From Clostridium pasteurianum DSM 525 = ATCC 6013 (GTDB lineage: Bacteria; Bacillota; Clostridia; Clostridiales; Clostridiaceae), in assembly GCF_000807255.1 (NCBI RefSeq), contig NZ_CP009268.1:124001-188000 (forward strand): a stretch of 64,000 bases of DNA. Reading direction: 5' to 3'. This document shows positions 1 to 64,000 of the stretch, one piece after another; position 1 is the stretch's first letter, and each line of letters starts with the position of its first letter. The notes under the pieces are model-generated. The model had not been told where the DNA came from, made no database searches, and was given only the letters and a program-made list of their open reading frames with translations. The translations under genes and the position numbers were made by a program.

Positions 1-843
1 GGTATAGGTAAAAGTTTTGTTGCACTTGAGGCTGCCATTAATATTATAGGAAAAGAATGTTATAAACAATATGCAGATATAATAGAGTGTAGAATAGCAG
101 ATAATAAAAAATCTATTTCTGTGGATCAAATTAGGGAGATAATAGAAGAAGCAAATAGAAAGCCTTATGAGGGAAATAGAAAAGTTATAATAATTCATAA
201 TTCTGATAAAATGACAATTCAGGCACAAAATGCTTTTTTAAAGACTATAGAGGAGCCTCCAGAAGGGGTATTTATATTATTGTTATGTGAAAACCAAGAA
301 AATATTTTAGATACAATTAAATCCAGATGTCAAATTTACAAATTAAAAAAATTGAGTGAAGATGAAATAGATAAGTTTATTTGTAATAAATATCCTGATA
401 TTGATGAAGATGAAAAAAAAGCGGTTAAAGCTTTTGCGGATGGAATCCCTGGAAGGATAGTGGATTTTATTGATAATGATTTATTTAAGGAAATGAGAGA
501 AAAATTAATTAATATACTGGCTAATATAAATGATGAAGATATGGAAAATTTTCTTAAAAACGAAGAATTTCTTACAAAATCCAAAGATATGTGGCAAGAG
601 GTTTTAACTTGTCTATTATCTTATATAAGGGACATTATAGTATATAAAGAAACTGGAATAAGTAAGTTTATTATAAATTTGGATAAAATTTTATATATAA
701 AAAAATTAGCAGAGGTATTTTCATATAATAAACTTAATAGTATTATTGATATTATAAACAATGCTAAAAGTAATCTGGAGAGTAATGTAAATGTGTCTAT
801 GACCTATCATATAATGCTGCTTAATATGAAAGAAGCCAAATAA
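1..843 (+). CDS. holB: DNA polymerase III delta-prime subunit, 5'-truncated by the window
   Basis: Clamp-loader subunit that helps load the sliding clamp during replication. The reading frame is open from base 1, so the true start lies upstream. The first codons read GIGKS, the remains of a P-loop, and the segment NSDKMTIQAQNAFLKTIEEP followed by the sensor-like CENQENILDTIKSRCQ region is the hallmark of delta-prime/gamma AAA+ proteins. The C-terminal half is the less conserved helical collar domain. In Bacillus and Clostridium holB precedes ricT, as here. The ATG at 121 is internal and is not the start. Function is confident from family conservation. Confidence 0.93.
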   Translation, partial: GIGKSFVALEAAINIIGKECYKQYADIIECRIADNKKSISVDQIREIIEEANRKPYEGNRKVIIIHNSDKMTIQAQNAFLKTIEEPPEGVFILLLCENQENILDTIKSRCQIYKLKKLSEDEIDKFICNKYPDIDEDEKKAVKAFADGIPGRIVDFIDNDLFKEMREKLINILANINDEDMENFLKNEEFLTKSKDMWQEVLTCLLSYIRDIIVYKETGISKFIINLDKILYIKKLAEVFSYNKLNSIIDIINNAKSNLESNVNVSMTYHIMLLNMKEAK

Positions 844-897
844 TATTTGAGGAAAACCTATATAAATTTATAAAACTTCATTGAATGTATGTATGGA

Positions 898-1065
898 ATG
901 AATTTTAAAAATATAAATGAAACGAGATTAGTTAAGAAGTTAGAAAAAAGGTTATGCAGGTTGCAGCGTAAGATATCAAGAAAATATGAGATAAATAGAG
1001 AAGGGAGGACGTTTGTCAAAACCAGCAACATTATAAAACAGGGACAGAAAAATTGGGTACGTTGA
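898..1065 (+). pseudogene. Remnant of IS200/IS605-family OrfB (TnpB-like) gene
   Basis: A 55-codon open frame starts MNFKNINETRLVKKLEKRL, continues with LQRKISRKYEINREG, then FVKTSNIIKQGQKNW, and stops. This Lys/Arg-rich pattern (KLEKKLxRLQRKxSRKY...KTNNIIK) is what I know from the middle of clostridial OrfB/TnpB proteins. The RuvC-like catalytic region and zinc finger are absent, so this is a non-functional fragment. It sits alone between holB and ricT, genes that are normally adjacent, and marks an old insertion. Identification rests on pattern memory, not on a search. Confidence 0.6.
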
Positions 1066-1119
1066 ATGGGTAATTAAACAAATTTATAGAGTTTTATAAG
1101 GTTTTGGTAACGGGTTAAA

Positions 1120-2025
1120 ATGGTAACAGTTGTAGGAATACGATTTAAGAAGGCTGGTAAGATATATTATTTTTCTCCTCAAGAAAATGTTATAGACAGT
1201 GGAAATAATGTTATAGTGGAAACTGCACGAGGAATAGAATTTGGTAATTGTGTTATAGGGCCTAAACAGGTTAGTGAGGATAAAATAGTTTTACCTTTGA
1301 AAAATGTTATAAGAAAAGCTAATAAAGATGATGAAAAAAAGTATTTAGAAAATAAGAATAAAGAGAAGGATGCTTTTAATATTTGCTTAGAAAAGATACA
1401 AAAACATAATTTGGTTATGAAACTTATTGACGTAGAATATACTTTTGATAATAATAAGATAATATTTTATTTTACTGCTGAGGGACGAGTTGACTTTAGA
1501 GATTTAGTAAAGGATTTAGCATCAGTTTTTAGAACAAGAATTGAACTTAGGCAGATAGGGGTTAGAGATGAAGCCAAAATGATAGGTGGATTGGGCCCTT
1601 GTGGAAGACCAATGTGTTGTTCGGTGCACTTGGGGGATTTTGCCCCAGTGTCTATAAAAATGGCTAAGGAACAAAATCTATCACTTAATCCTACTAAAAT
1701 ATCGGGAATCTGTGGAAGGCTTATGTGCTGTCTTAACTATGAACAGAACACTTATGAAGATATAAGAAAAAGACTCCCAAAGGTATCTTCTATTGTTAAA
1801 ACTGAATATGGTAAAGGAGAAGTAATATCAAATAGTGTAGTTAATGAAAGTGTAAAAGTAAAAGTGAAAAATGAGGATGGAGAAGATGTTGTTAGAGAAA
1901 TTTCTATAAAAGAAGTTTCTCTAATATCTGGGGCCTTTGAAGGTGTTGTTGATGAAGCAGATATCAAACTAGAAATCGATGGAGAAGATGAGAAATTTAT
2001 AAAAGATTTATTTAAGCCAGATTAA
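1120..2025 (+). CDS. ricT: RicT (YaaT), PSP1-domain protein of the Ric complex
   Basis: In B. subtilis RicT works with RicA and RicF in an Fe-S-containing complex that modulates RNase Y-dependent mRNA processing and the sporulation phosphorelay. The 301-aa length fits. The N-terminus MVTVVGIRFKKAGKIYY is typical, and two cysteine motifs, GPCGRPMCC (about residues 159-167) and GICGRLMCC (about 197-205), supply the conserved cysteines. The last third is an acidic tail. It follows holB as in Bacillus, but separated by the OrfB remnant, and its Shine-Dalgarno is weak (TAAGG about 18 bases upstream of the ATG). Start is chosen by family alignment. Confidence 0.92.
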   Translation: MVTVVGIRFKKAGKIYYFSPQENVIDSGNNVIVETARGIEFGNCVIGPKQVSEDKIVLPLKNVIRKANKDDEKKYLENKNKEKDAFNICLEKIQKHNLVMKLIDVEYTFDNNKIIFYFTAEGRVDFRDLVKDLASVFRTRIELRQIGVRDEAKMIGGLGPCGRPMCCSVHLGDFAPVSIKMAKEQNLSLNPTKISGICGRLMCCLNYEQNTYEDIRKRLPKVSSIVKTEYGKGEVISNSVVNESVKVKVKNEDGEDVVREISIKEVSLISGAFEGVVDEADIKLEIDGEDEKFIKDLFKPD

Positions 2026-2047
2026 CAATATTAATAGGAGGATAAAA

Positions 2048-2251
2048 ATGAAATCCATTCTTAGAATTTGTAATATGAGAACATTAAAAGATGTTAGTTT
2101 AGTAAGAAATTCCATAGCTTCTAATGAAGGGGTTGTTGCTTGCCAGATCAATAAAGATAAAGGCGAGATCGAGATAGTATATGATGCATATTCTTTAAAT
2201 ATAGATAAAGTTATAGAAGCAATAGAAGATTTAGGATTTACTGTAATATAA
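2048..2251 (+). CDS. Small heavy-metal-associated (HMA)-fold-like protein lacking CxxC
   Basis: A 67-aa protein with a clear RBS (AGGAGG, 7 bases before ATG), 22 bases downstream of ricT. The sequence runs strand-helix-strand-strand-helix-strand in the ferredoxin-like pattern of HMA/copper-chaperone domains, ending in the typical IEAIEDLGFTVI helix-strand. The metal-binding MxCxxC loop is replaced by RICNMRTLKD, with only one cysteine. Either it binds something other than copper or it is a structural or protein-interaction domain. Function unknown. Confidence 0.7.
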   Translation: MKSILRICNMRTLKDVSLVRNSIASNEGVVACQINKDKGEIEIVYDAYSLNIDKVIEAIEDLGFTVI

Positions 2252-2334
2252 ATTACACTTTTAAAAAGTTTAAAAACATGATACAATAAGTTATGGTAAA
2301 CTTATGATTAAAATTTTAAGGAGGTGTATTTTTC

Positions 2335-2505
2335 ATGGCATATAAAATCGCTGATTCATGTGTAAGCTGTGGCGCTTGTGCTTCAGAATGTCCAGTTAAT
2401 GCTATAAGTCAAGGAGATTCTATATTCGTTATAGATGCCGATACTTGTATCGACTGTGGTAACTGTGCTAACGTTTGTCCAGTTGGAGCACCAGTACAAG
2501 AATAA
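2335..2505 (+). CDS. Clostridial 2[4Fe-4S] ferredoxin
   Basis: A 56-aa electron carrier. It has two complete cluster motifs, [12 protein letters not shown] at residues 9-20 and [12 protein letters not shown] at residues 38-49, in the classic two-fold symmetric arrangement of clostridial ferredoxin. The RBS AAGGAGGTG lies 10 bases before the ATG, one of the strongest in the window, suggesting high expression. It is followed at once by a perfect intrinsic terminator. Such ferredoxins serve hydrogenase, pyruvate:ferredoxin oxidoreductase and related enzymes in the cytoplasm. The partner is not indicated by neighbours. Confidence 0.96.
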
Positions 2506-2524
2506 TTTATAATTAAAACATAAA

Positions 2525-2560
2525 AATAAGAAGCCTGCAAATGCAGGCTTCTTATTTTTA
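2525..2560 (+). terminator. Intrinsic terminator after ferredoxin
   Basis: A 15-base perfect stem (AATAAGAAGCCTGCA and its complement) with a very short loop, followed by a T-rich run; 20 bases after the ferredoxin stop. Confidence 0.93.
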
Positions 2561-2621
2561 TTGTAACTGAATTTTATTATGTTATACTATAAATTGAAGA
2601 AAATATTAGGGGGAAATTGGT

Positions 2622-3101
2622 ATGCTTAATATATTTAGGGACACTTTTCAAGTTATGTCGCCGGTTAATGGAAATATAGTAAATTTAACTAATGTTCCAG
2701 ACAGAATGTTTTCAGAGGAAATAGTAGGAAAAGGAATAGCTGTAGACCCATTAGAGGATATAATAAGATCACCAATAGATGGAAAAATAAAACTTATATT
2801 TGATACAAATCATGCTTTTGTTGTTACCAGTAAAAAAGGAATAGAACTATTAGTTCATATTGGTATAGATACTATAGAGCTTAATGGAGAAGGTTTTAAA
2901 AGACTGGTAAAAGAAGGGGACTTCGTAAAAACAGGAGATCCTATTATAAAAATAAATAGACAAGAAATTGTAAATAAGGGATATAAACTTACTACATTGG
3001 TAGTTATTACAAATTTAGAAAATGTAAAAGACGTAATTTGTACGAGAGATACTTGTGTGTTTGGTAGTAAAAATTTTATTATGACTTATAAGATTAAATA
3101 A
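2622..3101 (+). CDS. PTS glucose-type EIIA domain protein
   Basis: A stand-alone 159-aa IIA-Glc (Crr-like) protein. The pattern SPVNGNIVNLTNVPDRMFSEE, the SPIDGKI loop, TNHAF (His about 65) and LLVHIGIDTIEL (phosphorylatable His about 80) are the standard active-site elements. It accepts phosphate from HPr and passes it to an EIIB, or acts in regulation. No EIIB or EIIC gene is nearby, so it is an orphan that may serve a distant permease. RBS AGGGGGAAA precedes the ATG. Promoter-like AT-rich DNA lies just upstream after the ferredoxin terminator, so it is probably monocistronic. Confidence 0.9.
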   Translation: MLNIFRDTFQVMSPVNGNIVNLTNVPDRMFSEEIVGKGIAVDPLEDIIRSPIDGKIKLIFDTNHAFVVTSKKGIELLVHIGIDTIELNGEGFKRLVKEGDFVKTGDPIIKINRQEIVNKGYKLTTLVVITNLENVKDVICTRDTCVFGSKNFIMTYKIK

Positions 3102-3145
3102 AACTAATATTTCATCACTTATTAATTATTCTTCAAAAATAAACA

Positions 3146-3172
3146 TAAACATATATACAAATTATACGATAA
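3146..3172 (+). promoter_or_regulatory. Candidate SigD (FliA-type) promoter for motAB
   Basis: TAAA at 3146-3149, 15 bases, then TACGATAA at 3165-3172, resembling the motility sigma consensus TAAA-N15-GCCGATAT. It is 56 bases upstream of motA. The gene context fits, but the -10 matches only its CGATA core. Confidence 0.5.
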
Positions 3173-3227
3173 TAAAAGTAAGAATAATAAATTAATTAAC
3201 GCTAGAAAAACGTTAGGGGGAAAAAAC

Positions 3228-4025
3228 ATGGCTATATCTACTATAGTATTTTTAATTATGTGCTTTGGTGCGTTAATTGGATCATTTCTTCTTGATGGAG
3301 GACATTTAACAGCTCTTATTGCATTAGCACCAGCTATAATTGTGTTTGGAGGTACTATTGGTGCAGTCGGTGTCTCATTTCCGGGAAATGAAATTAAAAA
3401 TATAGGAAAAGTTTTAAAAGTTGCTTTAAGCGATAGAAAGGTAAATACTATAAGCCTTATAAGATATTTTAAAAATATTGCATTTAAGACTAGAAAAGAA
3501 GGCCTTCTCAGTATTGAGGAAATGATTTCAGCAGATAAGGATATAGATCCATTTATGAAAAAAGGACTTCAGATGGTAGTAGATGGAATAGATCCTCAGA
3601 CAGTTAAAAATACTCTTGAACTTAGTGCTGATCTTATTGAAGAGAGACATAGAGTTGGTATAGCTATGCTGGAAGCAGCAGGCGGATTTGCACCTACTAT
3701 GGGTATAACAGGTACTGTTACAGGTCTTGTGCATGTTTTAAATAATCTATCAGATCCTACTCAACTTGGAGGGCTTATTGCGGGGGCATTTATAGCGACC
3801 CTTTACGGTATAGGATCTGCCAACTTTATATGGCTGCCACTTGGTACTAAATTAAAGGAATTAAATTTTCAGGAGATGTTGGAAAAAAATTTAATAATAG
3901 AGGCAATACTTTGCATTCAAGAAGGAGTTAATCCAAATACTCTGGAAGAAAAGTTAAAGGGATTTTTAGATAAAAAGCAGTTAGAAGAATATAATCAAGG
4001 TGAAAGTGGTGAACAAGAACAATGA
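3228..4025 (+). CDS. motA: Flagellar motor stator protein MotA
   Basis: Stator subunit that with MotB forms the ion channel powering flagellar rotation. The 265-aa protein has the four-helix MotA/TolQ/ExbB layout: two N-terminal membrane segments, a cytoplasmic domain (about residues 60-145), then the conserved AAGGFAPTMGITGTVTGLVHVL segment and a final ANFIWLPLGTKL helix, containing the conserved prolines of the family. RBS AGGGGGAAA precedes the ATG. The stop overlaps the motB start by 4 bases, indicating translational coupling. Confidence 0.95.
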   Translation: MAISTIVFLIMCFGALIGSFLLDGGHLTALIALAPAIIVFGGTIGAVGVSFPGNEIKNIGKVLKVALSDRKVNTISLIRYFKNIAFKTRKEGLLSIEEMISADKDIDPFMKKGLQMVVDGIDPQTVKNTLELSADLIEERHRVGIAMLEAAGGFAPTMGITGTVTGLVHVLNNLSDPTQLGGLIAGAFIATLYGIGSANFIWLPLGTKLKELNFQEMLEKNLIIEAILCIQEGVNPNTLEEKLKGFLDKKQLEEYNQGESGEQEQ

Positions 4026-4783
4026 GAAAAAAGAAGCCACAAGAACATGTTAATACAGAAAGATATATGCTTACCTATTCTGATATGATAACTCTTTTAA
4101 TGATGTTTTTTATAGTAATGTATGCTTCAAGTAATGTAGATGCAGTGAAGTATAAACAAATATCTGATTCATTTAAAATTGCCTTTAGTGGCGGGCATAC
4201 CATTGTTGGAAGTGGTGATTCTATGGATGCTAGAAAAAACAAGCAAACAACTAAACAAGATAATGTAAATGAGAAAGTTAATGAAGTACAGGATGAAGCT
4301 AATGAACTACAAAAAGTAAAACAAACTATAGATAATTATATAAAGCAAAATAATATGACTGGAAATGTAAGTACTGAAATAGAGGAGAGAGGCCTTATAG
4401 TAAGTGTAAAAGATACGTTGTTTTTTGATTCAGGAAAAGCAGATGTAAAACCTGAGTTCCAAAAGAAAATTATAGAAATAGGTAATATATTAAATTCTAT
4501 TGACAATTATATAAGAATAGAAGGCCATACAGATAATGTACCTATAAGTAATTATAGATATATGGATAATTTAGATTTATCTACGGCAAGAGCCAATGCA
4601 GTACTTAGGATTTTACAAAATCAGGCTCATGTAAATGCCAAAAGGCTTACATCTATGGGATATGGGGAGCAGAGGCCTGTATCAGATAATAATACAGAGG
4701 CTGGCAGGGCTAAGAATAGAAGAGTAGATATAGTTGTAATTGATAGTAAATATAATGCTACAGAAGACAATAGTAAAAAGTAG
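4022..4783 (+). CDS. motB: Flagellar motor stator protein MotB
   Basis: A 253-aa partner of MotA. A short basic N-terminus is followed by one membrane helix containing YMLTYSDMITLLMMFFIVMY, whose Asp is the family's ion-binding residue. After a Lys/Gln-rich linker comes an OmpA-like peptidoglycan-binding domain (about 110-245) with the motifs FFDSGKADVKP, EGHTDNVPI, LSTARANAV and NRRVDI. It overlaps motA by 4 bases and is followed 2 bases later by a strong terminator, so motAB is a two-gene operon. Confidence 0.95.
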   Translation: MRKKKPQEHVNTERYMLTYSDMITLLMMFFIVMYASSNVDAVKYKQISDSFKIAFSGGHTIVGSGDSMDARKNKQTTKQDNVNEKVNEVQDEANELQKVKQTIDNYIKQNNMTGNVSTEIEERGLIVSVKDTLFFDSGKADVKPEFQKKIIEIGNILNSIDNYIRIEGHTDNVPISNYRYMDNLDLSTARANAVLRILQNQAHVNAKRLTSMGYGEQRPVSDNNTEAGRAKNRRVDIVVIDSKYNATEDNSKK

Positions 4784-4785
4784 TT

Positions 4786-4828
4786 AAAGCTGTTTTTCAA
4801 GATATGATATTCTTGAAAAACAGCTTTT
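4786..4828 (+). terminator. Terminator after motB
   Basis: A stem of about 19 base pairs with one mismatch (AAAGCTGTTTTTCAAG and complement) around a 4-base loop. It can act in both directions because lrgB converges from the right. Confidence 0.88.
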
Positions 4829-4901
4829 GTGATTAATAACAAGATTATAAGTAAACTTTCAAATAGCTTATAATGATAATGAAAAAGTATACGTATTAAA
4901 A

Positions 4902-5606
4902 TTATTGCATAAGTGAACTAAATATATTTGATATTAAAGGTGCAAGTATAACTGTTAAGAGACCTGCTACACCGATTGCCAAACTGCTCATTGCACCTTC
5001 TACTTCTCCCATTTCTATAGCTTTAGTAGTACCTATAGCGTGAGATGAAGTGCCTAATGCAATGCCTTTAGCTATTGGATCTTTAATCTTTAAAGCTTTA
5101 AAAACAACTGGACCGACCACTGCACCTATAATTCCAGTTATAATTATAGCAGCAACTGTTATCGGAGGAATTCCTCCAAGTTGTCTTGAAACCTCCATAC
5201 CTATAGGAGTCGTAACTGATTTTGGTATTAATGATAAATCTATATTCTTAGGAATAAGGAATATACGACAAAGCAATATTATACAACACATACCTGTTAA
5301 TGAACCAATTAATATTCCAATTATTATAGGAACTGCATTTTCTTTTAAAAGCTGCAATTTTTTATAAAGAGGAACTGCTAGTATAACTGTGGATGGAGTT
5401 AAAAAGAAGTTAATTAAATCTCCACCTTTGTTATAGGTTTCTATACTTATACCAAAGACTTTAAGTAAAATTATTACTATTGTAATTGCAATAAGTAATG
5501 GATTTAATAATGGAAAGTTTGTCTTCTTATACAGAAAACAGCCTATTTCAAAAGCTATTAAAGAAATCATAACAGAAAAAATAGGTGAGCTAATTATTGA
5601 ATTCAT
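4902..5606 (-). CDS. lrgB: LrgB/CidB family membrane protein
   Basis: A 234-aa multi-spanning membrane protein of the LrgB family, which with LrgA is linked to control of murein hydrolase activity, autolysis and, in some species, pyruvate or metabolite transport. Recognisable family segments are LIPKSVTTPIGMEVSRQLGG, GPVVFKALKIKDPIAKGIALGTSSHAIGT and the ending EGAMSSLAIG. It is hydrophobic throughout. Its start overlaps the end of lrgA by 4 bases, so the two are translationally coupled. Confidence 0.9.
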   Translation of the reverse strand: MNSIISSPIFSVMISLIAFEIGCFLYKKTNFPLLNPLLIAITIVIILLKVFGISIETYNKGGDLINFFLTPSTVILAVPLYKKLQLLKENAVPIIIGILIGSLTGMCCIILLCRIFLIPKNIDLSLIPKSVTTPIGMEVSRQLGGIPPITVAAIIITGIIGAVVGPVVFKALKIKDPIAKGIALGTSSHAIGTTKAIEMGEVEGAMSSLAIGVAGLLTVILAPLISNIFSSLMQ

Positions 5607-5968
5607 TTTGAATCAGCTCCTTTTCTCCTTAAAATAGTTACTACTAAACTGGTAACAGCCATTATTACTATAGTTGATATAAAACATATAATTAAAAGAA
5701 TAGGCCAAGTGTTTTTGATAATTCCATAGGATGCAATAAGTCCAACTCCAGCCGGTAAAAAGAAGAAAGCCAAATGGTCAAGTAAAAATTTACTTATTAA
5801 ATCAATTTTGTCAAGTTTTATAACACCAGTACAAAGGCATACTAGTAAAATTATAAGACCAAGAACATTACCTGGTATTGGCAATTTTAAAATAGTACTT
5901 AAAAAGCTGCCAATAAAGCATATTATGACAATTATGCATAATTGCCTTAAAAGTTTCATAAGAATCAC
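5603..5968 (-). CDS. lrgA: LrgA/CidA family holin-like protein
   Basis: A 121-aa protein with four predicted membrane segments. LPIPGNVLGLIILLVCL and the LDHLAFFFLPAGVGLI segment are the signature of CidA/LrgA holin-like proteins. First gene of the lrgAB pair on the minus strand. No LytSR two-component genes are adjacent in this window, so regulation is probably from elsewhere. Confidence 0.9.
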   Translation of the reverse strand: MILMKLLRQLCIIVIICFIGSFLSTILKLPIPGNVLGLIILLVCLCTGVIKLDKIDLISKFLLDHLAFFFLPAGVGLIASYGIIKNTWPILLIICFISTIVIMAVTSLVVTILRRKGADSK

Positions 5969-6328
5969 CCCAATTACAATATATAATTATAATATAAACC
6001 TTTTTTATAAAAAAAAGCCCATTTTATGAAAAGATAAAATAAATAGAATATTCAATTAATTTAGTTCTATTTCTGTATACTGCAAGTTATATTTTAAATT
6101 GACAAGCGTATAAAGTCAATTTAAAATACAAAATCTTAGTGTATAATTTTTAAAGGAAAAAGAGTTAATAAATACTATAAGAAATTTTTAATTTTAAAGT
6201 AATATAACTATGGTGTATAATGTTAAGAAAGATTTTAATAGTAAAATTTAATGATGAAGATTTATTGTAAAATGTGATAAAGATAGTATGGAATGGTTAA
6301 ATTATTTTGAAGAAAAGGTGGATAAAAT
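5969..6328. other. Divergent intergenic region with a 13-bp inverted repeat
   Basis: 360 bases between lrgA and the rightward methyltransferase gene. Mostly featureless AT-rich DNA, except for a perfect 13-base inverted repeat (ATTTTAAATTGAC at 6091-6103 and its complement at 6115-6127, 11-base loop). It has no T-run and therefore is not a normal terminator; it may be an operator or an mRNA hairpin in the lrgAB control region. No gene seen. Confidence 0.5.
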
Positions 6329-7066
6329 TTGAGTTTACTGAGAGAAGATGAAACATTAGATGATTTACAGCTTAAAGGAATTTTTGTTATACAGAAAAAG
6401 AATGCATTTAGATTTGGAGTAGATGCGGTACTTTTAGCTAATTTTGCTAAGATAAAGAGAAATATGACAGTAATAGATTTATGCTCAGGAACTGGTATAA
6501 TTCCTTTTATAATTTCAGCTAAAACAAAAGCTTCAAATATATTGGGTATAGAAATTCAAGAGGATATGGCAGATATGGCTAACAGATCTGTAATTTATAA
6601 TAAATTAAATGATAAGATTAAATTTATACAGGGTGATATTAAAAATAGCAACCTTATTAAAAGTATTACAAAAACAGATGTAATCACAGTAAATCCTCCA
6701 TATAAACTTCAAAATTCAGGTATATTAAATATTAATGATAAAAATGCTATAGCAAGGCATGAGGTATGTTGTAATTTAGAAGATGTAATAGTGGCATCGA
6801 GAAAGCTTTTAAAAGATAATGGAAAGATGTTTATGGTTCATAGACCAGAAAGATTAGCAGATATACTGTGTCTTATGAGAGAGTATAAGATAGAGCCTAA
6901 GGTTATACAAATGATACATCCCAGTGTAAATAAAGCACCTAATATAGTTTTAATAGAAGGGCAAAGAGATGGAGGTAAATTTCTTAAGTGGATGGAACCT
7001 ATATACATACATAATCATGATGGAAGCTATAGCACTCAAATAGAAAAAATCTATGGAAGAGAATAA
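6329..7066 (+). CDS. TrmN6-like N6-adenine tRNA methyltransferase (YabB family)
   Basis: A 245-aa SAM-dependent methyltransferase. Motif I is VIDLCSGTGIIPF, and NPPY (about residues 122-125) is the catalytic motif of N6-adenine enzymes. The N-terminus RFGVDAVLLANFA is characteristic of the tRNA1(Val) A37 N6-methyltransferase family (TrmN6/YabB). TTG start with RBS AAGGTGG 8 bases upstream. It precedes rsmI as yabB precedes yabC in B. subtilis. The exact tRNA target in Clostridium is inferred from the family. Confidence 0.85.
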   Translation: MSLLREDETLDDLQLKGIFVIQKKNAFRFGVDAVLLANFAKIKRNMTVIDLCSGTGIIPFIISAKTKASNILGIEIQEDMADMANRSVIYNKLNDKIKFIQGDIKNSNLIKSITKTDVITVNPPYKLQNSGILNINDKNAIARHEVCCNLEDVIVASRKLLKDNGKMFMVHRPERLADILCLMREYKIEPKVIQMIHPSVNKAPNIVLIEGQRDGGKFLKWMEPIYIHNHDGSYSTQIEKIYGRE

Positions 7067-7091
7067 TGAATATAGTTATGAGGAGAGAATT

Positions 7092-7934
7092 ATGTCAGGA
7101 AAATTATATTTAGTTGGAACACCTATAGGAAATTTAAAAGATATTACTTTAAGAGCACTGGATACCTTAAAGGAATGCGACATAGTTGCAGCAGAGGATA
7201 CTAGGCAAACTCTGAAACTTCTAAATTATTTTTCTATAAAGAAGGCTATGATAAGTTATCATAAATTTAATGAAAATGATAAATCTAATGAAATTATTGA
7301 TCTGCTTTTACAGGATAAAAATATAGCATTAGTAAGTGATGCAGGTATGCCTGGAATATCTGATCCGGGAAGTGTGGTTATAAAGAAATGTATAGAGAAC
7401 AATATTCCTTTTGAGGTGATTCCAGGGGCTACGGCACTTATTACGGCGCTTATATATTCAGGTATTGATAGTAATAAGTTTATTTTTAGAGGATTTTTAC
7501 CTAGGGAAAATAAAGATAAAAAGAGATTATTAGAGGAGATAAAAAACTATAGAGAAACTATTATAATTTATGAGGCGCCGCATAGACTAAAAAAAACTAT
7601 GGAAATCATCATGGATGTTTTGGGAAATAGAAATATAGCCATATGTAGGGAACTAACTAAATTACATGAAGAGATATATAGAGGTTCTATAGAGAAAGCA
7701 ATTGAATATTATGATGAAAAACAACCTAGAGGAGAATATGTGCTGATAATATCCGGAAAAAGTGATGAAGATATTGAGAGGGAAAATAAGAATAAATGGG
7801 ACAGTTTAACAATAGAAGACCATATATTATCTTATATGAATAAAGGATTTACTAAAAAAGAGGCTATAAAACTAACGGCAAAAGAAAGATGTATTCCTAA
7901 ATCTGAGGTGTATAAATACTCTTTAAAAATATAA
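7092..7934 (+). CDS. rsmI: 16S rRNA (cytidine1402-2'-O)-methyltransferase RsmI
   Basis: A 280-aa tetrapyrrole-methylase-fold enzyme that methylates the ribose of C1402 in the 30S decoding centre. Family motifs are LYLVGTPIGNLKDITLRAL at the N-terminus, AAEDTRQT, LVSDAGMPGISDPG (SAM binding), VIPGATALITALIYSG and FRGFLPR. The C-terminus carries the usual small helical extension. The frame is open upstream from 7053, but AGGAGAG before the ATG at 7092 and family alignment fix the start there. It runs on directly from the methyltransferase gene before it. Confidence 0.95.
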   Translation: MSGKLYLVGTPIGNLKDITLRALDTLKECDIVAAEDTRQTLKLLNYFSIKKAMISYHKFNENDKSNEIIDLLLQDKNIALVSDAGMPGISDPGSVVIKKCIENNIPFEVIPGATALITALIYSGIDSNKFIFRGFLPRENKDKKRLLEEIKNYRETIIIYEAPHRLKKTMEIIMDVLGNRNIAICRELTKLHEEIYRGSIEKAIEYYDEKQPRGEYVLIISGKSDEDIERENKNKWDSLTIEDHILSYMNKGFTKKEAIKLTAKERCIPKSEVYKYSLKI

Positions 7935-8168
7935 ATAATGCATTAAATGTATTTCAATAAGTATATTGTGATTAATTTTGTAAATTAGTCCAAAAATATT
8001 ACATATATGTTTAAAAGGTTTCATATTTTAAGTAATTCTTTAAAATACTTTAAATTTATATTAAAAACGCCTATTGTAGTGAAGGCCAATTTGATGGTAA
8101 AATAAAACATAGTAGGGGATTTTGTATAGTACGAAAGTTTAATTTAAATAAACAAGGGGGAATAAAAT

Positions 8169-9500
8169 TTGCATAAGAGGGTAATATGTATTGTCATGGC
8201 AGTAGGTATTGTATTTGGTGCAGGTAGTAAAGCGTTTGCAGAACCTTCCTTAAATGACCAGCTAAATGCATCTAAGGAGCAATATAGTCAAAGCCAGGCA
8301 GCATTAAATGCGTCAAGTGCCAAATATGCTGAATTGGAGAACAAAATACAAGATTTGGACATTAAAATCCAAAAAAGTATGGTTGAGGCAGAGCAAATTA
8401 AAGAAAAAATCAGCACAGTTCAAGGAAACATAGCTAAAGAAAAAAAGAATTTGGAAAGAGCACAGCAGCGGGTAAAAGATGAACAGGAAATGTATAAAGG
8501 CAGACTAAGAGCAATGTACATATCAGGTAATGATGGATATTTAAATGCTTTACTAGATTCAGAGGGAATAAGTGACTTTATATCAAAAGTAGATAATATA
8601 GCTAAAGTTGCTGAATTTGACAATAAATTAATAGCTTCATTAAATGAAAGACAGAAAGAAGTTGAAAGCAAGAAAAATTTACTAGAAAAGAATGAAAATC
8701 AATTACTTTCATTACAAAATGAAAGTAATAAAAATTTAGCTGATTTAGGAAAACAGAAAGTAGCTCAAGAACCTTTAGTGGCGCAATATAAGGCTGAGAT
8801 GGCAGCCGCTACTATAGCTAGTGCCAATGCAAAAGCACAGGTAGATACTATAAATAATAAAATAGATGAACAGAAAAAGGCAGAAGAAGCAGCAGCGCAG
8901 GCAGCACGTGAAGCGGCACAAAGAGAAGCACAAAATAAAGCAAAAGCGGTTCAGGAAGCTTCTACTCAAGTAGCAGCGGCTACTACACCTGTAATTAATA
9001 GAGGCGCACAAGTATCTGTGCCATCAGTACAAACAACAACTTCTTCATCAAGAAATTCAACTAGTTCTACAGCAACAAATAACTCCGGGGATTCAAAGCC
9101 ATCAACAGGTACAAGCACTTCAAATTCAAATGTATCTAGTGCTTCCAGTGGATCTGTAGTTGGATATGCACAACAGTTTCTTGGAGTAAAATATGTTTGG
9201 GGAGGTACAAGCCCTAGCGGATTTGACTGCTCTGGTTTTGTACAGTATGTATATGCACATTTTGGAGTATCAATACCTAGGACAAGCCAAGCTCAATTTG
9301 GAGCAGGAACAGCTGTAAGTCAATCAAATCTTCAGCCGGGAGATCTGGTATTTTTCCATGATGATGGATCAGGTCCAGGACATGTTGGTATGTATATAGG
9401 CGGCGGAAATATAATACATGCACCACATACTGGAGATGTAGTAAAAATTGTTCCACTTTCCTATATGAGCGGATATTGTGGAGCAAGAAGAGTGAGATAG
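8169..9500 (+). CDS. Secreted NlpC/P60 peptidoglycan hydrolase with coiled coil (PcsB/CwlO-like)
   Basis: A 443-aa exported protein. Signal peptide (about 1-24) ends ..KAFA|EP. A long coiled coil (about 30-250) rich in Lys/Glu/Gln includes MYISGNDGYLNALLDSEGISDFISK, the PcsB-type segment. A Ser/Thr/Asn linker (about 285-320) leads to a C-terminal NlpC/P60 domain with FDCSGFVQYVY (Cys about 353), GHVGMYIGGG and IIHAPHTGD (His). Such D,L-endopeptidases cleave murein stem peptides at septa and are often gated by FtsEX. TTG start with RBS AAGGGGGAA. Its own terminator overlaps its stop codon. Paralogue of the next gene. Confidence 0.9.
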   Translation: MHKRVICIVMAVGIVFGAGSKAFAEPSLNDQLNASKEQYSQSQAALNASSAKYAELENKIQDLDIKIQKSMVEAEQIKEKISTVQGNIAKEKKNLERAQQRVKDEQEMYKGRLRAMYISGNDGYLNALLDSEGISDFISKVDNIAKVAEFDNKLIASLNERQKEVESKKNLLEKNENQLLSLQNESNKNLADLGKQKVAQEPLVAQYKAEMAAATIASANAKAQVDTINNKIDEQKKAEEAAAQAAREAAQREAQNKAKAVQEASTQVAAATTPVINRGAQVSVPSVQTTTSSSRNSTSSTATNNSGDSKPSTGTSTSNSNVSSASSGSVVGYAQQFLGVKYVWGGTSPSGFDCSGFVQYVYAHFGVSIPRTSQAQFGAGTAVSQSNLQPGDLVFFHDDGSGPGHVGMYIGGGNIIHAPHTGDVVKIVPLSYMSGYCGARRVR

Positions 9501-9521
9501 ATTTAATCTATCTCTTTTTTT
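9494..9521 (+). terminator. Terminator overlapping the stop of the first NlpC/P60 gene
   Basis: Perfect 10-bp stem GAGATAGATT/AATCTATCTC with a 1-base centre (effective loop about 5) and seven T. The stem begins inside the last codons of the gene. Confidence 0.92.
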
Positions 9522-9738
9522 ATGTAAATAAAAGTCTAAAATTAATATATAATAGCATATAAAAGAGGAAATGGGAGTATTTATGTTCAATTCTTGTGAA
9601 ATGAACAATTGAGATATATAAGTGTATTATCATAAAATTCTTGTTAATGATATAATTAAAAAGTAATTTTGAAAATTAATCATTATAACACATAGTTTTA
9701 TGAAAATATATATGTACAACTAAAAAGGGGGAATTTAG

Positions 9739-10878
9739 GTGCATAAAAAATTGCTATGTGCTGTTATGGCTTTGGGTATTACTTTTTCAATTGGTGGAAA
9801 TGTTTTAGCAGAACCATCTTTGGATGATCAGCTTAATGCGGCACAAGCTCAATATAATGAAGGACAGAGTAGACTAACTTCAGCACAGAAAAAGGCTAGG
9901 GATTTACAAAATAAGATACAAGATATTGATAATGAGATTCAACTAGGAATCAATAAAGTTGAAACTTTAAATGGCAAAATAAATGATACAGAGGCTAATA
10001 TAAAAATATCACAGGAAAGAATAAAGAAATCGGAATATAATATAAAGACAGAGCAGCGCAAATATAATCAAACTATTAGAACTATGTATATTAATGGGAA
10101 CAATAGTTATCTAGATACATTACTGCAGTCCAAAGGAATCAGTGACTTTATTTCCAAAATTGATAATGTAAAAGTAGTTGCAGAATATAATGATAGGATT
10201 ATTACAGATTTGAATTCTAGAAAAAATGAAGTGGAAATAAAAAAGAATGTATTAAATATAGAAAAGAAAAAGCTTGTTGGACTTAAAGAAGAACAGAATC
10301 AAAAGCTTACTGCTTTAAACAGACAGAAAGAAGAACAAACTCCTCTTATTGAACGAGCTAATTCAGAGGTTAGTGAAGCACAGCAGTTCAGTGCATCTGC
10401 AAACTCTCAAATTTCAGCTATAAATCAAAGAGTTCAAGCTGCAAGGGCAGCAGTACAATCAAATGGAAGTGCAGCTGTTGTTTCAATTAATAGAGGCGGT
10501 AGTATACCGAAGGTAACTGGAGGTTATTCTAGTGATGCTATAGTAACCTATGCTGCAAGCTTTCAGGGGGTACCATATGTTTGGGGAGGTACAAGCCCTA
10601 ATCCTGGGTTTGACTGTTCAGGATTTGTACAGTATGTATATGCTCATTTTGGTATATCAATACCTAGAGTAACTCAAGATCAATTTAGATTTGGAACTTC
10701 TGTCGGTGCATCAGATCTTCAACCAGGAGACTTGGTGTTTTTTGGAAGCGGGCCGAGTCATGTAGGTATGTACATAGGAGGAGGATTAATGATACATGCA
10801 CCAAGAACTGGCGATGTAGTAAAAATTGTACCTCTTTCAAGTCATGGCAATTATGTAGGAGCTAGAAGAGTAAGGTAG
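9739..10878 (+). CDS. Secreted NlpC/P60 peptidoglycan hydrolase, paralogue 2
   Basis: A 379-aa protein with the same architecture as the preceding gene: signal peptide ending VLAEP, coiled coil (about 30-235, with MYINGNNSYLDTLLQSKGISDFISK), a much shorter linker, and an NlpC/P60 domain with FDCSGFVQYVY (Cys about 291), SHVGMYIGGG and MIHAPRTGD. GTG start with RBS AAAGGGGGAA. The two arose by tandem duplication. They differ mainly in the length of the Ser-rich linker, and separate terminators and leader regions suggest independent regulation. Confidence 0.9.
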   Translation: MHKKLLCAVMALGITFSIGGNVLAEPSLDDQLNAAQAQYNEGQSRLTSAQKKARDLQNKIQDIDNEIQLGINKVETLNGKINDTEANIKISQERIKKSEYNIKTEQRKYNQTIRTMYINGNNSYLDTLLQSKGISDFISKIDNVKVVAEYNDRIITDLNSRKNEVEIKKNVLNIEKKKLVGLKEEQNQKLTALNRQKEEQTPLIERANSEVSEAQQFSASANSQISAINQRVQAARAAVQSNGSAAVVSINRGGSIPKVTGGYSSDAIVTYAASFQGVPYVWGGTSPNPGFDCSGFVQYVYAHFGISIPRVTQDQFRFGTSVGASDLQPGDLVFFGSGPSHVGMYIGGGLMIHAPRTGDVVKIVPLSSHGNYVGARRVR

Positions 10879-10920
10879 AATTATAAAGAATTTAAATAAT
10901 TAGTAAATTTTAATAACTTA

Positions 10921-10967
10921 AAAATGGTAATATCAAAATTTAAATTGTTTTTGATATTACCATTTTT
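10921..10967. terminator. Bidirectional terminator between NlpC/P60 gene and abrB
   Basis: 18-bp perfect stem (AAAATGGTAATATCAAAA and complement) with T-runs on both strands, between convergent genes. Confidence 0.92.
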
Positions 10968-10984
10968 CGTGCTATTAATAAAAT

Positions 10985-11230
10985 TTATTTTCCTTGCTTT
11001 AATTCCTCTAGACATGATTTGCAAATATTCTTGCCTTTATAATTAGTAACATCTCTAGCATCACCACAGAATATACAAGCTGGTTCATACTTTTTTAATA
11101 TTATTTGTTCGCCATCTACGTAAATTTCTAAAGCATCCTTTTCAGCTATATTTAAAGTTCTTCTTAATTCTATGGGAATAACTATTCTACCTAACTCGTC
11201 CACTCTTCTTACAACACCTATTGATTTCAT
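10985..11230 (-). CDS. abrB: AbrB-family transition-state regulator
   Basis: An 81-aa DNA-binding protein. Residues 1-50 form the swapped-hairpin AbrB domain (GVVRRVDELGRIVIPIELRR, then ALEIYVDGEQIILKKY). A short C-terminal part carries CIFC and CKSC, a zinc-ribbon-like pair seen in clostridial AbrB proteins. AbrB represses transition-state and sporulation genes during growth. RBS AAGGAGG precedes the ATG. A Spo0A-type box lies 28 bases upstream, consistent with the known repression of abrB by Spo0A~P. It is followed by a strong terminator shared with the convergent gene. Confidence 0.95.
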   Translation of the reverse strand: MKSIGVVRRVDELGRIVIPIELRRTLNIAEKDALEIYVDGEQIILKKYEPACIFCGDARDVTNYKGKNICKSCLEELKQGK

Positions 11231-11257
11231 TTTGTATATCCTCCTTAAATCACATTA

Positions 11258-11264
11258 TTCGACA
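11258..11264 (-). promoter_or_regulatory. Putative Spo0A box upstream of abrB
   Basis: TGTCGAA on the minus strand, a perfect match to the core 0A box, 28 bases upstream of the abrB start codon. The motif is short, but its location fits established Spo0A control of abrB. Confidence 0.6.
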
Positions 11265-11741
11265 AAAGCATATTTAGATAATAACAAATATTACAATAAA
11301 AGTCAATAAATTTATTTTATTTTTATCTTTTATTACAAATTTCTTGTTAAATTCCATCTATAGTAAATATACTACCATATTATAGAAATGTCAATGTATT
11401 TTTTCTAAATTATTACAATAATAGATATACCAGTTTAATAAATTAAATATTAACTATAAATAGACAAAATATTAATACATTTACTTAAAGGTAAATATAA
11501 ATAATGAACTGTAATGTAAATGTTTAAGAATTATTTTGCTATTGTAAAAAGCTATCAAGTAATAATTGTTAGTAAGACTAAAATTCATGTATGTTATAAT
11601 ATAAATAATATATTTAATTCAATATACAGTATATTGAATTGAATTTAAATACTATATATAGATATTAAAACATAAATAAGTTATTTATGCAATTTATTTT
11701 AAATAAAGAATAAATTATAAAGAAATGGAGAAATATTAGAA
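11265..11741. other. Long AT-rich divergent intergenic region with an 11-bp palindrome
   Basis: About 480 bases between abrB and the rightward HD-domain gene, extremely AT-rich, with no coding frame seen. One clear structure is a perfect inverted repeat at 11616-11640: AATTCAATATA, 3-base centre, TATATTGAATT. It lies about 100 bases upstream of the next start codon and is a candidate operator. Confidence 0.5.
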
Positions 11742-12944
11742 ATGATCAATTTAATAAGAAAAATGGAAGAAATTTTTAAGAGTTTAAATGGAGAGGCCTA
11801 TTTGGTAAATGGTTATGTAATAGAAAAGCTTATAAAGCCCAGTGCTAATATAAAAAAAATAGACATTATGTATAAAGGTAATATAGATGATCTTTTTAAA
11901 TTATCTAAAGAAAATTTAAATTATAATATTAGATTATATAATAATGAAAAAATGTTAATAATAGAAGATAATAGGAATACATTGAAAATAATTGAGTTAA
12001 TTAATAAAGATATAGAAGAATATCTTAAAGATGCAGATTATACTATGAATGCAATATCAGTAAAGCTTATAGATAATAAAATTATTGATCCCTATCAAGG
12101 AAGAAATCATATAAAAAGAAGAATTATACAAGAAGTTAATGATAAAAGTATTGAAAATCATCCATTGGCCATATTAAAGGGAATTAATTATTATATTAAA
12201 TACGGAATGCATTTTAGTATTGATACTGAATTACATATAAGACAACAGAGGAAAAGGTTAAGAGATAATTATAAAAGTAAATTATTAAAGGAACTTATGA
12301 ATATCATAAATGCAGATAAAACTGGTGTAGCATTTAATGTATTGGATCAATATTCTATTTTAGAAAATTTGTTACCTTATATTAATGAACTTAAGAGCAT
12401 TGGAAAGTGTAAATATCATATAGAAGATGTTTTTACCCATATGAATACTTCTTATGAAGTGTTAAAAGATATTCAGTATGGAAAAATAAAGTTAAAAGGA
12501 TTAGATATAGATATATTTAATAGGAATATAGATGGATATAATTTGATAGATTTTTTAGCTCTAACTGTTTTTTTACATGATATTGGAAAATATAAAACTT
12601 ATAAAAAAGATAATATTAAAGTAAGTTTTATTAATCATGATGTAGTTGGTAAGGATATAATGAAAGATGTTTGTAAAGAGTTGTATATTCCTAAAGCTGC
12701 AGAAGATATAATTTGCAATGTAATAGAGGCGCATATGTATCCTTTAAAATTATTTAACATAAAAGATGATATACAAGAATTTAATAAAGAGTTAAATCTA
12801 TTTATTAATAGATATGGAGAATATTATATATATATAACTATAGCCTCTTATTGTGATATTATAGCTACTACTACCTATTATGATCCAGATAATAAAGCAG
12901 AAGAATATAAAAGTTTTATTGAGAAACTTTTAAAAATCAAATAA
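11742..12944 (+). CDS. CCA-adding-enzyme-like protein with degenerate nucleotidyltransferase site and HD domain
   Basis: A 400-aa protein. The N-terminal third resembles the class II tRNA nucleotidyltransferase/poly(A) polymerase head: the later motif DYTMNAISVKLIDNKIIDPYQG matches the family's (F/Y)TxNAxA...DPxxG. However, the catalytic entrance is eroded: GGxVRD is replaced by VNGYVIEKL and the metal-binding DxD by KIDI, so one Asp is missing. The C-terminal half is an HD domain with intact-looking FLHDIGK, NHDVVGKDIM and EAH. It is probably not a CCA-adding enzyme; the HD phosphohydrolase may be the active part. ATG start behind AATGGAG. Confidence 0.75.
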   Translation: MINLIRKMEEIFKSLNGEAYLVNGYVIEKLIKPSANIKKIDIMYKGNIDDLFKLSKENLNYNIRLYNNEKMLIIEDNRNTLKIIELINKDIEEYLKDADYTMNAISVKLIDNKIIDPYQGRNHIKRRIIQEVNDKSIENHPLAILKGINYYIKYGMHFSIDTELHIRQQRKRLRDNYKSKLLKELMNIINADKTGVAFNVLDQYSILENLLPYINELKSIGKCKYHIEDVFTHMNTSYEVLKDIQYGKIKLKGLDIDIFNRNIDGYNLIDFLALTVFLHDIGKYKTYKKDNIKVSFINHDVVGKDIMKDVCKELYIPKAAEDIICNVIEAHMYPLKLFNIKDDIQEFNKELNLFINRYGEYYIYITIASYCDIIATTTYYDPDNKAEEYKSFIEKLLKIK

Positions 12945-12988
12945 TTCTTGCATAAATATAGCGTAGTTTTTCACATACTTTAAATAAG

Positions 12989-13239
12989 TTATACACATAC
13001 CAAATGTGGATAATGTGGATAAAAAAAATGTAGTTTTATAAACTTAGTAAATATCAACGTTGTATATAATTATATACTTATGCACAGTTTTTGTGGATTA
13101 AGTGCTTAAAATTGTGGACAAGTGTGAATGATGTGTATAACTTATGCTGATGAAGGAGAGCATAAAATAAATTTCATTTGTCAAAATGTTAACTCTTGTC
13201 GAAATTAAGTAAAGTATAATTAAAATCAACTGTGGATTA
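12989..13239. promoter_or_regulatory. Cluster of DnaA-box-like 9-mers
   Basis: Intergenic. Perfect TTATCCACA boxes (minus orientation) abut at 13005-13013 and 13014-13022. One-mismatch boxes are at 12989-12997 (TTATACACA), 13078-13086 (TTATGCACA), 13092-13100 (minus TAATCCACA), 13113-13121 (minus TTGTCCACA), 13132-13140 (minus TTATACACA) and 13231-13239 (minus TAATCCACA). Eight boxes lie in about 250 bases with no gene. B. subtilis has comparable intergenic DnaA-box clusters that titrate DnaA. No AT-rich unwinding element or dnaA gene is adjacent, so a titration or regulatory site is more likely than an origin. Confidence 0.7.
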
Positions 13240-13444
13240 TTTTATATATATAATATTTTTTCATATAATATGAAAAAATATTGAATTAGTACAGGATTAC
13301 TTATATTATAGTAGTTATGTAATTAATTTATTTTGTAGAAATGCGTAATAAATTAGCTGAAATAAATGTATATGTAAGAGATTGATTTTTAGATTTTATA
13401 TATAGAAAAAATAAGAGTTTTATATATTTAAGAAGGTGATTTTT

Positions 13445-14584
13445 TTGGAAGTATATATGGATAATAGTGCTACTACTAAACCCTATAGGGAAGTTATAGA
13501 AGAAATGGTGAATATTATGGAAAATTATTATGGTAATCCATCTTCAGCCTATAGCTTGGGTGTTAGAGCAGAAAAAAAATGTAATGAAGCAAGAAATATA
13601 ATTGCAAAGTCAATAAATGCAATTAAAGAGGAAATAATATTTACTTCGGGAGGCAGTGAAAGTAATAATTTCCTTATAAAAGGTTTTGTAAGAAGTGGTG
13701 GACATATAATTACAACTAAAATTGAACATCCTAGTGTTTTAAATACGTGTATGCAGCTAGAAAAGGAAGGCGTAAGTGTTACTTATTTAGACGTAGATGC
13801 GCGGGGTAAAGTTGATATGCAAATGTTAAAAGATAGTATAAATAAAGATACCCAAGTTGTTAGTATTATGCATGTAAATAATGAAATTGGAGTAATGCAG
13901 GATTTAGAGCATATAGGAAAAATAATTAAAGAAAAAAGCAGTAGAATAAAATTTCATGTAGATGCAGTTCAAAGCTATGGAAAAATTAATGTAGATGTTC
14001 GTAAATATAGTATAGACTTATTATCAGCCAGTGGGCATAAAATACATGGACCACGAGGTATTGGTTTTGCTTATATCAGAAAAGGTCTTGTTCCAAAGCC
14101 ATTGATTGAAGGCGGAGGGCAGGAAAGGAATTATAGATCAGGTACGGAAAATCTTGCAGCTATTTCCGCTATGTCAAAAGCTTCAGAAAAGATACATAAT
14201 AACATTAACAATAATTATGAGCATGTAAAAAATATTAAAAAATACTTTATAGATAAATTAAAAGATATAGATGATATTATAATAAGCAGTGAAATGGCCG
14301 AGGATTACCTTCCACATATACTAAATGTATCTTTTAAAGGCGTTAAAGCAGAAGTTCTATTACACTATCTTGAGGAATATGGAATCTACGTTTCCAATGG
14401 ATCTGCATGTTCGGCTAAAAGACATAATAGTAGTCATGTACTTAAGGCTATAGGCTTAAAGAATGATGAAATTCAAGGGGCTATAAGATTTAGTTTCAAT
14501 GAGAATAATTCATTTGAAGAAGTGGATTATGCTGTAGAGAAGATTTACAAAGGTTTACAAATGTTAAGGAGATTAAAAATATGA
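13445..14584 (+). CDS. Cysteine desulfurase (NifS/IscS family), ThiI partner
   Basis: PLP enzyme converting cysteine to alanine and protein-bound persulfide. 379 aa. Motifs: YMDNSATTKPY at the N-terminus, HxxxxxxxD around FHVDAVQSYGK, the PLP lysine in SASGHKIHGPRG (about residue 200), and the catalytic Cys in SNGSACSAKRH (about 322). The frame is open from a GTG at 13436, but AAGGTG spaced 7 bases from the TTG at 13445 favours that start. It overlaps thiI by 4 bases, like NifZ-ThiI in B. subtilis, so it most likely supplies sulfur for tRNA 4-thiouridine. Confidence 0.92.
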   Translation: MEVYMDNSATTKPYREVIEEMVNIMENYYGNPSSAYSLGVRAEKKCNEARNIIAKSINAIKEEIIFTSGGSESNNFLIKGFVRSGGHIITTKIEHPSVLNTCMQLEKEGVSVTYLDVDARGKVDMQMLKDSINKDTQVVSIMHVNNEIGVMQDLEHIGKIIKEKSSRIKFHVDAVQSYGKINVDVRKYSIDLLSASGHKIHGPRGIGFAYIRKGLVPKPLIEGGGQERNYRSGTENLAAISAMSKASEKIHNNINNNYEHVKNIKKYFIDKLKDIDDIIISSEMAEDYLPHILNVSFKGVKAEVLLHYLEEYGIYVSNGSACSAKRHNSSHVLKAIGLKNDEIQGAIRFSFNENNSFEEVDYAVEKIYKGLQMLRRLKI

Positions 14585-15732
14585 GAAAACTTATACTGGT
14601 GAAATATGCTTCAGAAATATTTTTGAAGGGTTTGAATAAAAATAAATTTGAGAAAAAACTTAAAGATAATATAAGATATGTATTAAAAGGGCTGGAATAT
14701 GAATTTATAACTGATCAAGGTAGATGGTTTATCTATTCAGAGGAAATAGAAGAACTGATAAACAGACTTAAGAGACTTTTTGGAATAGCAGAGCTTTGTG
14801 TAGTTACTGAGATAGAGACTAAAGTAGATAAAATATATGAAGAAGCTCTTAGAGAATTAAAGGAAAATGGAGCTAATACTTTTAAAGTAGAAACTAAGAG
14901 AGCAGACAAAAGTTTTCCTATGAATTCTATGGAGGTCAGTCAGAAAGTTGGGGCTTACATACTAAAGAATACAGAAGGATTATCGGTAGATGTAAAGAAT
15001 CCTGAATGCAGAGTGACTGTGGAAATAAGAAAAAATACTTATATATATTCTAAAAAGATAAAAGGGGCAGGTGGAATGCCTTATGGTACTAATGGTAAAA
15101 CCCTTCTTATGCTTTCCGGTGGTATAGATTCCCCTGTAGCTGGATATATGATGGCAAGAAGAGGAGTTGAACTTAGCTGTGTTTATTACCATAGTCATCC
15201 TTATACTAGTGAAAGAGCAAAGGAGAAGGTTAAAGAGCTTGCAAAAATTTTGCAAACTTATACAGGCAATATGACTCTTTATATAGTTCCATTTACAGAT
15301 ATTCAAATGAGTATAATTGAAAAATGCAGAAAAGATGAACTTACAATTATTATGAGAAGATTCATGATGAGAGTTGCCTGTGAGATTGCTGAAAAAAATG
15401 GTATTCACTCGGTATCAACTGGTGAAAGCATTGGTCAAGTAGCAAGTCAGACAATGGAGGGACTTGTAGTTAGTAATGATGCAGCAGACAGACCTGTTTT
15501 CAGACCTCTTATAGCTACAGATAAAGGAGATATTATGGATATTGCTAGGAATATAGGTACTTATGAAACTTCTATACTACCTTATGAAGATTGTTGCACT
15601 ATATTTGTACCAAAGCATCCAAAGACTAAGCCTATATTAAGGGAAATCATCAAAGAAGAATCAATACTTGATATAGATGTTTTAGTTAAAGAAGCTATAG
15701 AAAATATGGAAGTATGTAAGGATTTACCATAA
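14581..15732 (+). CDS. thiI: tRNA 4-thiouridine synthase ThiI
   Basis: A 383-aa enzyme adenylating and thiolating U8 of tRNA. It has an N-terminal ferredoxin-like plus THUMP domain (about 1-165) and a PP-loop ATPase with LMLSGGIDSPVAGYMMARRG (from about residue 178). The C-terminal rhodanese domain of the E. coli enzyme is absent, as in other Firmicutes, so sulfur presumably comes straight from the desulfurase encoded just upstream, with which it overlaps by ATGA. The conserved Cys near ESIGQVASQT and EDCCTIFVPKHP is visible. Ends at a strong terminator. Confidence 0.95.
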   Translation: MRKLILVKYASEIFLKGLNKNKFEKKLKDNIRYVLKGLEYEFITDQGRWFIYSEEIEELINRLKRLFGIAELCVVTEIETKVDKIYEEALRELKENGANTFKVETKRADKSFPMNSMEVSQKVGAYILKNTEGLSVDVKNPECRVTVEIRKNTYIYSKKIKGAGGMPYGTNGKTLLMLSGGIDSPVAGYMMARRGVELSCVYYHSHPYTSERAKEKVKELAKILQTYTGNMTLYIVPFTDIQMSIIEKCRKDELTIIMRRFMMRVACEIAEKNGIHSVSTGESIGQVASQTMEGLVVSNDAADRPVFRPLIATDKGDIMDIARNIGTYETSILPYEDCCTIFVPKHPKTKPILREIIKEESILDIDVLVKEAIENMEVCKDLP

Positions 15733-15740
15733 AAGCTATG

Positions 15741-15796
15741 AAAATCAATTTAAACTCAGTGAGAAATTGTATTCTAACTGAGTTTAAATTGATTTT
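15741..15796. terminator. Bidirectional terminator after thiI
   Basis: 20-bp perfect inverted repeat (AAAATCAATTTAAACTCAGT and complement) with a 16-base loop, between convergent genes. Confidence 0.85.
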
Positions 15797-15869
15797 ACAG
15801 TATTTTTAATTATTCTATTTTTTACTTCCAGAGTAAGTTGGTAATACTATTTATTACTATATATTTTGT

Positions 15870-16538
15870 TTAGTCTCGTTCTACATTTTCATAGGCAGAG
15901 GCAGCAAAATTAAAATCTTCCTCATCGGTTATTTCACCATAGTCATCTTCAGGAAGTTTAGGATAATAGTAGAGAATAAAACGTTCTTTATTCTGCATAT
16001 TTTCTATTAATATATATCTTTTGTCTTCTAAAGAATCTTGAACTATAGCTAATACGGTATACCTGTCATCTTTACCTGTATTATTATTTGTAAGATTAAG
16101 CATGGAATTTTGTGAATTATCAAAGAAAGCAACATTAGTTCTTTCATGATCACAGTAAGCAACATGTCTTCCCGCTTTACATCCATCACAACTGTCAAAT
16201 TTACAAACAGCTGTACATTTTAAGCATTTACATTGATGGCATTTTTTAAGTTGATCAAGTTCTTGATAATGATCTGACTTAAATGTTTTTAGTAAGTTAA
16301 CGTATTTATCTCCATCAATGAGACCTTTAAAAAAACCTCTATTTTTAGTTTCTTGATTTGTAGAATCCAAGAGATCCATGTATTTATCCAGTACAGGCTG
16401 TCTTGAATAATATTTTCTATTCTTAAGGATATTTTCATCTAGAAAATCTTTTATTTCGCTTATGGCAAAAGCTATGTCAGAATAGATTTTGCCATAATGC
16501 CTTTTTTCTTCTGAAATAAATTCTTCTGTTTTATTCAT
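15870..16538 (-). CDS. Cys-rich protein with DUF1292-like acidic C-terminus, in operon with pspA
   Basis: A 222-aa protein of unknown function. The N-terminal 95 residues are helical and charged. A central cysteine cluster (CHQCKCLKC, then CKFDSCDGCKAGRHVAYCDH, about residues 99-132) looks like a zinc-binding module. The C-terminal part (RYTVLAIVQDS..ERFILYYYPKLPEDDYGEITDEEDF) has the beta-rich, acidic character of DUF1292/YrzB proteins. It lies 13 bases downstream of pspA and is surely co-transcribed, suggesting a role in the same envelope-stress response. Confidence 0.7.
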   Translation of the reverse strand: MNKTEEFISEEKRHYGKIYSDIAFAISEIKDFLDENILKNRKYYSRQPVLDKYMDLLDSTNQETKNRGFFKGLIDGDKYVNLLKTFKSDHYQELDQLKKCHQCKCLKCTAVCKFDSCDGCKAGRHVAYCDHERTNVAFFDNSQNSMLNLTNNNTGKDDRYTVLAIVQDSLEDKRYILIENMQNKERFILYYYPKLPEDDYGEITDEEDFNFAASAYENVERD

Positions 16539-16551
16539 AATAGTTTTCCTC

Positions 16552-17223
16552 TTATTTTGAATTTGTAGAATCTACAGAAGATTTATATTTTGCAAGCTCA
16601 TCATCAAGATTTATCTCATTTAATTTTTCAAATTCTTTATCTAAAGAATTATCAGATTGTAAGTCACCAAGGCCTTCGGCAAGAGCCTCTTTTCTTTCAA
16701 TTTTTCTTTCTATATCATCAAGATTGATTTTATTTGAGCCAGTTTCTACATTTGCAAGTACTTCATTAACTTTTTTAGCTGCCTCTGCATTATTAAACCT
16801 TGCAGCAGCTTCATCTCTATAGTTTCTAGTCTTTTGTATTTCTTCTTCTAAATCTCTTAATTTTGTTTTTATAGCATTAGCCTTTTTAGATGCATCAGTA
16901 TAACTTGCTTCTAAACTTTGAATTCTTTTATCAGCATCAAGTTTTCTTTCAAGAGCTTTTTTAGCTAAATCATCATTGCCTGCTTTTATTGCAAGTTTTA
17001 CTTTAGAATCAAAATCTTTTGATTCTAGTTTTGCTTTTTCAATTTTTTTCTCAATTTCATGAACATTACCAAGGATTTGAGCAGAAGAAAGTTTTGCATC
17101 GTTTAAGCTTTTTTCCATGTCCCTTAATTTTTGATCCAGTAATTCGATTGGATTTTCAATGTCATCCAATGCATTATTCACCTTTGATTTAAAAATATTT
17201 GATATTCTCTTTATTACTCCCAT
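16552..17223 (-). CDS. pspA: PspA/IM30 family phage-shock protein
   Basis: A 223-aa ESCRT-III-like protein that coats and stabilises the cytoplasmic membrane under stress. It begins MGVIKRISNIFKSKVNNALDDIENP, the amphipathic membrane-binding helix plus the invariant NALDxxEDP-like motif, followed by long helices rich in Ala, Lys and Glu with heptads to the C-terminus. RBS AGGAGG precedes the ATG. The region expected to hold its promoter is now occupied by the left end of an IS110-family element beginning some tens of bases upstream, which could have altered its regulation. Confidence 0.93.
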   Translation of the reverse strand: MGVIKRISNIFKSKVNNALDDIENPIELLDQKLRDMEKSLNDAKLSSAQILGNVHEIEKKIEKAKLESKDFDSKVKLAIKAGNDDLAKKALERKLDADKRIQSLEASYTDASKKANAIKTKLRDLEEEIQKTRNYRDEAAARFNNAEAAKKVNEVLANVETGSNKINLDDIERKIERKEALAEGLGDLQSDNSLDKEFEKLNEINLDDELAKYKSSVDSTNSK

Positions 17224-17259
17224 TAATAAAATTCCTCCTTGTATAATGTAGTCATAACA

Positions 17260-17633
17260 TTCAATAGAAAACTATCTTGAATTCTAACGAACATTACAAC
17301 TCATTTCTTTTAATTTATTCGAAGATTTTCTACCCGATAGGGTGTACTAATCTCATCTAACTTAGTTTTCTATTTTTCCCAAGTGGGAATCCATACTAGT
17401 AAATATTGATGTATAATATCTCCTGAATAGAAGATAGATGTATTCCTCCTGGGAAGTAACTCTAACGAGTCATTGATACCCGAAAATTAGCGTATCATTC
17501 CATCAGTGAGAGTTCTATGTTTAGCTGGTTGGGTTTCCCTTTGGGAATTACCCGTGTCACAAACAAGGTTATAGAATTACTGATAGAAATGGAATATCTA
17601 TTCTATCTCACAAAGCAAAGGAGATATTATTTT
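17260..17633 (+). ncRNA. Candidate bridge RNA region of the IS110 element
   Basis: Structured non-coding DNA between the left end and the transposase start: a hairpin CCCAAGTGGGA near 17380, a pairable GGGTTTCCC..GGGAATTACCC region near 17527-17551, and ACTCTAACGAGT near 17458-17470. For IS110-group elements the 5' non-coding end is known to encode a bispecific bridge RNA. Boundaries and folding are not determined here. Confidence 0.35.
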
Positions 17634-18930
17634 ATGAGTAAATTTTTTTATAGACCAATAGTTGGAATCGATGTATCAGCAGACTTTTCAGTAGTTGCTA
17701 TACTAGCACCTGACGGTGAAGTTTATAGAAAGCCTTTTAAAATTAAGCACAATAGAAATGGTTTTGATTACCTAGTAGATCAAATAAAAAAAGCGGAAGA
17801 AGAGTTTAACATGAAAACGGCAATTTTCATGGAATCTACTGGTGTATACCATCTTACTCTTTTCCACTTTCTTAGGGATACATTTGAAACATGTATCTTA
17901 AATCCACTCATTACTAATTGTAACAAGAATGGAGACATAAGAAAAGTGAAAAATGATAAAAAAGATGCATTAACCATTGCTAAAATAGGCAAATTTCAAA
18001 ATGTTAAATATACTTCTGCATTTGATATTGAAATTTATACCTTAAAAGCTCTCTGTAGAGATTACTATAAGTTTACTGATAGTAAATCTACTTTTAAGAA
18101 AAAGCTTTCTACCGACTTAAAAATTATTTTTCCTAGCTATAGCTCTGTTTTTTCAAACATTACTTGCAAAACATCAATAGCAATTTTAAAAGAATATTCA
18201 AGTCCTAAAGCTATCTTAAATGCTGATAAAAATGAGTTAATAGATCTTATTCGCAGTCATTCAAGAAAAGGACTAACATATAGTGAAAAAAATCTATAAA
18301 AAGCTAATTGATGCTGCTGAAGAAGCTATTTACATTGGTCTTAAATCGCCTAGCCTGTTTGTAAAAATCATGAACACAATTTCTGTAATAGAAACTTTAG
18401 AAAATCAGCTTAACAATTTATTAAATGAAATTCATTCATTGATGAAAAGCAATAGGATTTCAGAGCAATTTAAGAAAAATGTTCAATTGATTTACTCAAT
18501 ACCAGGTATTGGTGAATTAACTGCCATCACAATAATGAGTGAAATAGGCAATATTAAAGGTTTTGTAAAAGCTAAACATTTAGTTGCTTACTTTGGTATT
18601 GACCCATCTGTCAATCAATCTGGTAAGTTTAACAGTAATAAAAATACTATGTCTAAACGTGGTACCAGAATAGGCAGAAGAGCCTTATATGCTGTGGCAT
18701 TAGCATCCATACGAACCAGTAGAAGCGGTGAACCTATAAACAAAGTTTTACTTACCTACTATAAAGAAAACCTAAATGGTAAAAGCAAAAAGGTTGCTTT
18801 AGTGGCAATAATGCATAAACTTGTTAATTACATATTCTCCGTCCTAAGGAACCAAAAAGAGTATGAAATACGTGATCCTAAAATACATATTAAAATGTAT
18901 CTTAATAATGGTTCTACTACAGCAGCCTAA
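17634..18930 (+). pseudogene. IS110-family transposase, frameshifted
   Basis: N-terminal RuvC-like DEDD domain: GIDVSADFSVVA, MESTGVYH and NDKKDALTIAK supply the acidic residues. The C-terminal transposase_20 domain (SIPGIGELTAITIMSEIGN, YFGIDPSVNQSGK with the likely catalytic Ser, SKRGTRIGRRAL) is encoded in the +1 frame from 18283. The break falls at a run of seven A at 18285-18291; removing one A restores LTYSEKIYKKLIDAAEEA. RBS AAAGGAGA precedes the ATG at 17634, so the upstream ORF extension to 17517 is non-coding. It is inactive unless slippage on the A-run, or a sequencing error, is involved. Confidence 0.88.
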
Positions 18931-19068
18931 CGGCTAAAAACTTAAAGACTAATCATCTTACAATTAATTCCATTGTTCGTGCTTTTTCAATGGATTATTT
19001 GCTATGCAAATTTTTACTCATAAATTATTTTTTTAATTTTTATTGACTTTTACTAGCTGGTCTAAAAA

Positions 19069-19596
19069 TTATTTTCTAAATTTTTTAACTAATTTGTAAA
19101 TTATTATAATTATTATGATAAATAATATTAGCTTAAAGATAAATGAACCTATTGAAGCATTACCATAACTTCCACCATAATGTGATCCTCCACCAAAAGG
19201 TATTGGTATAGGTATTGGTATAAAAGAACGTTTAGTTGAGGTGGAGTTTGAATTATGGCTGTTTTGATTAAACCAGCCATTACTACTGGTATTACCCCCT
19301 GAATAATTACTGCTTTTATTAGTAGATGAATTTTTACTAGAGCTACTGGAAGAAGAACTACTAAAATTTCCAGATTTAAAACCCTTGGATGAAGAACTAC
19401 TGTTGTAGCTTTTTGAAGATGAACTACTTTTAGAACTACTTTTAAAGCTACCAGACTTATATCCACCTTTAGGAGCTCCATATACTATGTTATATTTATT
19501 ATTATTAAAGTTTAATAATTCAGGAGATATCAAGTTATAAGATATAAATACTAATGTAAAAAATAAACATAAAATTAGAGGCCTTTTCTTTTTTAT
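19069..19596 (-). CDS. Ser/Gly-rich secreted, C-terminally membrane-anchored protein with a non-standard start
   Basis: From the TTG at 19533 the protein is 154 aa. The same frame stays open upstream to an ATA codon at 19594-19596 that sits 9 bases after AAAGGGGG and begins KKKRPLILCLFFTLVFISYN, a textbook signal peptide. So the real product (175 aa) appears to start at an AUA, or the ATG has mutated. After the signal come about 80 residues of Ser/Lys/Gly repeats, then IPIPIPIPFGGGSHYGGSYG and a C-terminal membrane helix (FIFKLILFIIIIIIIYKLVKKFRK in outline). Function unknown; probably an envelope protein. Confidence 0.6.
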   Translation of the reverse strand: MKKKRPLILCLFFTLVFISYNLISPELLNFNNNKYNIVYGAPKGGYKSGSFKSSSKSSSSSKSYNSSSSSKGFKSGNFSSSSSSSSSKNSSTNKSSNYSGGNTSSNGWFNQNSHNSNSTSTKRSFIPIPIPIPFGGGSHYGGSYGNASIGSFIFKLILFIIIIIIIYKLVKKFRK

Positions 19597-20205
19597 TGGG
19601 AAGCACCCCCTTTACAAATAGAGATTACTTTCATGTAATTATATTATATACTAATTTATGTAGCAAATTAACATGAGTTTATTATAAGGTATTTTATACT
19701 ATATTACAAATTAAATAATATCATATTTCGAGATAATTAAACCTATTATACTTAATTCTTTCACGTAAAACTCACTATATCTTTAATTATCTAAGTATAT
19801 CTTGGCAAAGCATTTATTTTATTCATAATATATAACTTGTAATAAGTTTTTGAATAACTTATAATGGATATGATAAATAATACTTAAAGTTTTTTAGAAT
19901 ATAAAATTAGGATATATTATAAAAATTATTAATTATATAGTGAAACTACATCTAAGCTTAAAATTAATAGATACAAATATAGTATTATCAAGGCTTATAA
20001 ATTTTTTAGTTTGAAACTAGTTTCACTATAGATATGAAACTTGAAATATAAATTTAAATTTTTTAAATAAAGTTATTAAATTATCCATGTTTATCAATAT
20101 TTAATTACCAAATTGGATATCTATGAGTCATCATTAAGGATTAACATATATGCCTTTCTAGATGTACTATAAATTACAAAGGACTAATTTAAGGAGGTGT
20201 TTTAA
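19597..20205. other. Intergenic region with GAAACT/AGTTTC operator-like sites
   Basis: About 600 bases of AT-rich DNA. It contains TATAGTGAAACTA at 19936-19948, its exact inverted copy TAGTTTCACTATA at 20018-20030, an overlapping perfect 14-bp palindrome TGAAACTAGTTTCA at 20012-20025, and a further GAAACT at 20036-20041. All lie 165-270 bases upstream of the DUF1836 gene. Candidate operator for a regulator, possibly DUF1836 itself. No coding frame seen. Confidence 0.5.
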
Positions 20206-20802
20206 TTGACAAGTAAAAATTTTAATATAGAGGATATAAAAAAAATGGCTAAGGATATATCTGAAAGCAGTGTCATACCCTATGAGGATTTACCTAGATA
20301 TGATTTGTTTTTATCTCAAGTGACAGATTATCTTAATGATAAATTTAAAGGAGAAAAATATACTAATAATATAGTTCAGAATTATATAAAAAATGAAGTA
20401 ATATCAAAACCTGAGGATGGAAGAAAAAGAGGATATACTAAAAATCACTTGGCGCAGCTTTTACTGCTAAGTCATATGAGACCTATTTTAACTACAGAAG
20501 AAATCAAAAAAGTATTTAGATTAGCCTTTAATGAAATCAATGACAGGGAAGATGATATTATATCCTGGGAAATGGCATATAAAACTTTTTCAAATATACA
20601 ACAGGAAAATTATGATAGGTTTTTATCTAAAGATTATTTTGATGAAGTAGAGTTTAAAAAGATGTCTGATGAAACTGGTTTAAGTGGAAAAGAAGAGGAA
20701 AGAATGATGGTATTCATTGTAGTTATGAATCTGATAGCAGAAGCAAGTGTTATTAAGAACATAGCCAAAAATATTATTGATGAATATTTTGAGGACAAAT
20801 AA
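20206..20802 (+). CDS. DUF1836 domain-containing protein (predicted HTH regulator)
   Basis: A 198-aa protein. Residues about 18-120 fit DUF1836: IPYEDLPRYDLFLSQVTDYLN, then a helix-turn-helix-like stretch ending RKRGYTKNHLAQLLLLSHMRPILTTEEI. DUF1836 proteins are common in Firmicutes and look like MerR/HTH-type DNA-binding proteins of unknown regulon. TTG start behind AAGGAGGTG. It stands alone, with inverted GAAACT repeats in its upstream region that could be an autoregulatory operator. No effector domain is visible. Confidence 0.8.
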   Translation: MTSKNFNIEDIKKMAKDISESSVIPYEDLPRYDLFLSQVTDYLNDKFKGEKYTNNIVQNYIKNEVISKPEDGRKRGYTKNHLAQLLLLSHMRPILTTEEIKKVFRLAFNEINDREDDIISWEMAYKTFSNIQQENYDRFLSKDYFDEVEFKKMSDETGLSGKEEERMMVFIVVMNLIAEASVIKNIAKNIIDEYFEDK

Positions 20803-20996
20803 AAATATTACAATTCATATTAATATGATGATAAATGTATATATAACTGTATTGATATTGCAATTTTAAATATAATTATATAAAATTATAGATATACAAC
20901 TTAAAATATAAATCTATATTTTCAAAATACAGGCTTTAAAATACATTTATAATTTTACACATTGGATGTTTACAAATTAAAAGAAGATTATTTAAT

Positions 20997-21080
20997 GCAG
21001 GGGTGCCAAAAGGCTGAGAAGAATGATCTAACCCTTAGAACCTGTTAACGGGTAATGCCGTATAGGAAGCATATATAGTG
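20997..21080 (+). promoter_or_regulatory. TPP riboswitch (THI element)
   Basis: Conserved THI-element blocks occur in order: GGGGTGCC, GGCTGAGA, ACCCTTAGAACCTG, then GGTAATGCCGTATAGGAAGC. It is followed by a rho-independent terminator before thiD, so TPP binding should cause premature termination of the thiD-thiM-thiE mRNA. Confidence 0.95.
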
Positions 21081-21091
21081 CATGTATTCAG

Positions 21092-21121
21092 ATGTACTGC
21101 TTTCTAGCAGTACATTTTTTT
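21092..21121 (+). terminator. Expression-platform terminator of the TPP riboswitch
   Basis: Stem ATGTACTGCT/AGCAGTACAT, 4-base loop, seven T, immediately downstream of the THI aptamer. Confidence 0.9.
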
Positions 21122-21155
21122 GTATTTTAAATTACTAAGACAGGAGGTTCAAATT

Positions 21156-21956
21156 TTGAAAAAAGTTTTGACAATAGCAGGTTCAGATAGCTCCGGAGGA
21201 GCAGGTATACAAGCGGATATAAAGACAATGAGTTCTCTTGGAGTATATGGAATGAGTATTATAACAGCAATTACAGCTCAAAATACTATGGGAGTTTTTG
21301 ATGTTTTAGAAGTAAGTAAAGAAATGATAGAAAGTCAAATTAATTGTATTTTTCAGGACATTTCTGTGGATGCTGTAAAAATAGGTATGGTTTCAAATAC
21401 AGAAATTATAAAAGTTATAAAAGAAAAACTGATTCGATATAACGGGGAAAATATAGTTGTAGATCCTGTGATGGTGTCTAAAAGTGGATATTTTCTATTA
21501 AAGCAGGATGCTGTAGAGGAACTAAAAGATTTAATTTCTATTGCAGATATAGTAACGCCTAATATACCTGAAGCAGAAGTATTATCAGGAATAGGAATAA
21601 AAAATGAAGAAGATATGAAAAGAGCAGCTGAAATAATTGCAGAAATTGGAGCAAAAAACATATTAATTAAAGGTGGACATAGATGTAATAATGCCAATGA
21701 TATTTTGTACAATAGAGAAAATTTCTTTGTTTTTGAGGGAGATAGAATAGAGACTAAGAATACTCATGGAACAGGATGTACGTTATCTTCAGCCATAGCT
21801 TCCTATATTGCAAAGGGATATAAAGTGGAAAAAGCTATAGAATTGTCAAAACAGTATATAAACAAAGCAATAAAAAACTCTTTTTCCATAGGACAAGGCG
21901 TAGGCCCTGTAGGACATTTTATTGATTTATACAAAAAAGCTGGTATGGATTATTGA
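21156..21956 (+). CDS. thiD: Hydroxymethylpyrimidine/phosphomethylpyrimidine kinase
   Basis: Ribokinase-fold enzyme phosphorylating HMP to HMP-PP for thiamine synthesis. 266 aa. It starts KKVLTIAGSDSSGGAGIQADIKT, the family signature, with VDPVMVSKSG in the middle and the catalytic anion-hole motif NTHGTGCTLSSAIAS near residue 200. The start is the TTG behind CAGGAGG at 21142-21148; the upstream in-frame ATG at 21120 lies in the riboswitch terminator. The stop codon is overlapped by the end of a dispersed repeat that separates it from thiM. Confidence 0.95.
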   Translation: MKKVLTIAGSDSSGGAGIQADIKTMSSLGVYGMSIITAITAQNTMGVFDVLEVSKEMIESQINCIFQDISVDAVKIGMVSNTEIIKVIKEKLIRYNGENIVVDPVMVSKSGYFLLKQDAVEELKDLISIADIVTPNIPEAEVLSGIGIKNEEDMKRAAEIIAEIGAKNILIKGGHRCNNANDILYNRENFFVFEGDRIETKNTHGTGCTLSSAIASYIAKGYKVEKAIELSKQYINKAIKNSFSIGQGVGPVGHFIDLYKKAGMDY

Positions 21957-22192
21957 AGCAAGTTCTTAATTCAGGTGGGGATTCTTTTACCCCATCTGAA
22001 TTTTAGAACTGCAAATGCATGGTTTACTTGGCGTTGAGCTTCCACTTGAAGAAAAGCAGACAAAACAAAATTTATTTTGTATTTGGCATGAATCGCTGTA
22101 CACAGTGCAAGTAGAGAACTAAAATCTTTTTTTGATTTTGTGTGAGGGCTGTACAGAGTGCGTGGGAGACTTACGCCAAGTTAGTCAGGTTA
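21953..22192 (-). repeat. Dispersed hairpin repeat, copy A (long form)
   Basis: Reverse-oriented relative of the 130-bp repeats at 57898 and 59716. It shares GAAGCAAGTTCTTAATTCAG, the GGTGGGGATTCTTTTACCCC hairpin, and the ends ACTTGGCG...CGCCAAGT. It carries about 110 additional bases inside the second hairpin. It lies between thiD and thiM within the operon and overlaps the thiD stop codon. Confidence 0.8.
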
Positions 22193-22215
22193 AAAAGTAT
22201 GGGGAGATAATTAAG

Positions 22216-23019
22216 ATGAATAATGATATTTCAAATGTTATAATAAAGTTACGAAAAAAGGTTCCATTGGTACAATGTATTACCAATCATGTTACCATCA
22301 ATGATTGTGCTAATATTTTACTTGCATTTGGTGCATCACCAGCTATGTGTGAAGCTTATGATGAGAGTTTTGAATTTGCTAAAATTGTAGATGCACTGTA
22401 TTTAAATTTAGGTACATTGACAAAGGAACAGGAAGCATCAACTATTATGGCTGCAATATCAGCTAAAGTACATAATATACCTGTAGTACTAGATCCTGTT
22501 GCATGTCCTGTAATTGAGAGAAAGGTAGAAGTAATAGATAAAATTACTAAGCTTGGACGAATAGATGTTATAAAAGGTAATTCTGGTGAAATAAAATTTT
22601 TGGCAGGTCTACAAGCTGAGGTTAAGGGTGTAGATTCTATAGGAAATCAAGATGGATTAATAGAGGCATGTACAATATTAGCGAATAAATATAATTGTGT
22701 AGTAGCAGCAACAGGTAAAAAAGATATAGTTTCTGATGGAAAAAGAGTTGTGATAATTGAAAATGGAGTAGAGATGTTAACCAAAGTAACTGGAGCTGGA
22801 TGTATGCTTGGAGCACTTTGTGGAGGAACCATAGGAGTAGAAGAAGATAAGTTTATAGCAACCTGTACAGCTATAGTTTCTATGGGTATTGCCGGAGAAA
22901 AGGCCTATGAAACTGCTAAGCTTCCTGGAAGCTTTCGTGTAAAACTTTTAGATTCCATATATGAAATAGGAGAACAAGAAATATTACAATCTTCTAAGAT
23001 AAGTTTCTTAGAAAGATAA
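22216..23019 (+). CDS. thiM: Hydroxyethylthiazole kinase
   Basis: A 267-aa kinase phosphorylating 4-methyl-5-hydroxyethylthiazole, the salvage route to the thiazole half of thiamine. Motifs: VPLVQCITNHVTINDCANILLAFGASPAM at the N-terminus, VVLDPVACPV, VIKGNSGEI and the catalytic KVTGAGCMLGALCG near the C-terminus. The ATG at 22216 gives the family length and follows GGGGAGA; the frame's upstream extension to 22132 is derived from the repeat. Second gene of the TPP-controlled operon. Confidence 0.95.
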   Translation: MNNDISNVIIKLRKKVPLVQCITNHVTINDCANILLAFGASPAMCEAYDESFEFAKIVDALYLNLGTLTKEQEASTIMAAISAKVHNIPVVLDPVACPVIERKVEVIDKITKLGRIDVIKGNSGEIKFLAGLQAEVKGVDSIGNQDGLIEACTILANKYNCVVAATGKKDIVSDGKRVVIIENGVEMLTKVTGAGCMLGALCGGTIGVEEDKFIATCTAIVSMGIAGEKAYETAKLPGSFRVKLLDSIYEIGEQEILQSSKISFLER

Positions 23020-23046
23020 TTTTGTTATATAGAGGAGGAGTTTTAA

Positions 23047-23664
23047 ATGAAAACAGACTATAGTTTGTACTTAGTTACTGATAGAAGATTTTTAAAGGGA
23101 AGGAATATTAAGACCGCAGTGGAAAAAGCTATAGCAGGAGGAGTAACTGTAGTACAGGTAAGGGAGAAAGATGTAACTACTAGGGAGTTTTATAAAGTAG
23201 CATCAGAAGTAAAAGAGATTACTGATAAATATAATATACCTCTTATAATTAATGATAGAATTGATATTGCACAGGCGGTGGATGCAACAGGGGTACATCT
23301 GGGTCAAGATGATATGCCTATTACTTTAGCTAGAAATATACTGGGCAAAGATAAAATAATTGGTATATCTGTAGGAAATGTAAATGAAGCTAAAGAAGCA
23401 GAAGAATGTGGTGCTGACTATGTAGGTATAGGAGCAATTTTCTTTACTGGAAGTAAAAAAGATATAGATACACCTATAGGAATTTCAGGTCTTAGTGAAA
23501 TTGTTAAGAATATAAATATACCATCAGTAGCTATAGGTGGGGTTAATAAAGATAATCTATCTCAGGTTATAAGTACTGGTACAAATGGCGCTGCTGTAAT
23601 ATCAGCAATACTTGGCAATGACAATATAGAGCAGGCTACCAGAGAATTAAAGATAAAGTTATAG
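23047..23664 (+). CDS. thiE: Thiamine-phosphate synthase
   Basis: A 205-aa TIM-barrel enzyme coupling HMP-PP and thiazole phosphate. Signature segments: [71 protein letters not shown] and [10 protein letters not shown]. Strong RBS GAGGAGGAG. With thiD and thiM it forms a salvage-only cassette: no thiC, thiG or thiH is present here, so the cell can at least rebuild thiamine from scavenged HMP and thiazole. Confidence 0.96.
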
Positions 23665-23670
23665 AAAGTC

Positions 23671-24279
23671 TTAATAATGAGGTTTTATTATTTCTTCAGC
23701 TTCTTGTAATATTTTTTTAAATTTTGGAGTTATGCTTATCTCATTAATTGTTTTAGGGGGTAAAGGAGATTTATCATAGTCTTTAAGATTTAATTCATAA
23801 CAGGCTAAGTCTTGCCAATTACCGAATTTAAAAGCTATATTTTTGTAAATTCCTACAAGTTTAAAACCAAAGGATTTATGAAGATACTCGCTTTTTACAT
23901 TTGGCGAAGTTATTTTAGCATATGCATTATAGTAACCTTGTAGTTTTAGTACTTCAAATAGAGCAAAATATAATGATTTACCAATTTTATATTTATGGTA
24001 CTTAGGACTTATATAAATTGAAAGTTCAACTGACCAGTTGAAGGCAGCACGTTCACCAAATTGAGATGCATAGGCATAGCCAACAACTTTATCATTAATT
24101 TCACATATCAGTAAAGGATATTTCTTTTGAATATTTAACATTCTGACATTGAAGTCATTTAAGGTTGGAACTTCATATTCAAAGGTAATAACGGTATTTT
24201 CTACAAAAGGTTTATAAATCTCTAAAATTTTATTAATGTCAGATTTTTTTCCCAATCTGATTTTTCTATTAAGGTTCAT
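23671..24279 (-). CDS. GNAT family N-acetyltransferase (phosphinothricin acetyltransferase-like)
   Basis: A 202-aa acetyl-CoA-dependent transferase. IRLGKKSDINKILEIYKPFVENTVITFEYEVPT and GERAAFNWSVELSIYISPKYHKYKIGKSLY are typical of the Pat/MnaT branch; the latter holds the acetyl-CoA loop (usually GxG, here KIGKS). GFKLVGIYKNIAFKFGNWQDLACYEL is the usual C-terminal block. The start at 24279 is supported by GGAGGAT 6 bases upstream. The substrate (an amino acid, amine or inhibitor) cannot be told. It converges on thiE with a 6-base gap. Confidence 0.85.
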   Translation of the reverse strand: MNLNRKIRLGKKSDINKILEIYKPFVENTVITFEYEVPTLNDFNVRMLNIQKKYPLLICEINDKVVGYAYASQFGERAAFNWSVELSIYISPKYHKYKIGKSLYFALFEVLKLQGYYNAYAKITSPNVKSEYLHKSFGFKLVGIYKNIAFKFGNWQDLACYELNLKDYDKSPLPPKTINEISITPKFKKILQEAEEIIKPHY

Positions 24280-24422
24280 ATTTATATCCTCCATTATAAA
24301 AAGTTAAGTATATAATTATTTATTATAAAGTATGAATTAAATTTTATTATATGTAAAGTATAACATTACTAAATATTAATAATAATGGTATTAAAAAACC
24401 TAGTGATGCTATATAAATAGGG

Positions 24423-24475
24423 TTGAACTTTCTTATAAAATATAGTATAATTATACGTAAATATGAATAATTATA
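24423..24475 (+). promoter_or_regulatory. argF promoter with putative ARG-box region
   Basis: TTGAAC at 24423-24428, 17-base spacer, TATAAT at 24446-24451. Just downstream are overlapping AT-rich dyads (AATTATACGT, then ATATGAATAATTATA to 24475) resembling an ArgR/AhrC operator. The promoter call is good; the operator is tentative. Confidence 0.6.
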
Positions 24476-24497
24476 GAACGGGAAAAGGGTGATGTGA

Positions 24498-25493
24498 TTG
24501 GTTAATTTACAAAATAGGAATTTTTTAACTTTAAAGGATTTTTCTGCTGTAGAAATAAATTATTTATTGGATTTAGCAGCGGAATTAAAAGAATCAAAGA
24601 AAAATGGCACGGAAGTAAAAAAGTTGCAGGGCAAAAATATAGCATTAATATTCGAAAAGGATTCTACAAGAACAAGATGTTCTTTTGAGGTAGGAGCCTA
24701 TGATCAAGGTGCTAATGTTACTTATTTAGGTCCAACTGGAACGCCTATAGGAAATAAGGAATCCATAAAAGATACTGCTAGAGTTTTAGGTAGGATGTTT
24801 GATGGTATTGAATATAGGGGATTTGAACAGGAAAAGGTTGAAATATTAGCAGAGCATGCCAAAGTGCCAGTTTGGAATGGTCTCACGGATGAAGATCATC
24901 CAACGCAGGTTTTAGCAGATCTTCTAACTATAAGAGAAAATTTTGATAAACCTTTAAATGAAGTTACTTTAGTATATTGTGGTGATGGAAGAAATAATAC
25001 TGCAAATGCACTTATGATAGGTGCTTGTAAAATGGGTATGGATTTTAGAATTGCTACTCCAAAATCACTTTTTCCAAAATCTGAACTTATAGAAGAATGT
25101 ACAAAGACAGCAGATAAATCAGGGGGAAAGATAACTATTACAGATGATATAGACAAAGCTGTTTTAGGGGCAGATGTATTATATAGTGATATCTGGGTGT
25201 CTATGGGTGAAGATGAAGAAGTTTGGAAAAATAGATTGGAAATATTATATCCTTATCAAGTAAATAAGGAATTATTAAAAAAGACTAATAATGATAATGT
25301 CAAATTCATGCATTGTCTTCCTTCTTTTCATGATTTGAATACTACTGATTCAAAAGCAGTATATGACAAATTCGGAATAGAGCCTTTCGAAGTAACAGAT
25401 GAAGTGTTTGAAAGTGATGCTTCTTTAGTTTTTGAGGAAGCAGAAAATAGAATGCATACAATAAAAGCCGTAATGGTTGCAACTCTAGCTTAA
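24498..25493 (+). CDS. argF: Ornithine carbamoyltransferase
   Basis: A 331-aa enzyme forming citrulline from ornithine and carbamoyl phosphate. Motifs: carbamoyl-phosphate loop [10 protein letters not shown] (from about residue 55), HPTQVLADL (133-141), and HCLP (271-274) binding ornithine. TTG start behind AAAAGGGTGATG. It stands alone without arcA, arcC or other arg genes, so an anabolic role is likelier than the deiminase pathway, although sequence alone does not separate them. Followed by a bidirectional terminator. Confidence 0.95.
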
Positions 25494-25526
25494 AGTAATC
25501 AATAAGTTAATAATATTATTATAAAG

Positions 25527-25576
25527 AATAAGCTTTCAAGCAGTATATAGATTTAAAACTACTTGAAAGCTTATTT
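25527..25576. terminator. Bidirectional terminator between argF and ribH
   Basis: AATAAGCTTTCAAG...CTTGAAAGCTTATT arms of 14 bases, with flanking A and T runs, between convergent operons. Confidence 0.88.
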
Positions 25577-25578
25577 AT

Positions 25579-26040
25579 TTAAAGTTCTTTTATCATATTT
25601 GCCATTTCTATAGCAGTAACTGCGGCATCATAACCTTTATTACCAGCTTTAGTACCAGCTCTTTCAATTGCCTGTTCAATAGTGTCAGTAGTTAAAACGC
25701 CAAAAATAACCGGAATTTCTGTTTCAAGAGACACGTGGGCTACACCTTTAGATACTTCATTGGATACATAATCAAAATGAGGAGTAGAACCTCTTATTAC
25801 AGCACCTAGACATATGATTGCATCATAATTTTTGGATTTTGCCATTTTTTTTGCTATAAGAGGAATTTCGAAAGCTCCAGGCACCCAAGCTATACTTATA
25901 TCATCATCTTCAGCTCCGTGTCTTTTTAATGCATCAAGGGCTCCAGTTAAAAGTTTTCCACCAATAAATTCATTAAATCTTCCTATAATTATTCCAAAAT
26001 TTAAATTGCTAGCTATTAAATTACCTTCATATGTTTTCAT
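25579..26040 (-). CDS. ribH: 6,7-dimethyl-8-ribityllumazine synthase
   Basis: A 153-aa subunit of the icosahedral lumazine synthase. Family motifs: [61 protein letters not shown] and the end [24 protein letters not shown]. Last gene of the riboflavin operon. The Shine-Dalgarno in front of its ATG is weak (only AATATT), so it may depend on upstream translation or on structure. Confidence 0.96.
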
Positions 26041-26164
26041 AATATTATCTGATTTTTTAAATTACCTTAAAGTTAATTTATTACATACTTGCATTTAAAT
26101 AAATTATTACAACAGATAATTTGCACATCAGATATTTACACCACCTTTTTAATAATTTTATTTT

Positions 26165-27367
26165 CTAAAACTTTAATAAATGTCCTAATTTTTCTTTCTT
26201 AGTCTTTAAGTAAAATTTATTATTTGAGTTGGAAGGAGATTGAATAGGTACTCTATTAACTATCTCTATACCATACTTGGACATAGAATTTATTTTTCGT
26301 GGATTATTAGTCATAAGATTGATTTTTTTTACTCCAAGACTTTTTAACATTTGTGCACTAATCCAATATTCTCTTAGATCATCAGGAAATCCTAAGGCTA
26401 AGTTTGCTTCAACAGTATCCATACCATTATCTTGAAGTTTATATGCCTTTATTTTGTTTAAAAGACCTATTCCTCTGCCTTCTTGACTCATGTAAAGTAT
26501 AATTCCTTTTCCAGCTTCATCGATTTTTTTCATAGCTTCATGAAGTTGATCACCACAATCACATCTTGAAGAACCAAACACATCCCCAGTTAAGCACTGT
26601 GAATGAATTCTTACAAGGGGTGCTTCAGAATCGGAAGAAATATCCCCCTTTACTAAGGCTATATGATAATCACCGTTTATAGAATTTTCATATCCTATAA
26701 TTTTAAAGTCACCATATTTTGTAGGCATATTTGCTTCTGAAACTACTTTTATAAGTATTTCATTGGCTTTCCTATACTCAACTAAATCTGCTACAGTTAT
26801 AATTTTTAAATTATGTTTTTTTACATATTCCATTAATTGAGGTAGTCTTGCCATTGAACCGTCCTCATTCATTATTTCGCAAATTGTACCAGCAGGATAG
26901 AGACCAGCAAGTTTTGCTAAATCTACAGCGGCTTCAGTATGTCCTGTTCTTTCTAATACTCCATTAGGTTTAGCTGCCAAAGGAAATACATGACCAGGTC
27001 TTCTGAAATCTTCTGCTTTTGAACTTGGGTTAATTAATTGAAGTATAGTTTCAGCTCTATCATAAGCTGAAATTCCAGTAGTAGTATTTATACCATCTAT
27101 AGATACTGTAAAGGCAGTATTATGAGATTCGGTATTTTTTTCTACCATTAAACCTATATTTAATTCTTTTAATCTTTCATTTACAATAGGAGTACAAATA
27201 AGACCACCGGCATACTTTGCCATAAAATTAATAGCTTCAGGGGTGACTTTTTCAGATGCAATTATTAGGTCACCTTCGTTTTCTCTATCTTCATCATCTA
27301 CTACTACGATCATTTTACCTTCTTTGATATCTTCTATGGCCTCTTCAATAGTATTAAATTTATACAT
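26165..27367 (-). CDS. ribBA: Bifunctional DHBP synthase / GTP cyclohydrolase II
   Basis: A 400-aa fusion. Residues 1-200 are 3,4-dihydroxy-2-butanone-4-phosphate synthase (VVDDEDRENEGDLI metal/substrate loop, HTAFTVSID, RPGHVFPL, GHTEAAVDLA). Residues about 205-400 are GTP cyclohydrolase II with zinc ligands in GSSRCDCGDQL plus the preceding CLTGD, and the DTVEANLALGFPDD, YGIEIVNRV end. It supplies both precursors of riboflavin. Its RBS (AGGA) lies inside the 3' arm of an 11-bp hairpin just upstream. Confidence 0.96.
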   Translation of the reverse strand: MYKFNTIEEAIEDIKEGKMIVVVDDEDRENEGDLIIASEKVTPEAINFMAKYAGGLICTPIVNERLKELNIGLMVEKNTESHNTAFTVSIDGINTTTGISAYDRAETILQLINPSSKAEDFRRPGHVFPLAAKPNGVLERTGHTEAAVDLAKLAGLYPAGTICEIMNEDGSMARLPQLMEYVKKHNLKIITVADLVEYRKANEILIKVVSEANMPTKYGDFKIIGYENSINGDYHIALVKGDISSDSEAPLVRIHSQCLTGDVFGSSRCDCGDQLHEAMKKIDEAGKGIILYMSQEGRGIGLLNKIKAYKLQDNGMDTVEANLALGFPDDLREYWISAQMLKSLGVKKINLMTNNPRKINSMSKYGIEIVNRVPIQSPSNSNNKFYLKTKKEKLGHLLKF

Positions 27368-27373
27368 ATAATT

Positions 27374-27411
27374 AATCCTGATTTTTGAAAAAGAATTTAT
27401 AAATCAGGATT
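27374..27411 (-). promoter_or_regulatory. Hairpin that can sequester the ribBA ribosome binding site
   Basis: Perfect 11-base inverted repeat (AATCCTGATTT, 16-base loop, AAATCAGGATT in mRNA sense). The second arm contains the only Shine-Dalgarno-like AGGA, about 8 bases from the ribBA ATG. There is no T-run, so it is not a terminator. It may set the translational output of ribBA relative to ribE. Confidence 0.5.
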
Positions 27412-27433
27412 TTCACCTGCCTTTCTTTTTTTA

Positions 27434-28090
27434 TTACATAAAACCATTAGAACTTAAAAATTCCAAATCAATACCTTTTGATTGTGAAAGTGAAGAATCT
27501 TCTTTTTTCAATAAAAATTTTTCTACATATTTGCCCACTATATCGCATTCAAGGTTAACTTCATCACCAATGTTATTTTTTAGCAGTGAAGTTACTTCTT
27601 TTGTATGAGGAATAATAGATACTTTAAAAGTTTTGTTATCTACATAGGCTACAGTAAGGCTTACTCCATCAATGGCAATAGAGCCTTTTTCTACTATATA
27701 TTTTAGTAATTCGGCAGAAGTATTAATGGTAATCCATATTGCATTGTCTTCATTTTTATAGCAGGTAATAGTTCCTACTCCATCAATATGACCGCTTACA
27801 ATGTGTCCACCTAAGCGGCTGCTTAGCTGCAGAGCTCTTTCCAAATTTACACTAGAGCCTACAGACAGATTTTTAAGATTACTCCTTCTAATAGTTTCAG
27901 CCATAACGTCTACAGAAAAAGTGCATTTATTGAAGTCAACAACGGTTAAGCATACACCGTTAGTACTTATACTATCCCCAAGTTTTAAATTATCTAATAC
28001 CTTATGAGCTTTTATTGTGATTTTAGCGGATTTAGTACCTTTGGTTATTCTTTCAACTATACCTGCTTCTTCAACTAAACCTGTAAACAT
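27434..28090 (-). CDS. ribE: Riboflavin synthase alpha subunit
   Basis: A 218-aa protein with two tandem lumazine-binding barrels. It begins MFTGLVEEAGIVERI; the N-terminal half has GDSISTNGVCLTV and ERALQLSSRLGGHIVSGHIDGVGTI, and the second half repeats with GSIAIDGVSLTVAYVD and SIIPHTKEVTSL. It dismutates two lumazines to riboflavin. RBS GGAGG 11 bases before the ATG. Second gene of the operon. Confidence 0.96.
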   Translation of the reverse strand: MFTGLVEEAGIVERITKGTKSAKITIKAHKVLDNLKLGDSISTNGVCLTVVDFNKCTFSVDVMAETIRRSNLKNLSVGSSVNLERALQLSSRLGGHIVSGHIDGVGTITCYKNEDNAIWITINTSAELLKYIVEKGSIAIDGVSLTVAYVDNKTFKVSIIPHTKEVTSLLKNNIGDEVNLECDIVGKYVEKFLLKKEDSSLSQSKGIDLEFLSSNGFM

Positions 28091-28131
28091 AAAAATTAAC
28101 CTCCATGATAGTTTTAAGATATATTTTATTA

Positions 28132-29226
28132 TTAATGATTTTTTTCTATATAACCTTCAATTAGTATATCCTCTGCAAAATTGTGGATATTGATATTCTT
28201 TAATCTAACAGCATCTTTCATAAATGAAATTCCCTCACCGCCTATTGGAGTTTTTGCTTCATTACCGCCTATAAATTTAGGAGATATAAAACTATAAACT
28301 TTATCTATTATATTTTCTTTTAAAGCAGTATAATTTAAATAACTTCCACCTTCTAGAAGTATGCTGTCTATTTTAAATTCACCAAGTGTCTTTATGAGAT
28401 AATTTAAATCAACTTTTCCTTCTTTTAAAGGTGTTATTATGACGCAAGCCCCCATATCTTCCAGGGTTTTAAGTTTTTTTGAATTAGCCTTTTCTGTAGT
28501 AGCAATAATAGTATTTGCTTTAGAATTAAGGTTTAGTACATTAGAATCTAAAGGGATTCTAAGGGTGCTATCAACTATTATCCTTTCTGCATCGGTACCG
28601 TTATTAAGTCTTGTAGTCAAAAAGGGATTGTCTGCTAAAATGGTACCTATACCAACCATTATTCCAGAGACTGTATTTCTCAAATTATGAACATAATTTC
28701 TAGAAGCTTCATTTGTAATCCATTTTGAATCTCCTGTACAAGAGGCGATTTTCCCATCTAAAGTCATGGCTGTTTTCATTATGCAGAAGGGAAGCTTTGA
28801 TGTAATGTATTTTAAAAATATTTCATTAAGTTTTTTACATTCATCTTCCAGGATACCTGTAACTATTTCTATACTGTTATCCTGCAAAATTTTTATTCCT
28901 CTACCGGAAACTAATGGATTTGGATCTTTTAAAGCTATAACCACTTTTTTTATTCCTTTTTCAACAATAGTTTTCGCACAAGGAGGAGTTTTACCATAGT
29001 GGGAACAAGGTTCAAGGGTAACATACATAGTAGCCCCATTAACGTCTTCTATAGAATTTTTAAAAGCATCTATTTCAGCATGATCTCCACCATAAATATG
29101 ATGATATCCTTCCCCAATAATTTTATTGTTTTTTACAATAACAGCACCTACTAAAGGATTTGGATTTACATAACCTTTACCTTTTTTCGATAGCTCTAAA
29201 GCTCGCTTCATATATTTAGTATCCAA
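28132..29226 (-). CDS. ribD: Bifunctional diaminohydroxyphosphoribosylaminopyrimidine deaminase / reductase
   Basis: A 364-aa enzyme for two early riboflavin steps. The N-terminal deaminase has zinc motifs HAEIDAF and PCSHYGKTPPCAKTI. The C-terminal reductase (from about residue 145) has MKTAMTLDGKIASCTGDSKWI, GIGTILADNP and LLEGGSYLN. TTG start behind AGAGGTGG. First gene of the operon, directly downstream of the FMN riboswitch and its terminator. Confidence 0.96.
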   Translation of the reverse strand: MDTKYMKRALELSKKGKGYVNPNPLVGAVIVKNNKIIGEGYHHIYGGDHAEIDAFKNSIEDVNGATMYVTLEPCSHYGKTPPCAKTIVEKGIKKVVIALKDPNPLVSGRGIKILQDNSIEIVTGILEDECKKLNEIFLKYITSKLPFCIMKTAMTLDGKIASCTGDSKWITNEASRNYVHNLRNTVSGIMVGIGTILADNPFLTTRLNNGTDAERIIVDSTLRIPLDSNVLNLNSKANTIIATTEKANSKKLKTLEDMGACVIITPLKEGKVDLNYLIKTLGEFKIDSILLEGGSYLNYTALKENIIDKVYSFISPKFIGGNEAKTPIGGEGISFMKDAVRLKNINIHNFAEDILIEGYIEKNH

Positions 29227-29261
29227 AAAACCACCTCTAAATTTAGATATACTTTTTGTTA

Positions 29262-29302
29262 AATTAAAAAAATAAAAGCCCTGAAATTATTTTCAGGGCT
29301 TT
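29262..29302 (-). terminator. Expression-platform terminator of the FMN riboswitch
   Basis: In mRNA sense, AAAGCCCTGAAA / TTTCAGGGCTTT stem with a short loop and a long T-tract, between the aptamer and ribD. Confidence 0.9.
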
Positions 29303-29372
29303 AGTAAGCTGCAAGATACATAAAACTATTATTATAAAAAAATTAACGACTTAATAGAATTATGTAAAAAAC

Positions 29373-29483
29373 ATTATCTTCTTTCATCCAGACTGTACTG
29401 TTGGCCTCGGAGTTTCACCGAATCAACCATTATGGTTCGCGGGCTATACCGCCAGTGGGGAATTTCACCCCGCCCTGAAGATT
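29373..29483 (-). promoter_or_regulatory. FMN riboswitch (RFN element)
   Basis: In mRNA sense the conserved RFN blocks run AATCTTCAGGGCGGGGTG, AAATTCCCCAC, GGCGGTATAGCCCGCGA, GATTCGGTGAAACTCCGAGG, CCAACAGTACAGTC and TGGATGAAAGAAGAT. It controls the ribD-ribE-ribBA-ribH operon by FMN-dependent termination. Confidence 0.97.
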
Positions 29484-29503
29484 GTATTCACTTGTATAGT
29501 AAA

Positions 29504-29532
29504 AAAATAACACTTTAAAATTATAATGTCAA
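29504..29532 (-). promoter_or_regulatory. Probable promoter of the rib operon
   Basis: On the minus strand TTGACA (29532-29527), 17-base spacer, TATTTT (29509-29504), 20 bases upstream of the riboswitch. Confidence 0.55.
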
Positions 29533-29941
29533 TAACAAATTTATAATTAGTAAAAATTACATATTAAAAATATAAAATTGGATATTATGTAAATTTATTA
29601 AGTAAATTTAATTGTATAAATAGTTTGATAATATCAAAAAATATAACATACTAAGGCATATAAAATGTTGATTTTAACAAATAAAAAATATTATAATAAA
29701 GTATTAAATAGAATACATTGCTTTATTATAATAAATTTTTTAAAAGATAAAATCATATATTAAAGATTAGGAAGTATATAATTATCTAAAAAGTCTAATT
29801 TTATGATAGAATAAACTTGAAGAAAGATAAATTTATTATTAAGTAATAGTATAAAATTAAATTTATAAATTTTATTTAGTAATTTTTAAGTATAAGAAGT
29901 ATAATCTTTAGACAATTTAAAAGTAAAAAACACAAATAATG
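29533..29941. other. AT-rich intergenic region, no gene seen
   Basis: About 400 bases between the rib operon promoter and the EAL gene promoter. Only short AT-rich runs are visible, with no long frame, no hairpin-T structure and no repeat shared with the rest of the window. Confidence 0.5.
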
Positions 29942-29970
29942 TTGCAGAGTATTAATTGTACAAATATAAT
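29942..29970 (+). promoter_or_regulatory. Probable vegetative promoter of the EAL gene
   Basis: TTGCAG at 29942-29947, 17-base spacer, TATAAT at 29965-29970, 38 bases before the TTG start. Confidence 0.6.
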
Positions 29971-30007
29971 ATACTTATAATAATTAATAAGAAAGGCGGG
30001 CTGAATT

Positions 30008-31258
30008 TTGGATACGAAAAAAGAAGGCATAAGCTTAAACATAAATAATATAATAGAACAGAAAAACCTGCAATTGGTATTTCAACCTGTGGTATCTGTA
30101 ATAAAAAAATCAGTTATAGGGCTTGAAGCATTATGTACAGGTTCTTTAGATGCAAATGGTCAATTTATCAGCAGAGATTTTTTATTAACTCATGCATCAA
30201 AAGAAGGTGAAGCTATAGAATTAGATAGATTATATAGAGAAAAAGCTTTGTCGAATTTTGTAAAGCTATATAAAGAAAACAAAGATATGTTATTGTTTAT
30301 AGATATAAATATATCTATAATAGATAAATATATAGGTTCTAAAATTTTATTAAATGTTGTAAATGAGTATAAGATAGAGCCTAAAAATATAGTATTAGAG
30401 ATAGTGGCAGAAAAAATAGATGATGTAGAAGCTATGCAAAAGTTTATTAATTTTTATAGAAGCAGAGGATTTTTAATTGCCCTTGAAGATTTGGGTGCAG
30501 GTTTTGCTAATTTAGATATGATTTCTTATGTAGAGCCAGATATAATAAAAATTAATAGTGCTATTACTAAGGAAATATCTTATAACTATTACAAACAAGA
30601 AATATTTAAGTCTCTTATAAATCTATCTAAGAAGGTTGGAGCCCTTGTAATTGCTGAAGATATAGGAACTGAAGCAGAAGCTATGATGGTTATGGAATTG
30701 GGAGCGGATATGATTCAAGGACCAGTATTTAGTGAAGGTATTAATATAGAAAATGTAAATCTATCGGATATAAAAGAAAAAACTAGACAGTTATCTATAG
30801 AGTATAAGGATTATATGATAGAAGAGATAAATGCTAAGGAAAAAGCTCATGAAGATTATAATAACATAATAAATAATATCATAGATAGACTTAGCAAAGA
30901 AGACAGCAAAAAATTTGATATCATAATAGATAAAATTGTAGAAGATTATTCTATCCTAGAATGTGTGTATATATTAGATAATAATGGATGTCAGGTTACT
31001 GATACGGCAACTAGATGTAAAAATATGCTGTCTCAGAAAGCTCTTATATTTCAACCAGCTAAAAAGGGAACAAATCATTCTTTAAAGAAGTATTATTATT
31101 TTCCAAAGAGTATGCATTTAGATAGATATGTAACAGAGCCCTATGTTTCATTAGCTACGGGAAATCTTTGTATAACAATATCAGCTAATTTTAAGAATAG
31201 TTTGAACGATGAATATATTCTCTGCGTAGATTTTAATCCAGATTATATAAATATTTAA
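30008..31258 (+). CDS. EAL-domain protein with YkuI-like C-terminal sensor domain
   Basis: A 416-aa cytoplasmic protein. Residues about 15-255 are a c-di-GMP phosphodiesterase (EAL) fold: GLEAL, DINIS, EIVAEK, then ALEDLGAGFANLD where the active-site DDFGTG is EDLGAG, DIIKIN instead of DxxKID, and AEDIGTEAEA. The substitutions suggest weak or no hydrolysis, so it may be a c-di-GMP-binding receptor. The C-terminal part (about 290-416) resembles the PAS-like domain of B. subtilis YkuI. TTG start with AAAGGCGGG upstream. Monocistronic, ending at a terminator. Confidence 0.8.
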   Translation: MDTKKEGISLNINNIIEQKNLQLVFQPVVSVIKKSVIGLEALCTGSLDANGQFISRDFLLTHASKEGEAIELDRLYREKALSNFVKLYKENKDMLLFIDINISIIDKYIGSKILLNVVNEYKIEPKNIVLEIVAEKIDDVEAMQKFINFYRSRGFLIALEDLGAGFANLDMISYVEPDIIKINSAITKEISYNYYKQEIFKSLINLSKKVGALVIAEDIGTEAEAMMVMELGADMIQGPVFSEGINIENVNLSDIKEKTRQLSIEYKDYMIEEINAKEKAHEDYNNIINNIIDRLSKEDSKKFDIIIDKIVEDYSILECVYILDNNGCQVTDTATRCKNMLSQKALIFQPAKKGTNHSLKKYYYFPKSMHLDRYVTEPYVSLATGNLCITISANFKNSLNDEYILCVDFNPDYINI

Positions 31259-31410
31259 CTTGTATTTATAGATATACAATTTTATAATAAGTATAAATAA
31301 TTAAAATATGCTAGGATTTTTAAGCATTTATTCTAAGCTTAAATTTACCTGTAAGGTTATTTATATAGTATTAAAAAGTTAATATTATTTTATTTTAAAA
31401 TTAAAGTTAT

Positions 31411-31447
31411 AAAAAGTCATATAAATTAAAATTAATATGACTTTTTT
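31411..31447. terminator. Bidirectional terminator between the EAL gene and ispF
   Basis: AAAAAGTCATAT...ATATGACTTTTTT, 12-base arms flanked by A and T runs. Confidence 0.85.
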
Positions 31448-31470
31448 GTTAAATTATATATTAGATTTAA

Positions 31471-31944
31471 CTATATATCTTCTAAAAGGCATATGCTTTG
31501 GGAAGATATACCTTCACCATTTCCAGTAAAGCCAAGCCCCTCTTCTGTAGTGGCTTTTATGTTTATTTGATTTAAAGTGATATCAAGCGTATTAGCTATA
31601 TTTTTTCTCATTTCCATTATATATGGGCTCATTTTAGGTTTTTGAGCTATTATTGTAGCATCTATATTTCCTATTTTATATCCTGAAGTATTTATAAGAA
31701 TTCCAACTTCTTTTAATAGATGAAGACTGCTTATACCTTTATATTTTTCATTATTATCTGGAAAATGAGTTCCTATATCACCAAGAGATGCGGCTCCCAA
31801 TATACTATCCATTATAGCGTGAAGTAATACATCTGCATCTGAATGTCCTAATAACCCTTTTATATAATCTATTTCAATGCCTCCAATTATGAGTTTTCTA
31901 TGCTCTACAAGTTTATGTACATCATATCCAATTCCTATTCTCAT
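31471..31944 (-). CDS. ispF: 2-C-methyl-D-erythritol 2,4-cyclodiphosphate synthase
   Basis: A 157-aa trimeric zinc enzyme of the MEP isoprenoid pathway. Motifs: GIGYDVHKL (Asp and His zinc ligands), [31 protein letters not shown] and the end [18 protein letters not shown]. It stands alone without ispD. The start ATG is preceded by CAGGAGGTG. Length and motifs match the family fully. Confidence 0.96.
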
Positions 31945-32034
31945 ACGTATAGCACCTCCTGAAAATTAAATAATAAAATAGTAATTAATGATATTAATAT
32001 AATCATTTAATTACTATTTTAACTGAAATTTTTA

Positions 32035-32214
32035 TTAAGAAAAGTGTCTTTTGTTAAGTATACGTTTACAATCATAAGAATTTTTTTTATTTTCAAATTT
32101 ATTAAGAAAAAATAATTTTTTAATAAAATTTTTTATTTTAATAAAGAGAGGAGTACTTTGGGCTGATAGAACTTTTCTTTCATTAAAATCTACATAGACA
32201 ATATTATTTTTCAT
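32035..32214 (-). CDS. Small basic protein, 59 aa, unknown
   Basis: An open frame beginning MKNNIVYVDFNERKVLSAQS and ending KRILNKRHFS, in a 900-base region otherwise empty of genes. An RBS-like GGTGA lies a few bases before the ATG. The protein is rich in Lys, Asn and Phe, with a possible amphipathic helix KIKNFIKKLFFLNKF in the middle. No family recognised. Coding status is uncertain because AT-rich DNA favours Lys/Asn/Phe codons by chance, but the RBS and isolated position argue for a real gene. Confidence 0.5.
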   Translation of the reverse strand: MKNNIVYVDFNERKVLSAQSTPLFIKIKNFIKKLFFLNKFENKKNSYDCKRILNKRHFS

Positions 32215-32562
32215 TATAAATCACCGGCCCTTTATATATTTAATTAGTATTATTTATTATTCTACAATATAATAATACTATTATATTAAGAAAATGTTAA
32301 TAGTATTCAGAAAAATAATTTATATTTTTTGAATCTTTAGATGATTAAAATAATAATATTAAATCAGTTATACATATATCCAATTTTGTGATTAAATGTT
32401 GATTGGTATGATAATCTGAATAGCCTAATCTAAAAAATTTTAAACGTATATTTCAAGTTGGATATATATATAGTACTAAATTTTTAATTTGATTCTAAAT
32501 AATAAATGATCATATCAAAGAAGGTAATATATTGAGGATAAATGTCATAAATATTAACTAAA

Positions 32563-32688
32563 TTATCAACATGTTATACACAAAACTGTGGATAATTTAT
32601 GTGAATAAAATTATATGATAGTGAATTTATGTAAATAAACTTAAATTACACAAGTTAGTAACATGCTAATTGTGGATAATGTGTATAA
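32563..32688. promoter_or_regulatory. Second cluster of DnaA-box-like 9-mers
   Basis: TTATCAACA at 32563-32571, TTATACACA at 32574-32582, perfect TTATCCACA in minus orientation at 32587-32595 and 32671-32679, minus TTATTCACA at 32600-32608, and minus TTATACACA at 32680-32688 directly abutting the box before it. Six boxes in 126 intergenic bases, upstream of the polysaccharide deacetylase pair. Confidence 0.65.
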
Positions 32689-32849
32689 CATTCATAAAAA
32701 TATCTATATAATTGCCATGAGGTGCTTAGTAATGAGATAATTACTTATGGAATATGGATAAATGTGTACTTTTTTGATAAAATATAATAGTCGATAAATA
32801 TATTAACAATTTAATAATTAGAAATAAAATTATTGGGAAGGAAATAGTA

Positions 32850-33740
32850 ATGAAAAGTGAGGAAAAAAAGATAATAGGGGCAAGTTTTTTTATATTGTTA
32901 GTGGTAATTATCTGGGCTGTAATTGTCAATGTCAATAAGGATAACAGTGCTTCTAAAGCAAATGCAAGTATAGCATCAAATTCTAATTCCACAGTAGATA
33001 AACAAAATTTAAAGAGTGATAATCAAACTGACAAACAAGTTCCAATGAAAAGTAATGATAAAGGGGTTCCAATACTTATGTATCATAGTGTAAGCAATGA
33101 CATAGCACCCGCAGGCTTATCTGGACTTAGAGTGACCAAAGATAATTTTGATGCCCAAATGAAGTATTTAAAAGATAATGGTTATTATACTTTAACTATG
33201 GACGAAGTCAGTAATTTCATAACAAAAAATAAACCAATTCCTGAAAAATCTGTAGCATTAACTTTTGATGACGGATATAAAGATAATTATACTAATGTGT
33301 ATCCTGTTTTAAAACAATATGGATTTAAAGCTACGGTATTTGTAATAGCTGGTAATATAGATAAAAATGCAGATTATTTAACTACAGTTCAGTTGAAAGA
33401 AATGCAGAATAATGGAATAGATATAGAAAGTGGTACATATGAGAATTTAAGGCTTGGAAATTTGACGGCTGCGGAACAATTAGAAAGTCTTCAGAATTCA
33501 AAACAAGTCTTAGAATCAATTTTAAATAAAAAGGTTAATTATGTATCTTATCCTTTTGGAAGTTATAACACTAATACTTTGAATGCAGTAAATAAGGCTG
33601 GTTATCTATTGGGACTCAGCAGAGATGGAAGATGGAGTTATAAAACAGATGGTATATATAAATTAAGTCGTGTATACATAGGACCAAAACATACAGAAGA
33701 TAATTTCAAAGAGAGAATAAATAATAGCAATTATCAATAG
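32850..33740 (+). CDS. Polysaccharide deacetylase-like protein lacking the metal-binding histidines
   Basis: A 296-aa membrane-anchored protein: one N-terminal helix (about 7-27), a Ser/Asn-rich linker, then a NodB homology domain from about residue 75 (VPILMYHSVS, VALTFDDGYKDNYTNVYPVL, GFKATVFVIAG, VNYVSYPFGSYN). The catalytic TFDD is kept, but the zinc-binding HS/TxxH motif, present in the next gene as SHTVNH, is SGTYEN here, so both His ligands are gone. It is probably catalytically dead or altered. Start ATG behind GGGAAGGAAA. Tandem paralogue of the following gene. Confidence 0.85.
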   Translation: MKSEEKKIIGASFFILLVVIIWAVIVNVNKDNSASKANASIASNSNSTVDKQNLKSDNQTDKQVPMKSNDKGVPILMYHSVSNDIAPAGLSGLRVTKDNFDAQMKYLKDNGYYTLTMDEVSNFITKNKPIPEKSVALTFDDGYKDNYTNVYPVLKQYGFKATVFVIAGNIDKNADYLTTVQLKEMQNNGIDIESGTYENLRLGNLTAAEQLESLQNSKQVLESILNKKVNYVSYPFGSYNTNTLNAVNKAGYLLGLSRDGRWSYKTDGIYKLSRVYIGPKHTEDNFKERINNSNYQ

Positions 33741-33772
33741 GATCAATAATATATCCTTGGGAGGAAGGAAAT

Positions 33773-34687
33773 GTGAAAAAAAATAAAATAGTACCAATAT
33801 CCATAATAGGTTTAGTTTTGGTTTTGCTAAGTATTATTGCTGCCTATATAATTACTGAGAAGAATAATTTCACTTCAATTGAGAATTCACAAAAAAATAT
33901 TGTTAATGATAATAAAACCGACGTTAAAGTTAATAAAGAAAATCAGTCAAAATATGTTAAACCAAGAGAATTTAAAGGTGAAAATTTGATATATAATGAT
34001 AAACAAATACCTGTTCTTATGTATCACAGTATTGCAGATAACAGCAATGTAACAAATTTGGCCAGTAAGAGTATTATATTGCCCCCAGAAGTTTTTAGGG
34101 AGCAAATGCAGTATTTGAAAGATAATGGATACACTACTTTAACTTTGGATGAATTATATAATTTTTTAAAGAATAATAAGCCGGTTCCAGAAAAATCTGT
34201 AGTTTTAACTTTTGATGATGCCTATAAAGACAATTATACTAATGCATATCCAATACTTAAAGAGTTTGGGTTCAAGGCAACAATTTTTGTTATTACAGGA
34301 GGCACAGATAAAATTGGTGCGTATTTAACCTCAGATCAGATAAAAGAAATGTATGCTAATGGTATAGATATACAAAGTCACACAGTAAATCATGAGGACC
34401 TGGATAAATTGTCTTTAGAAAAGCAGCAGGAAACCCTTGTTCAGTCAAAACAATTTCTTGAAAAGCTTCTAAACAAGAAGGTAGACTTTATTGCATATCC
34501 TTCTGGAAAGTATAATAATTTTACGGAACAGGCTGCTAAAAATGCGGGTTACACTATGGCATTTACAATAAATAGTGGTTGGGCTAATAGAGATACAAAT
34601 ATATATTTTTTAAATAGAGTTTTTGTAAATGCATTAAAGGATTTTGAGCAATTTAAGGAAAGACTTAATAATTCAAACTATGAATAA
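33773..34687 (+). CDS. Membrane-anchored polysaccharide deacetylase
   Basis: A 304-aa protein with one N-terminal membrane helix (about 7-26), a linker, and a NodB domain: VLMYHSIAD, VVLTFDDAYKDNYTNAYPIL, GFKATIFVITGG, DIQSHTVNHEDLDKLS with the HxxxH zinc ligands, and FIAYPSGKYN. Such enzymes remove N- or O-acetyl groups from peptidoglycan or surface glycans. GTG start behind GGGAGGAAGG, 32 bases after its paralogue, so the two are co-transcribed. Active-site motifs are complete, unlike its neighbour. Confidence 0.9.
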   Translation: MKKNKIVPISIIGLVLVLLSIIAAYIITEKNNFTSIENSQKNIVNDNKTDVKVNKENQSKYVKPREFKGENLIYNDKQIPVLMYHSIADNSNVTNLASKSIILPPEVFREQMQYLKDNGYTTLTLDELYNFLKNNKPVPEKSVVLTFDDAYKDNYTNAYPILKEFGFKATIFVITGGTDKIGAYLTSDQIKEMYANGIDIQSHTVNHEDLDKLSLEKQQETLVQSKQFLEKLLNKKVDFIAYPSGKYNNFTEQAAKNAGYTMAFTINSGWANRDTNIYFLNRVFVNALKDFEQFKERLNNSNYE

Positions 34688-34703
34688 TATATAATAAAAT
34701 TAG

Positions 34704-34744
34704 AAAAAGTAATAGGTGAATAAAAATTAATCTATTACTTTTTT
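34704..34744. terminator. Bidirectional terminator after the deacetylase pair
   Basis: AAAAAGTAATAG...CTATTACTTTTT arms with a 15-base loop. It also overlaps the end of the convergent gene. Confidence 0.85.
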
Positions 34745-35232
34745 TCTCTTCCATTTTCATTTATAGTCAGATCAAATTTTTTTTCTTTAACAATATTGGA
34801 AAAGTTAGATATATCCAGAGAATTACCAGAGATTAAAATAGATATTTTTTTCTTTGATTCATTTGTATCATCTACAGGGTTTACATAATTATTTGCTTCA
34901 GCTTTGCCTAAAATAATAAGCAGGGCATCATTTATATTTTTGTGTTTAATATTATTGTGACTTATTATAGCGTCGCCAGAGGAATTCGTTGAAGATACAT
35001 CTATTACTTTATTCCATCTATTAACTTTTAAGTTTATAGATATACCTGCATTTACAATTACTAAACTTGTAGTATAGGAATAAATATAATACGTAATTAT
35101 AATTGTAAATATTATTAGTATAGATAAAACAGCCATAGGGCGTTTTATTTTTATAAATTTATTTGAAGACGCATTCTTTTGTGTTTTAAATTCTTCTAGA
35201 TTTATGGTTTGTGAATCATTAACTTTATTCAT
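34735..35232 (-). CDS. Membrane protein with RsgI-like extracytoplasmic domain
   Basis: A 165-aa protein: 35-residue cytoplasmic tail, one membrane helix (PMAVLSILIIFTIIITYYIY), then an extracellular domain whose start (SLVIVNAGISINLKVNRWNKVIDVSS and DALLIILGKAEANNYV) resembles the conserved juxtamembrane domain of anti-sigma-I factors RsgI (xxVDVNPSIExxVNxxNKVIxV). The N-terminal anti-sigma domain and a sigI gene are both missing. ATG at 35232 chosen because of AGGTGAT upstream. Possibly a stripped-down signalling relic. Function inferred only by resemblance. Confidence 0.55.
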   Translation of the reverse strand: MNKVNDSQTINLEEFKTQKNASSNKFIKIKRPMAVLSILIIFTIIITYYIYSYTTSLVIVNAGISINLKVNRWNKVIDVSSTNSSGDAIISHNNIKHKNINDALLIILGKAEANNYVNPVDDTNESKKKISILISGNSLDISNFSNIVKEKKFDLTINENGREKK

Positions 35233-35267
35233 TATAATCACCTATAATAAATTTTCATAAAATAATA

Positions 35268-35507
35268 TTAATTTGTTTTAGCTTTATATTTTATATATTC
35301 TTCATTTAAAAATGGTGCTGGAAATTCAAATATTTTTTCATGTCCACATAAAGAACAAGAACATTGACAAATATCATAGGGTTCATCATCTATAATTAGT
35401 ATTTCTAGTGCACTTGCTTCATAATCCCCTCCACAGATTTCACAGGGAGTGTTATTTATAACTTTATACTCACTTTCAATATATTTCATTATATCAGTTA
35501 ATATCAT
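35268..35507 (-). CDS. Small zinc-ribbon-like protein, unknown function
   Basis: A 79-aa protein with PCEICGGDYEA and CQCSCSLCGHEK, two CxxC pairs that could form one zinc ribbon, separated by an acidic strand segment (ALEILIIDDEPYD). RBS GGAGGCAGG precedes the ATG. Located 35 bases upstream of the RsgI-like gene on the same strand, so likely one transcript. It lies divergent from the SOS promoter at 35596. Confidence 0.6.
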   Translation of the reverse strand: MILTDIMKYIESEYKVINNTPCEICGGDYEASALEILIIDDEPYDICQCSCSLCGHEKIFEFPAPFLNEEYIKYKAKTN

Positions 35508-35595
35508 TTCCTGCCTCCAGTTTAATAATTAATGTATTATAAATATATATTTATAATACATTATAACATATATTCTTCAAAAATAATAAAACATA

Positions 35596-35645
35596 TTGAC
35601 ATACGAACTAATGTTCTGTACAATGTATATACGAACAGAAGTTCG
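35596..35645 (+). promoter_or_regulatory. SOS-regulated promoter with two LexA (DinR) boxes
   Basis: TTGACA at 35596-35601, exact 17-base spacer, TACAAT at 35619-35624. Box 1, CGAACTAATGTTCT (35604-35617), fills the spacer. Box 2, CGAACAGAAGTTCG (35632-35645), has perfect CGAAC/GTTCG half sites and covers the expected +1. Both match the Gram-positive consensus CGAACRNRYGTTYC closely. Confidence 0.85.
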
Positions 35646-35789
35646 ATGGAATAATGGCCTTCGTAAATTAATATTCTATATAAAGAGTGACAATTAGAGA
35701 AGTAAGTTTGTAATAACAAGCGGGTGTACAAACTCCTGCTAAATAAGACTTATGGAGAATTATATATTGAACTTAAAGGAGAATTATAT

Positions 35790-36068
35790 ATGGATAAGGA
35801 TAATTTATTTGTAAAAATTGACTATGTAATTAATGATTCAGATGTTAAACAAGACAAGAAAAAAGCTATAAGTAATACTAAAATAAGAAATTCAGATATA
35901 AAGGCAAGTAAATATTTAATTGGTGGGGGTGTATATAATAAAAATGGGGGAACAATAATATTTAAGGCAAAAAATTTACAGGAAGTTAAAAATGTAACCT
36001 CACAAAAGCCCTTAGTTAAAAACGCTTTTATGAGGTATGATGTAGTCATAATTCCTAAAAGTATTTAA
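35790..36068 (+). CDS. YciI-like small protein under SOS control
   Basis: A 92-aa protein. The C-terminal half (KYLIGGGVYNKNGGTIIFKAKNLQEV, then KPLVKNAFMRYDVVIIP) fits the YCII dimeric alpha/beta-barrel pattern (GG...IIFxAxxxxEV...DPxVxxxxxxYxxxxxP). The ATG at 35790 has AAAGGAGA 8 bases upstream; an alternative GTG start at 35724 in the same frame lacks an RBS. It is the first gene after the double-LexA-box promoter, with a 5' leader of about 150 bases. What a YciI-like enzyme would do in DNA damage is unknown. Confidence 0.7.
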   Translation: MDKDNLFVKIDYVINDSDVKQDKKKAISNTKIRNSDIKASKYLIGGGVYNKNGGTIIFKAKNLQEVKNVTSQKPLVKNAFMRYDVVIIPKSI

Positions 36069-36090
36069 AAATGAATTTTAAATTAATTGT

Positions 36091-37077
36091 TTAGTCTTTC
36101 TTTTTAGATTTTAGGTTGATGAGCTTAATTTTTTTCTGTATATCAAGCAGTGATTTAGTAATATATTTAGATTTTAAATTGGGATAAGCTTTGAAAAATC
36201 TTGAGTGATTATAGGCAATTTTATTTAATAGATTATTATAATTATTTTTCAATTCCTTTATTTTTTTGCTAATAGAATTAAATATATCTATTTCCTCTTT
36301 TGATAGTTTGTTGGATAATTTAAGGGAGATATTATAGGTTGTATTTTCTAGTATATCATTTATATCCTCAAGTTTATTAGACAAGCTTTTACTTGTATTT
36401 TCTAATACATCTGTAAACTTACTCTTTATATTTCTAGGGGCAGCAGGTATATCCATGGGTCTTATAGAATATCCAATTTGTTTTATTGTATTAAGTTTAT
36501 TTTTTAATTCTAAAGAAATATTGTAAATTTCAATAAATAGTCCTTTTAATTTTATTAGAGATAGTACTGTTATATATAGATCCACTATAAAATATACTAT
36601 TAATGCATACATAATAATTATTCCATAGTTTAAAGGTATAAAACTTACCAGTGGTTCTATAAAATATGGTTGAATAAAAGTTAAAATAATAAGTGAAACT
36701 AAAAACCATATTGTGGAGAATTTAATGCATATTCTGCCTTGAAGGTTAAAAATAGTATCAGAATAATCCCACCATTTAGTATTAAATAGCTTTTCAAGAA
36801 TAAAGCCTGTAATATATTCAACAAAGGATGGAAGAAAAAGAGAAAGTAAAATTAAGAATATTATATTGTTTTGAAATGATTTGGATATTGCCAATAGAGA
36901 TATAGCACCAAAGCCATAGACAGGACAAAAAGGACCGTTTAAAAACCCTCTATTTACAAATTCTCCTTTAATTTTAGCAGCATAAATTATTTCAGCACAC
37001 CAACCTAAAAAAGAGTAAATTAAGAAATAAAAAAATATATGATGAAATTGAGCATAAAATGGAAGTAAATAAAGCAT
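36091..37077 (-). CDS. Multi-spanning membrane protein, putative ABC-transporter type IV (CmpB) family
   Basis: A 328-aa protein. The N-terminal 195 residues hold five or six membrane helices with the family's typical FLIYSFLGWCAEIIYAAKIKGEFVNRGFLNGPFCPVYGFGA start and the KWWDYSD segment, matching PF06541 in my memory. The C-terminal 130 residues are a charged helical tail (coiled-coil character), which is longer than in minimal members. RBS AGGGAGGA precedes the ATG. Despite the family name, no transport partner or ATPase is nearby. Function unknown. Confidence 0.75.
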   Translation of the reverse strand: MLYLLPFYAQFHHIFFYFLIYSFLGWCAEIIYAAKIKGEFVNRGFLNGPFCPVYGFGAISLLAISKSFQNNIIFLILLSLFLPSFVEYITGFILEKLFNTKWWDYSDTIFNLQGRICIKFSTIWFLVSLIILTFIQPYFIEPLVSFIPLNYGIIIMYALIVYFIVDLYITVLSLIKLKGLFIEIYNISLELKNKLNTIKQIGYSIRPMDIPAAPRNIKSKFTDVLENTSKSLSNKLEDINDILENTTYNISLKLSNKLSKEEIDIFNSISKKIKELKNNYNNLLNKIAYNHSRFFKAYPNLKSKYITKSLLDIQKKIKLINLKSKKKD

Positions 37078-37294
37078 GAATGTCCTCCCTTTAATTGTTT
37101 ACAACAATAAAAATACCTTATTAGAAGTTTAATTATAATGTCTAATTTTATATTATATATTGATACATATAAATATATTTTTATATGTATCATACCATAT
37201 TTATTTTGAAAATCTATACGATACATGAAAAATACATAATATTTTAAAATAGTATATAAACTTCATGAAAAATAGGCTAAAATTTAATTATATA

Positions 37295-37319
37295 TTGAAG
37301 CAAGTTCTTAATTCAGGTT
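37295..37319 (-). repeat. Scar of the dispersed hairpin repeat, copy D
   Basis: TTGAAGCAAGTTCTTAATTCAGG, identical to one end of copies A and C, joined directly to GTTAAA, the sequence at the other end. The internal part is missing. The likely junction is the ACCTGA hexamer present at both ends of the full repeat. It lies 20 bases upstream of the DUF218 gene. Confidence 0.65.
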
Positions 37320-37341
37320 AAATTTTGACAGGAGGTATTTT

Positions 37342-38103
37342 ATGAACTTTAAAACACACTTATTTGAAAAATTTATGATAATATTGGGCTTATTAAATAT
37401 ATTGTATTTTATAATATGCTTCTTTACTTTTAGGATAATAGTGAATTTTTCAGGATTTTTTTTATTGCTTGGATTTATTTTGATAGTAATAGGGGCCTTA
37501 GGAATTAAATTTCCACAAAAATATAAAATATTAATAAGAATTTTTAAAGGCCTTATCAGTTTTATTTTAATAGTCTTTATTATTCTTCAGGCATGCATTA
37601 TTTATAATGCCAATACAGGCATTATAAATAATGCAGACTATATTATGATATTGGGCGGCGGTATAAGAGGAAAAAGTATGCTTTTAATTCAGCTTCAGAG
37701 AACAGAAAAAGCTTTAGAATTTATAAAGAAAAATCCAGATGTAAAGATTATAGTTTCTGGTGGACAAGGACCAGGAGAAGATATATCAGAAGCAGAAGCC
37801 ATGAAAGAGTATCTAATAAAACATGGTGTAAATAGTGAAAATATAATAAAAGAAGACAAGTCCAAAAATACTATGCAAAATATGAAATATACAGCAGAAA
37901 TTTTAAAAGCTGCAGATAGTGGAAATGATTTAAGGATAGGTATAGTTACAAGTAATTTTCACATATTCAGAGCAAAATTTTTAGCAAGAAGAGCTGGGCT
38001 TAATGCGGAAGGCATATCAGCACCATCTAATGAACTTTTGTTACCCAATTTTTCTGTAAGAGAATGTTTTGCTATTATAAAATCGTTTTTTTTAGATAAA
38101 TAA
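37342..38103 (+). CDS. YdcF-like (DUF218) membrane protein
   Basis: A 253-aa protein with three N-terminal membrane helices (to about residue 92), then the ElyC/SanA/YdcF domain: DYIMILGGGIRGKSML, IIVSGGQGPGEDISEAEAMKEYL, KEDKSKNTMQNMKY and GIVTSNFHIFRAKFLARRAGL. Members are linked to envelope biogenesis and possibly to lipid-carrier or SAM-related chemistry, but the activity is not established. RBS GACAGGAGG precedes the ATG. A repeat scar lies just upstream and may have brought in or removed regulatory DNA. Confidence 0.85.
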   Translation: MNFKTHLFEKFMIILGLLNILYFIICFFTFRIIVNFSGFFLLLGFILIVIGALGIKFPQKYKILIRIFKGLISFILIVFIILQACIIYNANTGIINNADYIMILGGGIRGKSMLLIQLQRTEKALEFIKKNPDVKIIVSGGQGPGEDISEAEAMKEYLIKHGVNSENIIKEDKSKNTMQNMKYTAEILKAADSGNDLRIGIVTSNFHIFRAKFLARRAGLNAEGISAPSNELLLPNFSVRECFAIIKSFFLDK

Positions 38104-38374
38104 TAAAATTATAATTTATGTAAGTAGTTAACTATTATGAAAATTTAAAGTATAATTATTATTATTAAGATGTTGTACAAGCTAATTATTGAAATAGTAA
38201 AAATTTAAATGTTAAATTTGTGGTATATTAGTGAATTTGATTAATATACTTTAAAGAAAATATATTAAAAGTAAAATTTATTAAGCTTTAAATTAAAGTA
38301 AGAATAAAAGCTTTAATTTATATTTTAATTAATTATAAAATAATGTCATTTTATGAAAGGGAGATAAATATGTT

Positions 38375-39247
38375 ATGAAAAGAGTTTTACTAACAGGAAT
38401 AATAGCAATAATAATAATTTTTACTTTTTCAGCCTGCAGCAGCTTAGCGGACATAGGTAGTGCCTTTGCACAAAGATTATCATCTAATAAAAATCAAACC
38501 ACTCAAAATGACAATCAAAAGGCAAAAGATAATAAAACACAAAAAAAAGAAGAAAATAAAGTTAAAACACCGCCTAGAGATGTATTGAAGGCTGGGGATA
38601 AAGGAGATGACGTAAAGGACATTCAAGATAGACTTAACAAATTTGGATATAAAGTAGATGAAGATGGAGATTTTGGAGAACAGACAGTTTATGCGGTAAT
38701 GGATTTTCAACATAGACATGGTCTGACCACTAATGGAATAGTAAAGGGAGCTACATTAGATGACCTAAAAAAAGACCCCACAGTTGATGTAATGTATCAA
38801 CCAGTAGCACAGGTAATATCCAATGCCAATGCTGAGAATGTTGAAAGTATAGTTAATCAAGCAAATATAAAAAGTTATACGGATTATTTGGTATTTGTAA
38901 GTATATCACAGCAAATGGTATATATTTTTAATGGAAGCAGTGGAAATTGGAAATTGATAAACTCATTTCAGTGTGCATCAGGAACTGGAGGAACCCCAAC
39001 AGTTTTAGGTAACTTTTTTGTAGGAATTAAAGGACCTCAATTTGAGTCAGGTCAAGCTATACTTAAATATTATACTCAAATTCAAGGCAATTATTTATTT
39101 CATAGTGTTTTATTCGATAAAAATGGTAATTTATTAGATGGTACACTGGGGAAATCTGCTTCTCATGGTTGTGTAAGGCTGGCTCTAGAAAATGCAAAAT
39201 ATATTTATGATAATATTCCAATAGGTTCTGGGATTTGGATAAAATAA
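38375..39247 (+). CDS. Lipoprotein L,D-transpeptidase with peptidoglycan-binding domain
   Basis: A 290-aa lipoprotein. Signal peptide with lipobox FSAC (Cys about 21), a Lys/Gln/Asn-rich linker, one PG_binding_1 domain (about 70-130: LKAGDKGDDVKDIQDRLNKFGY...GDFGEQTVYAVMDFQ), and a C-terminal YkuD domain with ASHGCVRL containing the catalytic Cys (about 268). It makes or remodels 3-3 cross-links in murein. ATG behind AAGGGAGA. Followed by a strong terminator, so monocistronic. Confidence 0.92.
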   Translation: MKRVLLTGIIAIIIIFTFSACSSLADIGSAFAQRLSSNKNQTTQNDNQKAKDNKTQKKEENKVKTPPRDVLKAGDKGDDVKDIQDRLNKFGYKVDEDGDFGEQTVYAVMDFQHRHGLTTNGIVKGATLDDLKKDPTVDVMYQPVAQVISNANAENVESIVNQANIKSYTDYLVFVSISQQMVYIFNGSSGNWKLINSFQCASGTGGTPTVLGNFFVGIKGPQFESGQAILKYYTQIQGNYLFHSVLFDKNGNLLDGTLGKSASHGCVRLALENAKYIYDNIPIGSGIWIK

Positions 39248-39260
39248 AACTTAGTTATGG

Positions 39261-39305
39261 TACCATCAAAATTATTTGGTTGTAATAATTTTGATGGTAT
39301 TTTTA
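39261..39305 (+). terminator. Terminator after the L,D-transpeptidase
   Basis: 16-bp perfect stem TACCATCAAAATTATT and complement, 7-base loop, T-run. Confidence 0.9.
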
Positions 39306-39381
39306 TGTTTTATATAAAATTATAAACTTAAAGTAATTTTAATGACAGCTTGTATATATAAATATATGAGGGGGGATTACT

Positions 39382-39957
39382 GTGATAAATTATATATGGT
39401 TTATAATTATAGCCTTTGGTATTATATTTGGACTTGTAACGGGAAGAGGAGAAATAGTATCAAAAGCTATTGTCAATTCCACTGCTTCCACTGTGGAATT
39501 AACAATAGAATTATTGGGATTAATGTGTCTTTGGTGTGGAATAATGAGAATTGCACAAAAAAGTGGACTGACAGATAAATTGGCAAAAATATTAAAACCA
39601 ATACTTAGAATCATTTTTAAAGACAGCTTTAAAAATGATAAAATTATGACACCTATGATTATGAATTTAACATCTAATATGATGGGACTTTCGAATGCTG
39701 CTACACCTTTTGGGATTGAAACCATGAATGAAATGGAAAAAGTAAATCCTGTTAAAGGTACTGCAACAAATGATATGGCTAAATTCTTAGTCTTGAATGC
39801 GGCATGTATACAATTTATTCCTACCTCAGTTATATCTATAAGAGCAGCTTGTGGTTCTCAAAACCCAGGGATAATTATAATACCTGCCATAATAACTACT
39901 GGTATAGCTGCTTTTATGGGGATAGCATATTGCAAGATATTGGAAAGATATTTTTGA
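39382..39957 (+). CDS. spmA: Spore maturation protein A
   Basis: A 191-aa membrane protein of the nucleoside-recognition/gate family. It has several helices, with VELTIELLGLMCLWCGIMRIAQKSGLTDKLAK and NLTSNMMGLSNAATPFGIETMNEM as SpmA hallmarks. In Bacillus and Clostridium SpmA and SpmB promote spore core dehydration and heat resistance. GTG start behind GGGGGGA. Pairs with spmB 14 bases downstream. Its presence supports a spore-forming host. Confidence 0.95.
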   Translation: MINYIWFIIIAFGIIFGLVTGRGEIVSKAIVNSTASTVELTIELLGLMCLWCGIMRIAQKSGLTDKLAKILKPILRIIFKDSFKNDKIMTPMIMNLTSNMMGLSNAATPFGIETMNEMEKVNPVKGTATNDMAKFLVLNAACIQFIPTSVISIRAACGSQNPGIIIIPAIITTGIAAFMGIAYCKILERYF

Positions 39958-39971
39958 GGAGAGTGAAATAA

Positions 39972-40490
39972 TTGAGTTATGCTATTAAAGCAATAATACC
40001 TATAATTATATTACTTATAATTGTATATGGTATGTTAAAAAACATAAAAGTTTATGAATGTTTTGTAGAAGGAGCAAGGGATGGCATAAGTATATGTATT
40101 AAAATATTTCCCTATCTTCTTGCGATGATTATAGCTGTGACTGTTTTCAGAGAATCTCATGCTATGAATTATTTCATAGCTTTAGCAAAGCCTATAGTAA
40201 AAATTATTGGATTGCCTCCAGAACTTGTACCGTTAGCTTTAGTAAAGCCTTTATCAGGCAGTGGAGCTATGGGTATATTTGCAGAAACATTAAAAAAGTA
40301 TGGAGCAGATAGTTATATTGGACTAGTTGCATCTATAATGATGGGATCTACTGAAACAATATTTTATACTATAACAGTATATTATGGTGCTGCAGGCATA
40401 AAAAAGATAAGACATACTCTTTGGGCTGCAGTGCTGTCAGATATTACTGCTATCATTATGGCTGTAACTTTTGCAAAATTTATTATATAG
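39972..40490 (+). CDS. spmB: Spore maturation protein B
   Basis: A 172-aa membrane partner of SpmA. Family segments: [61 protein letters not shown] and [27 protein letters not shown] start behind GGAGAG. With spmA it forms a two-gene operon. Confidence 0.95.
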
Positions 40491-40560
40491 TTTATAGAAT
40501 GAAATTTTTTTGGTAAAACTTATGATATAATAAAAAAAACTGTAACTTGAGGTGATTATT

Positions 40561-41196
40561 TTGCTTCGTTGGAAAGAACTTAAGGAAGAAGTTAATGTAT
40601 GCACTAAATGTGAATTATATAAAAATAAAACTAATATAGTATTTGGTGAAGGTAACATAAAAGCTAAATTGATGTTTGTAGGAGAAGCACCAGGAGCTGA
40701 TGAGGATAGAACGGGGAGACCTTTTGTAGGCAGAGCAGGACAGCTTCTTACTAAAGCTCTCAGTGCACTGGATATAAAAAGAGAAAGTGATTATTATATT
40801 TGCAATGTATGCAAGTGCAGGCCAGAAAACAATAGAACACCCGTGGAAGAAGAAGCCATAACCTGTATACCCTATTTGAGGAATCAAGTGGCTCTTGTAA
40901 ATCCTAAAATAATAGTATGTTTAGGTGCTGTATCTATGAAGTATGTTATGCAGGAAGCCATAAAGAATAATAGTGATTTTCTAGATGATAGAGAAAGAGA
41001 ACTTTGGAGTGAAGTGTTAAAAACTGGAATTATGAAGATAAGCAGAGATAGAGGTAAGTGGGTAAAAATAAGGAATTTTAATATGATGGCAACCTTTCAC
41101 CCAGCTGCTCTTTTTAGAGATGAAAGTAAAAAGAAATTATTTTGGCAGGATCTTAAGGCTATGAAGGAAAAAATGGAGGAAGTAAACAGAGATTAA
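40561..41196 (+). CDS. Family 4 uracil-DNA glycosylase with 4Fe-4S cluster
   Basis: A 211-aa repair enzyme excising uracil from DNA. Motifs: CTKCELY (two cluster cysteines near the N-terminus), [25 protein letters not shown] (active-site motif A), [11 protein letters not shown] and the distal CIPYL for the remaining cluster ligands, and [15 protein letters not shown] (motif B). The frame opens at GTG 40552, but GAGGTG there acts as the RBS for the TTG at 40561. No terminator separates it from spmB; a 70-base gap suggests its own promoter. Confidence 0.92.
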
Positions 41197-41279
41197 TTCT
41201 ATTACTTAGAATTTTAAAAATTAGTTGAAATAATTTCTTGCATTTGGATAAAATATGAAATAAGAAGAGGTGAAAATGG

Positions 41280-44200
41280 GTGTTTGATATCAAAGAGGAA
41301 ACTGTAAAATATTGGGTTGATGATCTTGTATACAAAAAGGCAGAGGATTATTATAAAAATGATAAAGTAAAAAGTATAAATGTTACTAAAAATTACAACA
41401 AGAGTCTTAACATTAATGAAACCAAAATAGAATCTGTAGTTATGGGTGAGGATAAAAAGTTTTCAAATGAAATATTATTTAATGATAAGACTGGGGTTAA
41501 TAGTGTAAAATGTGAGTGCAGGGAATTTCATAATTATAATTTAAATGATAGAATCTGTCCACACTTAGCGGCAGCTATGTTCAAATACATAAGAGATAAG
41601 AGTAGTATAACTGGACATATAAATTCCATAAGAACAAAATTACTGATTGATCAAATAAAAAATGGAATGATAAGTGTAGAAACCAATAAAAAAAAATTGA
41701 GCTTAGAGATAAAGTTGGAGATAACTCCATGGTCTGAAAAAGGTTCAAATCTTCAATTGAAAATTGGAGAAGATAGATTGTACGTAGTTAGGAATATGAG
41801 GGAATTTATAAGTGCTTATATTGGTAAAGGCGAAAATATAGAGTTTGGAAAAGGGTTTACCTTTGATTCAAATATTCATTATTTTGATGAAGAAGATAAA
41901 AAAATTATAGATATTATAGAAGAAATCTATGAAGATGATAAAAGAAATTTGCAAATGGAATATTCCTACTATAATAATAGCAATAGGATTTTAGTTGGTA
42001 AAAGGGCACATCTTACAGATATAAAGGTAAAAAGATTTTTAGATATAATAGAAAATAGAGAAATAAATGTAATTTTAAAGGGTGAAGAATATAAAAATGT
42101 TAAAGTTATTCAAAAAGATATACCTTTAGAATTTGAGTTGCTACATAATAATAATGAAATAGAACTTATACAAAAAGGCAGTATTCCCTCTCCTGTTACT
42201 ATAAATGGAGAATATTTTTTCTATGAAGGATTTATCTACAAAGTAGAAGAGAAAAAAAGAAATTTATATATACCTTTTTATAATACATTTCTTAAAGAAA
42301 AAAAGAATGTTATAAAATTTGACTTAGAAGACAGCGAAAAAATTGCTTCCTATGTAATACCAGGTCTGGAAAAAATAACGGATAATGTGGTTATAGATAC
42401 AAGCCTTCAAGAAAAATTTTACAAGGAACCATTAAATGTTAAGGTATACTTAGATAGATCAAATGATATGGTAATGGCAAAAATTAAATTTTGTTACGGA
42501 AATATAATTATAAATCCTTTGAGTAAAGATAGTGGCAGATTAAAAAATTCCATACTTATAAGAGATGTAGAAACAGAATTAAGTATAATTAAACTATTTA
42601 AAAGTTATAAGTTTCAAAAATATGGTGATGAATTCATAAACAATGAAGAGGAACAAATTGTTGATTTTTTAAATGATGGTGTAAAAGAATTACAGGATTT
42701 TTGTGAAATATACTATTCAAACTCCTTTAAAAATTTTAAGATATATGGTACTTCTTATTATTCAGGAGGAATAAAGTTAAATGAAAATGATCTATTAGAA
42801 TTTAACTTTGAAATAGAGGGCGTAGAGAAAAGTGAGCTTAAAAATATATTTGAAGCTTTAAGACAGAAAAAAAAATATTATAGATTAAAAAAAGGAGGAT
42901 TTGTACCTTTAGAGTCAGAGGAAATAAAAAATATAGGAAATATGATAGATTTTCTAGATATAAAAGATTCCCAATTACAAAAGGATAAAATTATAATTCC
43001 CAAATACAATTCAATGTACATAGACGAAAATATAAAATTACATAATATGGACTATATTAAAAGAGATAATAAATTTACTCAGCTTATAAACAGTATAAAA
43101 TATGTAAAAGACATAGATTTTTTTGTTCCTAAAGAACTTGAAAGGATCATGAGAAAATATCAAAAATTCGGTTTTAAGTGGTTGAAATCTCTAGCTAGAT
43201 GCGGTTTCGGAGGTATATTAGCAGATGAAATGGGACTTGGAAAAACTCTACAGGTGATTAGCTTTTTAGCTTCTGAAAAAAAATCAGGAAATAATATACC
43301 AAGTATTGTAATATGTCCAACTTCTTTAGTTTATAACTGGCTTTCAGAAATTCAAAGATTTTATCCAGATCTAAAAGTTTTAGTTATATCTGGATCAAGA
43401 GAAGAAAGAAAAAATTCTATAGAGAATTATAAAGGTCATGATATTTTGATAACATCTTATCCGCTTATAAGAAGGGATATTGAATATTACCATTCTATAG
43501 ATTTTAAGTATTGTATTTTAGATGAAGCTCAGCAGATAAAAAATCCTAATTCTATTAATGCAAAATCAGTAAAAGAGATAAAGGCGGAAAATTACTTTGC
43601 CCTTACTGGAACCCCTATTGAAAATTCCCTTACAGAGCTTTGGTCCATATTTGATTTTATTATGCCGGGATATCTTATGTCACATACTAAATTTATAAAA
43701 AAATATGAAGCACCTATTGTAAAAGGAAATGACAAAAATTCCTTAGGGGAACTAAATAAGCATATAAGACCTTTTATATTAAGAAGGCTTAAAAGTGAAG
43801 TTATAAAAGAACTTCCCCCTAAAATTGAGCATAAGATAACTGTAGAGATGGCAGAGGAGCAAAAGAAGGTATATGCTGCATATCTGCAAAATGCTAAAGA
43901 ACAAATAGATAGTAATATTAAAGAAAAGGGATTTAATAAAAGTAAGCTTATGATACTGTCTATATTAACTAGGTTAAGGCAGATTTGCTGTGATCCCTCT
44001 ATATTTATAGAAAATTATAAAGGTGACAGCGGAAAACTTGCGGCGTTAGATAATATAATTGATAATAGTATAAATTCAGGTCATAGAATATTGCTATTCT
44101 CACAGTTTACCAGTGTATTAAAAAATATAGGAACATTTTTAAGTGAAAAAAATGTAGAGTATATGTATTTGGATGGACAAACGAAGATGGAAGAAAGAGG

Positions 44201-44549
44201 TCATATGGTAAATGAGTTTAATAAGGGAAAGGGAGATATATTTCTTATATCTTTGAAAGCAGGAGGAACCGGGCTTAATTTGACAGGAGCAGATGTAGTT
44301 ATACACTATGATCCTTGGTGGAATCCTGCTGTTGAACAACAGGCCTCTGACAGGGCTCATAGGATTGGTCAAAAGAAAACGGTAGAGATAATAAAGCTTA
44401 TAGCTATGGGAACTATTGAAGAAAAGATATATGATCTTCAAGAGAAGAAAAGGGATATAATAAAGAGTGTTATGGATAGTGAAAATTCTGAGGAAACTAT
44501 AATTTCAAAAATGTCAGAAGAAGAAATAAGGGAGTTATTGACTAGTTAA
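41280..44549 (+). CDS. SNF2-family helicase with N-terminal SWIM zinc finger
   Basis: A 1089-aa ATPase. The SWIM motif CECREFHNYNLNDRICPHLAAAMF (about 80-103) is followed by a SNF2_assoc-like middle region (about 110-600) and a complete SNF2 motor: ADEMGLGKTLQ (about 646), TSYPLIRRD, DEAQQIKN (about 746), ALTGTPIENS, then the helicase C domain with LLFSQFTSVLKNIG, LKAGGTGLNLTGADVVIHYDPWWNP and QASDRAHRIGQ. Such bacterial proteins are thought to remodel protein-DNA or RNA polymerase complexes; no modification or nuclease genes are adjacent. GTG start behind AAGAGGTG. Confidence 0.92.
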   Translation: MFDIKEETVKYWVDDLVYKKAEDYYKNDKVKSINVTKNYNKSLNINETKIESVVMGEDKKFSNEILFNDKTGVNSVKCECREFHNYNLNDRICPHLAAAMFKYIRDKSSITGHINSIRTKLLIDQIKNGMISVETNKKKLSLEIKLEITPWSEKGSNLQLKIGEDRLYVVRNMREFISAYIGKGENIEFGKGFTFDSNIHYFDEEDKKIIDIIEEIYEDDKRNLQMEYSYYNNSNRILVGKRAHLTDIKVKRFLDIIENREINVILKGEEYKNVKVIQKDIPLEFELLHNNNEIELIQKGSIPSPVTINGEYFFYEGFIYKVEEKKRNLYIPFYNTFLKEKKNVIKFDLEDSEKIASYVIPGLEKITDNVVIDTSLQEKFYKEPLNVKVYLDRSNDMVMAKIKFCYGNIIINPLSKDSGRLKNSILIRDVETELSIIKLFKSYKFQKYGDEFINNEEEQIVDFLNDGVKELQDFCEIYYSNSFKNFKIYGTSYYSGGIKLNENDLLEFNFEIEGVEKSELKNIFEALRQKKKYYRLKKGGFVPLESEEIKNIGNMIDFLDIKDSQLQKDKIIIPKYNSMYIDENIKLHNMDYIKRDNKFTQLINSIKYVKDIDFFVPKELERIMRKYQKFGFKWLKSLARCGFGGILADEMGLGKTLQVISFLASEKKSGNNIPSIVICPTSLVYNWLSEIQRFYPDLKVLVISGSREERKNSIENYKGHDILITSYPLIRRDIEYYHSIDFKYCILDEAQQIKNPNSINAKSVKEIKAENYFALTGTPIENSLTELWSIFDFIMPGYLMSHTKFIKKYEAPIVKGNDKNSLGELNKHIRPFILRRLKSEVIKELPPKIEHKITVEMAEEQKKVYAAYLQNAKEQIDSNIKEKGFNKSKLMILSILTRLRQICCDPSIFIENYKGDSGKLAALDNIIDNSINSGHRILLFSQFTSVLKNIGTFLSEKNVEYMYLDGQTKMEERGHMVNEFNKGKGDIFLISLKAGGTGLNLTGADVVIHYDPWWNPAVEQQASDRAHRIGQKKTVEIIKLIAMGTIEEKIYDLQEKKRDIIKSVMDSENSEETIISKMSEEEIRELLTS

Positions 44550-44715
44550 AGAATATTATAAACTTATTGTTGACAATAAAATCTATATATAATAACATAA
44601 AGTTATAGAATTGTTAACTGAATAACGTGAATTACTAGTTAATTATTAATACAAATATTGTTATAATAATTTGAAATTTGTTTATAATAACATATAAAGC
44701 TATTTATAAAAAAAT

Positions 44716-45026
44716 GCATTGATGGGAAGAGTAGCAGATAAAAGTATTTATAAGAGAGCTGAAGTTGCTGAAAATCAGTAATATCTATATTTGTGAACAT
44801 GGCCCCTGAGCAGTATATCTGAATAAAACTAATCTTGTTTTATAGGGTATGACGAGAAGCACACGTTAAAGTGCAAGGTGATAAAATTAGTAGGGATGGG
44901 TTATTAAAGTTATCCTATATTGAGGAGTCACTTAGTGAGATCTCTTGATTAAAGGCAGAGATGAAATAGAGTGGTAACGCGATAATACGCCTCTAAATAA
45001 AACTTAGTTTTATTTAGAGGTTTTTT
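44716..45026 (+). promoter_or_regulatory. T-box leader of metG
   Basis: A Stem I start GATGGGAAGAGTAGCAG, the AGAGAG/GAA-type conserved bases, a probable AUG specifier at 44799-44801 in GAACATGG, the T-box sequence AGAGTGGTAACGCG at 44968-44981, and the competing terminator CCTCTAAATAAAAC.../TTTTATTTAGAGG with T-run at 44990-45026. Uncharged tRNA-Met should favour antitermination. Confidence 0.92.
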
Positions 45027-45050
45027 GTTTTAGAAATAGGAGGAAAAGTT

Positions 45051-46991
45051 ATGAGTGAAAAGAAAAAATTTTATATTACTACACCAATTTATTATCCATC
45101 AGCTAAACTTCATATAGGTAATACCTATACTACAGTAGCGGCAGATGCATTAGCCAGATTTAAAAGGCTATGTGGATATGATGTAATGCTGCTTACTGGG
45201 ACGGATGAACACGGTCAAAAAATACAGAGAAAAGCTGAAGAAAAAGGAGTAACCCCTAAAGAATATGTAGACGAAATAGTAGCAGGAATAAAAGATTTAT
45301 GGAAAATGATGAACATAGGCTATGACAAATTTATAAGAACTACTGATGATTATCATGTTAAAGCAGTTCAAAAGATATTTAAAAAACTTTATGACCAAGG
45401 TGATATATATAAAGGTTCTTATGAAGGATTATATTGTACTCCCTGTGAATCCTTCTGGACGGAAACACAGCTTGACCATGGAAACTGTCCTGACTGTGGG
45501 AGACCAGTAGAAAAGACAAAAGAAGAAGCTTACTTTTTTAAGATGTCAAAATATGCAGATAGACTTATTGAATATATAGAAAGTCATCCCGACTTTATTC
45601 AACCAGAATCAAGAAAGAATGAAATGCTTAATAATTTCTTGAAACCAGGATTGCAGGATTTATGTATTTCAAGGACCTCATTTAACTGGGGAATACCTGT
45701 TACCTTTGATGAGAAGCATGTTATCTACGTATGGATAGATGCACTATCAAACTATATTACAGCTCTTGGATATGGCAGTGACAATGAAGAATTATATAAA
45801 AAGTATTGGCCTTGTGATTTACATCTAATTGGAAAAGATATATTAAGATTTCATACAATATACTGGCCTATAATGCTGATGGCTTTAGGACAGGAACTTC
45901 CAAAGCAAGTTTTCGGACATGGATGGTTATTGGTAGACGGAGGAAAAATGTCAAAATCTAAAGGGAATGTAGTAGACCCGGTAGTATTGGTTAATGAATT
46001 TGGCACTGACCCCGTAAGATATTATCTATTACACGAAATACCATTTGGAGCAGATGGATTATTTAATAATGAAATATTCATTAAAAAGATAAATTCTGAT
46101 CTAGCTAATGATCTTGGAAATTTGGTTTCAAGAACAGTGGCAATGATAGAAAAGTATTTTGATGGCACTATACAAGCACCTACAGATAAAGAGAATATCG
46201 ATAATGAACTCATTGATTTAGCCTTGGAAACCCCTAGAAATGTAGAAAAGCATATGGATAACCTAAAAATACCAGAAGCTTTAGATGATATTTGGAATCT
46301 TATAAGAAGGTCAAATAAATATATAGATGAAACTACTCCATGGATACTTGCTAAGGATGACAACAAGAAGGCTAGATTGGGAACTGTTTTATATAATTTA
46401 ATAGAAAGTCTTAGAATTGTATCTACACTTTTATCAGCCTTTTTACCAGATACCAGTAAAAAAATAAATGAACAATTAAATGTAGAATTGACCACTTGGA
46501 ATAGTATAGCAGCCTTTGATGGAACAAGAGCAGGAACTATAGTAAATAAGGGAGAGGTTATATTTCCAAGAATAGATGTAGATGCTAAACTTGAAATACT
46601 TAATAAAATAAGAGAAGATCAATTAAAAGCTTCAGCAAAATCATCAATAAAGCCAATAAAAGAAGAAATTACTATAGAAGATTTTGATAAGATAGATTTA
46701 AGGGTAGTAAAAGTAATAGAATGTGAGGCAGTAAAGAAATCCAATAAGCTTCTAAATTTAAAGGTGGACTTAGGTGGTGAGGAAAGACAGGTTATTTCAG
46801 GAATTTCCAAGTATTATAAGCCTGAAGAACTTGTAGGAAAATATGTAGTGCTTGTAGCTAATTTAAAACCAGCAAAATTGAGAGGAGAACTTTCACAAGG
46901 CATGATACTTGCAGCTGCAACAGATGATGATAGTAAATTATTTACTGTATCAATACCAGGAGAGTTGCCAACAGGAAGTCAGGTAAGATAA
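45051..46991 (+). CDS. metG: Methionyl-tRNA synthetase
   Basis: A 646-aa class I synthetase. ITTPIYYPSAKLHIGNTYT contains the HIGH-type motif; GTDEHGQK; a zinc module CTPC...CPDC (about 128-149); and KMSKSKGNVV (about 299). The anticodon-binding helical domain follows, then a C-terminal EMAP/Trbp tRNA-binding domain (about 540-646: FDKIDLRVVKVIECEAV...GMILAAA). RBS AGGAGGAAAAG. Controlled by the T-box upstream. Confidence 0.97.
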   Translation: MSEKKKFYITTPIYYPSAKLHIGNTYTTVAADALARFKRLCGYDVMLLTGTDEHGQKIQRKAEEKGVTPKEYVDEIVAGIKDLWKMMNIGYDKFIRTTDDYHVKAVQKIFKKLYDQGDIYKGSYEGLYCTPCESFWTETQLDHGNCPDCGRPVEKTKEEAYFFKMSKYADRLIEYIESHPDFIQPESRKNEMLNNFLKPGLQDLCISRTSFNWGIPVTFDEKHVIYVWIDALSNYITALGYGSDNEELYKKYWPCDLHLIGKDILRFHTIYWPIMLMALGQELPKQVFGHGWLLVDGGKMSKSKGNVVDPVVLVNEFGTDPVRYYLLHEIPFGADGLFNNEIFIKKINSDLANDLGNLVSRTVAMIEKYFDGTIQAPTDKENIDNELIDLALETPRNVEKHMDNLKIPEALDDIWNLIRRSNKYIDETTPWILAKDDNKKARLGTVLYNLIESLRIVSTLLSAFLPDTSKKINEQLNVELTTWNSIAAFDGTRAGTIVNKGEVIFPRIDVDAKLEILNKIREDQLKASAKSSIKPIKEEITIEDFDKIDLRVVKVIECEAVKKSNKLLNLKVDLGGEERQVISGISKYYKPEELVGKYVVLVANLKPAKLRGELSQGMILAAATDDDSKLFTVSIPGELPTGSQVR

Positions 46992-47140
46992 GATTTCAAT
47001 TAAAACATTATTGACAATATATAAAATAAGTTATATTATTACAAAGGATAATGATAACAGACAAATTGTAAATTGTTATGCTGATTTTATAAGTTTATAA
47101 CATATATTTAACATAGCAGATTTATAATGTATAAAGTAAA

Positions 47141-47290
47141 AGGAACTTGTTAGGTGAGGTTCCTATATGAATATACGCTACTACCCAGAAATGTGGAGAC
47201 ACGCCAATGGGTTAGCTGGTACTACCGAATTAAGGTTTTATCTAATGTAGCTGAGAATTTCTCTAAGTCATATAGTGCCAAAACTCAACT
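47141..47290 (+). promoter_or_regulatory. M-box (ykoK) Mg2+ riboswitch
   Basis: Highly conserved M-box blocks occur in order: TTGTTAGGTGAGGTTCCTAT, ATACGCTACTACCCAGAAATG, GACACGCCAATGGGTTAGCTGG, TAAGGTTTTATCTAATG, CATATAGTGCCAAAACTC. In B. subtilis the M-box terminates transcription when Mg2+ is abundant. Here it is followed by a terminator at 47316-47346 and then an ABC transporter, not mgtE, corA or mgtA. Confidence 0.93.
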
Positions 47291-47315
47291 AGGTGGGAGT
47301 TTTTAATGTGCTTTT

Positions 47316-47346
47316 AAAAGCTTTCACTTATGGTGGAAGCTTTTTG
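47316..47346 (+). terminator. Expression-platform terminator of the M-box
   Basis: AAAAGCTTTCAC/GGTGGAAGCTTTTT stem with a short loop and T-run. The sequence just before it (GTGCTTTTAAAAGC) offers alternative pairing. Confidence 0.85.
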
Positions 47347-47385
47347 TTTTGTGTATTAATCAGATTAGGAAAGGTGATGATATAT

Positions 47386-47457
47386 ATGGACGGAGATGCC
47401 AGTTGCTGTAAATTCAAAAGTTTATATTGTGAAATTAAGATTGTATTAGATATTTGA
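47386..47457 (+). CDS. Possible 23-aa leader peptide between M-box and ABC transporter
   Basis: ATG preceded by AAAGGTGATG at 7 bases, encoding MDGDASCCKFKSLYCEIKIV and three more residues, then TGA. It has an excellent RBS and sits right after the riboswitch terminator. It could be a regulatory leader peptide, a small membrane or metal-binding peptide (three Cys), or the stub of a lost gene. No similarity recognised. Confidence 0.35.
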   Translation: MDGDASCCKFKSLYCEIKIVLDI

Positions 47458-47505
47458 AGATAAATAATAATTTATATTTCACGTATTTATAAAATTTCTT
47501 TAACA

Positions 47506-47524
47506 CCTTAATTTCACATTAAGG
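47506..47524 (+). promoter_or_regulatory. Short hairpin overlapping the Shine-Dalgarno of the transporter permease
   Basis: CCTTAAT, 5-base loop, ATTAAGG, whose second arm includes the AAGG of the AAGGAGGAG ribosome binding site of the permease gene. Confidence 0.45.
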
Positions 47525-47536
47525 AGGAGAAATAAC

Positions 47537-49255
47537 ATGAAAAATGAAAAAGTCTTTAATAAACAAAAATTTGGCATGATTGATGTTGTAATTTTTATAT
47601 GTATAGCAATGGTAATATACTTGATAATGTCTCCTGGTATGAATGGAACTTCGGGGAACATTGATGTAAAAATTTCAACGGATTTGGATATGCTACCTTC
47701 CTATGCATTGAGATCTGTTTTGAGAATGACGGCTGCCTACATAATAGCTATAATTTTTACACTGACGTATGGATATATAGCTGCTCATAATAAGAAAGCA
47801 GAAAAAATACTTATACCAATACTTGATATACTTCAATCTATACCAGTATTATCTTTTTTACCAGCAGTAGTTTTAGGATTAATCGCATTATTTCCCAATG
47901 GAACTTTAGGAATTGAAATAGCTTCTATTATATTAATATTCACTGGTCAGGCTTGGAATATGACTTTTAGCTTCTATTATTCTATAAAGATCTTACCTCG
48001 AGATCTAAAGGAAGCTTCAAGAATTTTACAATTAAATAGATGGCAGCAATTTAAAAAATTAGAACTTCCCTTTGCCACTATAGGACTTGTTTGGAATAGT
48101 ATGATGTCTTGGGCTGGTGGATGGTTCTTTTTAATGGCCTGTGAAATGTTTACCCTGCAGGGAAGAAGTTTTAGATTAAAAGGTATAGGATCATTTTTGC
48201 AGACTGCTGCTAATGAAGGAAATACAAAGGCACTTATATATGGAATAATAATGCTTCTTATAGTAATAATACTTTTAGATCAATTTATATGGAGACCTGT
48301 AATTGCGTGGTCTGATAAATTTAAAATAGAGCTTACACAGTCAAATGATGAGCCTAAATCTTTTGTTTTAAAATTACTCAGACGATCTTATATAGTACAG
48401 ATATTAACTGAAAAAATATTTGATCCATTTTTTTCCTTTATAGGCAAACGTATAGATAATATTATAATTAACATAAATAAAAATAAAGTTGTAAGTAGTA
48501 GAAAATTTGGAAATATATCAAAAATAATAATTAGGATAGTTAGTATAATTGTATTGATATACTTGGGGTTTAATGTAATTAAACTTTTAAGTACTTTAAG
48601 TTTTACGGATTTAAAACAAATTCCTAAAGCTGTATTATTTTCCTTGTTAAGAGTTATAGCTGCTCAGATTATAGCATTAATTTGGACTGTACCTGTAGGG
48701 GTAGCAATCGGAATGAATAAAAAGCTTGCAAATATATTTCAACCTATTATACAAGTTATAGCCTCAGTTCCAGCTACAGCACTATTTCCCGTAGTACTTG
48801 GAGTATTCATGAGTGCACTGGGTGGTCTTGGGTTTGCATCTATAATATTAATGGTAATGGGAACTCAGTGGTATATATTATTTAATGTAGTTGCAGGAGC
48901 GATGGCAATACCTGAAGACCTAAGAGCAGCTACTAAAACTTTTGGTATAAGGGGAATAAAAAAATGGAAAACTCTTATACTTCCTGGAATTTTCCCAAAC
49001 CTTGTTACGGGAATGATTACAGCTACAGGGGGATGCTGGAATGCAAGTATTGTATCGGAATATGTAAACTTTGGAGGACACGCTGTTAAAACTATAGGAC
49101 TTGGAGCTCTTATTTCTGAGGCTACAGAAACAGGAAATTTTGCATTGCTTTTGATGGGTACAATAACTATGTGTATAGTAGTTGTGGTCATCAACAACGT
49201 AGTTTGGAAAAGACTTTATACTCTAGCAGAAGAGAGATTTAAAATAGAAATATAA
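47537..49255 (+). CDS. ABC transporter, duplicated permease component (COG4986-like)
   Basis: A 572-aa integral membrane protein made of two fused BPD_transp_1 modules (about 60-260 and 345-560). Each carries an EAA-type coupling loop: LPRDLKEASRILQLNRWQQFKKLELP and IPEDLRAATKTFGIRGIKKWKTLILP. The overall look is that of the nitrate/taurine class (SsuC/TauC) and of the group called ABC-type anion transport, duplicated permease. No substrate-binding protein is encoded nearby. It lies under the M-box leader, so Mg2+ status should control it. A role in Mg2+ or another divalent cation is inferred from regulation only. Confidence 0.85.
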   Translation: MKNEKVFNKQKFGMIDVVIFICIAMVIYLIMSPGMNGTSGNIDVKISTDLDMLPSYALRSVLRMTAAYIIAIIFTLTYGYIAAHNKKAEKILIPILDILQSIPVLSFLPAVVLGLIALFPNGTLGIEIASIILIFTGQAWNMTFSFYYSIKILPRDLKEASRILQLNRWQQFKKLELPFATIGLVWNSMMSWAGGWFFLMACEMFTLQGRSFRLKGIGSFLQTAANEGNTKALIYGIIMLLIVIILLDQFIWRPVIAWSDKFKIELTQSNDEPKSFVLKLLRRSYIVQILTEKIFDPFFSFIGKRIDNIIININKNKVVSSRKFGNISKIIIRIVSIIVLIYLGFNVIKLLSTLSFTDLKQIPKAVLFSLLRVIAAQIIALIWTVPVGVAIGMNKKLANIFQPIIQVIASVPATALFPVVLGVFMSALGGLGFASIILMVMGTQWYILFNVVAGAMAIPEDLRAATKTFGIRGIKKWKTLILPGIFPNLVTGMITATGGCWNASIVSEYVNFGGHAVKTIGLGALISEATETGNFALLLMGTITMCIVVVVINNVVWKRLYTLAEERFKIEI

Positions 49256-49267
49256 GGAGTGATGGAT

Positions 49268-50560
49268 TTGAGAAAGCAAAAGGAATTCATAAAAGTAAAG
49301 GGAATAACGAAGTACTTTGGAGAGTCGGAAAAGCCTACATTAAAGGACATAAACATAAATATAAATGAAGATGAATTTATAGCTATTCTTGGGCCCTCAG
49401 GATCTGGGAAATCATCACTTCTTAGGATTATAACAGGACTTCTTGAGCCTACAGAGGGAGAAGTTATATTTGATGGCAAAAAGGTAGATGGGGTAAATCC
49501 TTATGCATCTATAGTTTTCCAGTCCTTTGCTCTATATCCTTGGCTTACAGTACAGGAAAATGTGGAACTGGGATTAAAAGCAAAGGGATTTCCAAAAGAC
49601 TATACTACAGAAAAGGCATCGGAACTTATAAGCCTTATTGGTTTAGACGGTTTTGAAGACGCCTATCCAAAGGAACTGTCTGGGGGTATGAGACAGAGGG
49701 TTGGTTTTGCAAGAGCCCTGGCAGTACAGCCTAAATTGTTATGTATGGATGAACCTTTTTCTGCATTAGATTTTTTAACAGCAGAAAACTTAAGAACAGA
49801 ACTTATAGATTTGTGGACTAATAAAAAAATGCCTATAAAGAGTGTTATAATGATAACTCACGGAATAGAAGAAGCAGTACTTATGGCAGATAAGATAGTT
49901 ATGCTTAGTCGTGATCCTGCTAGAGTTATAGCAGAGATAAAAATAAATCTTCCTCATCCAAGGAACAGAAAGTCCATTGAATTTGAAAGAACCGTTGATA
50001 GTATTTATAAAGTACTTACAAAGGGTGAATTTGATGATCAAGATGAAAATGAAATAAAAAAAGTGGTTAAAGAGAAGGTGGAAAAACCTGTTGAAATCCC
50101 AGCAGCCAGTATTGGTGTTATGTCTGGGTTATTAGAATTAGTAGATGATAACGACGGCAGAATGGATATCTATCAGCTGGGGCGTGATCTTATGATGGAG
50201 ATAGATGACCTTCTTCCTAATATTGAAGGAATATCCATGCTTAAATTTGCAGATGTAAAAGAAGGGGATATTATTATTACTCCCCTTGGAAGTAGTTTTA
50301 TTGAAGCGGAAACGGAACAGGCAAAAGAAATTTTCAGAGAGCAGATAATGGATATTTCTACATTTAAAGTTATAGTAAAGGTTCTTAATACTAAGAAGAA
50401 CAAAACTATGAAAGAAGAATTTTTTCAGGAGTTATTTGCTCAGTACCTGGGAGAGCATTCTATAGAAAGTAAGATGGATGTGATTATAGATTGGGGAAGA
50501 TATGCTGAACTATTTAATTATGATCACGATACAGAAGAATTATATATAGATATGGAATAA
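49268..50560 (+). CDS. ABC transporter ATP-binding protein with C-terminal AAA-associated domain
   Basis: A 430-aa protein. ATPase (about 1-255) with Walker A GPSGSGKSS (from about 42), LSGGMRQRVGFARAL signature (about 136), Walker B LLCMDEPFSALD, and the switch His in ITHGIEEAV. The C-terminal 150 residues (VMSGLLELVDDNDGRMDIYQLGRDL... to DWGRYAELFNYDHD) match the AAA-associated C-terminal domain seen on such ATPases, a winged-helix-like regulatory module. AAGGAG at 49254-49259 best fits the TTG at 49268; GTG 49259 and ATG 49262 are too close. Only 12 bases separate it from the permease. Confidence 0.88.
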   Translation: MRKQKEFIKVKGITKYFGESEKPTLKDINININEDEFIAILGPSGSGKSSLLRIITGLLEPTEGEVIFDGKKVDGVNPYASIVFQSFALYPWLTVQENVELGLKAKGFPKDYTTEKASELISLIGLDGFEDAYPKELSGGMRQRVGFARALAVQPKLLCMDEPFSALDFLTAENLRTELIDLWTNKKMPIKSVIMITHGIEEAVLMADKIVMLSRDPARVIAEIKINLPHPRNRKSIEFERTVDSIYKVLTKGEFDDQDENEIKKVVKEKVEKPVEIPAASIGVMSGLLELVDDNDGRMDIYQLGRDLMMEIDDLLPNIEGISMLKFADVKEGDIIITPLGSSFIEAETEQAKEIFREQIMDISTFKVIVKVLNTKKNKTMKEEFFQELFAQYLGEHSIESKMDVIIDWGRYAELFNYDHDTEELYIDME

Positions 50561-50585
50561 CAAGATAGACAAAAAATATATTTCA

Positions 50586-50616
50586 GCAGTCATTAAATTA
50601 TGGTGACTGCTTTTTT
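50586..50616. terminator. Terminator after the ABC transporter operon
   Basis: GCAGTCA...TGACTGC stem within CAGCAGTCATTAAATTATGGTGACTGC as two overlapping segments, followed by six T; also faces the convergent DUF4190 gene. Confidence 0.8.
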
Positions 50617-50884
50617 ACAGTGATGCAGTGAATACTCCCATAATAGTTATAACGATTATAAAAACTATTATTCCCATGATACTTAATACGATGCCGGAAG
50701 TAGCAAGAGAATCTCCTTTCAGGGTTATGTCATATTCCTGAAAGCGTATTTTGGTTTTTATTCCAATTATAATTCCAAGTATACTAAATAACAGTCCAAT
50801 AAAGTTTATTATGGGAATAAAGCATAAAATTAATCCTACTATTCCCAAAATTAAAGTGGCAATAGCCATATCATTATTTTTCAA
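50615..50884 (-). CDS. DUF4190-type small membrane protein
   Basis: An 89-aa protein with two hydrophobic helical hairpins: MAIATLILGIVGLILCFIPI followed by FIGLLFSILGIIIGI, and LATSGIVLSIMGIIVFIIVI. The AxxxLGIxGLxLxxIPxxNxxGLxxxILGIIxG pattern is that of DUF4190. These proteins are common in Firmicutes; function unknown. RBS GGAGGTGAT precedes the ATG. Confidence 0.8.
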   Translation of the reverse strand: MKNNDMAIATLILGIVGLILCFIPIINFIGLLFSILGIIIGIKTKIRFQEYDITLKGDSLATSGIVLSIMGIIVFIIVITIMGVFTASL

Positions 50885-51126
50885 ACATAATCACCTCCAT
50901 TGTATCATTGCTTAATGAATAAGAATATAGCAGATATCTTTATCTCCATGACTACCATCCGTAATTAAACTTTTACATTCTATTAAAGTGGGAGATAACG
51001 GCTGCTGTACCGCCTCTGAATAACGATTTTTAAGCATCAAAAAAACATATGAAGAACTCTGCTTATAATGATTATGTGAAAAATATATAACTTATTACTA
51101 AATTCTATAAATAAACTGTATAAATT
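50885..51126. other. Intergenic region with a possible structured element
   Basis: Between the DUF4190 gene and the cspA terminator. TATCTCC near 50945 and GGAGATA near 50993 can pair around CATGACTACCATCCG, and a GC-richer stretch CGGCTGCTGTACCGCC follows at about 50999-51014. It is unlike the surrounding AT-rich DNA and may be an old mobile-element remnant or a small RNA. No coding frame with an RBS seen. Confidence 0.3.
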
Positions 51127-51162
51127 AAAAAGCGTACACAGCAATTTACTTGTACGCTTTTA
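51127..51162 (-). terminator. Terminator after cspA
   Basis: In mRNA sense AAAAGCGTACA/TGTACGCTTTT with a 10-base loop and T-rich tail. Confidence 0.88.
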
Positions 51163-51210
51163 ATAAATATGTTAAGTGAAATTTTTAGAAGTTAAAATTT
51201 TACTAACAAT

Positions 51211-51408
51211 CTATGCTTTTCTTACATTAACAGCTTGATCGCCCTTTTGTCCTTGAGTTAGTTCGAATTCAACTTTTTCTCCTTCTTCTAAGGTCTTGAA
51301 TCCTGACTCTTCAATACCTGAATAGTGGACAAATACATCTTTTCCGTCTTCAGTAGTAATGAAGCCGTAACCCTTTTGAGCATTAAACCATTTTACATTT
51401 CCTGTCAT
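51211..51408 (-). CDS. cspA: Cold-shock protein CspA family
   Basis: A 65-aa OB-fold RNA chaperone. RNP1 KGYGFIT and RNP2 VFVHYSGI are intact: [37 protein letters not shown] precedes the ATG. Directly upstream of that RBS (19 bases from the start codon) begins a 158-bp inverted-repeat element, so the mRNA leader, normally important for cold-shock control, is formed at least in part by that element. Confidence 0.95.
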
Positions 51409-51427
51409 TAAAAAAACCTCCTAAAAT

Positions 51428-51585
51428 AGGCATGTGAAAATAAATAATAAGTACAGATGCGACGAATATTTTGAATCATACAAGGAAGCAGGTTCCGAGG
51501 ATAGTGAGCTATCTGAGGGTTCTGCCGACGCAGTAGGATTCAAAATAGGCTAGCATACTGACTAGTTATTTATTTGAATATGCCT
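51428..51585. repeat. 158-bp structured repeat, copy E1
   Basis: Nearly the same sequence and exactly the same length as 54142-54299. Imperfect terminal inverted repeats (AGGCATGTGAAAATAAATAA at the left, TTATTTATTTGAATATGCCT at the right). Inside are ATTTTGAATC/GATTCAAAAT, GCAGGTTCCGAGGATAG pairing with CTATCTGAGGGTTCTGC, and CTGCCGACGCAG. Looks like a MITE with an RNA-like core. No coding frame. Confidence 0.8.
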
Positions 51586-51917
51586 TAACTAATATGAAAA
51601 TCATCCTGTTGACTTTCTTACATATATTATGCCTATTAAGTAAGTATTTATTCAAATATGTAGGGAAGTCAAAAAACGATATACAGAATCAAAGTAACTT
51701 ATATATTGAAAAACAGGAAATTGAATCTTAAAATGAAGTAACTACCCGTAACTTTTTATTTAGCTTTCATTAAAAAATTTTCTCATGGATAAAATTAATT
51801 TAAATAAAAGTAATATTTATTGAAAAATGCTAAAAAATAAATTGAATCATTACAAAACCAAGAGTTATAATGTATTTTAATGATAATTCAATAAAAACTA
51901 TAAAGGAGTATTTAAAT
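51586..51917. other. AT-rich region upstream of tatD, no gene seen
   Basis: About 330 bases between the 158-bp repeat and tatD. No hairpin-T structure or frame with an RBS is visible; promoters for tatD and, in the opposite direction, cspA are expected here. Confidence 0.4.
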
Positions 51918-52682
51918 ATGATTTTTGATTCACATGCACATTATGATGATGAGGCTTTTAATAAAGATAGAGATGAAGTAATAGAAGAGCTTAAGGAAAA
52001 TGAAATTATAGGTGTACTTAATTGCGGGGCATCTTTAGAAGGGGCTAGGGATTCTGTAAAGCTTTCAGATAAATATGATTTTTTTTATGCAGCAGTGGGA
52101 ATTCATCCAGAGTTTGCAGATGTGGTAAATGACGAAATTATAGAGGAACTTAGAAATCTATCTAAAAATCCAAAAGTTAAAGCTATAGGTGAAATAGGAC
52201 TGGATTATCATTATGAAGAAAATCCACCTAGAGAAGTTCAAAAGGATGCTTTTTTAAGACAGATGAAGCTTGCAGAAGAACTTGGATTTCCAGTAGTTAT
52301 ACATAATAGAGAAGCTCATGGAGATACCTTAGAAATATTGAAACAATTTCCCAAGGTCCGTGGAGTAATTCATTGCTTTTCAGGAAGTTTAGAGATGGCA
52401 AGAGAATGTATTAAATTAGGATACTATATTGGATTTACAGGGGTTGTGACCTTCAAAAATGCTAGAAAAACAGCAGAAGTGGCTAGGGAAATTCCGCTTG
52501 ATAGAATACTTCTTGAAACGGATTGCCCTTATATGGCTCCTGAGCCTAACAGAGGTAAGAGGAATAGGTCTGATTATATAGAGTATATTGCAGAGAAAAT
52601 AGCAGAAATAAGGAGGGATGTTCCAATAAATGTAAAAAATCAAGCTATATTAAATACTAAAAGGTTGTTCAATATACATTAA
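51918..52682 (+). CDS. TatD-family metal-dependent hydrolase (DNase)
   Basis: A 254-aa TIM-barrel hydrolase. Metal ligands are visible in IFDSHAHYDD, GEIGLDYHYE, FPVVIHNREAHGDT, GVIHCFSGS and LLETDCPYMAPEPNRGKRN. TatD proteins have 3'-5' exonuclease activity. RBS AAAGGAG fixes the ATG at 51918; the upstream ORF extension to 51870 is not supported. In B. subtilis yabD occupies the same place between metS and yabE. Confidence 0.93.
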   Translation: MIFDSHAHYDDEAFNKDRDEVIEELKENEIIGVLNCGASLEGARDSVKLSDKYDFFYAAVGIHPEFADVVNDEIIEELRNLSKNPKVKAIGEIGLDYHYEENPPREVQKDAFLRQMKLAEELGFPVVIHNREAHGDTLEILKQFPKVRGVIHCFSGSLEMARECIKLGYYIGFTGVVTFKNARKTAEVAREIPLDRILLETDCPYMAPEPNRGKRNRSDYIEYIAEKIAEIRRDVPINVKNQAILNTKRLFNIH

Positions 52683-53012
52683 TAGTATAAAATAGTATTT
52701 AAAGTTATTATTTATTTGATTATTATGAACCTTAATAACAATAATAAAGATATTTGATTACAGTTTGAATGTCTATGATTAAAATTATTAAAGGTATAGA
52801 TTAGATATATAAATTAATCATAAAATAATTAAATAAATTTTACTTTTACAATACTATTTTATTATTTATATGCATATAATTTAATAAGATTATCAACTCA
52901 TTTATTAATCTCCTAAAGTGAAATCAGTAATTGCTAAATAGTGGCTATTATACATTTATATTGATAAATATCATACTGCATTTTCTGGTTTTAACTAATA
53001 CTGGCAGAGAAT
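52683..53012. other. AT-rich intergenic region, no gene seen
   Basis: About 330 bases between tatD and the yabE-like promoter. Very AT-rich; no coding frame, strong hairpin or shared repeat noticed. Confidence 0.5.
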
Positions 53013-53042
53013 TTGACATTGTGTAAACTTTGTAGTTATAAT
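53013..53042 (+). promoter_or_regulatory. Vegetative promoter of the yabE-like gene
   Basis: Consensus TTGACA (53013-53018) and TATAAT (53037-53042) with an 18-base spacer. It overlaps the first codons of the longest frame and so shows that the true start is downstream, at 53074. Confidence 0.75.
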
Positions 53043-53073
53043 GTTAAGGATTCTTGCTGAAGGGGGGATTAAC

Positions 53074-54099
53074 ATGTTTAAAAAATTGAGAGATAATTTG
53101 TTCAATTCAAACAATTATTTTTCAAAGGGTTCTATTATAGCTCTAATAATGGTGATTATAATATTAAGTGTTACCATATATGCAAGAAGTATGAGAAAAG
53201 TTATAGTATTGTCTCTTAATGGGGAGACAAAGAAAGTTGTATCCTACAAAAATACAGTAAAGGATATTTTAGAGCAGAATAATATTAAAATAGGACCTAA
53301 GGATAAGATTGAGCCTAATGTAGACACAAAAGTGGAAAATGGACAAGAGATATATATAAAAAGAGCAGTAGGTTTAGAATTACTTGTAGATGGTAAAAAT
53401 TTAAAAATCAAATCTGGAGAAAAGTCGGTAGAGGATGTGCTGAAAGCAGAAGACATAAAATTAAATGACCTGGACAAAGTAAATCCTTCAAAAGATGAAG
53501 AGATTAAATCTGGAATGAAGGTTGTAGTGACAAGGGTCAGTATGAAGCAGGTTAAAGAGGAGAAGCCTATAGATTTTGAAACAGTTACTCAGAAAGATAG
53601 TACTATGGGCAGTGACGAAAAGCAGGTTGTCCAGCAAGGTACAGCTGGTTCTAAAGAAGTAACCACTAATATAACATATGAAGATGGAAAAGAAGTTGCA
53701 AGGAACATAGTAAGTGAAGTAGTAAAAAGTGAACCTGTAAAAGCCATTGTGAAGGTAGGAACTCTTGGAATTGTAAATGCAAACCGTGGAGGTGGAGGCA
53801 GAGTAGTTTATAAAAATAAAATCAGTGCAAATGCCACTGCTTATACAGCTGATCTGAATTTTGGAATAACTGCCTCTGGGACAAGAGTTAAGAGAAATGT
53901 GAATGGTTATAGTTCTATAGCTGTAGATCCTAGAGTAATTCCATTAGGATCAAAGCTTTATGTACCAGGTTATGGTTATGGAATAGCAGAAGATACCGGC
54001 GGAGCTATAAAGGGAAATCGAATAGATTTGTTTTTTACAAGTGAATCTGAATGCGTCAACTGGGGAGTAAGAGGAGTAGACGTATATATTTTAAAATAG
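53074..54099 (+). CDS. G5 and 3D domain cell-wall protein (YabE/RpfB-like)
   Basis: A 341-aa exported protein. One N-terminal membrane/signal helix (about 18-38), two DUF348 repeats (KVIVLSLNGETKKVVSYKNTVKDILEQ and LELLVDGKNLKIKSGEKSVEDVLK), a G5 domain (about 160-240), and a C-terminal 3D domain with DPRVIPLGSKLYVPGYG and AEDTGGAIKGNRIDLFF, holding the catalytic Asp residues of lytic transglycosylase-like enzymes. RBS AGGGGGGA before the ATG at 53074. Same locus as B. subtilis yabE. Likely a muralytic enzyme for growth or spore outgrowth. Confidence 0.92.
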   Translation: MFKKLRDNLFNSNNYFSKGSIIALIMVIIILSVTIYARSMRKVIVLSLNGETKKVVSYKNTVKDILEQNNIKIGPKDKIEPNVDTKVENGQEIYIKRAVGLELLVDGKNLKIKSGEKSVEDVLKAEDIKLNDLDKVNPSKDEEIKSGMKVVVTRVSMKQVKEEKPIDFETVTQKDSTMGSDEKQVVQQGTAGSKEVTTNITYEDGKEVARNIVSEVVKSEPVKAIVKVGTLGIVNANRGGGGRVVYKNKISANATAYTADLNFGITASGTRVKRNVNGYSSIAVDPRVIPLGSKLYVPGYGYGIAEDTGGAIKGNRIDLFFTSESECVNWGVRGVDVYILK

Positions 54100-54124
54100 G
54101 GGCTTAGTGCTCCTTGTTTTTTTT
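54098..54124 (+). terminator. Short terminator after the yabE-like gene
   Basis: AGGGGC-TTAGT-GCTCCT stem starting within the stop codon, followed by a long T-tract. The stem has one G-T pair, so it is modest. Confidence 0.75.
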
Positions 54125-54141
54125 ATTCTCATTATAGAATA

Positions 54142-54299
54142 AGGTATGTGAAAATAAATAGTAAGTTAAAGATGCGACGAATATTTTGAATCTAACAAGG
54201 AAGCAGGTTCCGAGGATAGTAGGCTATCTGAGGGTTCTGCTGATGCAGTAAGATTCAAAATAGGCTAGCTACTGACTTGATATTTATTTGAATATGCCT
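54142..54299. repeat. 158-bp structured repeat, copy E2
   Basis: Same orientation, length and internal hairpins as 51428-51585, with scattered substitutions. Left end AGGTATGTGAAAATAAATAG, right end TATTTATTTGAATATGCCT. The CTGCTGATGCAG hairpin keeps its arms while changing its loop. Flanked on both sides by TAA, a possible 3-base target duplication. Lies between the yabE-like gene and rnmV. Confidence 0.8.
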
Positions 54300-54407
54300 A
54301 AGTACATACCTTCTAAATAATTTCTAATATATATAATGTTGTAACATTAACGTTTAAGCTATATAATTTAGAAGAATATTTAAATGTTATTTGGAGGAAG
54401 GTTATTA

Positions 54408-54953
54408 ATGATTAAGGAAGTAATTGTTGTTGAAGGAAGAGATGATATTTCTGCCATAAAGAGGGCAGTAGATGCGGATGTTATAGCCGTAGGAGGCTTT
54501 GGAATAAATAAAAAGGTTATTGACAGAATAATAGATGCACAGAAGAGAAGAGGGGTAATTGTATTTACAGATCCAGATTTTGCAGGGGAAAAGATACGAA
54601 GAATAATAACAAAGAGAGTGAAAGGTGTGAAGCATGCGAGAATTACCCAAAAGGAGGGAACGAAGGCAGATGATATTGGAGTTGAAAATGCTGAGCCGGA
54701 AGCTATAATAAGAGCCCTTAAAAGTGCAAAGTATGAGCATAAGGAAAAAGTTCAGCAATTTAATATTCAGGATATGATATTTTTTAAGCTTACTGCAGAT
54801 ATTAGGGCTAAGGAAAGACGAGATGGTGTTGGAAGGTATCTTGGCATAGGTTATGCCAATTCATCTCAATTCCTGAATAGACTGAATAATTTTGGAATAA
54901 GTAAAGAGGAGTTAGTAGAGGCTATTAAAAAGGCTGAAGAGGAGATGAAATAG
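54408..54953 (+). CDS. rnmV: Ribonuclease M5
   Basis: A 181-aa TOPRIM nuclease that matures the ends of 5S rRNA. N-terminal TOPRIM motifs: [31 protein letters not shown] and [16 protein letters not shown] (Glu and DxD). The C-terminal half binds rRNA ([16 protein letters not shown]). GGAGGAAGG 6 bases before the ATG at 54408 sets the start, 24 bases inside the longest frame. It runs into ksgA with a 1-base gap. Confidence 0.95.
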
Positions 54954-54954
54954 A

Positions 54955-55797
54955 TTGGAAATTATTAATACAAAGGAGATAGTAAAAAAATACGGTTTTA
55001 AATTTACTAAAAGTTTAGGACAAAATTTTTTAATGGATAATGAGGTCTTAAAGGATATAGTAGAAGGTGCAGAAGTTTCTAAAGAAGATTTTGTGATTGA
55101 GATTGGGCCAGGGGTAGGTACTCTTACCAGGAAGTTATTAAATGCAGCTAAGTCTGTATGTGCAATTGAACTTGACAGTGATCTATTACCTATATTGGAA
55201 CAGGAACTAAAAGACTATGATAATTTCATGTTAGTACATAAAGATGCACTTAAGGTAGATTTTAATGAAATAACAGCCCGTGAAAAATCTGTTAAGTTAG
55301 TAGCTAATTTGCCTTATTATGTTACTACTCCAATAATATCCAAGTTGTTGACTGGGGGTTATGTTTTTAAATCTCTTACTATAATGATACAAAAGGAAGT
55401 GGCAGAAAGAATAGCTGCAAAGCCTAACTGTAAAGAATACGGGGCATTGTCACTACTTGTACAATATTATTGTGATACTAAAATAATACGAAAAGTTTCA
55501 CCGGAATCCTTTATTCCAAGGCCTAAAGTTGAATCTATAGTAATAAGATTAGATAGATTAAGTGAACCAAGAGTAAAAGTAAAAAGTGAAAAATTATTTT
55601 TTACAATAATACGAAATGCTTTTAATATGAGAAGAAAAACTCTTTGGAATGCACTAAAACAGTTAAAGTTAAGCAAAGAAAATCTTGAAAATGCATTTTT
55701 AGCAGCAGAGATAGATCCTAAGAGGAGAGGAGAAACCCTTTCTATTGAAGAATTTGGAAAGTTATCAGATAATATTTATGATATAATAAACCAATAA
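54955..55797 (+). CDS. ksgA: 16S rRNA dimethyladenosine transferase KsgA/RsmA
   Basis: A 280-aa enzyme making m6,2A1518/1519 in 16S rRNA. Motifs: [48 protein letters not shown] (catalytic NLPY) and [17 protein letters not shown] start with GAGGAGATGAAA upstream inside rnmV. Conserved rnmV-ksgA coupling. Confidence 0.96.
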
Positions 55798-55935
55798 TAA
55801 AATATGTTTTATTAAAAATGTCTAATATTTTTATGCTAATAGATAAAAAATAATTGACATTTTTTTTTATTTGTTCATTTTTAATTACTTCTCTCATATA
55901 TTATATTGTATAAATATTGTGGGGGGATAAAGAGG

Positions 55936-57822
55936 TTGAGTCAGAAAAAAAAATATAGCAGATATTTCATAATACTTCAAGAAGATGAAAAAGGATATGG
56001 CTTAGCATCAGACAAAGCACCAACCGGTTATGCCAAATTAGAGGTAAAGAACAGTAAATGTAAAGTTTCCTTTTATGTTCAAAACCTTAAAAAAGAAATG
56101 AAACCATATTATATATTACTTATTTGTGATAAGAAAGATAATAAGAAATTAGTTAAGCTTGGTGAATTAAATATAGACAATACTGGAAGAGCCGAAATAA
56201 GTAAAGAATTTACTCCTGAAAATATTGCATCTAGTGGAATTTCGGTGGATAAAGTTTCTGGAGCAGCGGTAGTTAGATCTGTTGATACAAATATAGTAAG
56301 TGTATTGAATGGATTTGCTGTTACAGATATTCCAAAGGACTGGAAAAAGTACACTTTGATAGATAATGTTGAAAAAAGAGATAATGAAGAAAAACAAAAA
56401 TCAGAAGAAAATAATACTATTAGTAAAGAAAATAAAACTTTTGATGAGTATGAAGAAAAAATAGAAAAGATTAAGGCTTCGGATTTAAAAGAAAATTCGT
56501 CTAAGGTACAAGTTAAAGAAGTTGAGAAAAAGGAAAATGATTTATCAAGGAATGATAATAAGGAATACGAAGAAGATAATATAGAGGGAAATAAAGATGA
56601 AGAAAAAAGATTATCAGAAGAAGATATTGAGGATGAAAATGTAGAAGAAGACTTAGAAGATATAAGTGAAGAGGAGATTGAGGATTCAAGAAATCTTAAA
56701 AACAAGCTTTTAAAGCATAAATCCAATAAGGAAAATAAATTTAACAAACATAAAAAGGATAATAAAGCAGAGAATAAAGATAAAGTTAAGGAAAAGCCTG
56801 TAGTTAATAAAGAGAACAAAGATAAAGCAAAGGAAAGTAATGTAATTAATAAAGAGAACAAAGATAAAGCAAAGGAAAGCAATATAATCAATAAAGAGAA
56901 TAAAGATAAAGCAAAGGAAAGCAATGTAATCAATAAAGAGAACAAAGATAAGGCAAAGGGAAGTAATATAATTAATAAAGAAGACATTACAGATATTAAA
57001 GATAATAAAAAAGTCGAAGATAAAAAGTATAATGTAAAAGAAATAACATCTGAATTAAAGTCAGGAAGTAATGAGATTAAGGACGTTAAATATAATTATA
57101 AAGGATCATTGGAAGAAAACATAAAATCATATGATAAAAAAGCTGAGGTAAATGGGTTAAAAGATAATATATCAAAAGGAAGAGATATATTAGATAACAA
57201 ATATGTAGGAAGTCCCTATAGCAGCATAATTTCAAAAGATAATAACTTAAATAATAATCTTAATTTAAAGGACAATATAGATACAGATAATAATATTAAA
57301 TCTTATAATGATAATTTTATCAATGATGATAATAAGGGAATACAATACAATAATGAAGATAATTTAAAGAAAGAGAAAAAACAAGTTGAACCTAAAACAA
57401 AATCATCAAAATTCTTTCACGGACTAACAAAAAATTTACAGAAGTGGAATGATGATTTTGAGGACCTTAGTAGATGTGAATGGTATAAGATTCCTATAAG
57501 ATCTATAGAGGATATGTATAAAGCTTCAAGTTATAATAGATACACTATATTATATTATCCTATGATAAGTTATTTCCCTTATATAATAAGGCATGGCCAT
57601 TATTTATTTGGATATAAATATGATAATGAGGGAAGAGTAAAATATATAGTTTATGGTATACCTGGTACAAAAGCTCATTACGATCAACCTTTTGGAGGAA
57701 AATTTGGATTTGTAAGCTGGGTTCAGGGGGAAAATAACAAAGGAAAATATGGAAATATGGGATATTGGTTATTATTCTATGATTTCAGAAAGTCAGTAAT
57801 AGTGATTCCTGTAAATAAGTGA
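55936..57822 (+). CDS. Large low-complexity protein with conserved ends (ksgA-linked clostridial protein)
   Basis: A 628-aa protein. N-terminal domain (about 1-130, KYSRYFIILQEDEKGYGLASDKAPTGYAKLEVKN) is beta-rich and conserved-looking. About 300 residues follow of extreme Lys/Glu/Asn/Asp composition, including four perfect-length 14-residue repeats at about 291-346. The last 130 residues are a globular aromatic domain (CEWYKIPIRSIEDMYKASSYNRY, FPYIIRHGHYLFGYKYD, GKFGFVSWVQGE). TTG start behind GGGGGGA. No signal peptide. The arrangement suggests a spore or coat-associated scaffold, in the place of B. subtilis yabG, but the function is not known. Confidence 0.7.
   Translation: MSQKKKYSRYFIILQEDEKGYGLASDKAPTGYAKLEVKNSKCKVSFYVQNLKKEMKPYYILLICDKKDNKKLVKLGELNIDNTGRAEISKEFTPENIASSGISVDKVSGAAVVRSVDTNIVSVLNGFAVTDIPKDWKKYTLIDNVEKRDNEEKQKSEENNTISKENKTFDEYEEKIEKIKASDLKENSSKVQVKEVEKKENDLSRNDNKEYEEDNIEGNKDEEKRLSEEDIEDENVEEDLEDISEEEIEDSRNLKNKLLKHKSNKENKFNKHKKDNKAENKDKVKEKPVVNKENKDKAKESNVINKENKDKAKESNIINKENKDKAKESNVINKENKDKAKGSNIINKEDITDIKDNKKVEDKKYNVKEITSELKSGSNEIKDVKYNYKGSLEENIKSYDKKAEVNGLKDNISKGRDILDNKYVGSPYSSIISKDNNLNNNLNLKDNIDTDNNIKSYNDNFINDDNKGIQYNNEDNLKKEKKQVEPKTKSSKFFHGLTKNLQKWNDDFEDLSRCEWYKIPIRSIEDMYKASSYNRYTILYYPMISYFPYIIRHGHYLFGYKYDNEGRVKYIVYGIPGTKAHYDQPFGGKFGFVSWVQGENNKGKYGNMGYWLLFYDFRKSVIVIPVNK
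56806..56973 (+). repeat. Tandem 42-bp coding repeat, four units
   Basis: Four head-to-tail units encoding NKENKDKAKESNVI or close variants, inside the low-complexity part of the preceding gene, plus partial units at each edge. Likely to vary in number by slippage. Confidence 0.9.
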
Positions 57823-57897
57823 AATGTGTAAGTTCTTAGTCGGTATAAGTAAAATGTACATGTCATGTGAATTTTATTTATGCCGTCTTCATTTTTC

Positions 57898-58027
57898 ACC
57901 TGACTAACTTGGCGTAAGTCTCCCATTTCTTCAAGTGGGAGCTGGACGCCAAGTAAGCCATGCATTTGCAGTTCTAAAATTCAGATGGGGTAAAAGAATC
58001 CCCACCTGAATTGAGAACTTGCTTCAA
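57898..58027 (+). repeat. Dispersed hairpin repeat, copy B (130 bp)
   Basis: Begins ACCTGACTAACTTGGCG, has hairpin 1 (ACTTGGCGTAAGTCTCCCA...TGGGAGCTGGACGCCAAGT), the spacer GCCATGCATTTGCAGTTC, then hairpin 2 (AATTCAGATGGGG...CCCCACCTGAATT), and ends GAACTTGCTTCAA. Two subterminal hairpins and an end in TCAA, without inverted terminal repeats, recall IS200/IS605 ends. Confidence 0.82.
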
Positions 58028-58078
58028 TATTCATACATATTTAGATTGAATTTACTAATAAGATAGGGGGATTTGTAA

Positions 58079-58660
58079 ATGAGAGTGTTGATTGTAGATA
58101 GAAAAAAAATAGGTGTAATATTTGTAGTTATGGGACTTATGGTAGTTTTATTTTCTGTAGGTATAAAATTAGATAATAGAATAAGAACTACAGCCTTTAT
58201 TCAAAATAATTTAGGGGCTTTAAAGGAATATTATGCAAAAGAACATAAAATAACTTATAAGCTTCCTGCAAAGTGGACAACAACTCAGCAGAGTTTTACT
58301 GGAGGAGAAATATTATATCACAACAATTTTACATCACAAGACGGCAGCATTCATGGTTATGTGCAGATATGGAATCTGCAAAATGATTTGAAAAGTTTTT
58401 TACAAAATAGCAAAACAACATCGGAAATTCAAAATGAATCAGATGATTTTAAAATATCAGATGTAGATATAAATGGCAATAAGGGATATCTAGTTACTTA
58501 TACTACAAAGGGAGTTAATAAGGATTATAATGCTTTTGAATATTTTGTAAATTATAATAATGTTTTTACAAGATTTGCCTTTTATGTAGAAAGCGATAAA
58601 ATTAATAGTAGTATACCAGCGGTATTTAAAGCAATAGTAGAAACTACAAAATATGAATGA
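58079..58660 (+). CDS. Membrane-anchored exported protein, unknown (PsbP-like)
   Basis: A 193-aa protein with one N-terminal membrane helix (about 10-30, IGVIFVVMGLMVVLFSVGI) and an extracellular domain of mixed strands: ITYKLPAKWTTTQQSFTGGEILYHN, GYVQIWNLQNDLKSFLQ, ISDVDINGNKGYLVTYTT and a final helix. The layout resembles PsbP-like lipoprotein domains in clostridia. RBS AGGGGG before the ATG. It and the next gene are bracketed by direct copies of the 130-bp repeat. Confidence 0.65.
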   Translation: MRVLIVDRKKIGVIFVVMGLMVVLFSVGIKLDNRIRTTAFIQNNLGALKEYYAKEHKITYKLPAKWTTTQQSFTGGEILYHNNFTSQDGSIHGYVQIWNLQNDLKSFLQNSKTTSEIQNESDDFKISDVDINGNKGYLVTYTTKGVNKDYNAFEYFVNYNNVFTRFAFYVESDKINSSIPAVFKAIVETTKYE

Positions 58661-58665
58661 TTATG

Positions 58666-58735
58666 AATAAGGCTTACCCACAGTAATTAATTTTTATATA
58701 TTAGAAATAGATTTATGGGGTAAGCTTATTTTTAT
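58666..58735 (+). terminator. Terminator after the 193-aa membrane protein gene
   Basis: AATAAGGCTTACCCA pairs with TGGGGTAAGCTTATT, followed by TTTATT; the loop is about 36 bases long. Confidence 0.7.
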
Positions 58736-58852
58736 TCATATAAAATACATAAAACTCAATTTGTTTAATCTTGATTAGAGTTAATATAAGACGTATAATA
58801 AATACTGTTTATAAGATAGATTTACAGGATATATTATAAGGGAGAGGTTTCA

Positions 58853-59716
58853 GTGAAAAAAAGGAGCTTAGCTTTAATAGTCATATTTATAGTAATAGCT
58901 GGTCTATTTTCTGGTTGTAGTCAGATTGATGCAGCAAAAGTTAAATTAGGTTTAAAAAATCAAGATTTTGAGTATATAAAAGAAGGAAGAGTAAAAAAAG
59001 TAGTTATACAAAATAGTAGGGATAGAGGCTATAAATTTGTAGTAACAAATCCTGTGGCTATTTCAGAACTATATGATATTTTATCAGATGCTAAGCCTGT
59101 AGATAGTAAAACTTCTCTTGACTCAGATTATATTTTTAGATTAGAAGAAGATTCTGACAAAGTTCATGAATTTAATTATGTAGTAGGATTAGATAAAAAA
59201 GATGGAGGAAATTTATATTCTAAAGATAAATATTACATAGTTACAAATAGAATTGATAATGATATATTAAACAATTTTACAGACTTAAGAACACCAAAGG
59301 ATTTTAATAAGCTCTATTATACATTTATAAAGAAATGCATTGATAGATATAGAGAAGATACCAAAAATAATGATAAATCCATTGGTATAAATATAAATGA
59401 TGATGTAGATGTAGCTAAATATATATTTTCTTATGATTTAGAGGATTTTAGAAAGTCACTTCCATCTAATGTAAAGCTGCTTAAAGATTCTAATGATTCT
59501 TGTGATGTAAAAGAGACCGTTATAACTACAGGATACAAGGCAGCTGGCTATGCAGATGAGTATAAATATAACGGAATAGAATATGATTCAATATATAAAA
59601 GTATAGTGACCTTTTATGATAACAATACCAAAGATACAAAAAAATATTATATGACAGCTAGATATAAGAATGGTTGGAATATAACTATTAGTGATAAAAA
59701 AAGTAGTGATTTTTAA
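58853..59716 (+). CDS. Lipoprotein, unknown function (YhfM-like)
   Basis: A 287-aa lipoprotein: MKKRSLALIVIFIVIAGLFS then GC with lipobox FSGC (Cys about 22). The rest is a hydrophilic domain with KKVVIQNSRDRGYKFVVTNP followed by ISELYDILSDAKPVD, a pattern seen in YhfM-like lipoproteins. GTG start behind GGGAGAGG. The stop codon TAA lies at the very edge of repeat copy C, so the repeat inserted exactly at the gene's end or may supply part of the stop. Confidence 0.65.
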   Translation: MKKRSLALIVIFIVIAGLFSGCSQIDAAKVKLGLKNQDFEYIKEGRVKKVVIQNSRDRGYKFVVTNPVAISELYDILSDAKPVDSKTSLDSDYIFRLEEDSDKVHEFNYVVGLDKKDGGNLYSKDKYYIVTNRIDNDILNNFTDLRTPKDFNKLYYTFIKKCIDRYREDTKNNDKSIGININDDVDVAKYIFSYDLEDFRKSLPSNVKLLKDSNDSCDVKETVITTGYKAAGYADEYKYNGIEYDSIYKSIVTFYDNNTKDTKKYYMTARYKNGWNITISDKKSSDF

Positions 59717-59845
59717 CCTGACTAACTTGGCGTAAGTCTCCAACTTTTTCAAATGGAAGTTCAACGCCAAGTAGGCCATGCATTTGCAGTTCTAAAATTC
59801 AGATGCGGTAAAAGAATCCCCACCTGAATTAAGAACTTGCTTCAA
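59716..59845 (+). repeat. Dispersed hairpin repeat, copy C (130 bp)
   Basis: Same length, orientation and structure as copy B at 57898-58027, with some substitutions. Starts ACCTGACTAACTTGGCG and ends GAACTTGCTTCAA. It overlaps the stop codon of the lipoprotein gene and lies upstream of the Mrp ATPase gene. Confidence 0.82.
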
Positions 59846-59902
59846 TTTATTGATAAGCATAAACAGTAAAATATATTTTTAAATAACTTGGAGGATTTTA
59901 TA

Positions 59903-60748
59903 ATGAGTAACTGTGATAGTTGTGCCAGCAGCAGCCAATGCAGCACAAAGGACAAAGAAAAATGTAACAGTAAAGATAATAAATCTATGCCTAAATATGG
60001 CAATATAAAAAATATAATAGGAGTCATAAGTGGAAAAGGTGGAGTTGGAAAATCTACTGTTACTGGTATTATTGCCACAAGATTAAGTAAAGCAGGTTAT
60101 AAAGTAGGAGTTTTAGATGGAGATATAACAGGACCATCTATGCCAAGGTTTTTTGGTGTCAATGAAAAAAGGGCAGAAATGATTCCTGTAAATAAGACGG
60201 AAGTAAAATTCATACCTGTAAAAACAAAACTGGGTATAAAACTTATATCACTTAACTTAATGATAGAAGAGGAAGACGAGCCTGTAATTTGGAGAGGTCC
60301 TGTAATAACTGGAGCTTTAAGTCAAATGTATGCTGATACAGAGTGGGGAGAGCTGGATTATCTTATTATAGATATGCCACCTGGAACTGGGGATATAGCT
60401 TTAACTGTTATGCAGACTATGCCTGTAGACTCCATGATCGTAGTTTCAACACCCCAGGATATGGTTTCCATGATAGTTAAGAAAGTAGTTACTATGATAA
60501 AGAAGATGAATATTCCTATAGCAGGTGTAGTAGAAAATATGTCCTATATAGAATGTAATAATTGTGGAGATAAAATAAGAGTATTCAGTAAAAAATCAGC
60601 ACAGGAGCAGGCGAATTATTTACAGATCCCTCTTTTAGCTGAGATGCCTATAGACCTGGATTTGGTTGAGAGCCTGGAAAAAGGTGAAGCTGAAGAATAC
60701 GTAGTAAATAGTAGTGAGTATGAGGCTCTTATACAAAAAATTATATAG
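59903..60748 (+). CDS. Mrp/NBP35-type P-loop ATPase (Fe-S cluster carrier)
   Basis: A 281-aa protein. Short Cys-rich N-terminus (CDSCASSSQCSTKDKEKC), then deviant Walker A GKGGVGKST (about 40), DGDITGPSMPRFFG, and IIDMPPGTGDIALTVMQT. The CxxC in IECNNCGDKIR is the bridging Fe-S ligand pair of Mrp/ApbC. Acts in assembly or transfer of 4Fe-4S clusters. GGAGG before the ATG at 59903 sets the start. The ferredoxin gene just downstream fits an Fe-S theme. Confidence 0.93.
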   Translation: MSNCDSCASSSQCSTKDKEKCNSKDNKSMPKYGNIKNIIGVISGKGGVGKSTVTGIIATRLSKAGYKVGVLDGDITGPSMPRFFGVNEKRAEMIPVNKTEVKFIPVKTKLGIKLISLNLMIEEEDEPVIWRGPVITGALSQMYADTEWGELDYLIIDMPPGTGDIALTVMQTMPVDSMIVVSTPQDMVSMIVKKVVTMIKKMNIPIAGVVENMSYIECNNCGDKIRVFSKKSAQEQANYLQIPLLAEMPIDLDLVESLEKGEAEEYVVNSSEYEALIQKII

Positions 60749-60824
60749 ATAGTATCATTGTCTTTAAATTTGGAAATAATATATATGTGATGCAAAAATA
60801 TATTGGTAAAGGTTGGCGAATAAT

Positions 60825-61013
60825 ATGCAAGCACATGTTGATAAAGATACCTGTATAGGCTGTGGAGTATGTCCATCTGTTGCACCAGAAGTATTTGCAA
60901 TGGACGATGATGGAAAGGCAGTGGAAATTGTTGAAAGTGTTCCGGAATCCTCTGCAGATTCGGCAAAAGAAGCAGAGGACAGTTGTCCTGTTAATGCTAT
61001 AAGTGTTGAATAA
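60825..61013 (+). CDS. Single-cluster [4Fe-4S] ferredoxin
   Basis: A 62-aa acidic ferredoxin with CIGCGVCPSVAPEVF and a distal CPVNAI, the four-cysteine pattern of monocluster ferredoxins (C-x2-C-x2-C...C). The frame extends to a TTG at 60813; ATG at 60825 is the more likely start, although the RBS (AAAGG) is 12 bases away. It is 76 bases after the Mrp gene and before a terminator, probably in the same transcript. Confidence 0.9.
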   Translation: MQAHVDKDTCIGCGVCPSVAPEVFAMDDDGKAVEIVESVPESSADSAKEAEDSCPVNAISVE

Positions 61014-61050
61014 AATAAAAGGCTGCATTTTTGTGCAGTCTTTTATTTTT
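61014..61050 (+). terminator. Terminator after the ferredoxin
   Basis: AATAAAAGGCTGCA pairs with TGCAGTCTTTTATT around a 7-base loop, then T-run. Confidence 0.88.
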
Positions 61051-61225
61051 ATGAATAATAAATGGATTTAAAGCATTTATATTAGTAGGATATATATTTT
61101 AATAATAATAATTTTCAAAATATTTGATAAATTTTTAATAATAAGTTAAAATTAATTAAAATAAGTAATTAAATTTTGCATACATGAACTTAACATTTTA
61201 AATTATATAATTAGGATGTGATTTT

Positions 61226-63667
61226 ATGAAGGCAATTATTATGGCAGGAGGAAAGGGAAGCAGGCTTAGACCTTTAACCTGTAATAGGCCAAAACCAATG
61301 ATGCCTATAATGGGAAAACCAGTGTTACAATACTCTTTGGAGTTTTTAAAAAATAATGGAATAAAGGATATAGGAATTACTCTGCAGTATCTGTCGGATT
61401 CAATTATAGATTATTTTGGTGATGGACATGAATTTGGAGTAAACATAAAGTATTTTATAGAGGAAAATCCCCTTGGAACAGCAGGAAGTGTTAAGAATGC
61501 AAAGGAATTTCTCGATGAAACCTTTGTAGTGATAAGCGGTGATGCTGTAACAGATATAAATTTAATAAATGCTGTAAACTATCATTGGTACAAAAAATCC
61601 ACAGCCACTTTGATATTAAAGGAAATGAAAGTACCTTTAGATTATGGGGTTGTAGTTACGGATAAAGAAGATAGAATTATTAGATTCCTGGAAAAACCAA
61701 ACTGGAGAGAAGTTTTTAGTGATAAGGTAAGCACTGGGATTTATGTGCTAGAACCAGAAGTATTTAGATACTATAGTGGTAATAAAAAAATAGATTTTAG
61801 TAATGACTTATTTCCACTATTATTGAAAGAGAATGTGCCTATGTACGGATATACTTCTGATTTCTATTGGAAGGATATAGGTAACATAAATGATTTTATG
61901 AAATGTAATCAGGATATTCTTGAGAATAATGTAAACGTAATCTTAGAGGGGCATGAATATAGTAAAGGTATTTGGATTGGGGACAATTGTAATATAAGTG
62001 CTGAAGCTAAGATAGAAGCTCCAGTGTATATAGGTGATAATTCAATTATCTATGATAATGCAAAAGTAGGCCCCTATGCTGTAATAGGAAGAAATAATAT
62101 AATATTATCGGGAAGCAGTATAAAGAAGAGTGTAGTATTTGATGATTCTTACATTGGTAAAAATGCAGAAATAAGGGGAGCTTTAATAGGTAATAAGGTA
62201 AGAATCGGCAGTTGTGTTTCGGCATTTAATGAAAGTGTCATAGGGGATGAAAGCAGTATAGGAGAAAAATCCATAATAAAACCCAAGGTGAAAATTTGGC
62301 CAAGCAAAAGTGTAGGAGATAAGGAAATAGTAGCAGAAAATTTAATTTGGAGTGATAAAATTCAAAGGAGTTTTTTCAATAACAGAGGTATTGTGGCAGG
62401 AGATATAAACGAAAGTATTACTCCAGAATTTCTGTTTAGGTTGAGTTCAGCTTATGGATATATAGTAGGTGCTGATTCTAAAATAGTTATAAGCTGTAGT
62501 GAAGAGGGAGCTGCGCAGGTGCTTAAATATTCAGTAGTCGCAGGGCTTATGTCTATGGGTGTTGAAGTATATGATTTAAACAGGAGCACTTTAGAAATAA
62601 CCAGAATGATAACTGTATCTATGGGGTTTAATGGAGGAATACATGTGTTCCTTCATAAAGATAATAATGAAAAGGCGGATATAGTTTTTATAGATAATAA
62701 AGGTCTTAATATCAGTAAAAATATAAGAAGAGAAATAGAAAATAAATTCATAAGACAGGATTTTAGAATGGCAAGGATGGATAACTTTAAATCCATAATA
62801 GGTTTAAGTGATTATACTAAGTATTACATTAAAAACATAGTAAATAAAGTGGACAAGAAAATATTAGAAAAGGGTAAGTACAGGATAGTATTTAGTACCA
62901 AAAACAGCATTATTAAATGGATATTAATAAATGTATTTAAAGAAATCAAAGTAGATATACTGTTTATAAAAAATATTAATAACCTTCATCAGTTGAGCAG
63001 GAAGGTTGTAGAATCCAAAGCAGATCTTGGTGTATGGATATCAGATAATGAAGATGATTATGTACTGATAGATGAAAAGGGTGAGATTATAAAAAAAGCA
63101 TTGATAGAGGTACTTAAAGCATTAATAATGTTAAATATATTTAATTTTAAAACTTTGGTAGTGCCTGTAGATGCTACTTATTCTATAGAGAAAATAGCAT
63201 ATATGAAGGGAGTGAAATTTATAAGGAGCAAAATGGAACAGGGTAATATAGTAGATGAATATGTGAAAAATGAAAAAGATAAAGACGAAAAAGAAATATT
63301 GTCAGCATATCTGTCTACTATAGATGTCGTCAGCATGTTGTCTTTAATATTAAATTTAATGGCTAAAAGGAATAGTACATTATCAGAACTTATAGGAAAT
63401 GTACCTAAATATTACAGCAGAACAATGCAGATACGATGTCCCTGGGAAATGAAGGGTAAAGTTCTTAGAAATATAATAGAAAATAATAATTTTAATTATT
63501 TGGATTTGACAGAAGGAGTGAGAATAAATTTCCCAAAAGGATGGGTGCTTATTTTGCCTGACTTAGAGGAACCTATATGTAATATTACGGCTGAGGGTGA
63601 AGATGAGGAATATATTGACAGTATTTTAGACGCTGTAACCAATGATATAAAAAAGATAATCCATTAA
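61226..63667 (+). CDS. NDP-sugar pyrophosphorylase fused to a degenerate phosphomannomutase-like region
   Basis: An 813-aa protein. Residues 1-230: nucleotidyltransferase with AIIMAGGKGSRLRPLTCNRPKPMMPI, ENPLGTAGSVKNA, VISGDAVTDI and FLEKPNW. Residues about 245-370: left-handed beta-helix hexapeptide repeats. Residues about 390-813 follow the phosphomannomutase layout, but the phosphoserine TASHNP is replaced by GGIHVFLHKDN and the metal-binding DxDxDR by ISDNEDDYV, so the mutase half should be inactive. Similar fusions are common in Firmicutes and are annotated as mannose-1-phosphate guanylyltransferases; the actual nucleotide and sugar are uncertain. Confidence 0.85.
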   Translation: MKAIIMAGGKGSRLRPLTCNRPKPMMPIMGKPVLQYSLEFLKNNGIKDIGITLQYLSDSIIDYFGDGHEFGVNIKYFIEENPLGTAGSVKNAKEFLDETFVVISGDAVTDINLINAVNYHWYKKSTATLILKEMKVPLDYGVVVTDKEDRIIRFLEKPNWREVFSDKVSTGIYVLEPEVFRYYSGNKKIDFSNDLFPLLLKENVPMYGYTSDFYWKDIGNINDFMKCNQDILENNVNVILEGHEYSKGIWIGDNCNISAEAKIEAPVYIGDNSIIYDNAKVGPYAVIGRNNIILSGSSIKKSVVFDDSYIGKNAEIRGALIGNKVRIGSCVSAFNESVIGDESSIGEKSIIKPKVKIWPSKSVGDKEIVAENLIWSDKIQRSFFNNRGIVAGDINESITPEFLFRLSSAYGYIVGADSKIVISCSEEGAAQVLKYSVVAGLMSMGVEVYDLNRSTLEITRMITVSMGFNGGIHVFLHKDNNEKADIVFIDNKGLNISKNIRREIENKFIRQDFRMARMDNFKSIIGLSDYTKYYIKNIVNKVDKKILEKGKYRIVFSTKNSIIKWILINVFKEIKVDILFIKNINNLHQLSRKVVESKADLGVWISDNEDDYVLIDEKGEIIKKALIEVLKALIMLNIFNFKTLVVPVDATYSIEKIAYMKGVKFIRSKMEQGNIVDEYVKNEKDKDEKEILSAYLSTIDVVSMLSLILNLMAKRNSTLSELIGNVPKYYSRTMQIRCPWEMKGKVLRNIIENNNFNYLDLTEGVRINFPKGWVLILPDLEEPICNITAEGEDEEYIDSILDAVTNDIKKIIH

Positions 63668-64000
63668 ATGGATTTAGTCCTATAATATTTAATTTTGAAT
63701 ATATGGTTGTGATAATGAAGCAGTTTATTTTAGTAATATAAATAAATTGTTTGTGAAATTAATAAAATAATAATGACAAAGGAAATAAAAATTGTATAAT
63801 TATAAAAGTAGGGACAATAATATTAATATATTTAAAAAATTAATATTATTATCCCTAAAAGTATTGTATTAACCATCATAAGGTTATATAATGTAAAAGT
63901 AGAAATCGGTGATGATAGGAAGAGTAAATATAATTGGATTTAGGCATAGGAGAATGAATAAGTAGTAAATTGTTTCTAGTTATTTATAAATTCCATGTAA
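63668..64000. other. Terminal intergenic region with a hairpin and a possible T-box start
   Basis: AGGGACAATAATATTAA and its near-complement TTAATATTATTATCCCT (63810-63857) form a long AT-rich hairpin with no T-run on the plus strand. From about 63908, GGTGATGATAGGAAGAGTAAATA resembles the Stem I start of a T-box leader (compare GATGGGAAGAGTAGCAG of the metG leader), cut off by the window end. No gene seen. Confidence 0.35.

Follow-up and report, generated by a model that had tools for sequence, protein, structure and literature searches.

A probable ABC-type Mg2+ importer behind an M-box riboswitch, with a candidate acidic leader peptide

The operon described here, located in a 64,000-nucleotide stretch of Clostridium pasteurianum DNA (the window), is likely to be repressed by Mg2+ and to encode an ATP-driven Mg2+ importer, as read from its sequence. 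An M-box riboswitch with a terminator precedes a fused ABC permease and its ATPase, and a short acidic ORF lies behind the terminator (Table 1). Such ORFs in M-box leaders are what is new here; they were absent from an earlier sequence-only reading of this DNA.

Table 1. Positions of the leader and operon features in the window.
Feature	Position	Strand	Basis or detail
Sigma-70-type promoter-like site, TTGACA-17-TATTAT	47011-47039	+	Consensus match only
M-box (ykoK) Mg2+ riboswitch aptamer	47139-47304	+	RF00380, model positions 1-169
Antiterminator hairpin (predicted)	47290-47330	+	5′ arm 47290-47306, 3′ arm 47314-47330
Intrinsic riboswitch terminator	47316-47344	+	13-bp stem, -14.0 kcal/mol, T-rich tail
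Leader ORF Shine-Dalgarno, AAGGTG	47371-47376	+	Sequence
Acidic leader ORF, 23 codons, MDGDASCCKFKSLYCEIKIVLDI	47386-47457	+	3′ of terminator
Permease Shine-Dalgarno, AAGGAGGAG	47521-47529	+	Sequence
Duplicated ABC permease, 572 aa	47537-49255	+	Two BPD_transp_1 halves
ABC ATPase, 433 aa	49259-50560	+	ABC_tran (PF00005) at residues 28-167
AAA_assoc_C (PF09821), ATPase C-terminus	50171-50524	+	Residues 305-422, 131.3 bits
Terminator-like hairpin ending the two-gene unit	50585-50611	+	Terminator scan

Over its full length the aptamer scored 142.4 bits with the RF00380 covariance model (gathering score 44; E = 3.5e-32), on which basis misidentification was rejected. The M-box and terminator that the sequence-only reading had placed ahead of two genes were confirmed. 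No other M-box was found in the 4.35-Mb genome. The predicted antiterminator, a hairpin of 17 bp and -16.4 kcal/mol, takes in part of the terminator's 5′ arm, and its own 5′ arm overlaps the 3′ end of the aptamer, which is the strand of the closing helix. According to these predicted pairings the closing strand is part of an antiterminator that excludes the terminator, as expected of an expression platform. Out of 33 permease-linked M-boxes, 17 leaders were examined and all 17 had a hairpin with a T-rich tail 3′ of the aptamer. The promoter-like site agrees with the consensus at 11 of 12 positions and had the top score of the region scanned.

The domains listed in Table 1 bear out the description of the two genes, in that reading, as a fused permease and an ATPase with an AAA-associated C-terminal domain. 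The unit belongs to the PF09821 duplicated-permease type, in which an AAA_assoc_C-tailed ATPase adjoins a double permease; tblastn detected the PF09821 tail at 75 of the 80 named loci. The BPD_transp_1 permease, the ABC_tran ATPase and the fold matches place it among type I ABC importers of the nitrate/taurine permease superfamily, and we take the permease to be COG4986. Its upstream neighbour is, by eye, a methionyl-tRNA-synthetase-like ORF; downstream lies a DUF4190 ORF on the opposite strand. The claim that a receptor is missing holds for the neighbourhood: there is no binding-protein gene in the window unit, and none among the 25 commonest of 226 Pfam families found in 129 neighbour proteins at 42 loci, so that a conserved binding-protein neighbour was set aside; a binding protein encoded elsewhere may exist.

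The permease model (pLDDT 84.2; L102 and L123, the latter with an unknown residue, were left out of the alignment) had the ferric importer FbpBC as its top Foldseek match, in which a single chain of 490 residues aligned over the full length of the model. Eleven fold matches with E up to 0.001 shared 11-27% identity. A literature search for structures of NrtBCD, FbpBC and CmpBCD gave no structure paper among the matches listed. The ATPase C-terminal domain was modelled with pLDDT 94.9, and the modelled secondary structure may be read as two winged-helix-like repeats. The matches from its fold search were all weak, with E above 0.001, and included several winged-helix regulators; its sequence profile found just chance-like short matches in the PDB. 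Membrane acidic residues were considered as a metal site and rejected: the glutamates of both halves occur in single-domain permeases too, and therefore prove nothing on this point. Residues Q138, N141, Q444 and N502 of the permease are invariant across 41 relatives.

The case for Mg2+ import draws on other genomes. The family sample comprised 116 genomes, taken to be Clostridiaceae, and each of the 11 permease orthologues in it has an M-box immediately ahead of it in the same orientation; about 0.0006 such pairings would be expected by chance (our own arithmetic from M-box density, with 4 Mb per genome assumed). Chance co-location was rejected, as all 11 are paired while their flanking genes differ. 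An M-box was present in 12 of 80 named genomes, in eight of them on the permease, and in a phylum sample, searched for the permease alone, it preceded the permease in 15 of 18. Pooling the three sets, and leaving out one genome counted twice, the M-box precedes the permease in 33 of the 40 genomes having both; in the other seven it is located elsewhere. M-box counts from searches of more than 40 genomes are lower bounds owing to stricter filters. In many paired genomes the sole M-box found is that of the permease. The sequence-only reading had named conservation of the pairing in other genomes as a check, and the pairing was found in five named lineages (Clostridium, Pelosinus, Paenibacillus, Alicyclobacillaceae and Ktedonobacteria) as well as in unnamed families. 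Recurrence in such distant bacteria indicates that the transporter family probably imports Mg2+.

On the permease tree the M-box label changes eight times, at least six of these being forced by starred branches, which points to repeated gain or loss of the link. M-boxes are missing from 73 of the 113 rows, but no M-box was found anywhere in those genomes, and such rows are uninformative rather than contrary; many are MAGs, and the named-genome search used stricter filters. The class-level search with a narrow alignment (A1) gave 2 of 341 and was replaced by a broader one (A4; 25 of 398). One row (cl_L034) duplicated the L044 genome and was removed from the tree, and the G837 permease, split by transposase-like ORFs, was kept out of it. 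L159 has just about 100 nt of upstream sequence.

In the family sample 107 of 109 M-boxes lead, by best match, to MgtE_N/NrmT, MgtE or MgtA-type genes or to the permease. In the present genome (G000) nothing matched MgtE, and MgtA had no match above the cut-off. It has two CorA-family genes and one NrmT-like gene, all without an M-box, and the ABC transporter therefore need not be its sole Mg2+ route. Both MgtE and MgtA are absent in seven of the 11 permease genomes, but such complementary loss was given no weight.

These data bear on the nature of the cargo. It is unlikely that another divalent cation (Mn2+, Co2+ or Ni2+), or an Mg2+ chelate such as citrate, co-varying with Mg2+, is transported instead. 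The top fold match is a ferric importer, and an NrmT relative without an M-box, the outgroup, probably transports manganese (PMC4072509), so members of a family may differ in substrate; against this, the genes that family M-boxes precede are of Mg2+ importer types, and in many of these genomes the sole M-box found sits on the permease. Still less probable is the role suggested by database names, namely an anion importer (nitrate, sulfonate or bicarbonate class) required for Mg2+ homeostasis. In sequence the permease comes nearest to bicarbonate/nitrate permeases, with profile matches to CmpB and NrtB, but the NCBIfam matches fall far under the curated cut-offs (ntrB, 97 bits versus 209.05; TauC, 56.5 versus 342), no binding protein adjoins the pair, and M-box control recurs in several lineages. 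Moreover, six single-domain permeases of G000 and G030, which need not be anion transporters themselves, lack counterparts of the four invariant residues and of a short insert that follows the membrane glutamate. The sequence-only reading had offered Mg2+ and an anion as alternatives; recurrent pairing and the types of M-box target favour Mg2+, and the anion role is the weaker because nearly all family M-boxes lead to Mg2+ importer types or the permease. That an internal promoter bypasses a genuine M-box, freeing the pair from its control, is very improbable: the terminator and the permease start are 192 nt apart, but a scan of the + strand for promoter-like sites at 47138-47536, which includes this interval, listed none, and the terminator recurs in other leaders.

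The reading of the operon as a Mg2+-repressed importer would, following established M-box biology, work as follows. By sequence, the 3′ closing strand of the aptamer has two possible partners, its own 5′ strand and the terminator's 5′ arm. When Mg2+ is plentiful, the aptamer would close, the terminator would form and transcription would stop; at low Mg2+ the antiterminator would form, and permease and ATPase would be produced. Judging by the conserved linkage, a transporter made of the fused permease and two copies of the ATPase would import Mg2+ or a Mg2+ complex, which would enter without a dedicated binding protein. The PF09821 tail may be a cytoplasmic regulatory domain, and the acidic leader ORF is proposed to add a check at the level of translation.

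The MDGDAS start of the leader ORF is present in three relatives from the genus as well, and comparable acidic ORFs were found in 87 of the 109 M-box leaders sampled from the family. A hold-out of 67 leaders contained 49 with such an ORF versus 1.2 expected. Leader ORFs of L035, L038, L039, L045, L098 and L102 look motif-like by eye; they fall below the criterion and were not counted. Variation is greatest at the third codon position in codons 2-5 and 2-9 but not in 5-9, which is ambiguous on peptide-level selection. The test took in 88 of 96 criterion-meeting ORFs (8 were not entered); its pairs are not independent, and the criterion itself sets codon 2. The position and acidity of the ORF, whose translation is predicted, fit MgtL-type low-Mg2+ leader peptides, and by analogy the peptide encoded 3′ of the switch may be a second Mg2+ sensor. 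Among the papers listed by literature searches there was no earlier report of such ORFs behind Bacillota M-boxes. We tentatively suggest, at somewhat less than even chances, that in most Clostridiaceae M-box leaders, and in others in Bacillota and Chloroflexota, the M-box sets transcription and an acidic peptide (M-D/E-x-G/D-P/S...) then drops Mg2+-starved ribosomes early, favouring translation of the importer. This would be the trick of MgtL and MgtQ reached via different leaders, and would cover ABC, NrmT, MgtE and MgtA operons.

Bacterial Mg2+ importer classes have been given as CorA, MgtE, MgtA-type ATPases and NrmT (PMC4072509). If our reading is true, a further, fifth and ATP-driven, class would be formed by a widespread family of ABC transporters that mostly bear anion-transporter annotations. 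Many genes would be reassigned, among them one on the essential list of Liberibacter crescens. If they act as proposed, the leader ORFs would unite RNA folding and ribosome stability, two separate principles of Mg2+ sensing, in one leader.

FbpBC, NrtBCD and CmpBCD share the type I importer fold with the present pair; they differ in cargo and operate with binding proteins. NrmT, a Nramp-related Mg2+ transporter under M-box control, is supported by complementation (PMC4072509; "ABC" does not occur in its main text). In both cases an unexpected transporter family was revealed via a terminator-type M-box in clostridia, but the proteins are unrelated and the ABC pair is known from sequence alone. 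The M-box/ABC pairing is not wholly new. In PMC5746004 an M-box is described in the 5′ UTR of the Bifidobacterium breve ABC transporter Bbr_0406-07, with a COG4986 permease, and a function in metal ion homeostasis is suggested. Going by its description this is the same pairing, given there for one genome, in one sentence and, in the section consulted, with no comparison. The parts seen of PMC9943018 and PMC5670726 hold nothing on the permease/ATPase pair. A Liberibacter Nrt/Ssu/Tau-like system of unknown substrate is likewise described, in the portion consulted, as having a double membrane domain, a PF09821 tail and no binding protein (PMC3688454), in all of which it resembles the present unit, and its permease is among the genes listed as essential for L. 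crescens (PMC4837290); the sections seen of these two papers make no mention of an M-box for it. Escherichia coli MgtL and Salmonella MgtQ act by ribosome destabilisation (PMC11282234, PMC8092293). Like the leader ORF they are short ORFs preceding a Mg2+ transporter gene, with acidic codons 2 and 4 (MgtL) or 2 and 5 (MgtQ); MgtL, however, is Rho-dependent and MgtQ intergenic, whereas the ORF here is a predicted one behind an M-box. Mycobacterium tuberculosis Rv1805A, a conserved uORF downstream of an M-box, was described as mycobacteria-specific (PMC12810186). It differs in its translational platform with Rho and resembles the present leaders in the placing of a conserved uORF 3′ of the M-box.

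Analysis of the locus bore out that a Mg2+ riboswitch of the M-box class precedes a duplicated permease and an ATPase, as the sequence-only reading had proposed: both genes carry the expected domains, and the terminator claimed to follow the M-box was recovered as a predicted hairpin (see the table). Upstream, the unit is flanked by an ORF that by eye is methionyl-tRNA-synthetase-like; its other neighbour is a DUF4190 ORF on the opposite strand. The consensus scan detected no plus-strand promoter-like site between the M-box terminator and the permease start.

Features of the M-box locus; promoter and closing-terminator scans gave consensus matches only
Feature	Position	Strand	Details
Promoter-like site	47011-47039		5′ of aptamer; best of scanned stretch
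M-box (RF00380)	47139-47304	+	cmscan, full length, 142.4 bits vs gathering score 44
Antiterminator, predicted	47290-47306 pairs with 47314-47330		17 bp, -16.4 kcal/mol
Intrinsic terminator, predicted	47316-47344		-14.0 kcal/mol
Leader ORF, MDGDASCCKFKSLYCEIKIVLDI	47386-47457		between terminator and permease; Shine-Dalgarno AAGGTG upstream
Permease, 572 aa	47537-49255		downstream of M-box; two BPD_transp_1 stretches
ATPase, 433 aa	49259-50560		GTG start; ABC_tran + PF09821 AAA_assoc_C
Terminator-like hairpin	50585-50611		closes two-gene unit

The 5′ strand of the predicted antiterminator shares sequence with the aptamer's 3′ end; antiterminator and terminator overlap each other, and the former takes up the aptamer-closing strand. 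The predicted layout is the OFF-in-Mg2+ arrangement usual for M-boxes. T-tailed hairpins were found 3′ of the aptamer in all 17 leaders examined, out of 33 M-box-permease leaders, using our own script, which tolerates one mismatch. The window also contains an FMN riboswitch (29372-29486, minus strand, 117.9 bits).

The suggested search for this pairing across clostridia was run and the pairing was found. Permease orthologues are present in 11 of 116 sampled genomes of the family, here taken as Clostridiaceae (E < 1e-200, identity 61-100%); the next-best matches were short, with E 1e-18 or weaker. In all eleven the M-box lies immediately 5′ of the permease on the same strand and the ATPase gene comes next, while the gene surroundings vary. 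The general observation of a Mg2+ riboswitch before this ABC pair stands.

The permease family is widespread: at least 583 relatives were confirmed, of which the best 80 were kept, and the phyla represented include Acidobacteriota, Chloroflexota, Bacillota and Cyanobacteriota. Among the genomes or MAGs of these 80, 12 have an M-box, which is upstream of the permease in eight: two Clostridium, Pelosinus, two Paenibacillus and MAGs of Alicyclobacillaceae, Ktedonobacteria and "Proteobacteria", the last clustering with Ktedonobacteria. In three of the remaining four it precedes a gene resembling NrmT, the Nramp-related Mg2+ transporter, and in the fourth (L138) a long ORF, by eye TonB-dependent receptor-like. 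This last locus is from an Acidobacteriota MAG (G470), whose sole M-box found is at 3855-4033 of L138 and whose target ORF has 1138 aa. A phylum-wide sample of 398 genomes yielded the permease in 24 additional genomes; 18 of these have an M-box, on the permease in 15. By eye, two of the other three lead to an NrmT-like ORF (L195) and to an MgtE_N-like ORF (L196); inspection of the third (L197) gave no assignment. At one locus (L198, genome G837) the permease gene is interrupted by ORFs that by eye are transposase-like, and an ATPase ORF follows. Counted without the second copy of one genome sampled twice, the permease tree shows the M-box before the permease in 33 rows and at another place in 7, and the remaining 73 rows have none; the permease-linked label requires 8 changes, of which starred branches force at least 6. 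No M-box was found anywhere in those 73 genomes, many of which are MAGs, and they therefore carry little weight against the link.

In the 116 family genomes 109 M-boxes were found, 11 of them before the ABC permease. By coordinates, 21 target MgtA and 15 MgtE. Best tblastn matches downstream, some of them weak (L246 versus MgtA, 34% identity), assigned the rest to MgtE_N-like genes of NrmT operons, NrmT, MgtE and MgtA-type ATPases, leaving two M-boxes unassigned: L202, cut short by the end of its contig, and L265, which scored weakest of all. The permease is thus in the company of known Mg2+ importer types.

The window M-box is the only one detected in the 4.35 Mb C. pasteurianum genome. A search for MgtE gave no match at E up to 0.001, and no P-type ATPase exceeded the MgtA cut-off. 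Two CorA-family genes and one NrmT-like gene (50% identity), 3′ of an MgtE_N-like ORF, are all without an M-box; the ABC pair is therefore the sole Mg2+-riboswitch target found in this genome, and not necessarily the only Mg2+ route. The NrmT-like locus (L154, G000:C1:4331000-4334500) has a like operon with an M-box in a genus relative (L142).

The permease model (pLDDT 84.2, pTM 0.82, alignment of 41 sequences) gave as its first fold match the ferric importer FbpBC, with which it can be aligned end to end; later matches were halves of bicarbonate and nitrate permeases. In sequence, the only PDB matches were CmpB (bicarbonate), NrtB (nitrate) and, weakly, an OpuA-type permease. Q138, N141, Q444 and N502 are invariant across 41 relatives and lack a counterpart in six single-domain permeases (five of C. 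pasteurianum, one of G030); both halves carry a short insert following the membrane glutamate. We read the modelled ATPase tail (pLDDT 94.9) as two winged-helix-like repeats, which agrees with an HHsearch remark in PMC3688454; Foldseek matches of the tail were weak. Among 129 neighbours at 42 loci ABC_tran and AAA_21 were commonest (5 members each), and no strongly recurring neighbour family appeared among the 25 commonest of 226.

The sequence-only reading had left open whether this family moves Mg2+ itself. The conserved M-box linkage and the importer-type targets of other M-boxes make Mg2+ transport the best-supported reading, as a prediction. For B. breve, an M-box was reported in the 5′ UTR of ABC transporter genes whose permease belongs to COG4986, and a role in metal homeostasis was suggested (PMC5746004). 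The Liberibacter version was described as a possible novel ABC system without a binding protein (PMC3688454), and its permease is on the L. crescens essential-gene list (PMC4837290). NrmT was discovered through the same M-box logic (PMC4072509), with the caution that a relative lacking the M-box is probably a Mn2+ transporter; the main text of that paper does not mention ABC transporters. Passages of PMC3766115 name Mg2+ transporters only in general terms. No title or abstract presenting this ABC family as a Mg2+ transporter was found among the literature matches listed, chiefly open access.

The new element is a short acidic leader ORF, predicted between the M-box terminator and the transporter gene. 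Its MDGDAS start is common to three genus relatives; other family ABC operons start MDDANS, MDDGPA or MDTEEG, and no such ORF is evident in one (L041). Outside the family, ABC leaders start MDSDSS (Pelosinus), MDAGPSSS (Ktedonobacteria) or MDADPEPQ (a further family). Acidic ORFs also follow M-box terminators in NrmT, MgtE and MgtA operons (leaders L002-L031 and L199-L265), with starts such as MESGPYGGR, MEADPS, MDDGSSS and MEDGPDG.

The criterion for such an ORF (a Shine-Dalgarno 5-mer, a start codon, an acidic codon 2 and at least two of D/E/P in codons 2-5) was framed after viewing many of the first 69 leaders, of which 47 satisfy it versus 1.3 expected from dinucleotide shuffles (family ABC 7/11, other ABC 6/22, NrmT/MgtE 33/35, MgtA 1/1). 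Applied unchanged to the 67 family leaders not viewed at that time, it identified 49, versus a shuffle mean of 1.2 (200-round maximum 6), and none in the reverse complement; MgtA leaders passed less often (9/21). In controls, 1% of random window stretches passed, as did 2/51 stretches 5′ of window ORFs, one probably the window leader itself, and 0/26 stretches 5′ of the aptamer. Family-wide, 87 of 109 M-box leaders carry a criterion ORF. Among 88 collected ORFs, 84 start with ATG, 72 have G/D at position 4 and 58 P at position 5, codon 2 being fixed and positions 3-5 partly fixed by the criterion. Twelve ABC leaders (L169-L180, families f95 and f169), with 52-72 nt from aptamer to permease, have no criterion ORF. 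Codon-position statistics were ambiguous.

Fold calculations on one sequence gave an access of 0.14-0.17 for the permease Shine-Dalgarno with a ribosome on codons 13-21 of the ORF and of 0.45-0.52 with the ribosome on codons 1-9 or absent. The lower modelled access with the ribosome further along would fit early drop-off leading to higher expression. An M-box leader with an acidic ORF would have the look of a two-stage Mg2+ sensor. No report of acidic leader ORFs under Bacillota M-boxes was found among the literature matches listed. Among known systems, M. tuberculosis has a conserved uORF under M-box control, termed mycobacteria-specific by the authors (PMC12810186); Salmonella MgtQ requires Asp2 and Glu5 (PMC8092293), and E. 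coli MgtL senses low Mg2+ through drop-off at EPDP (PMC11282234).
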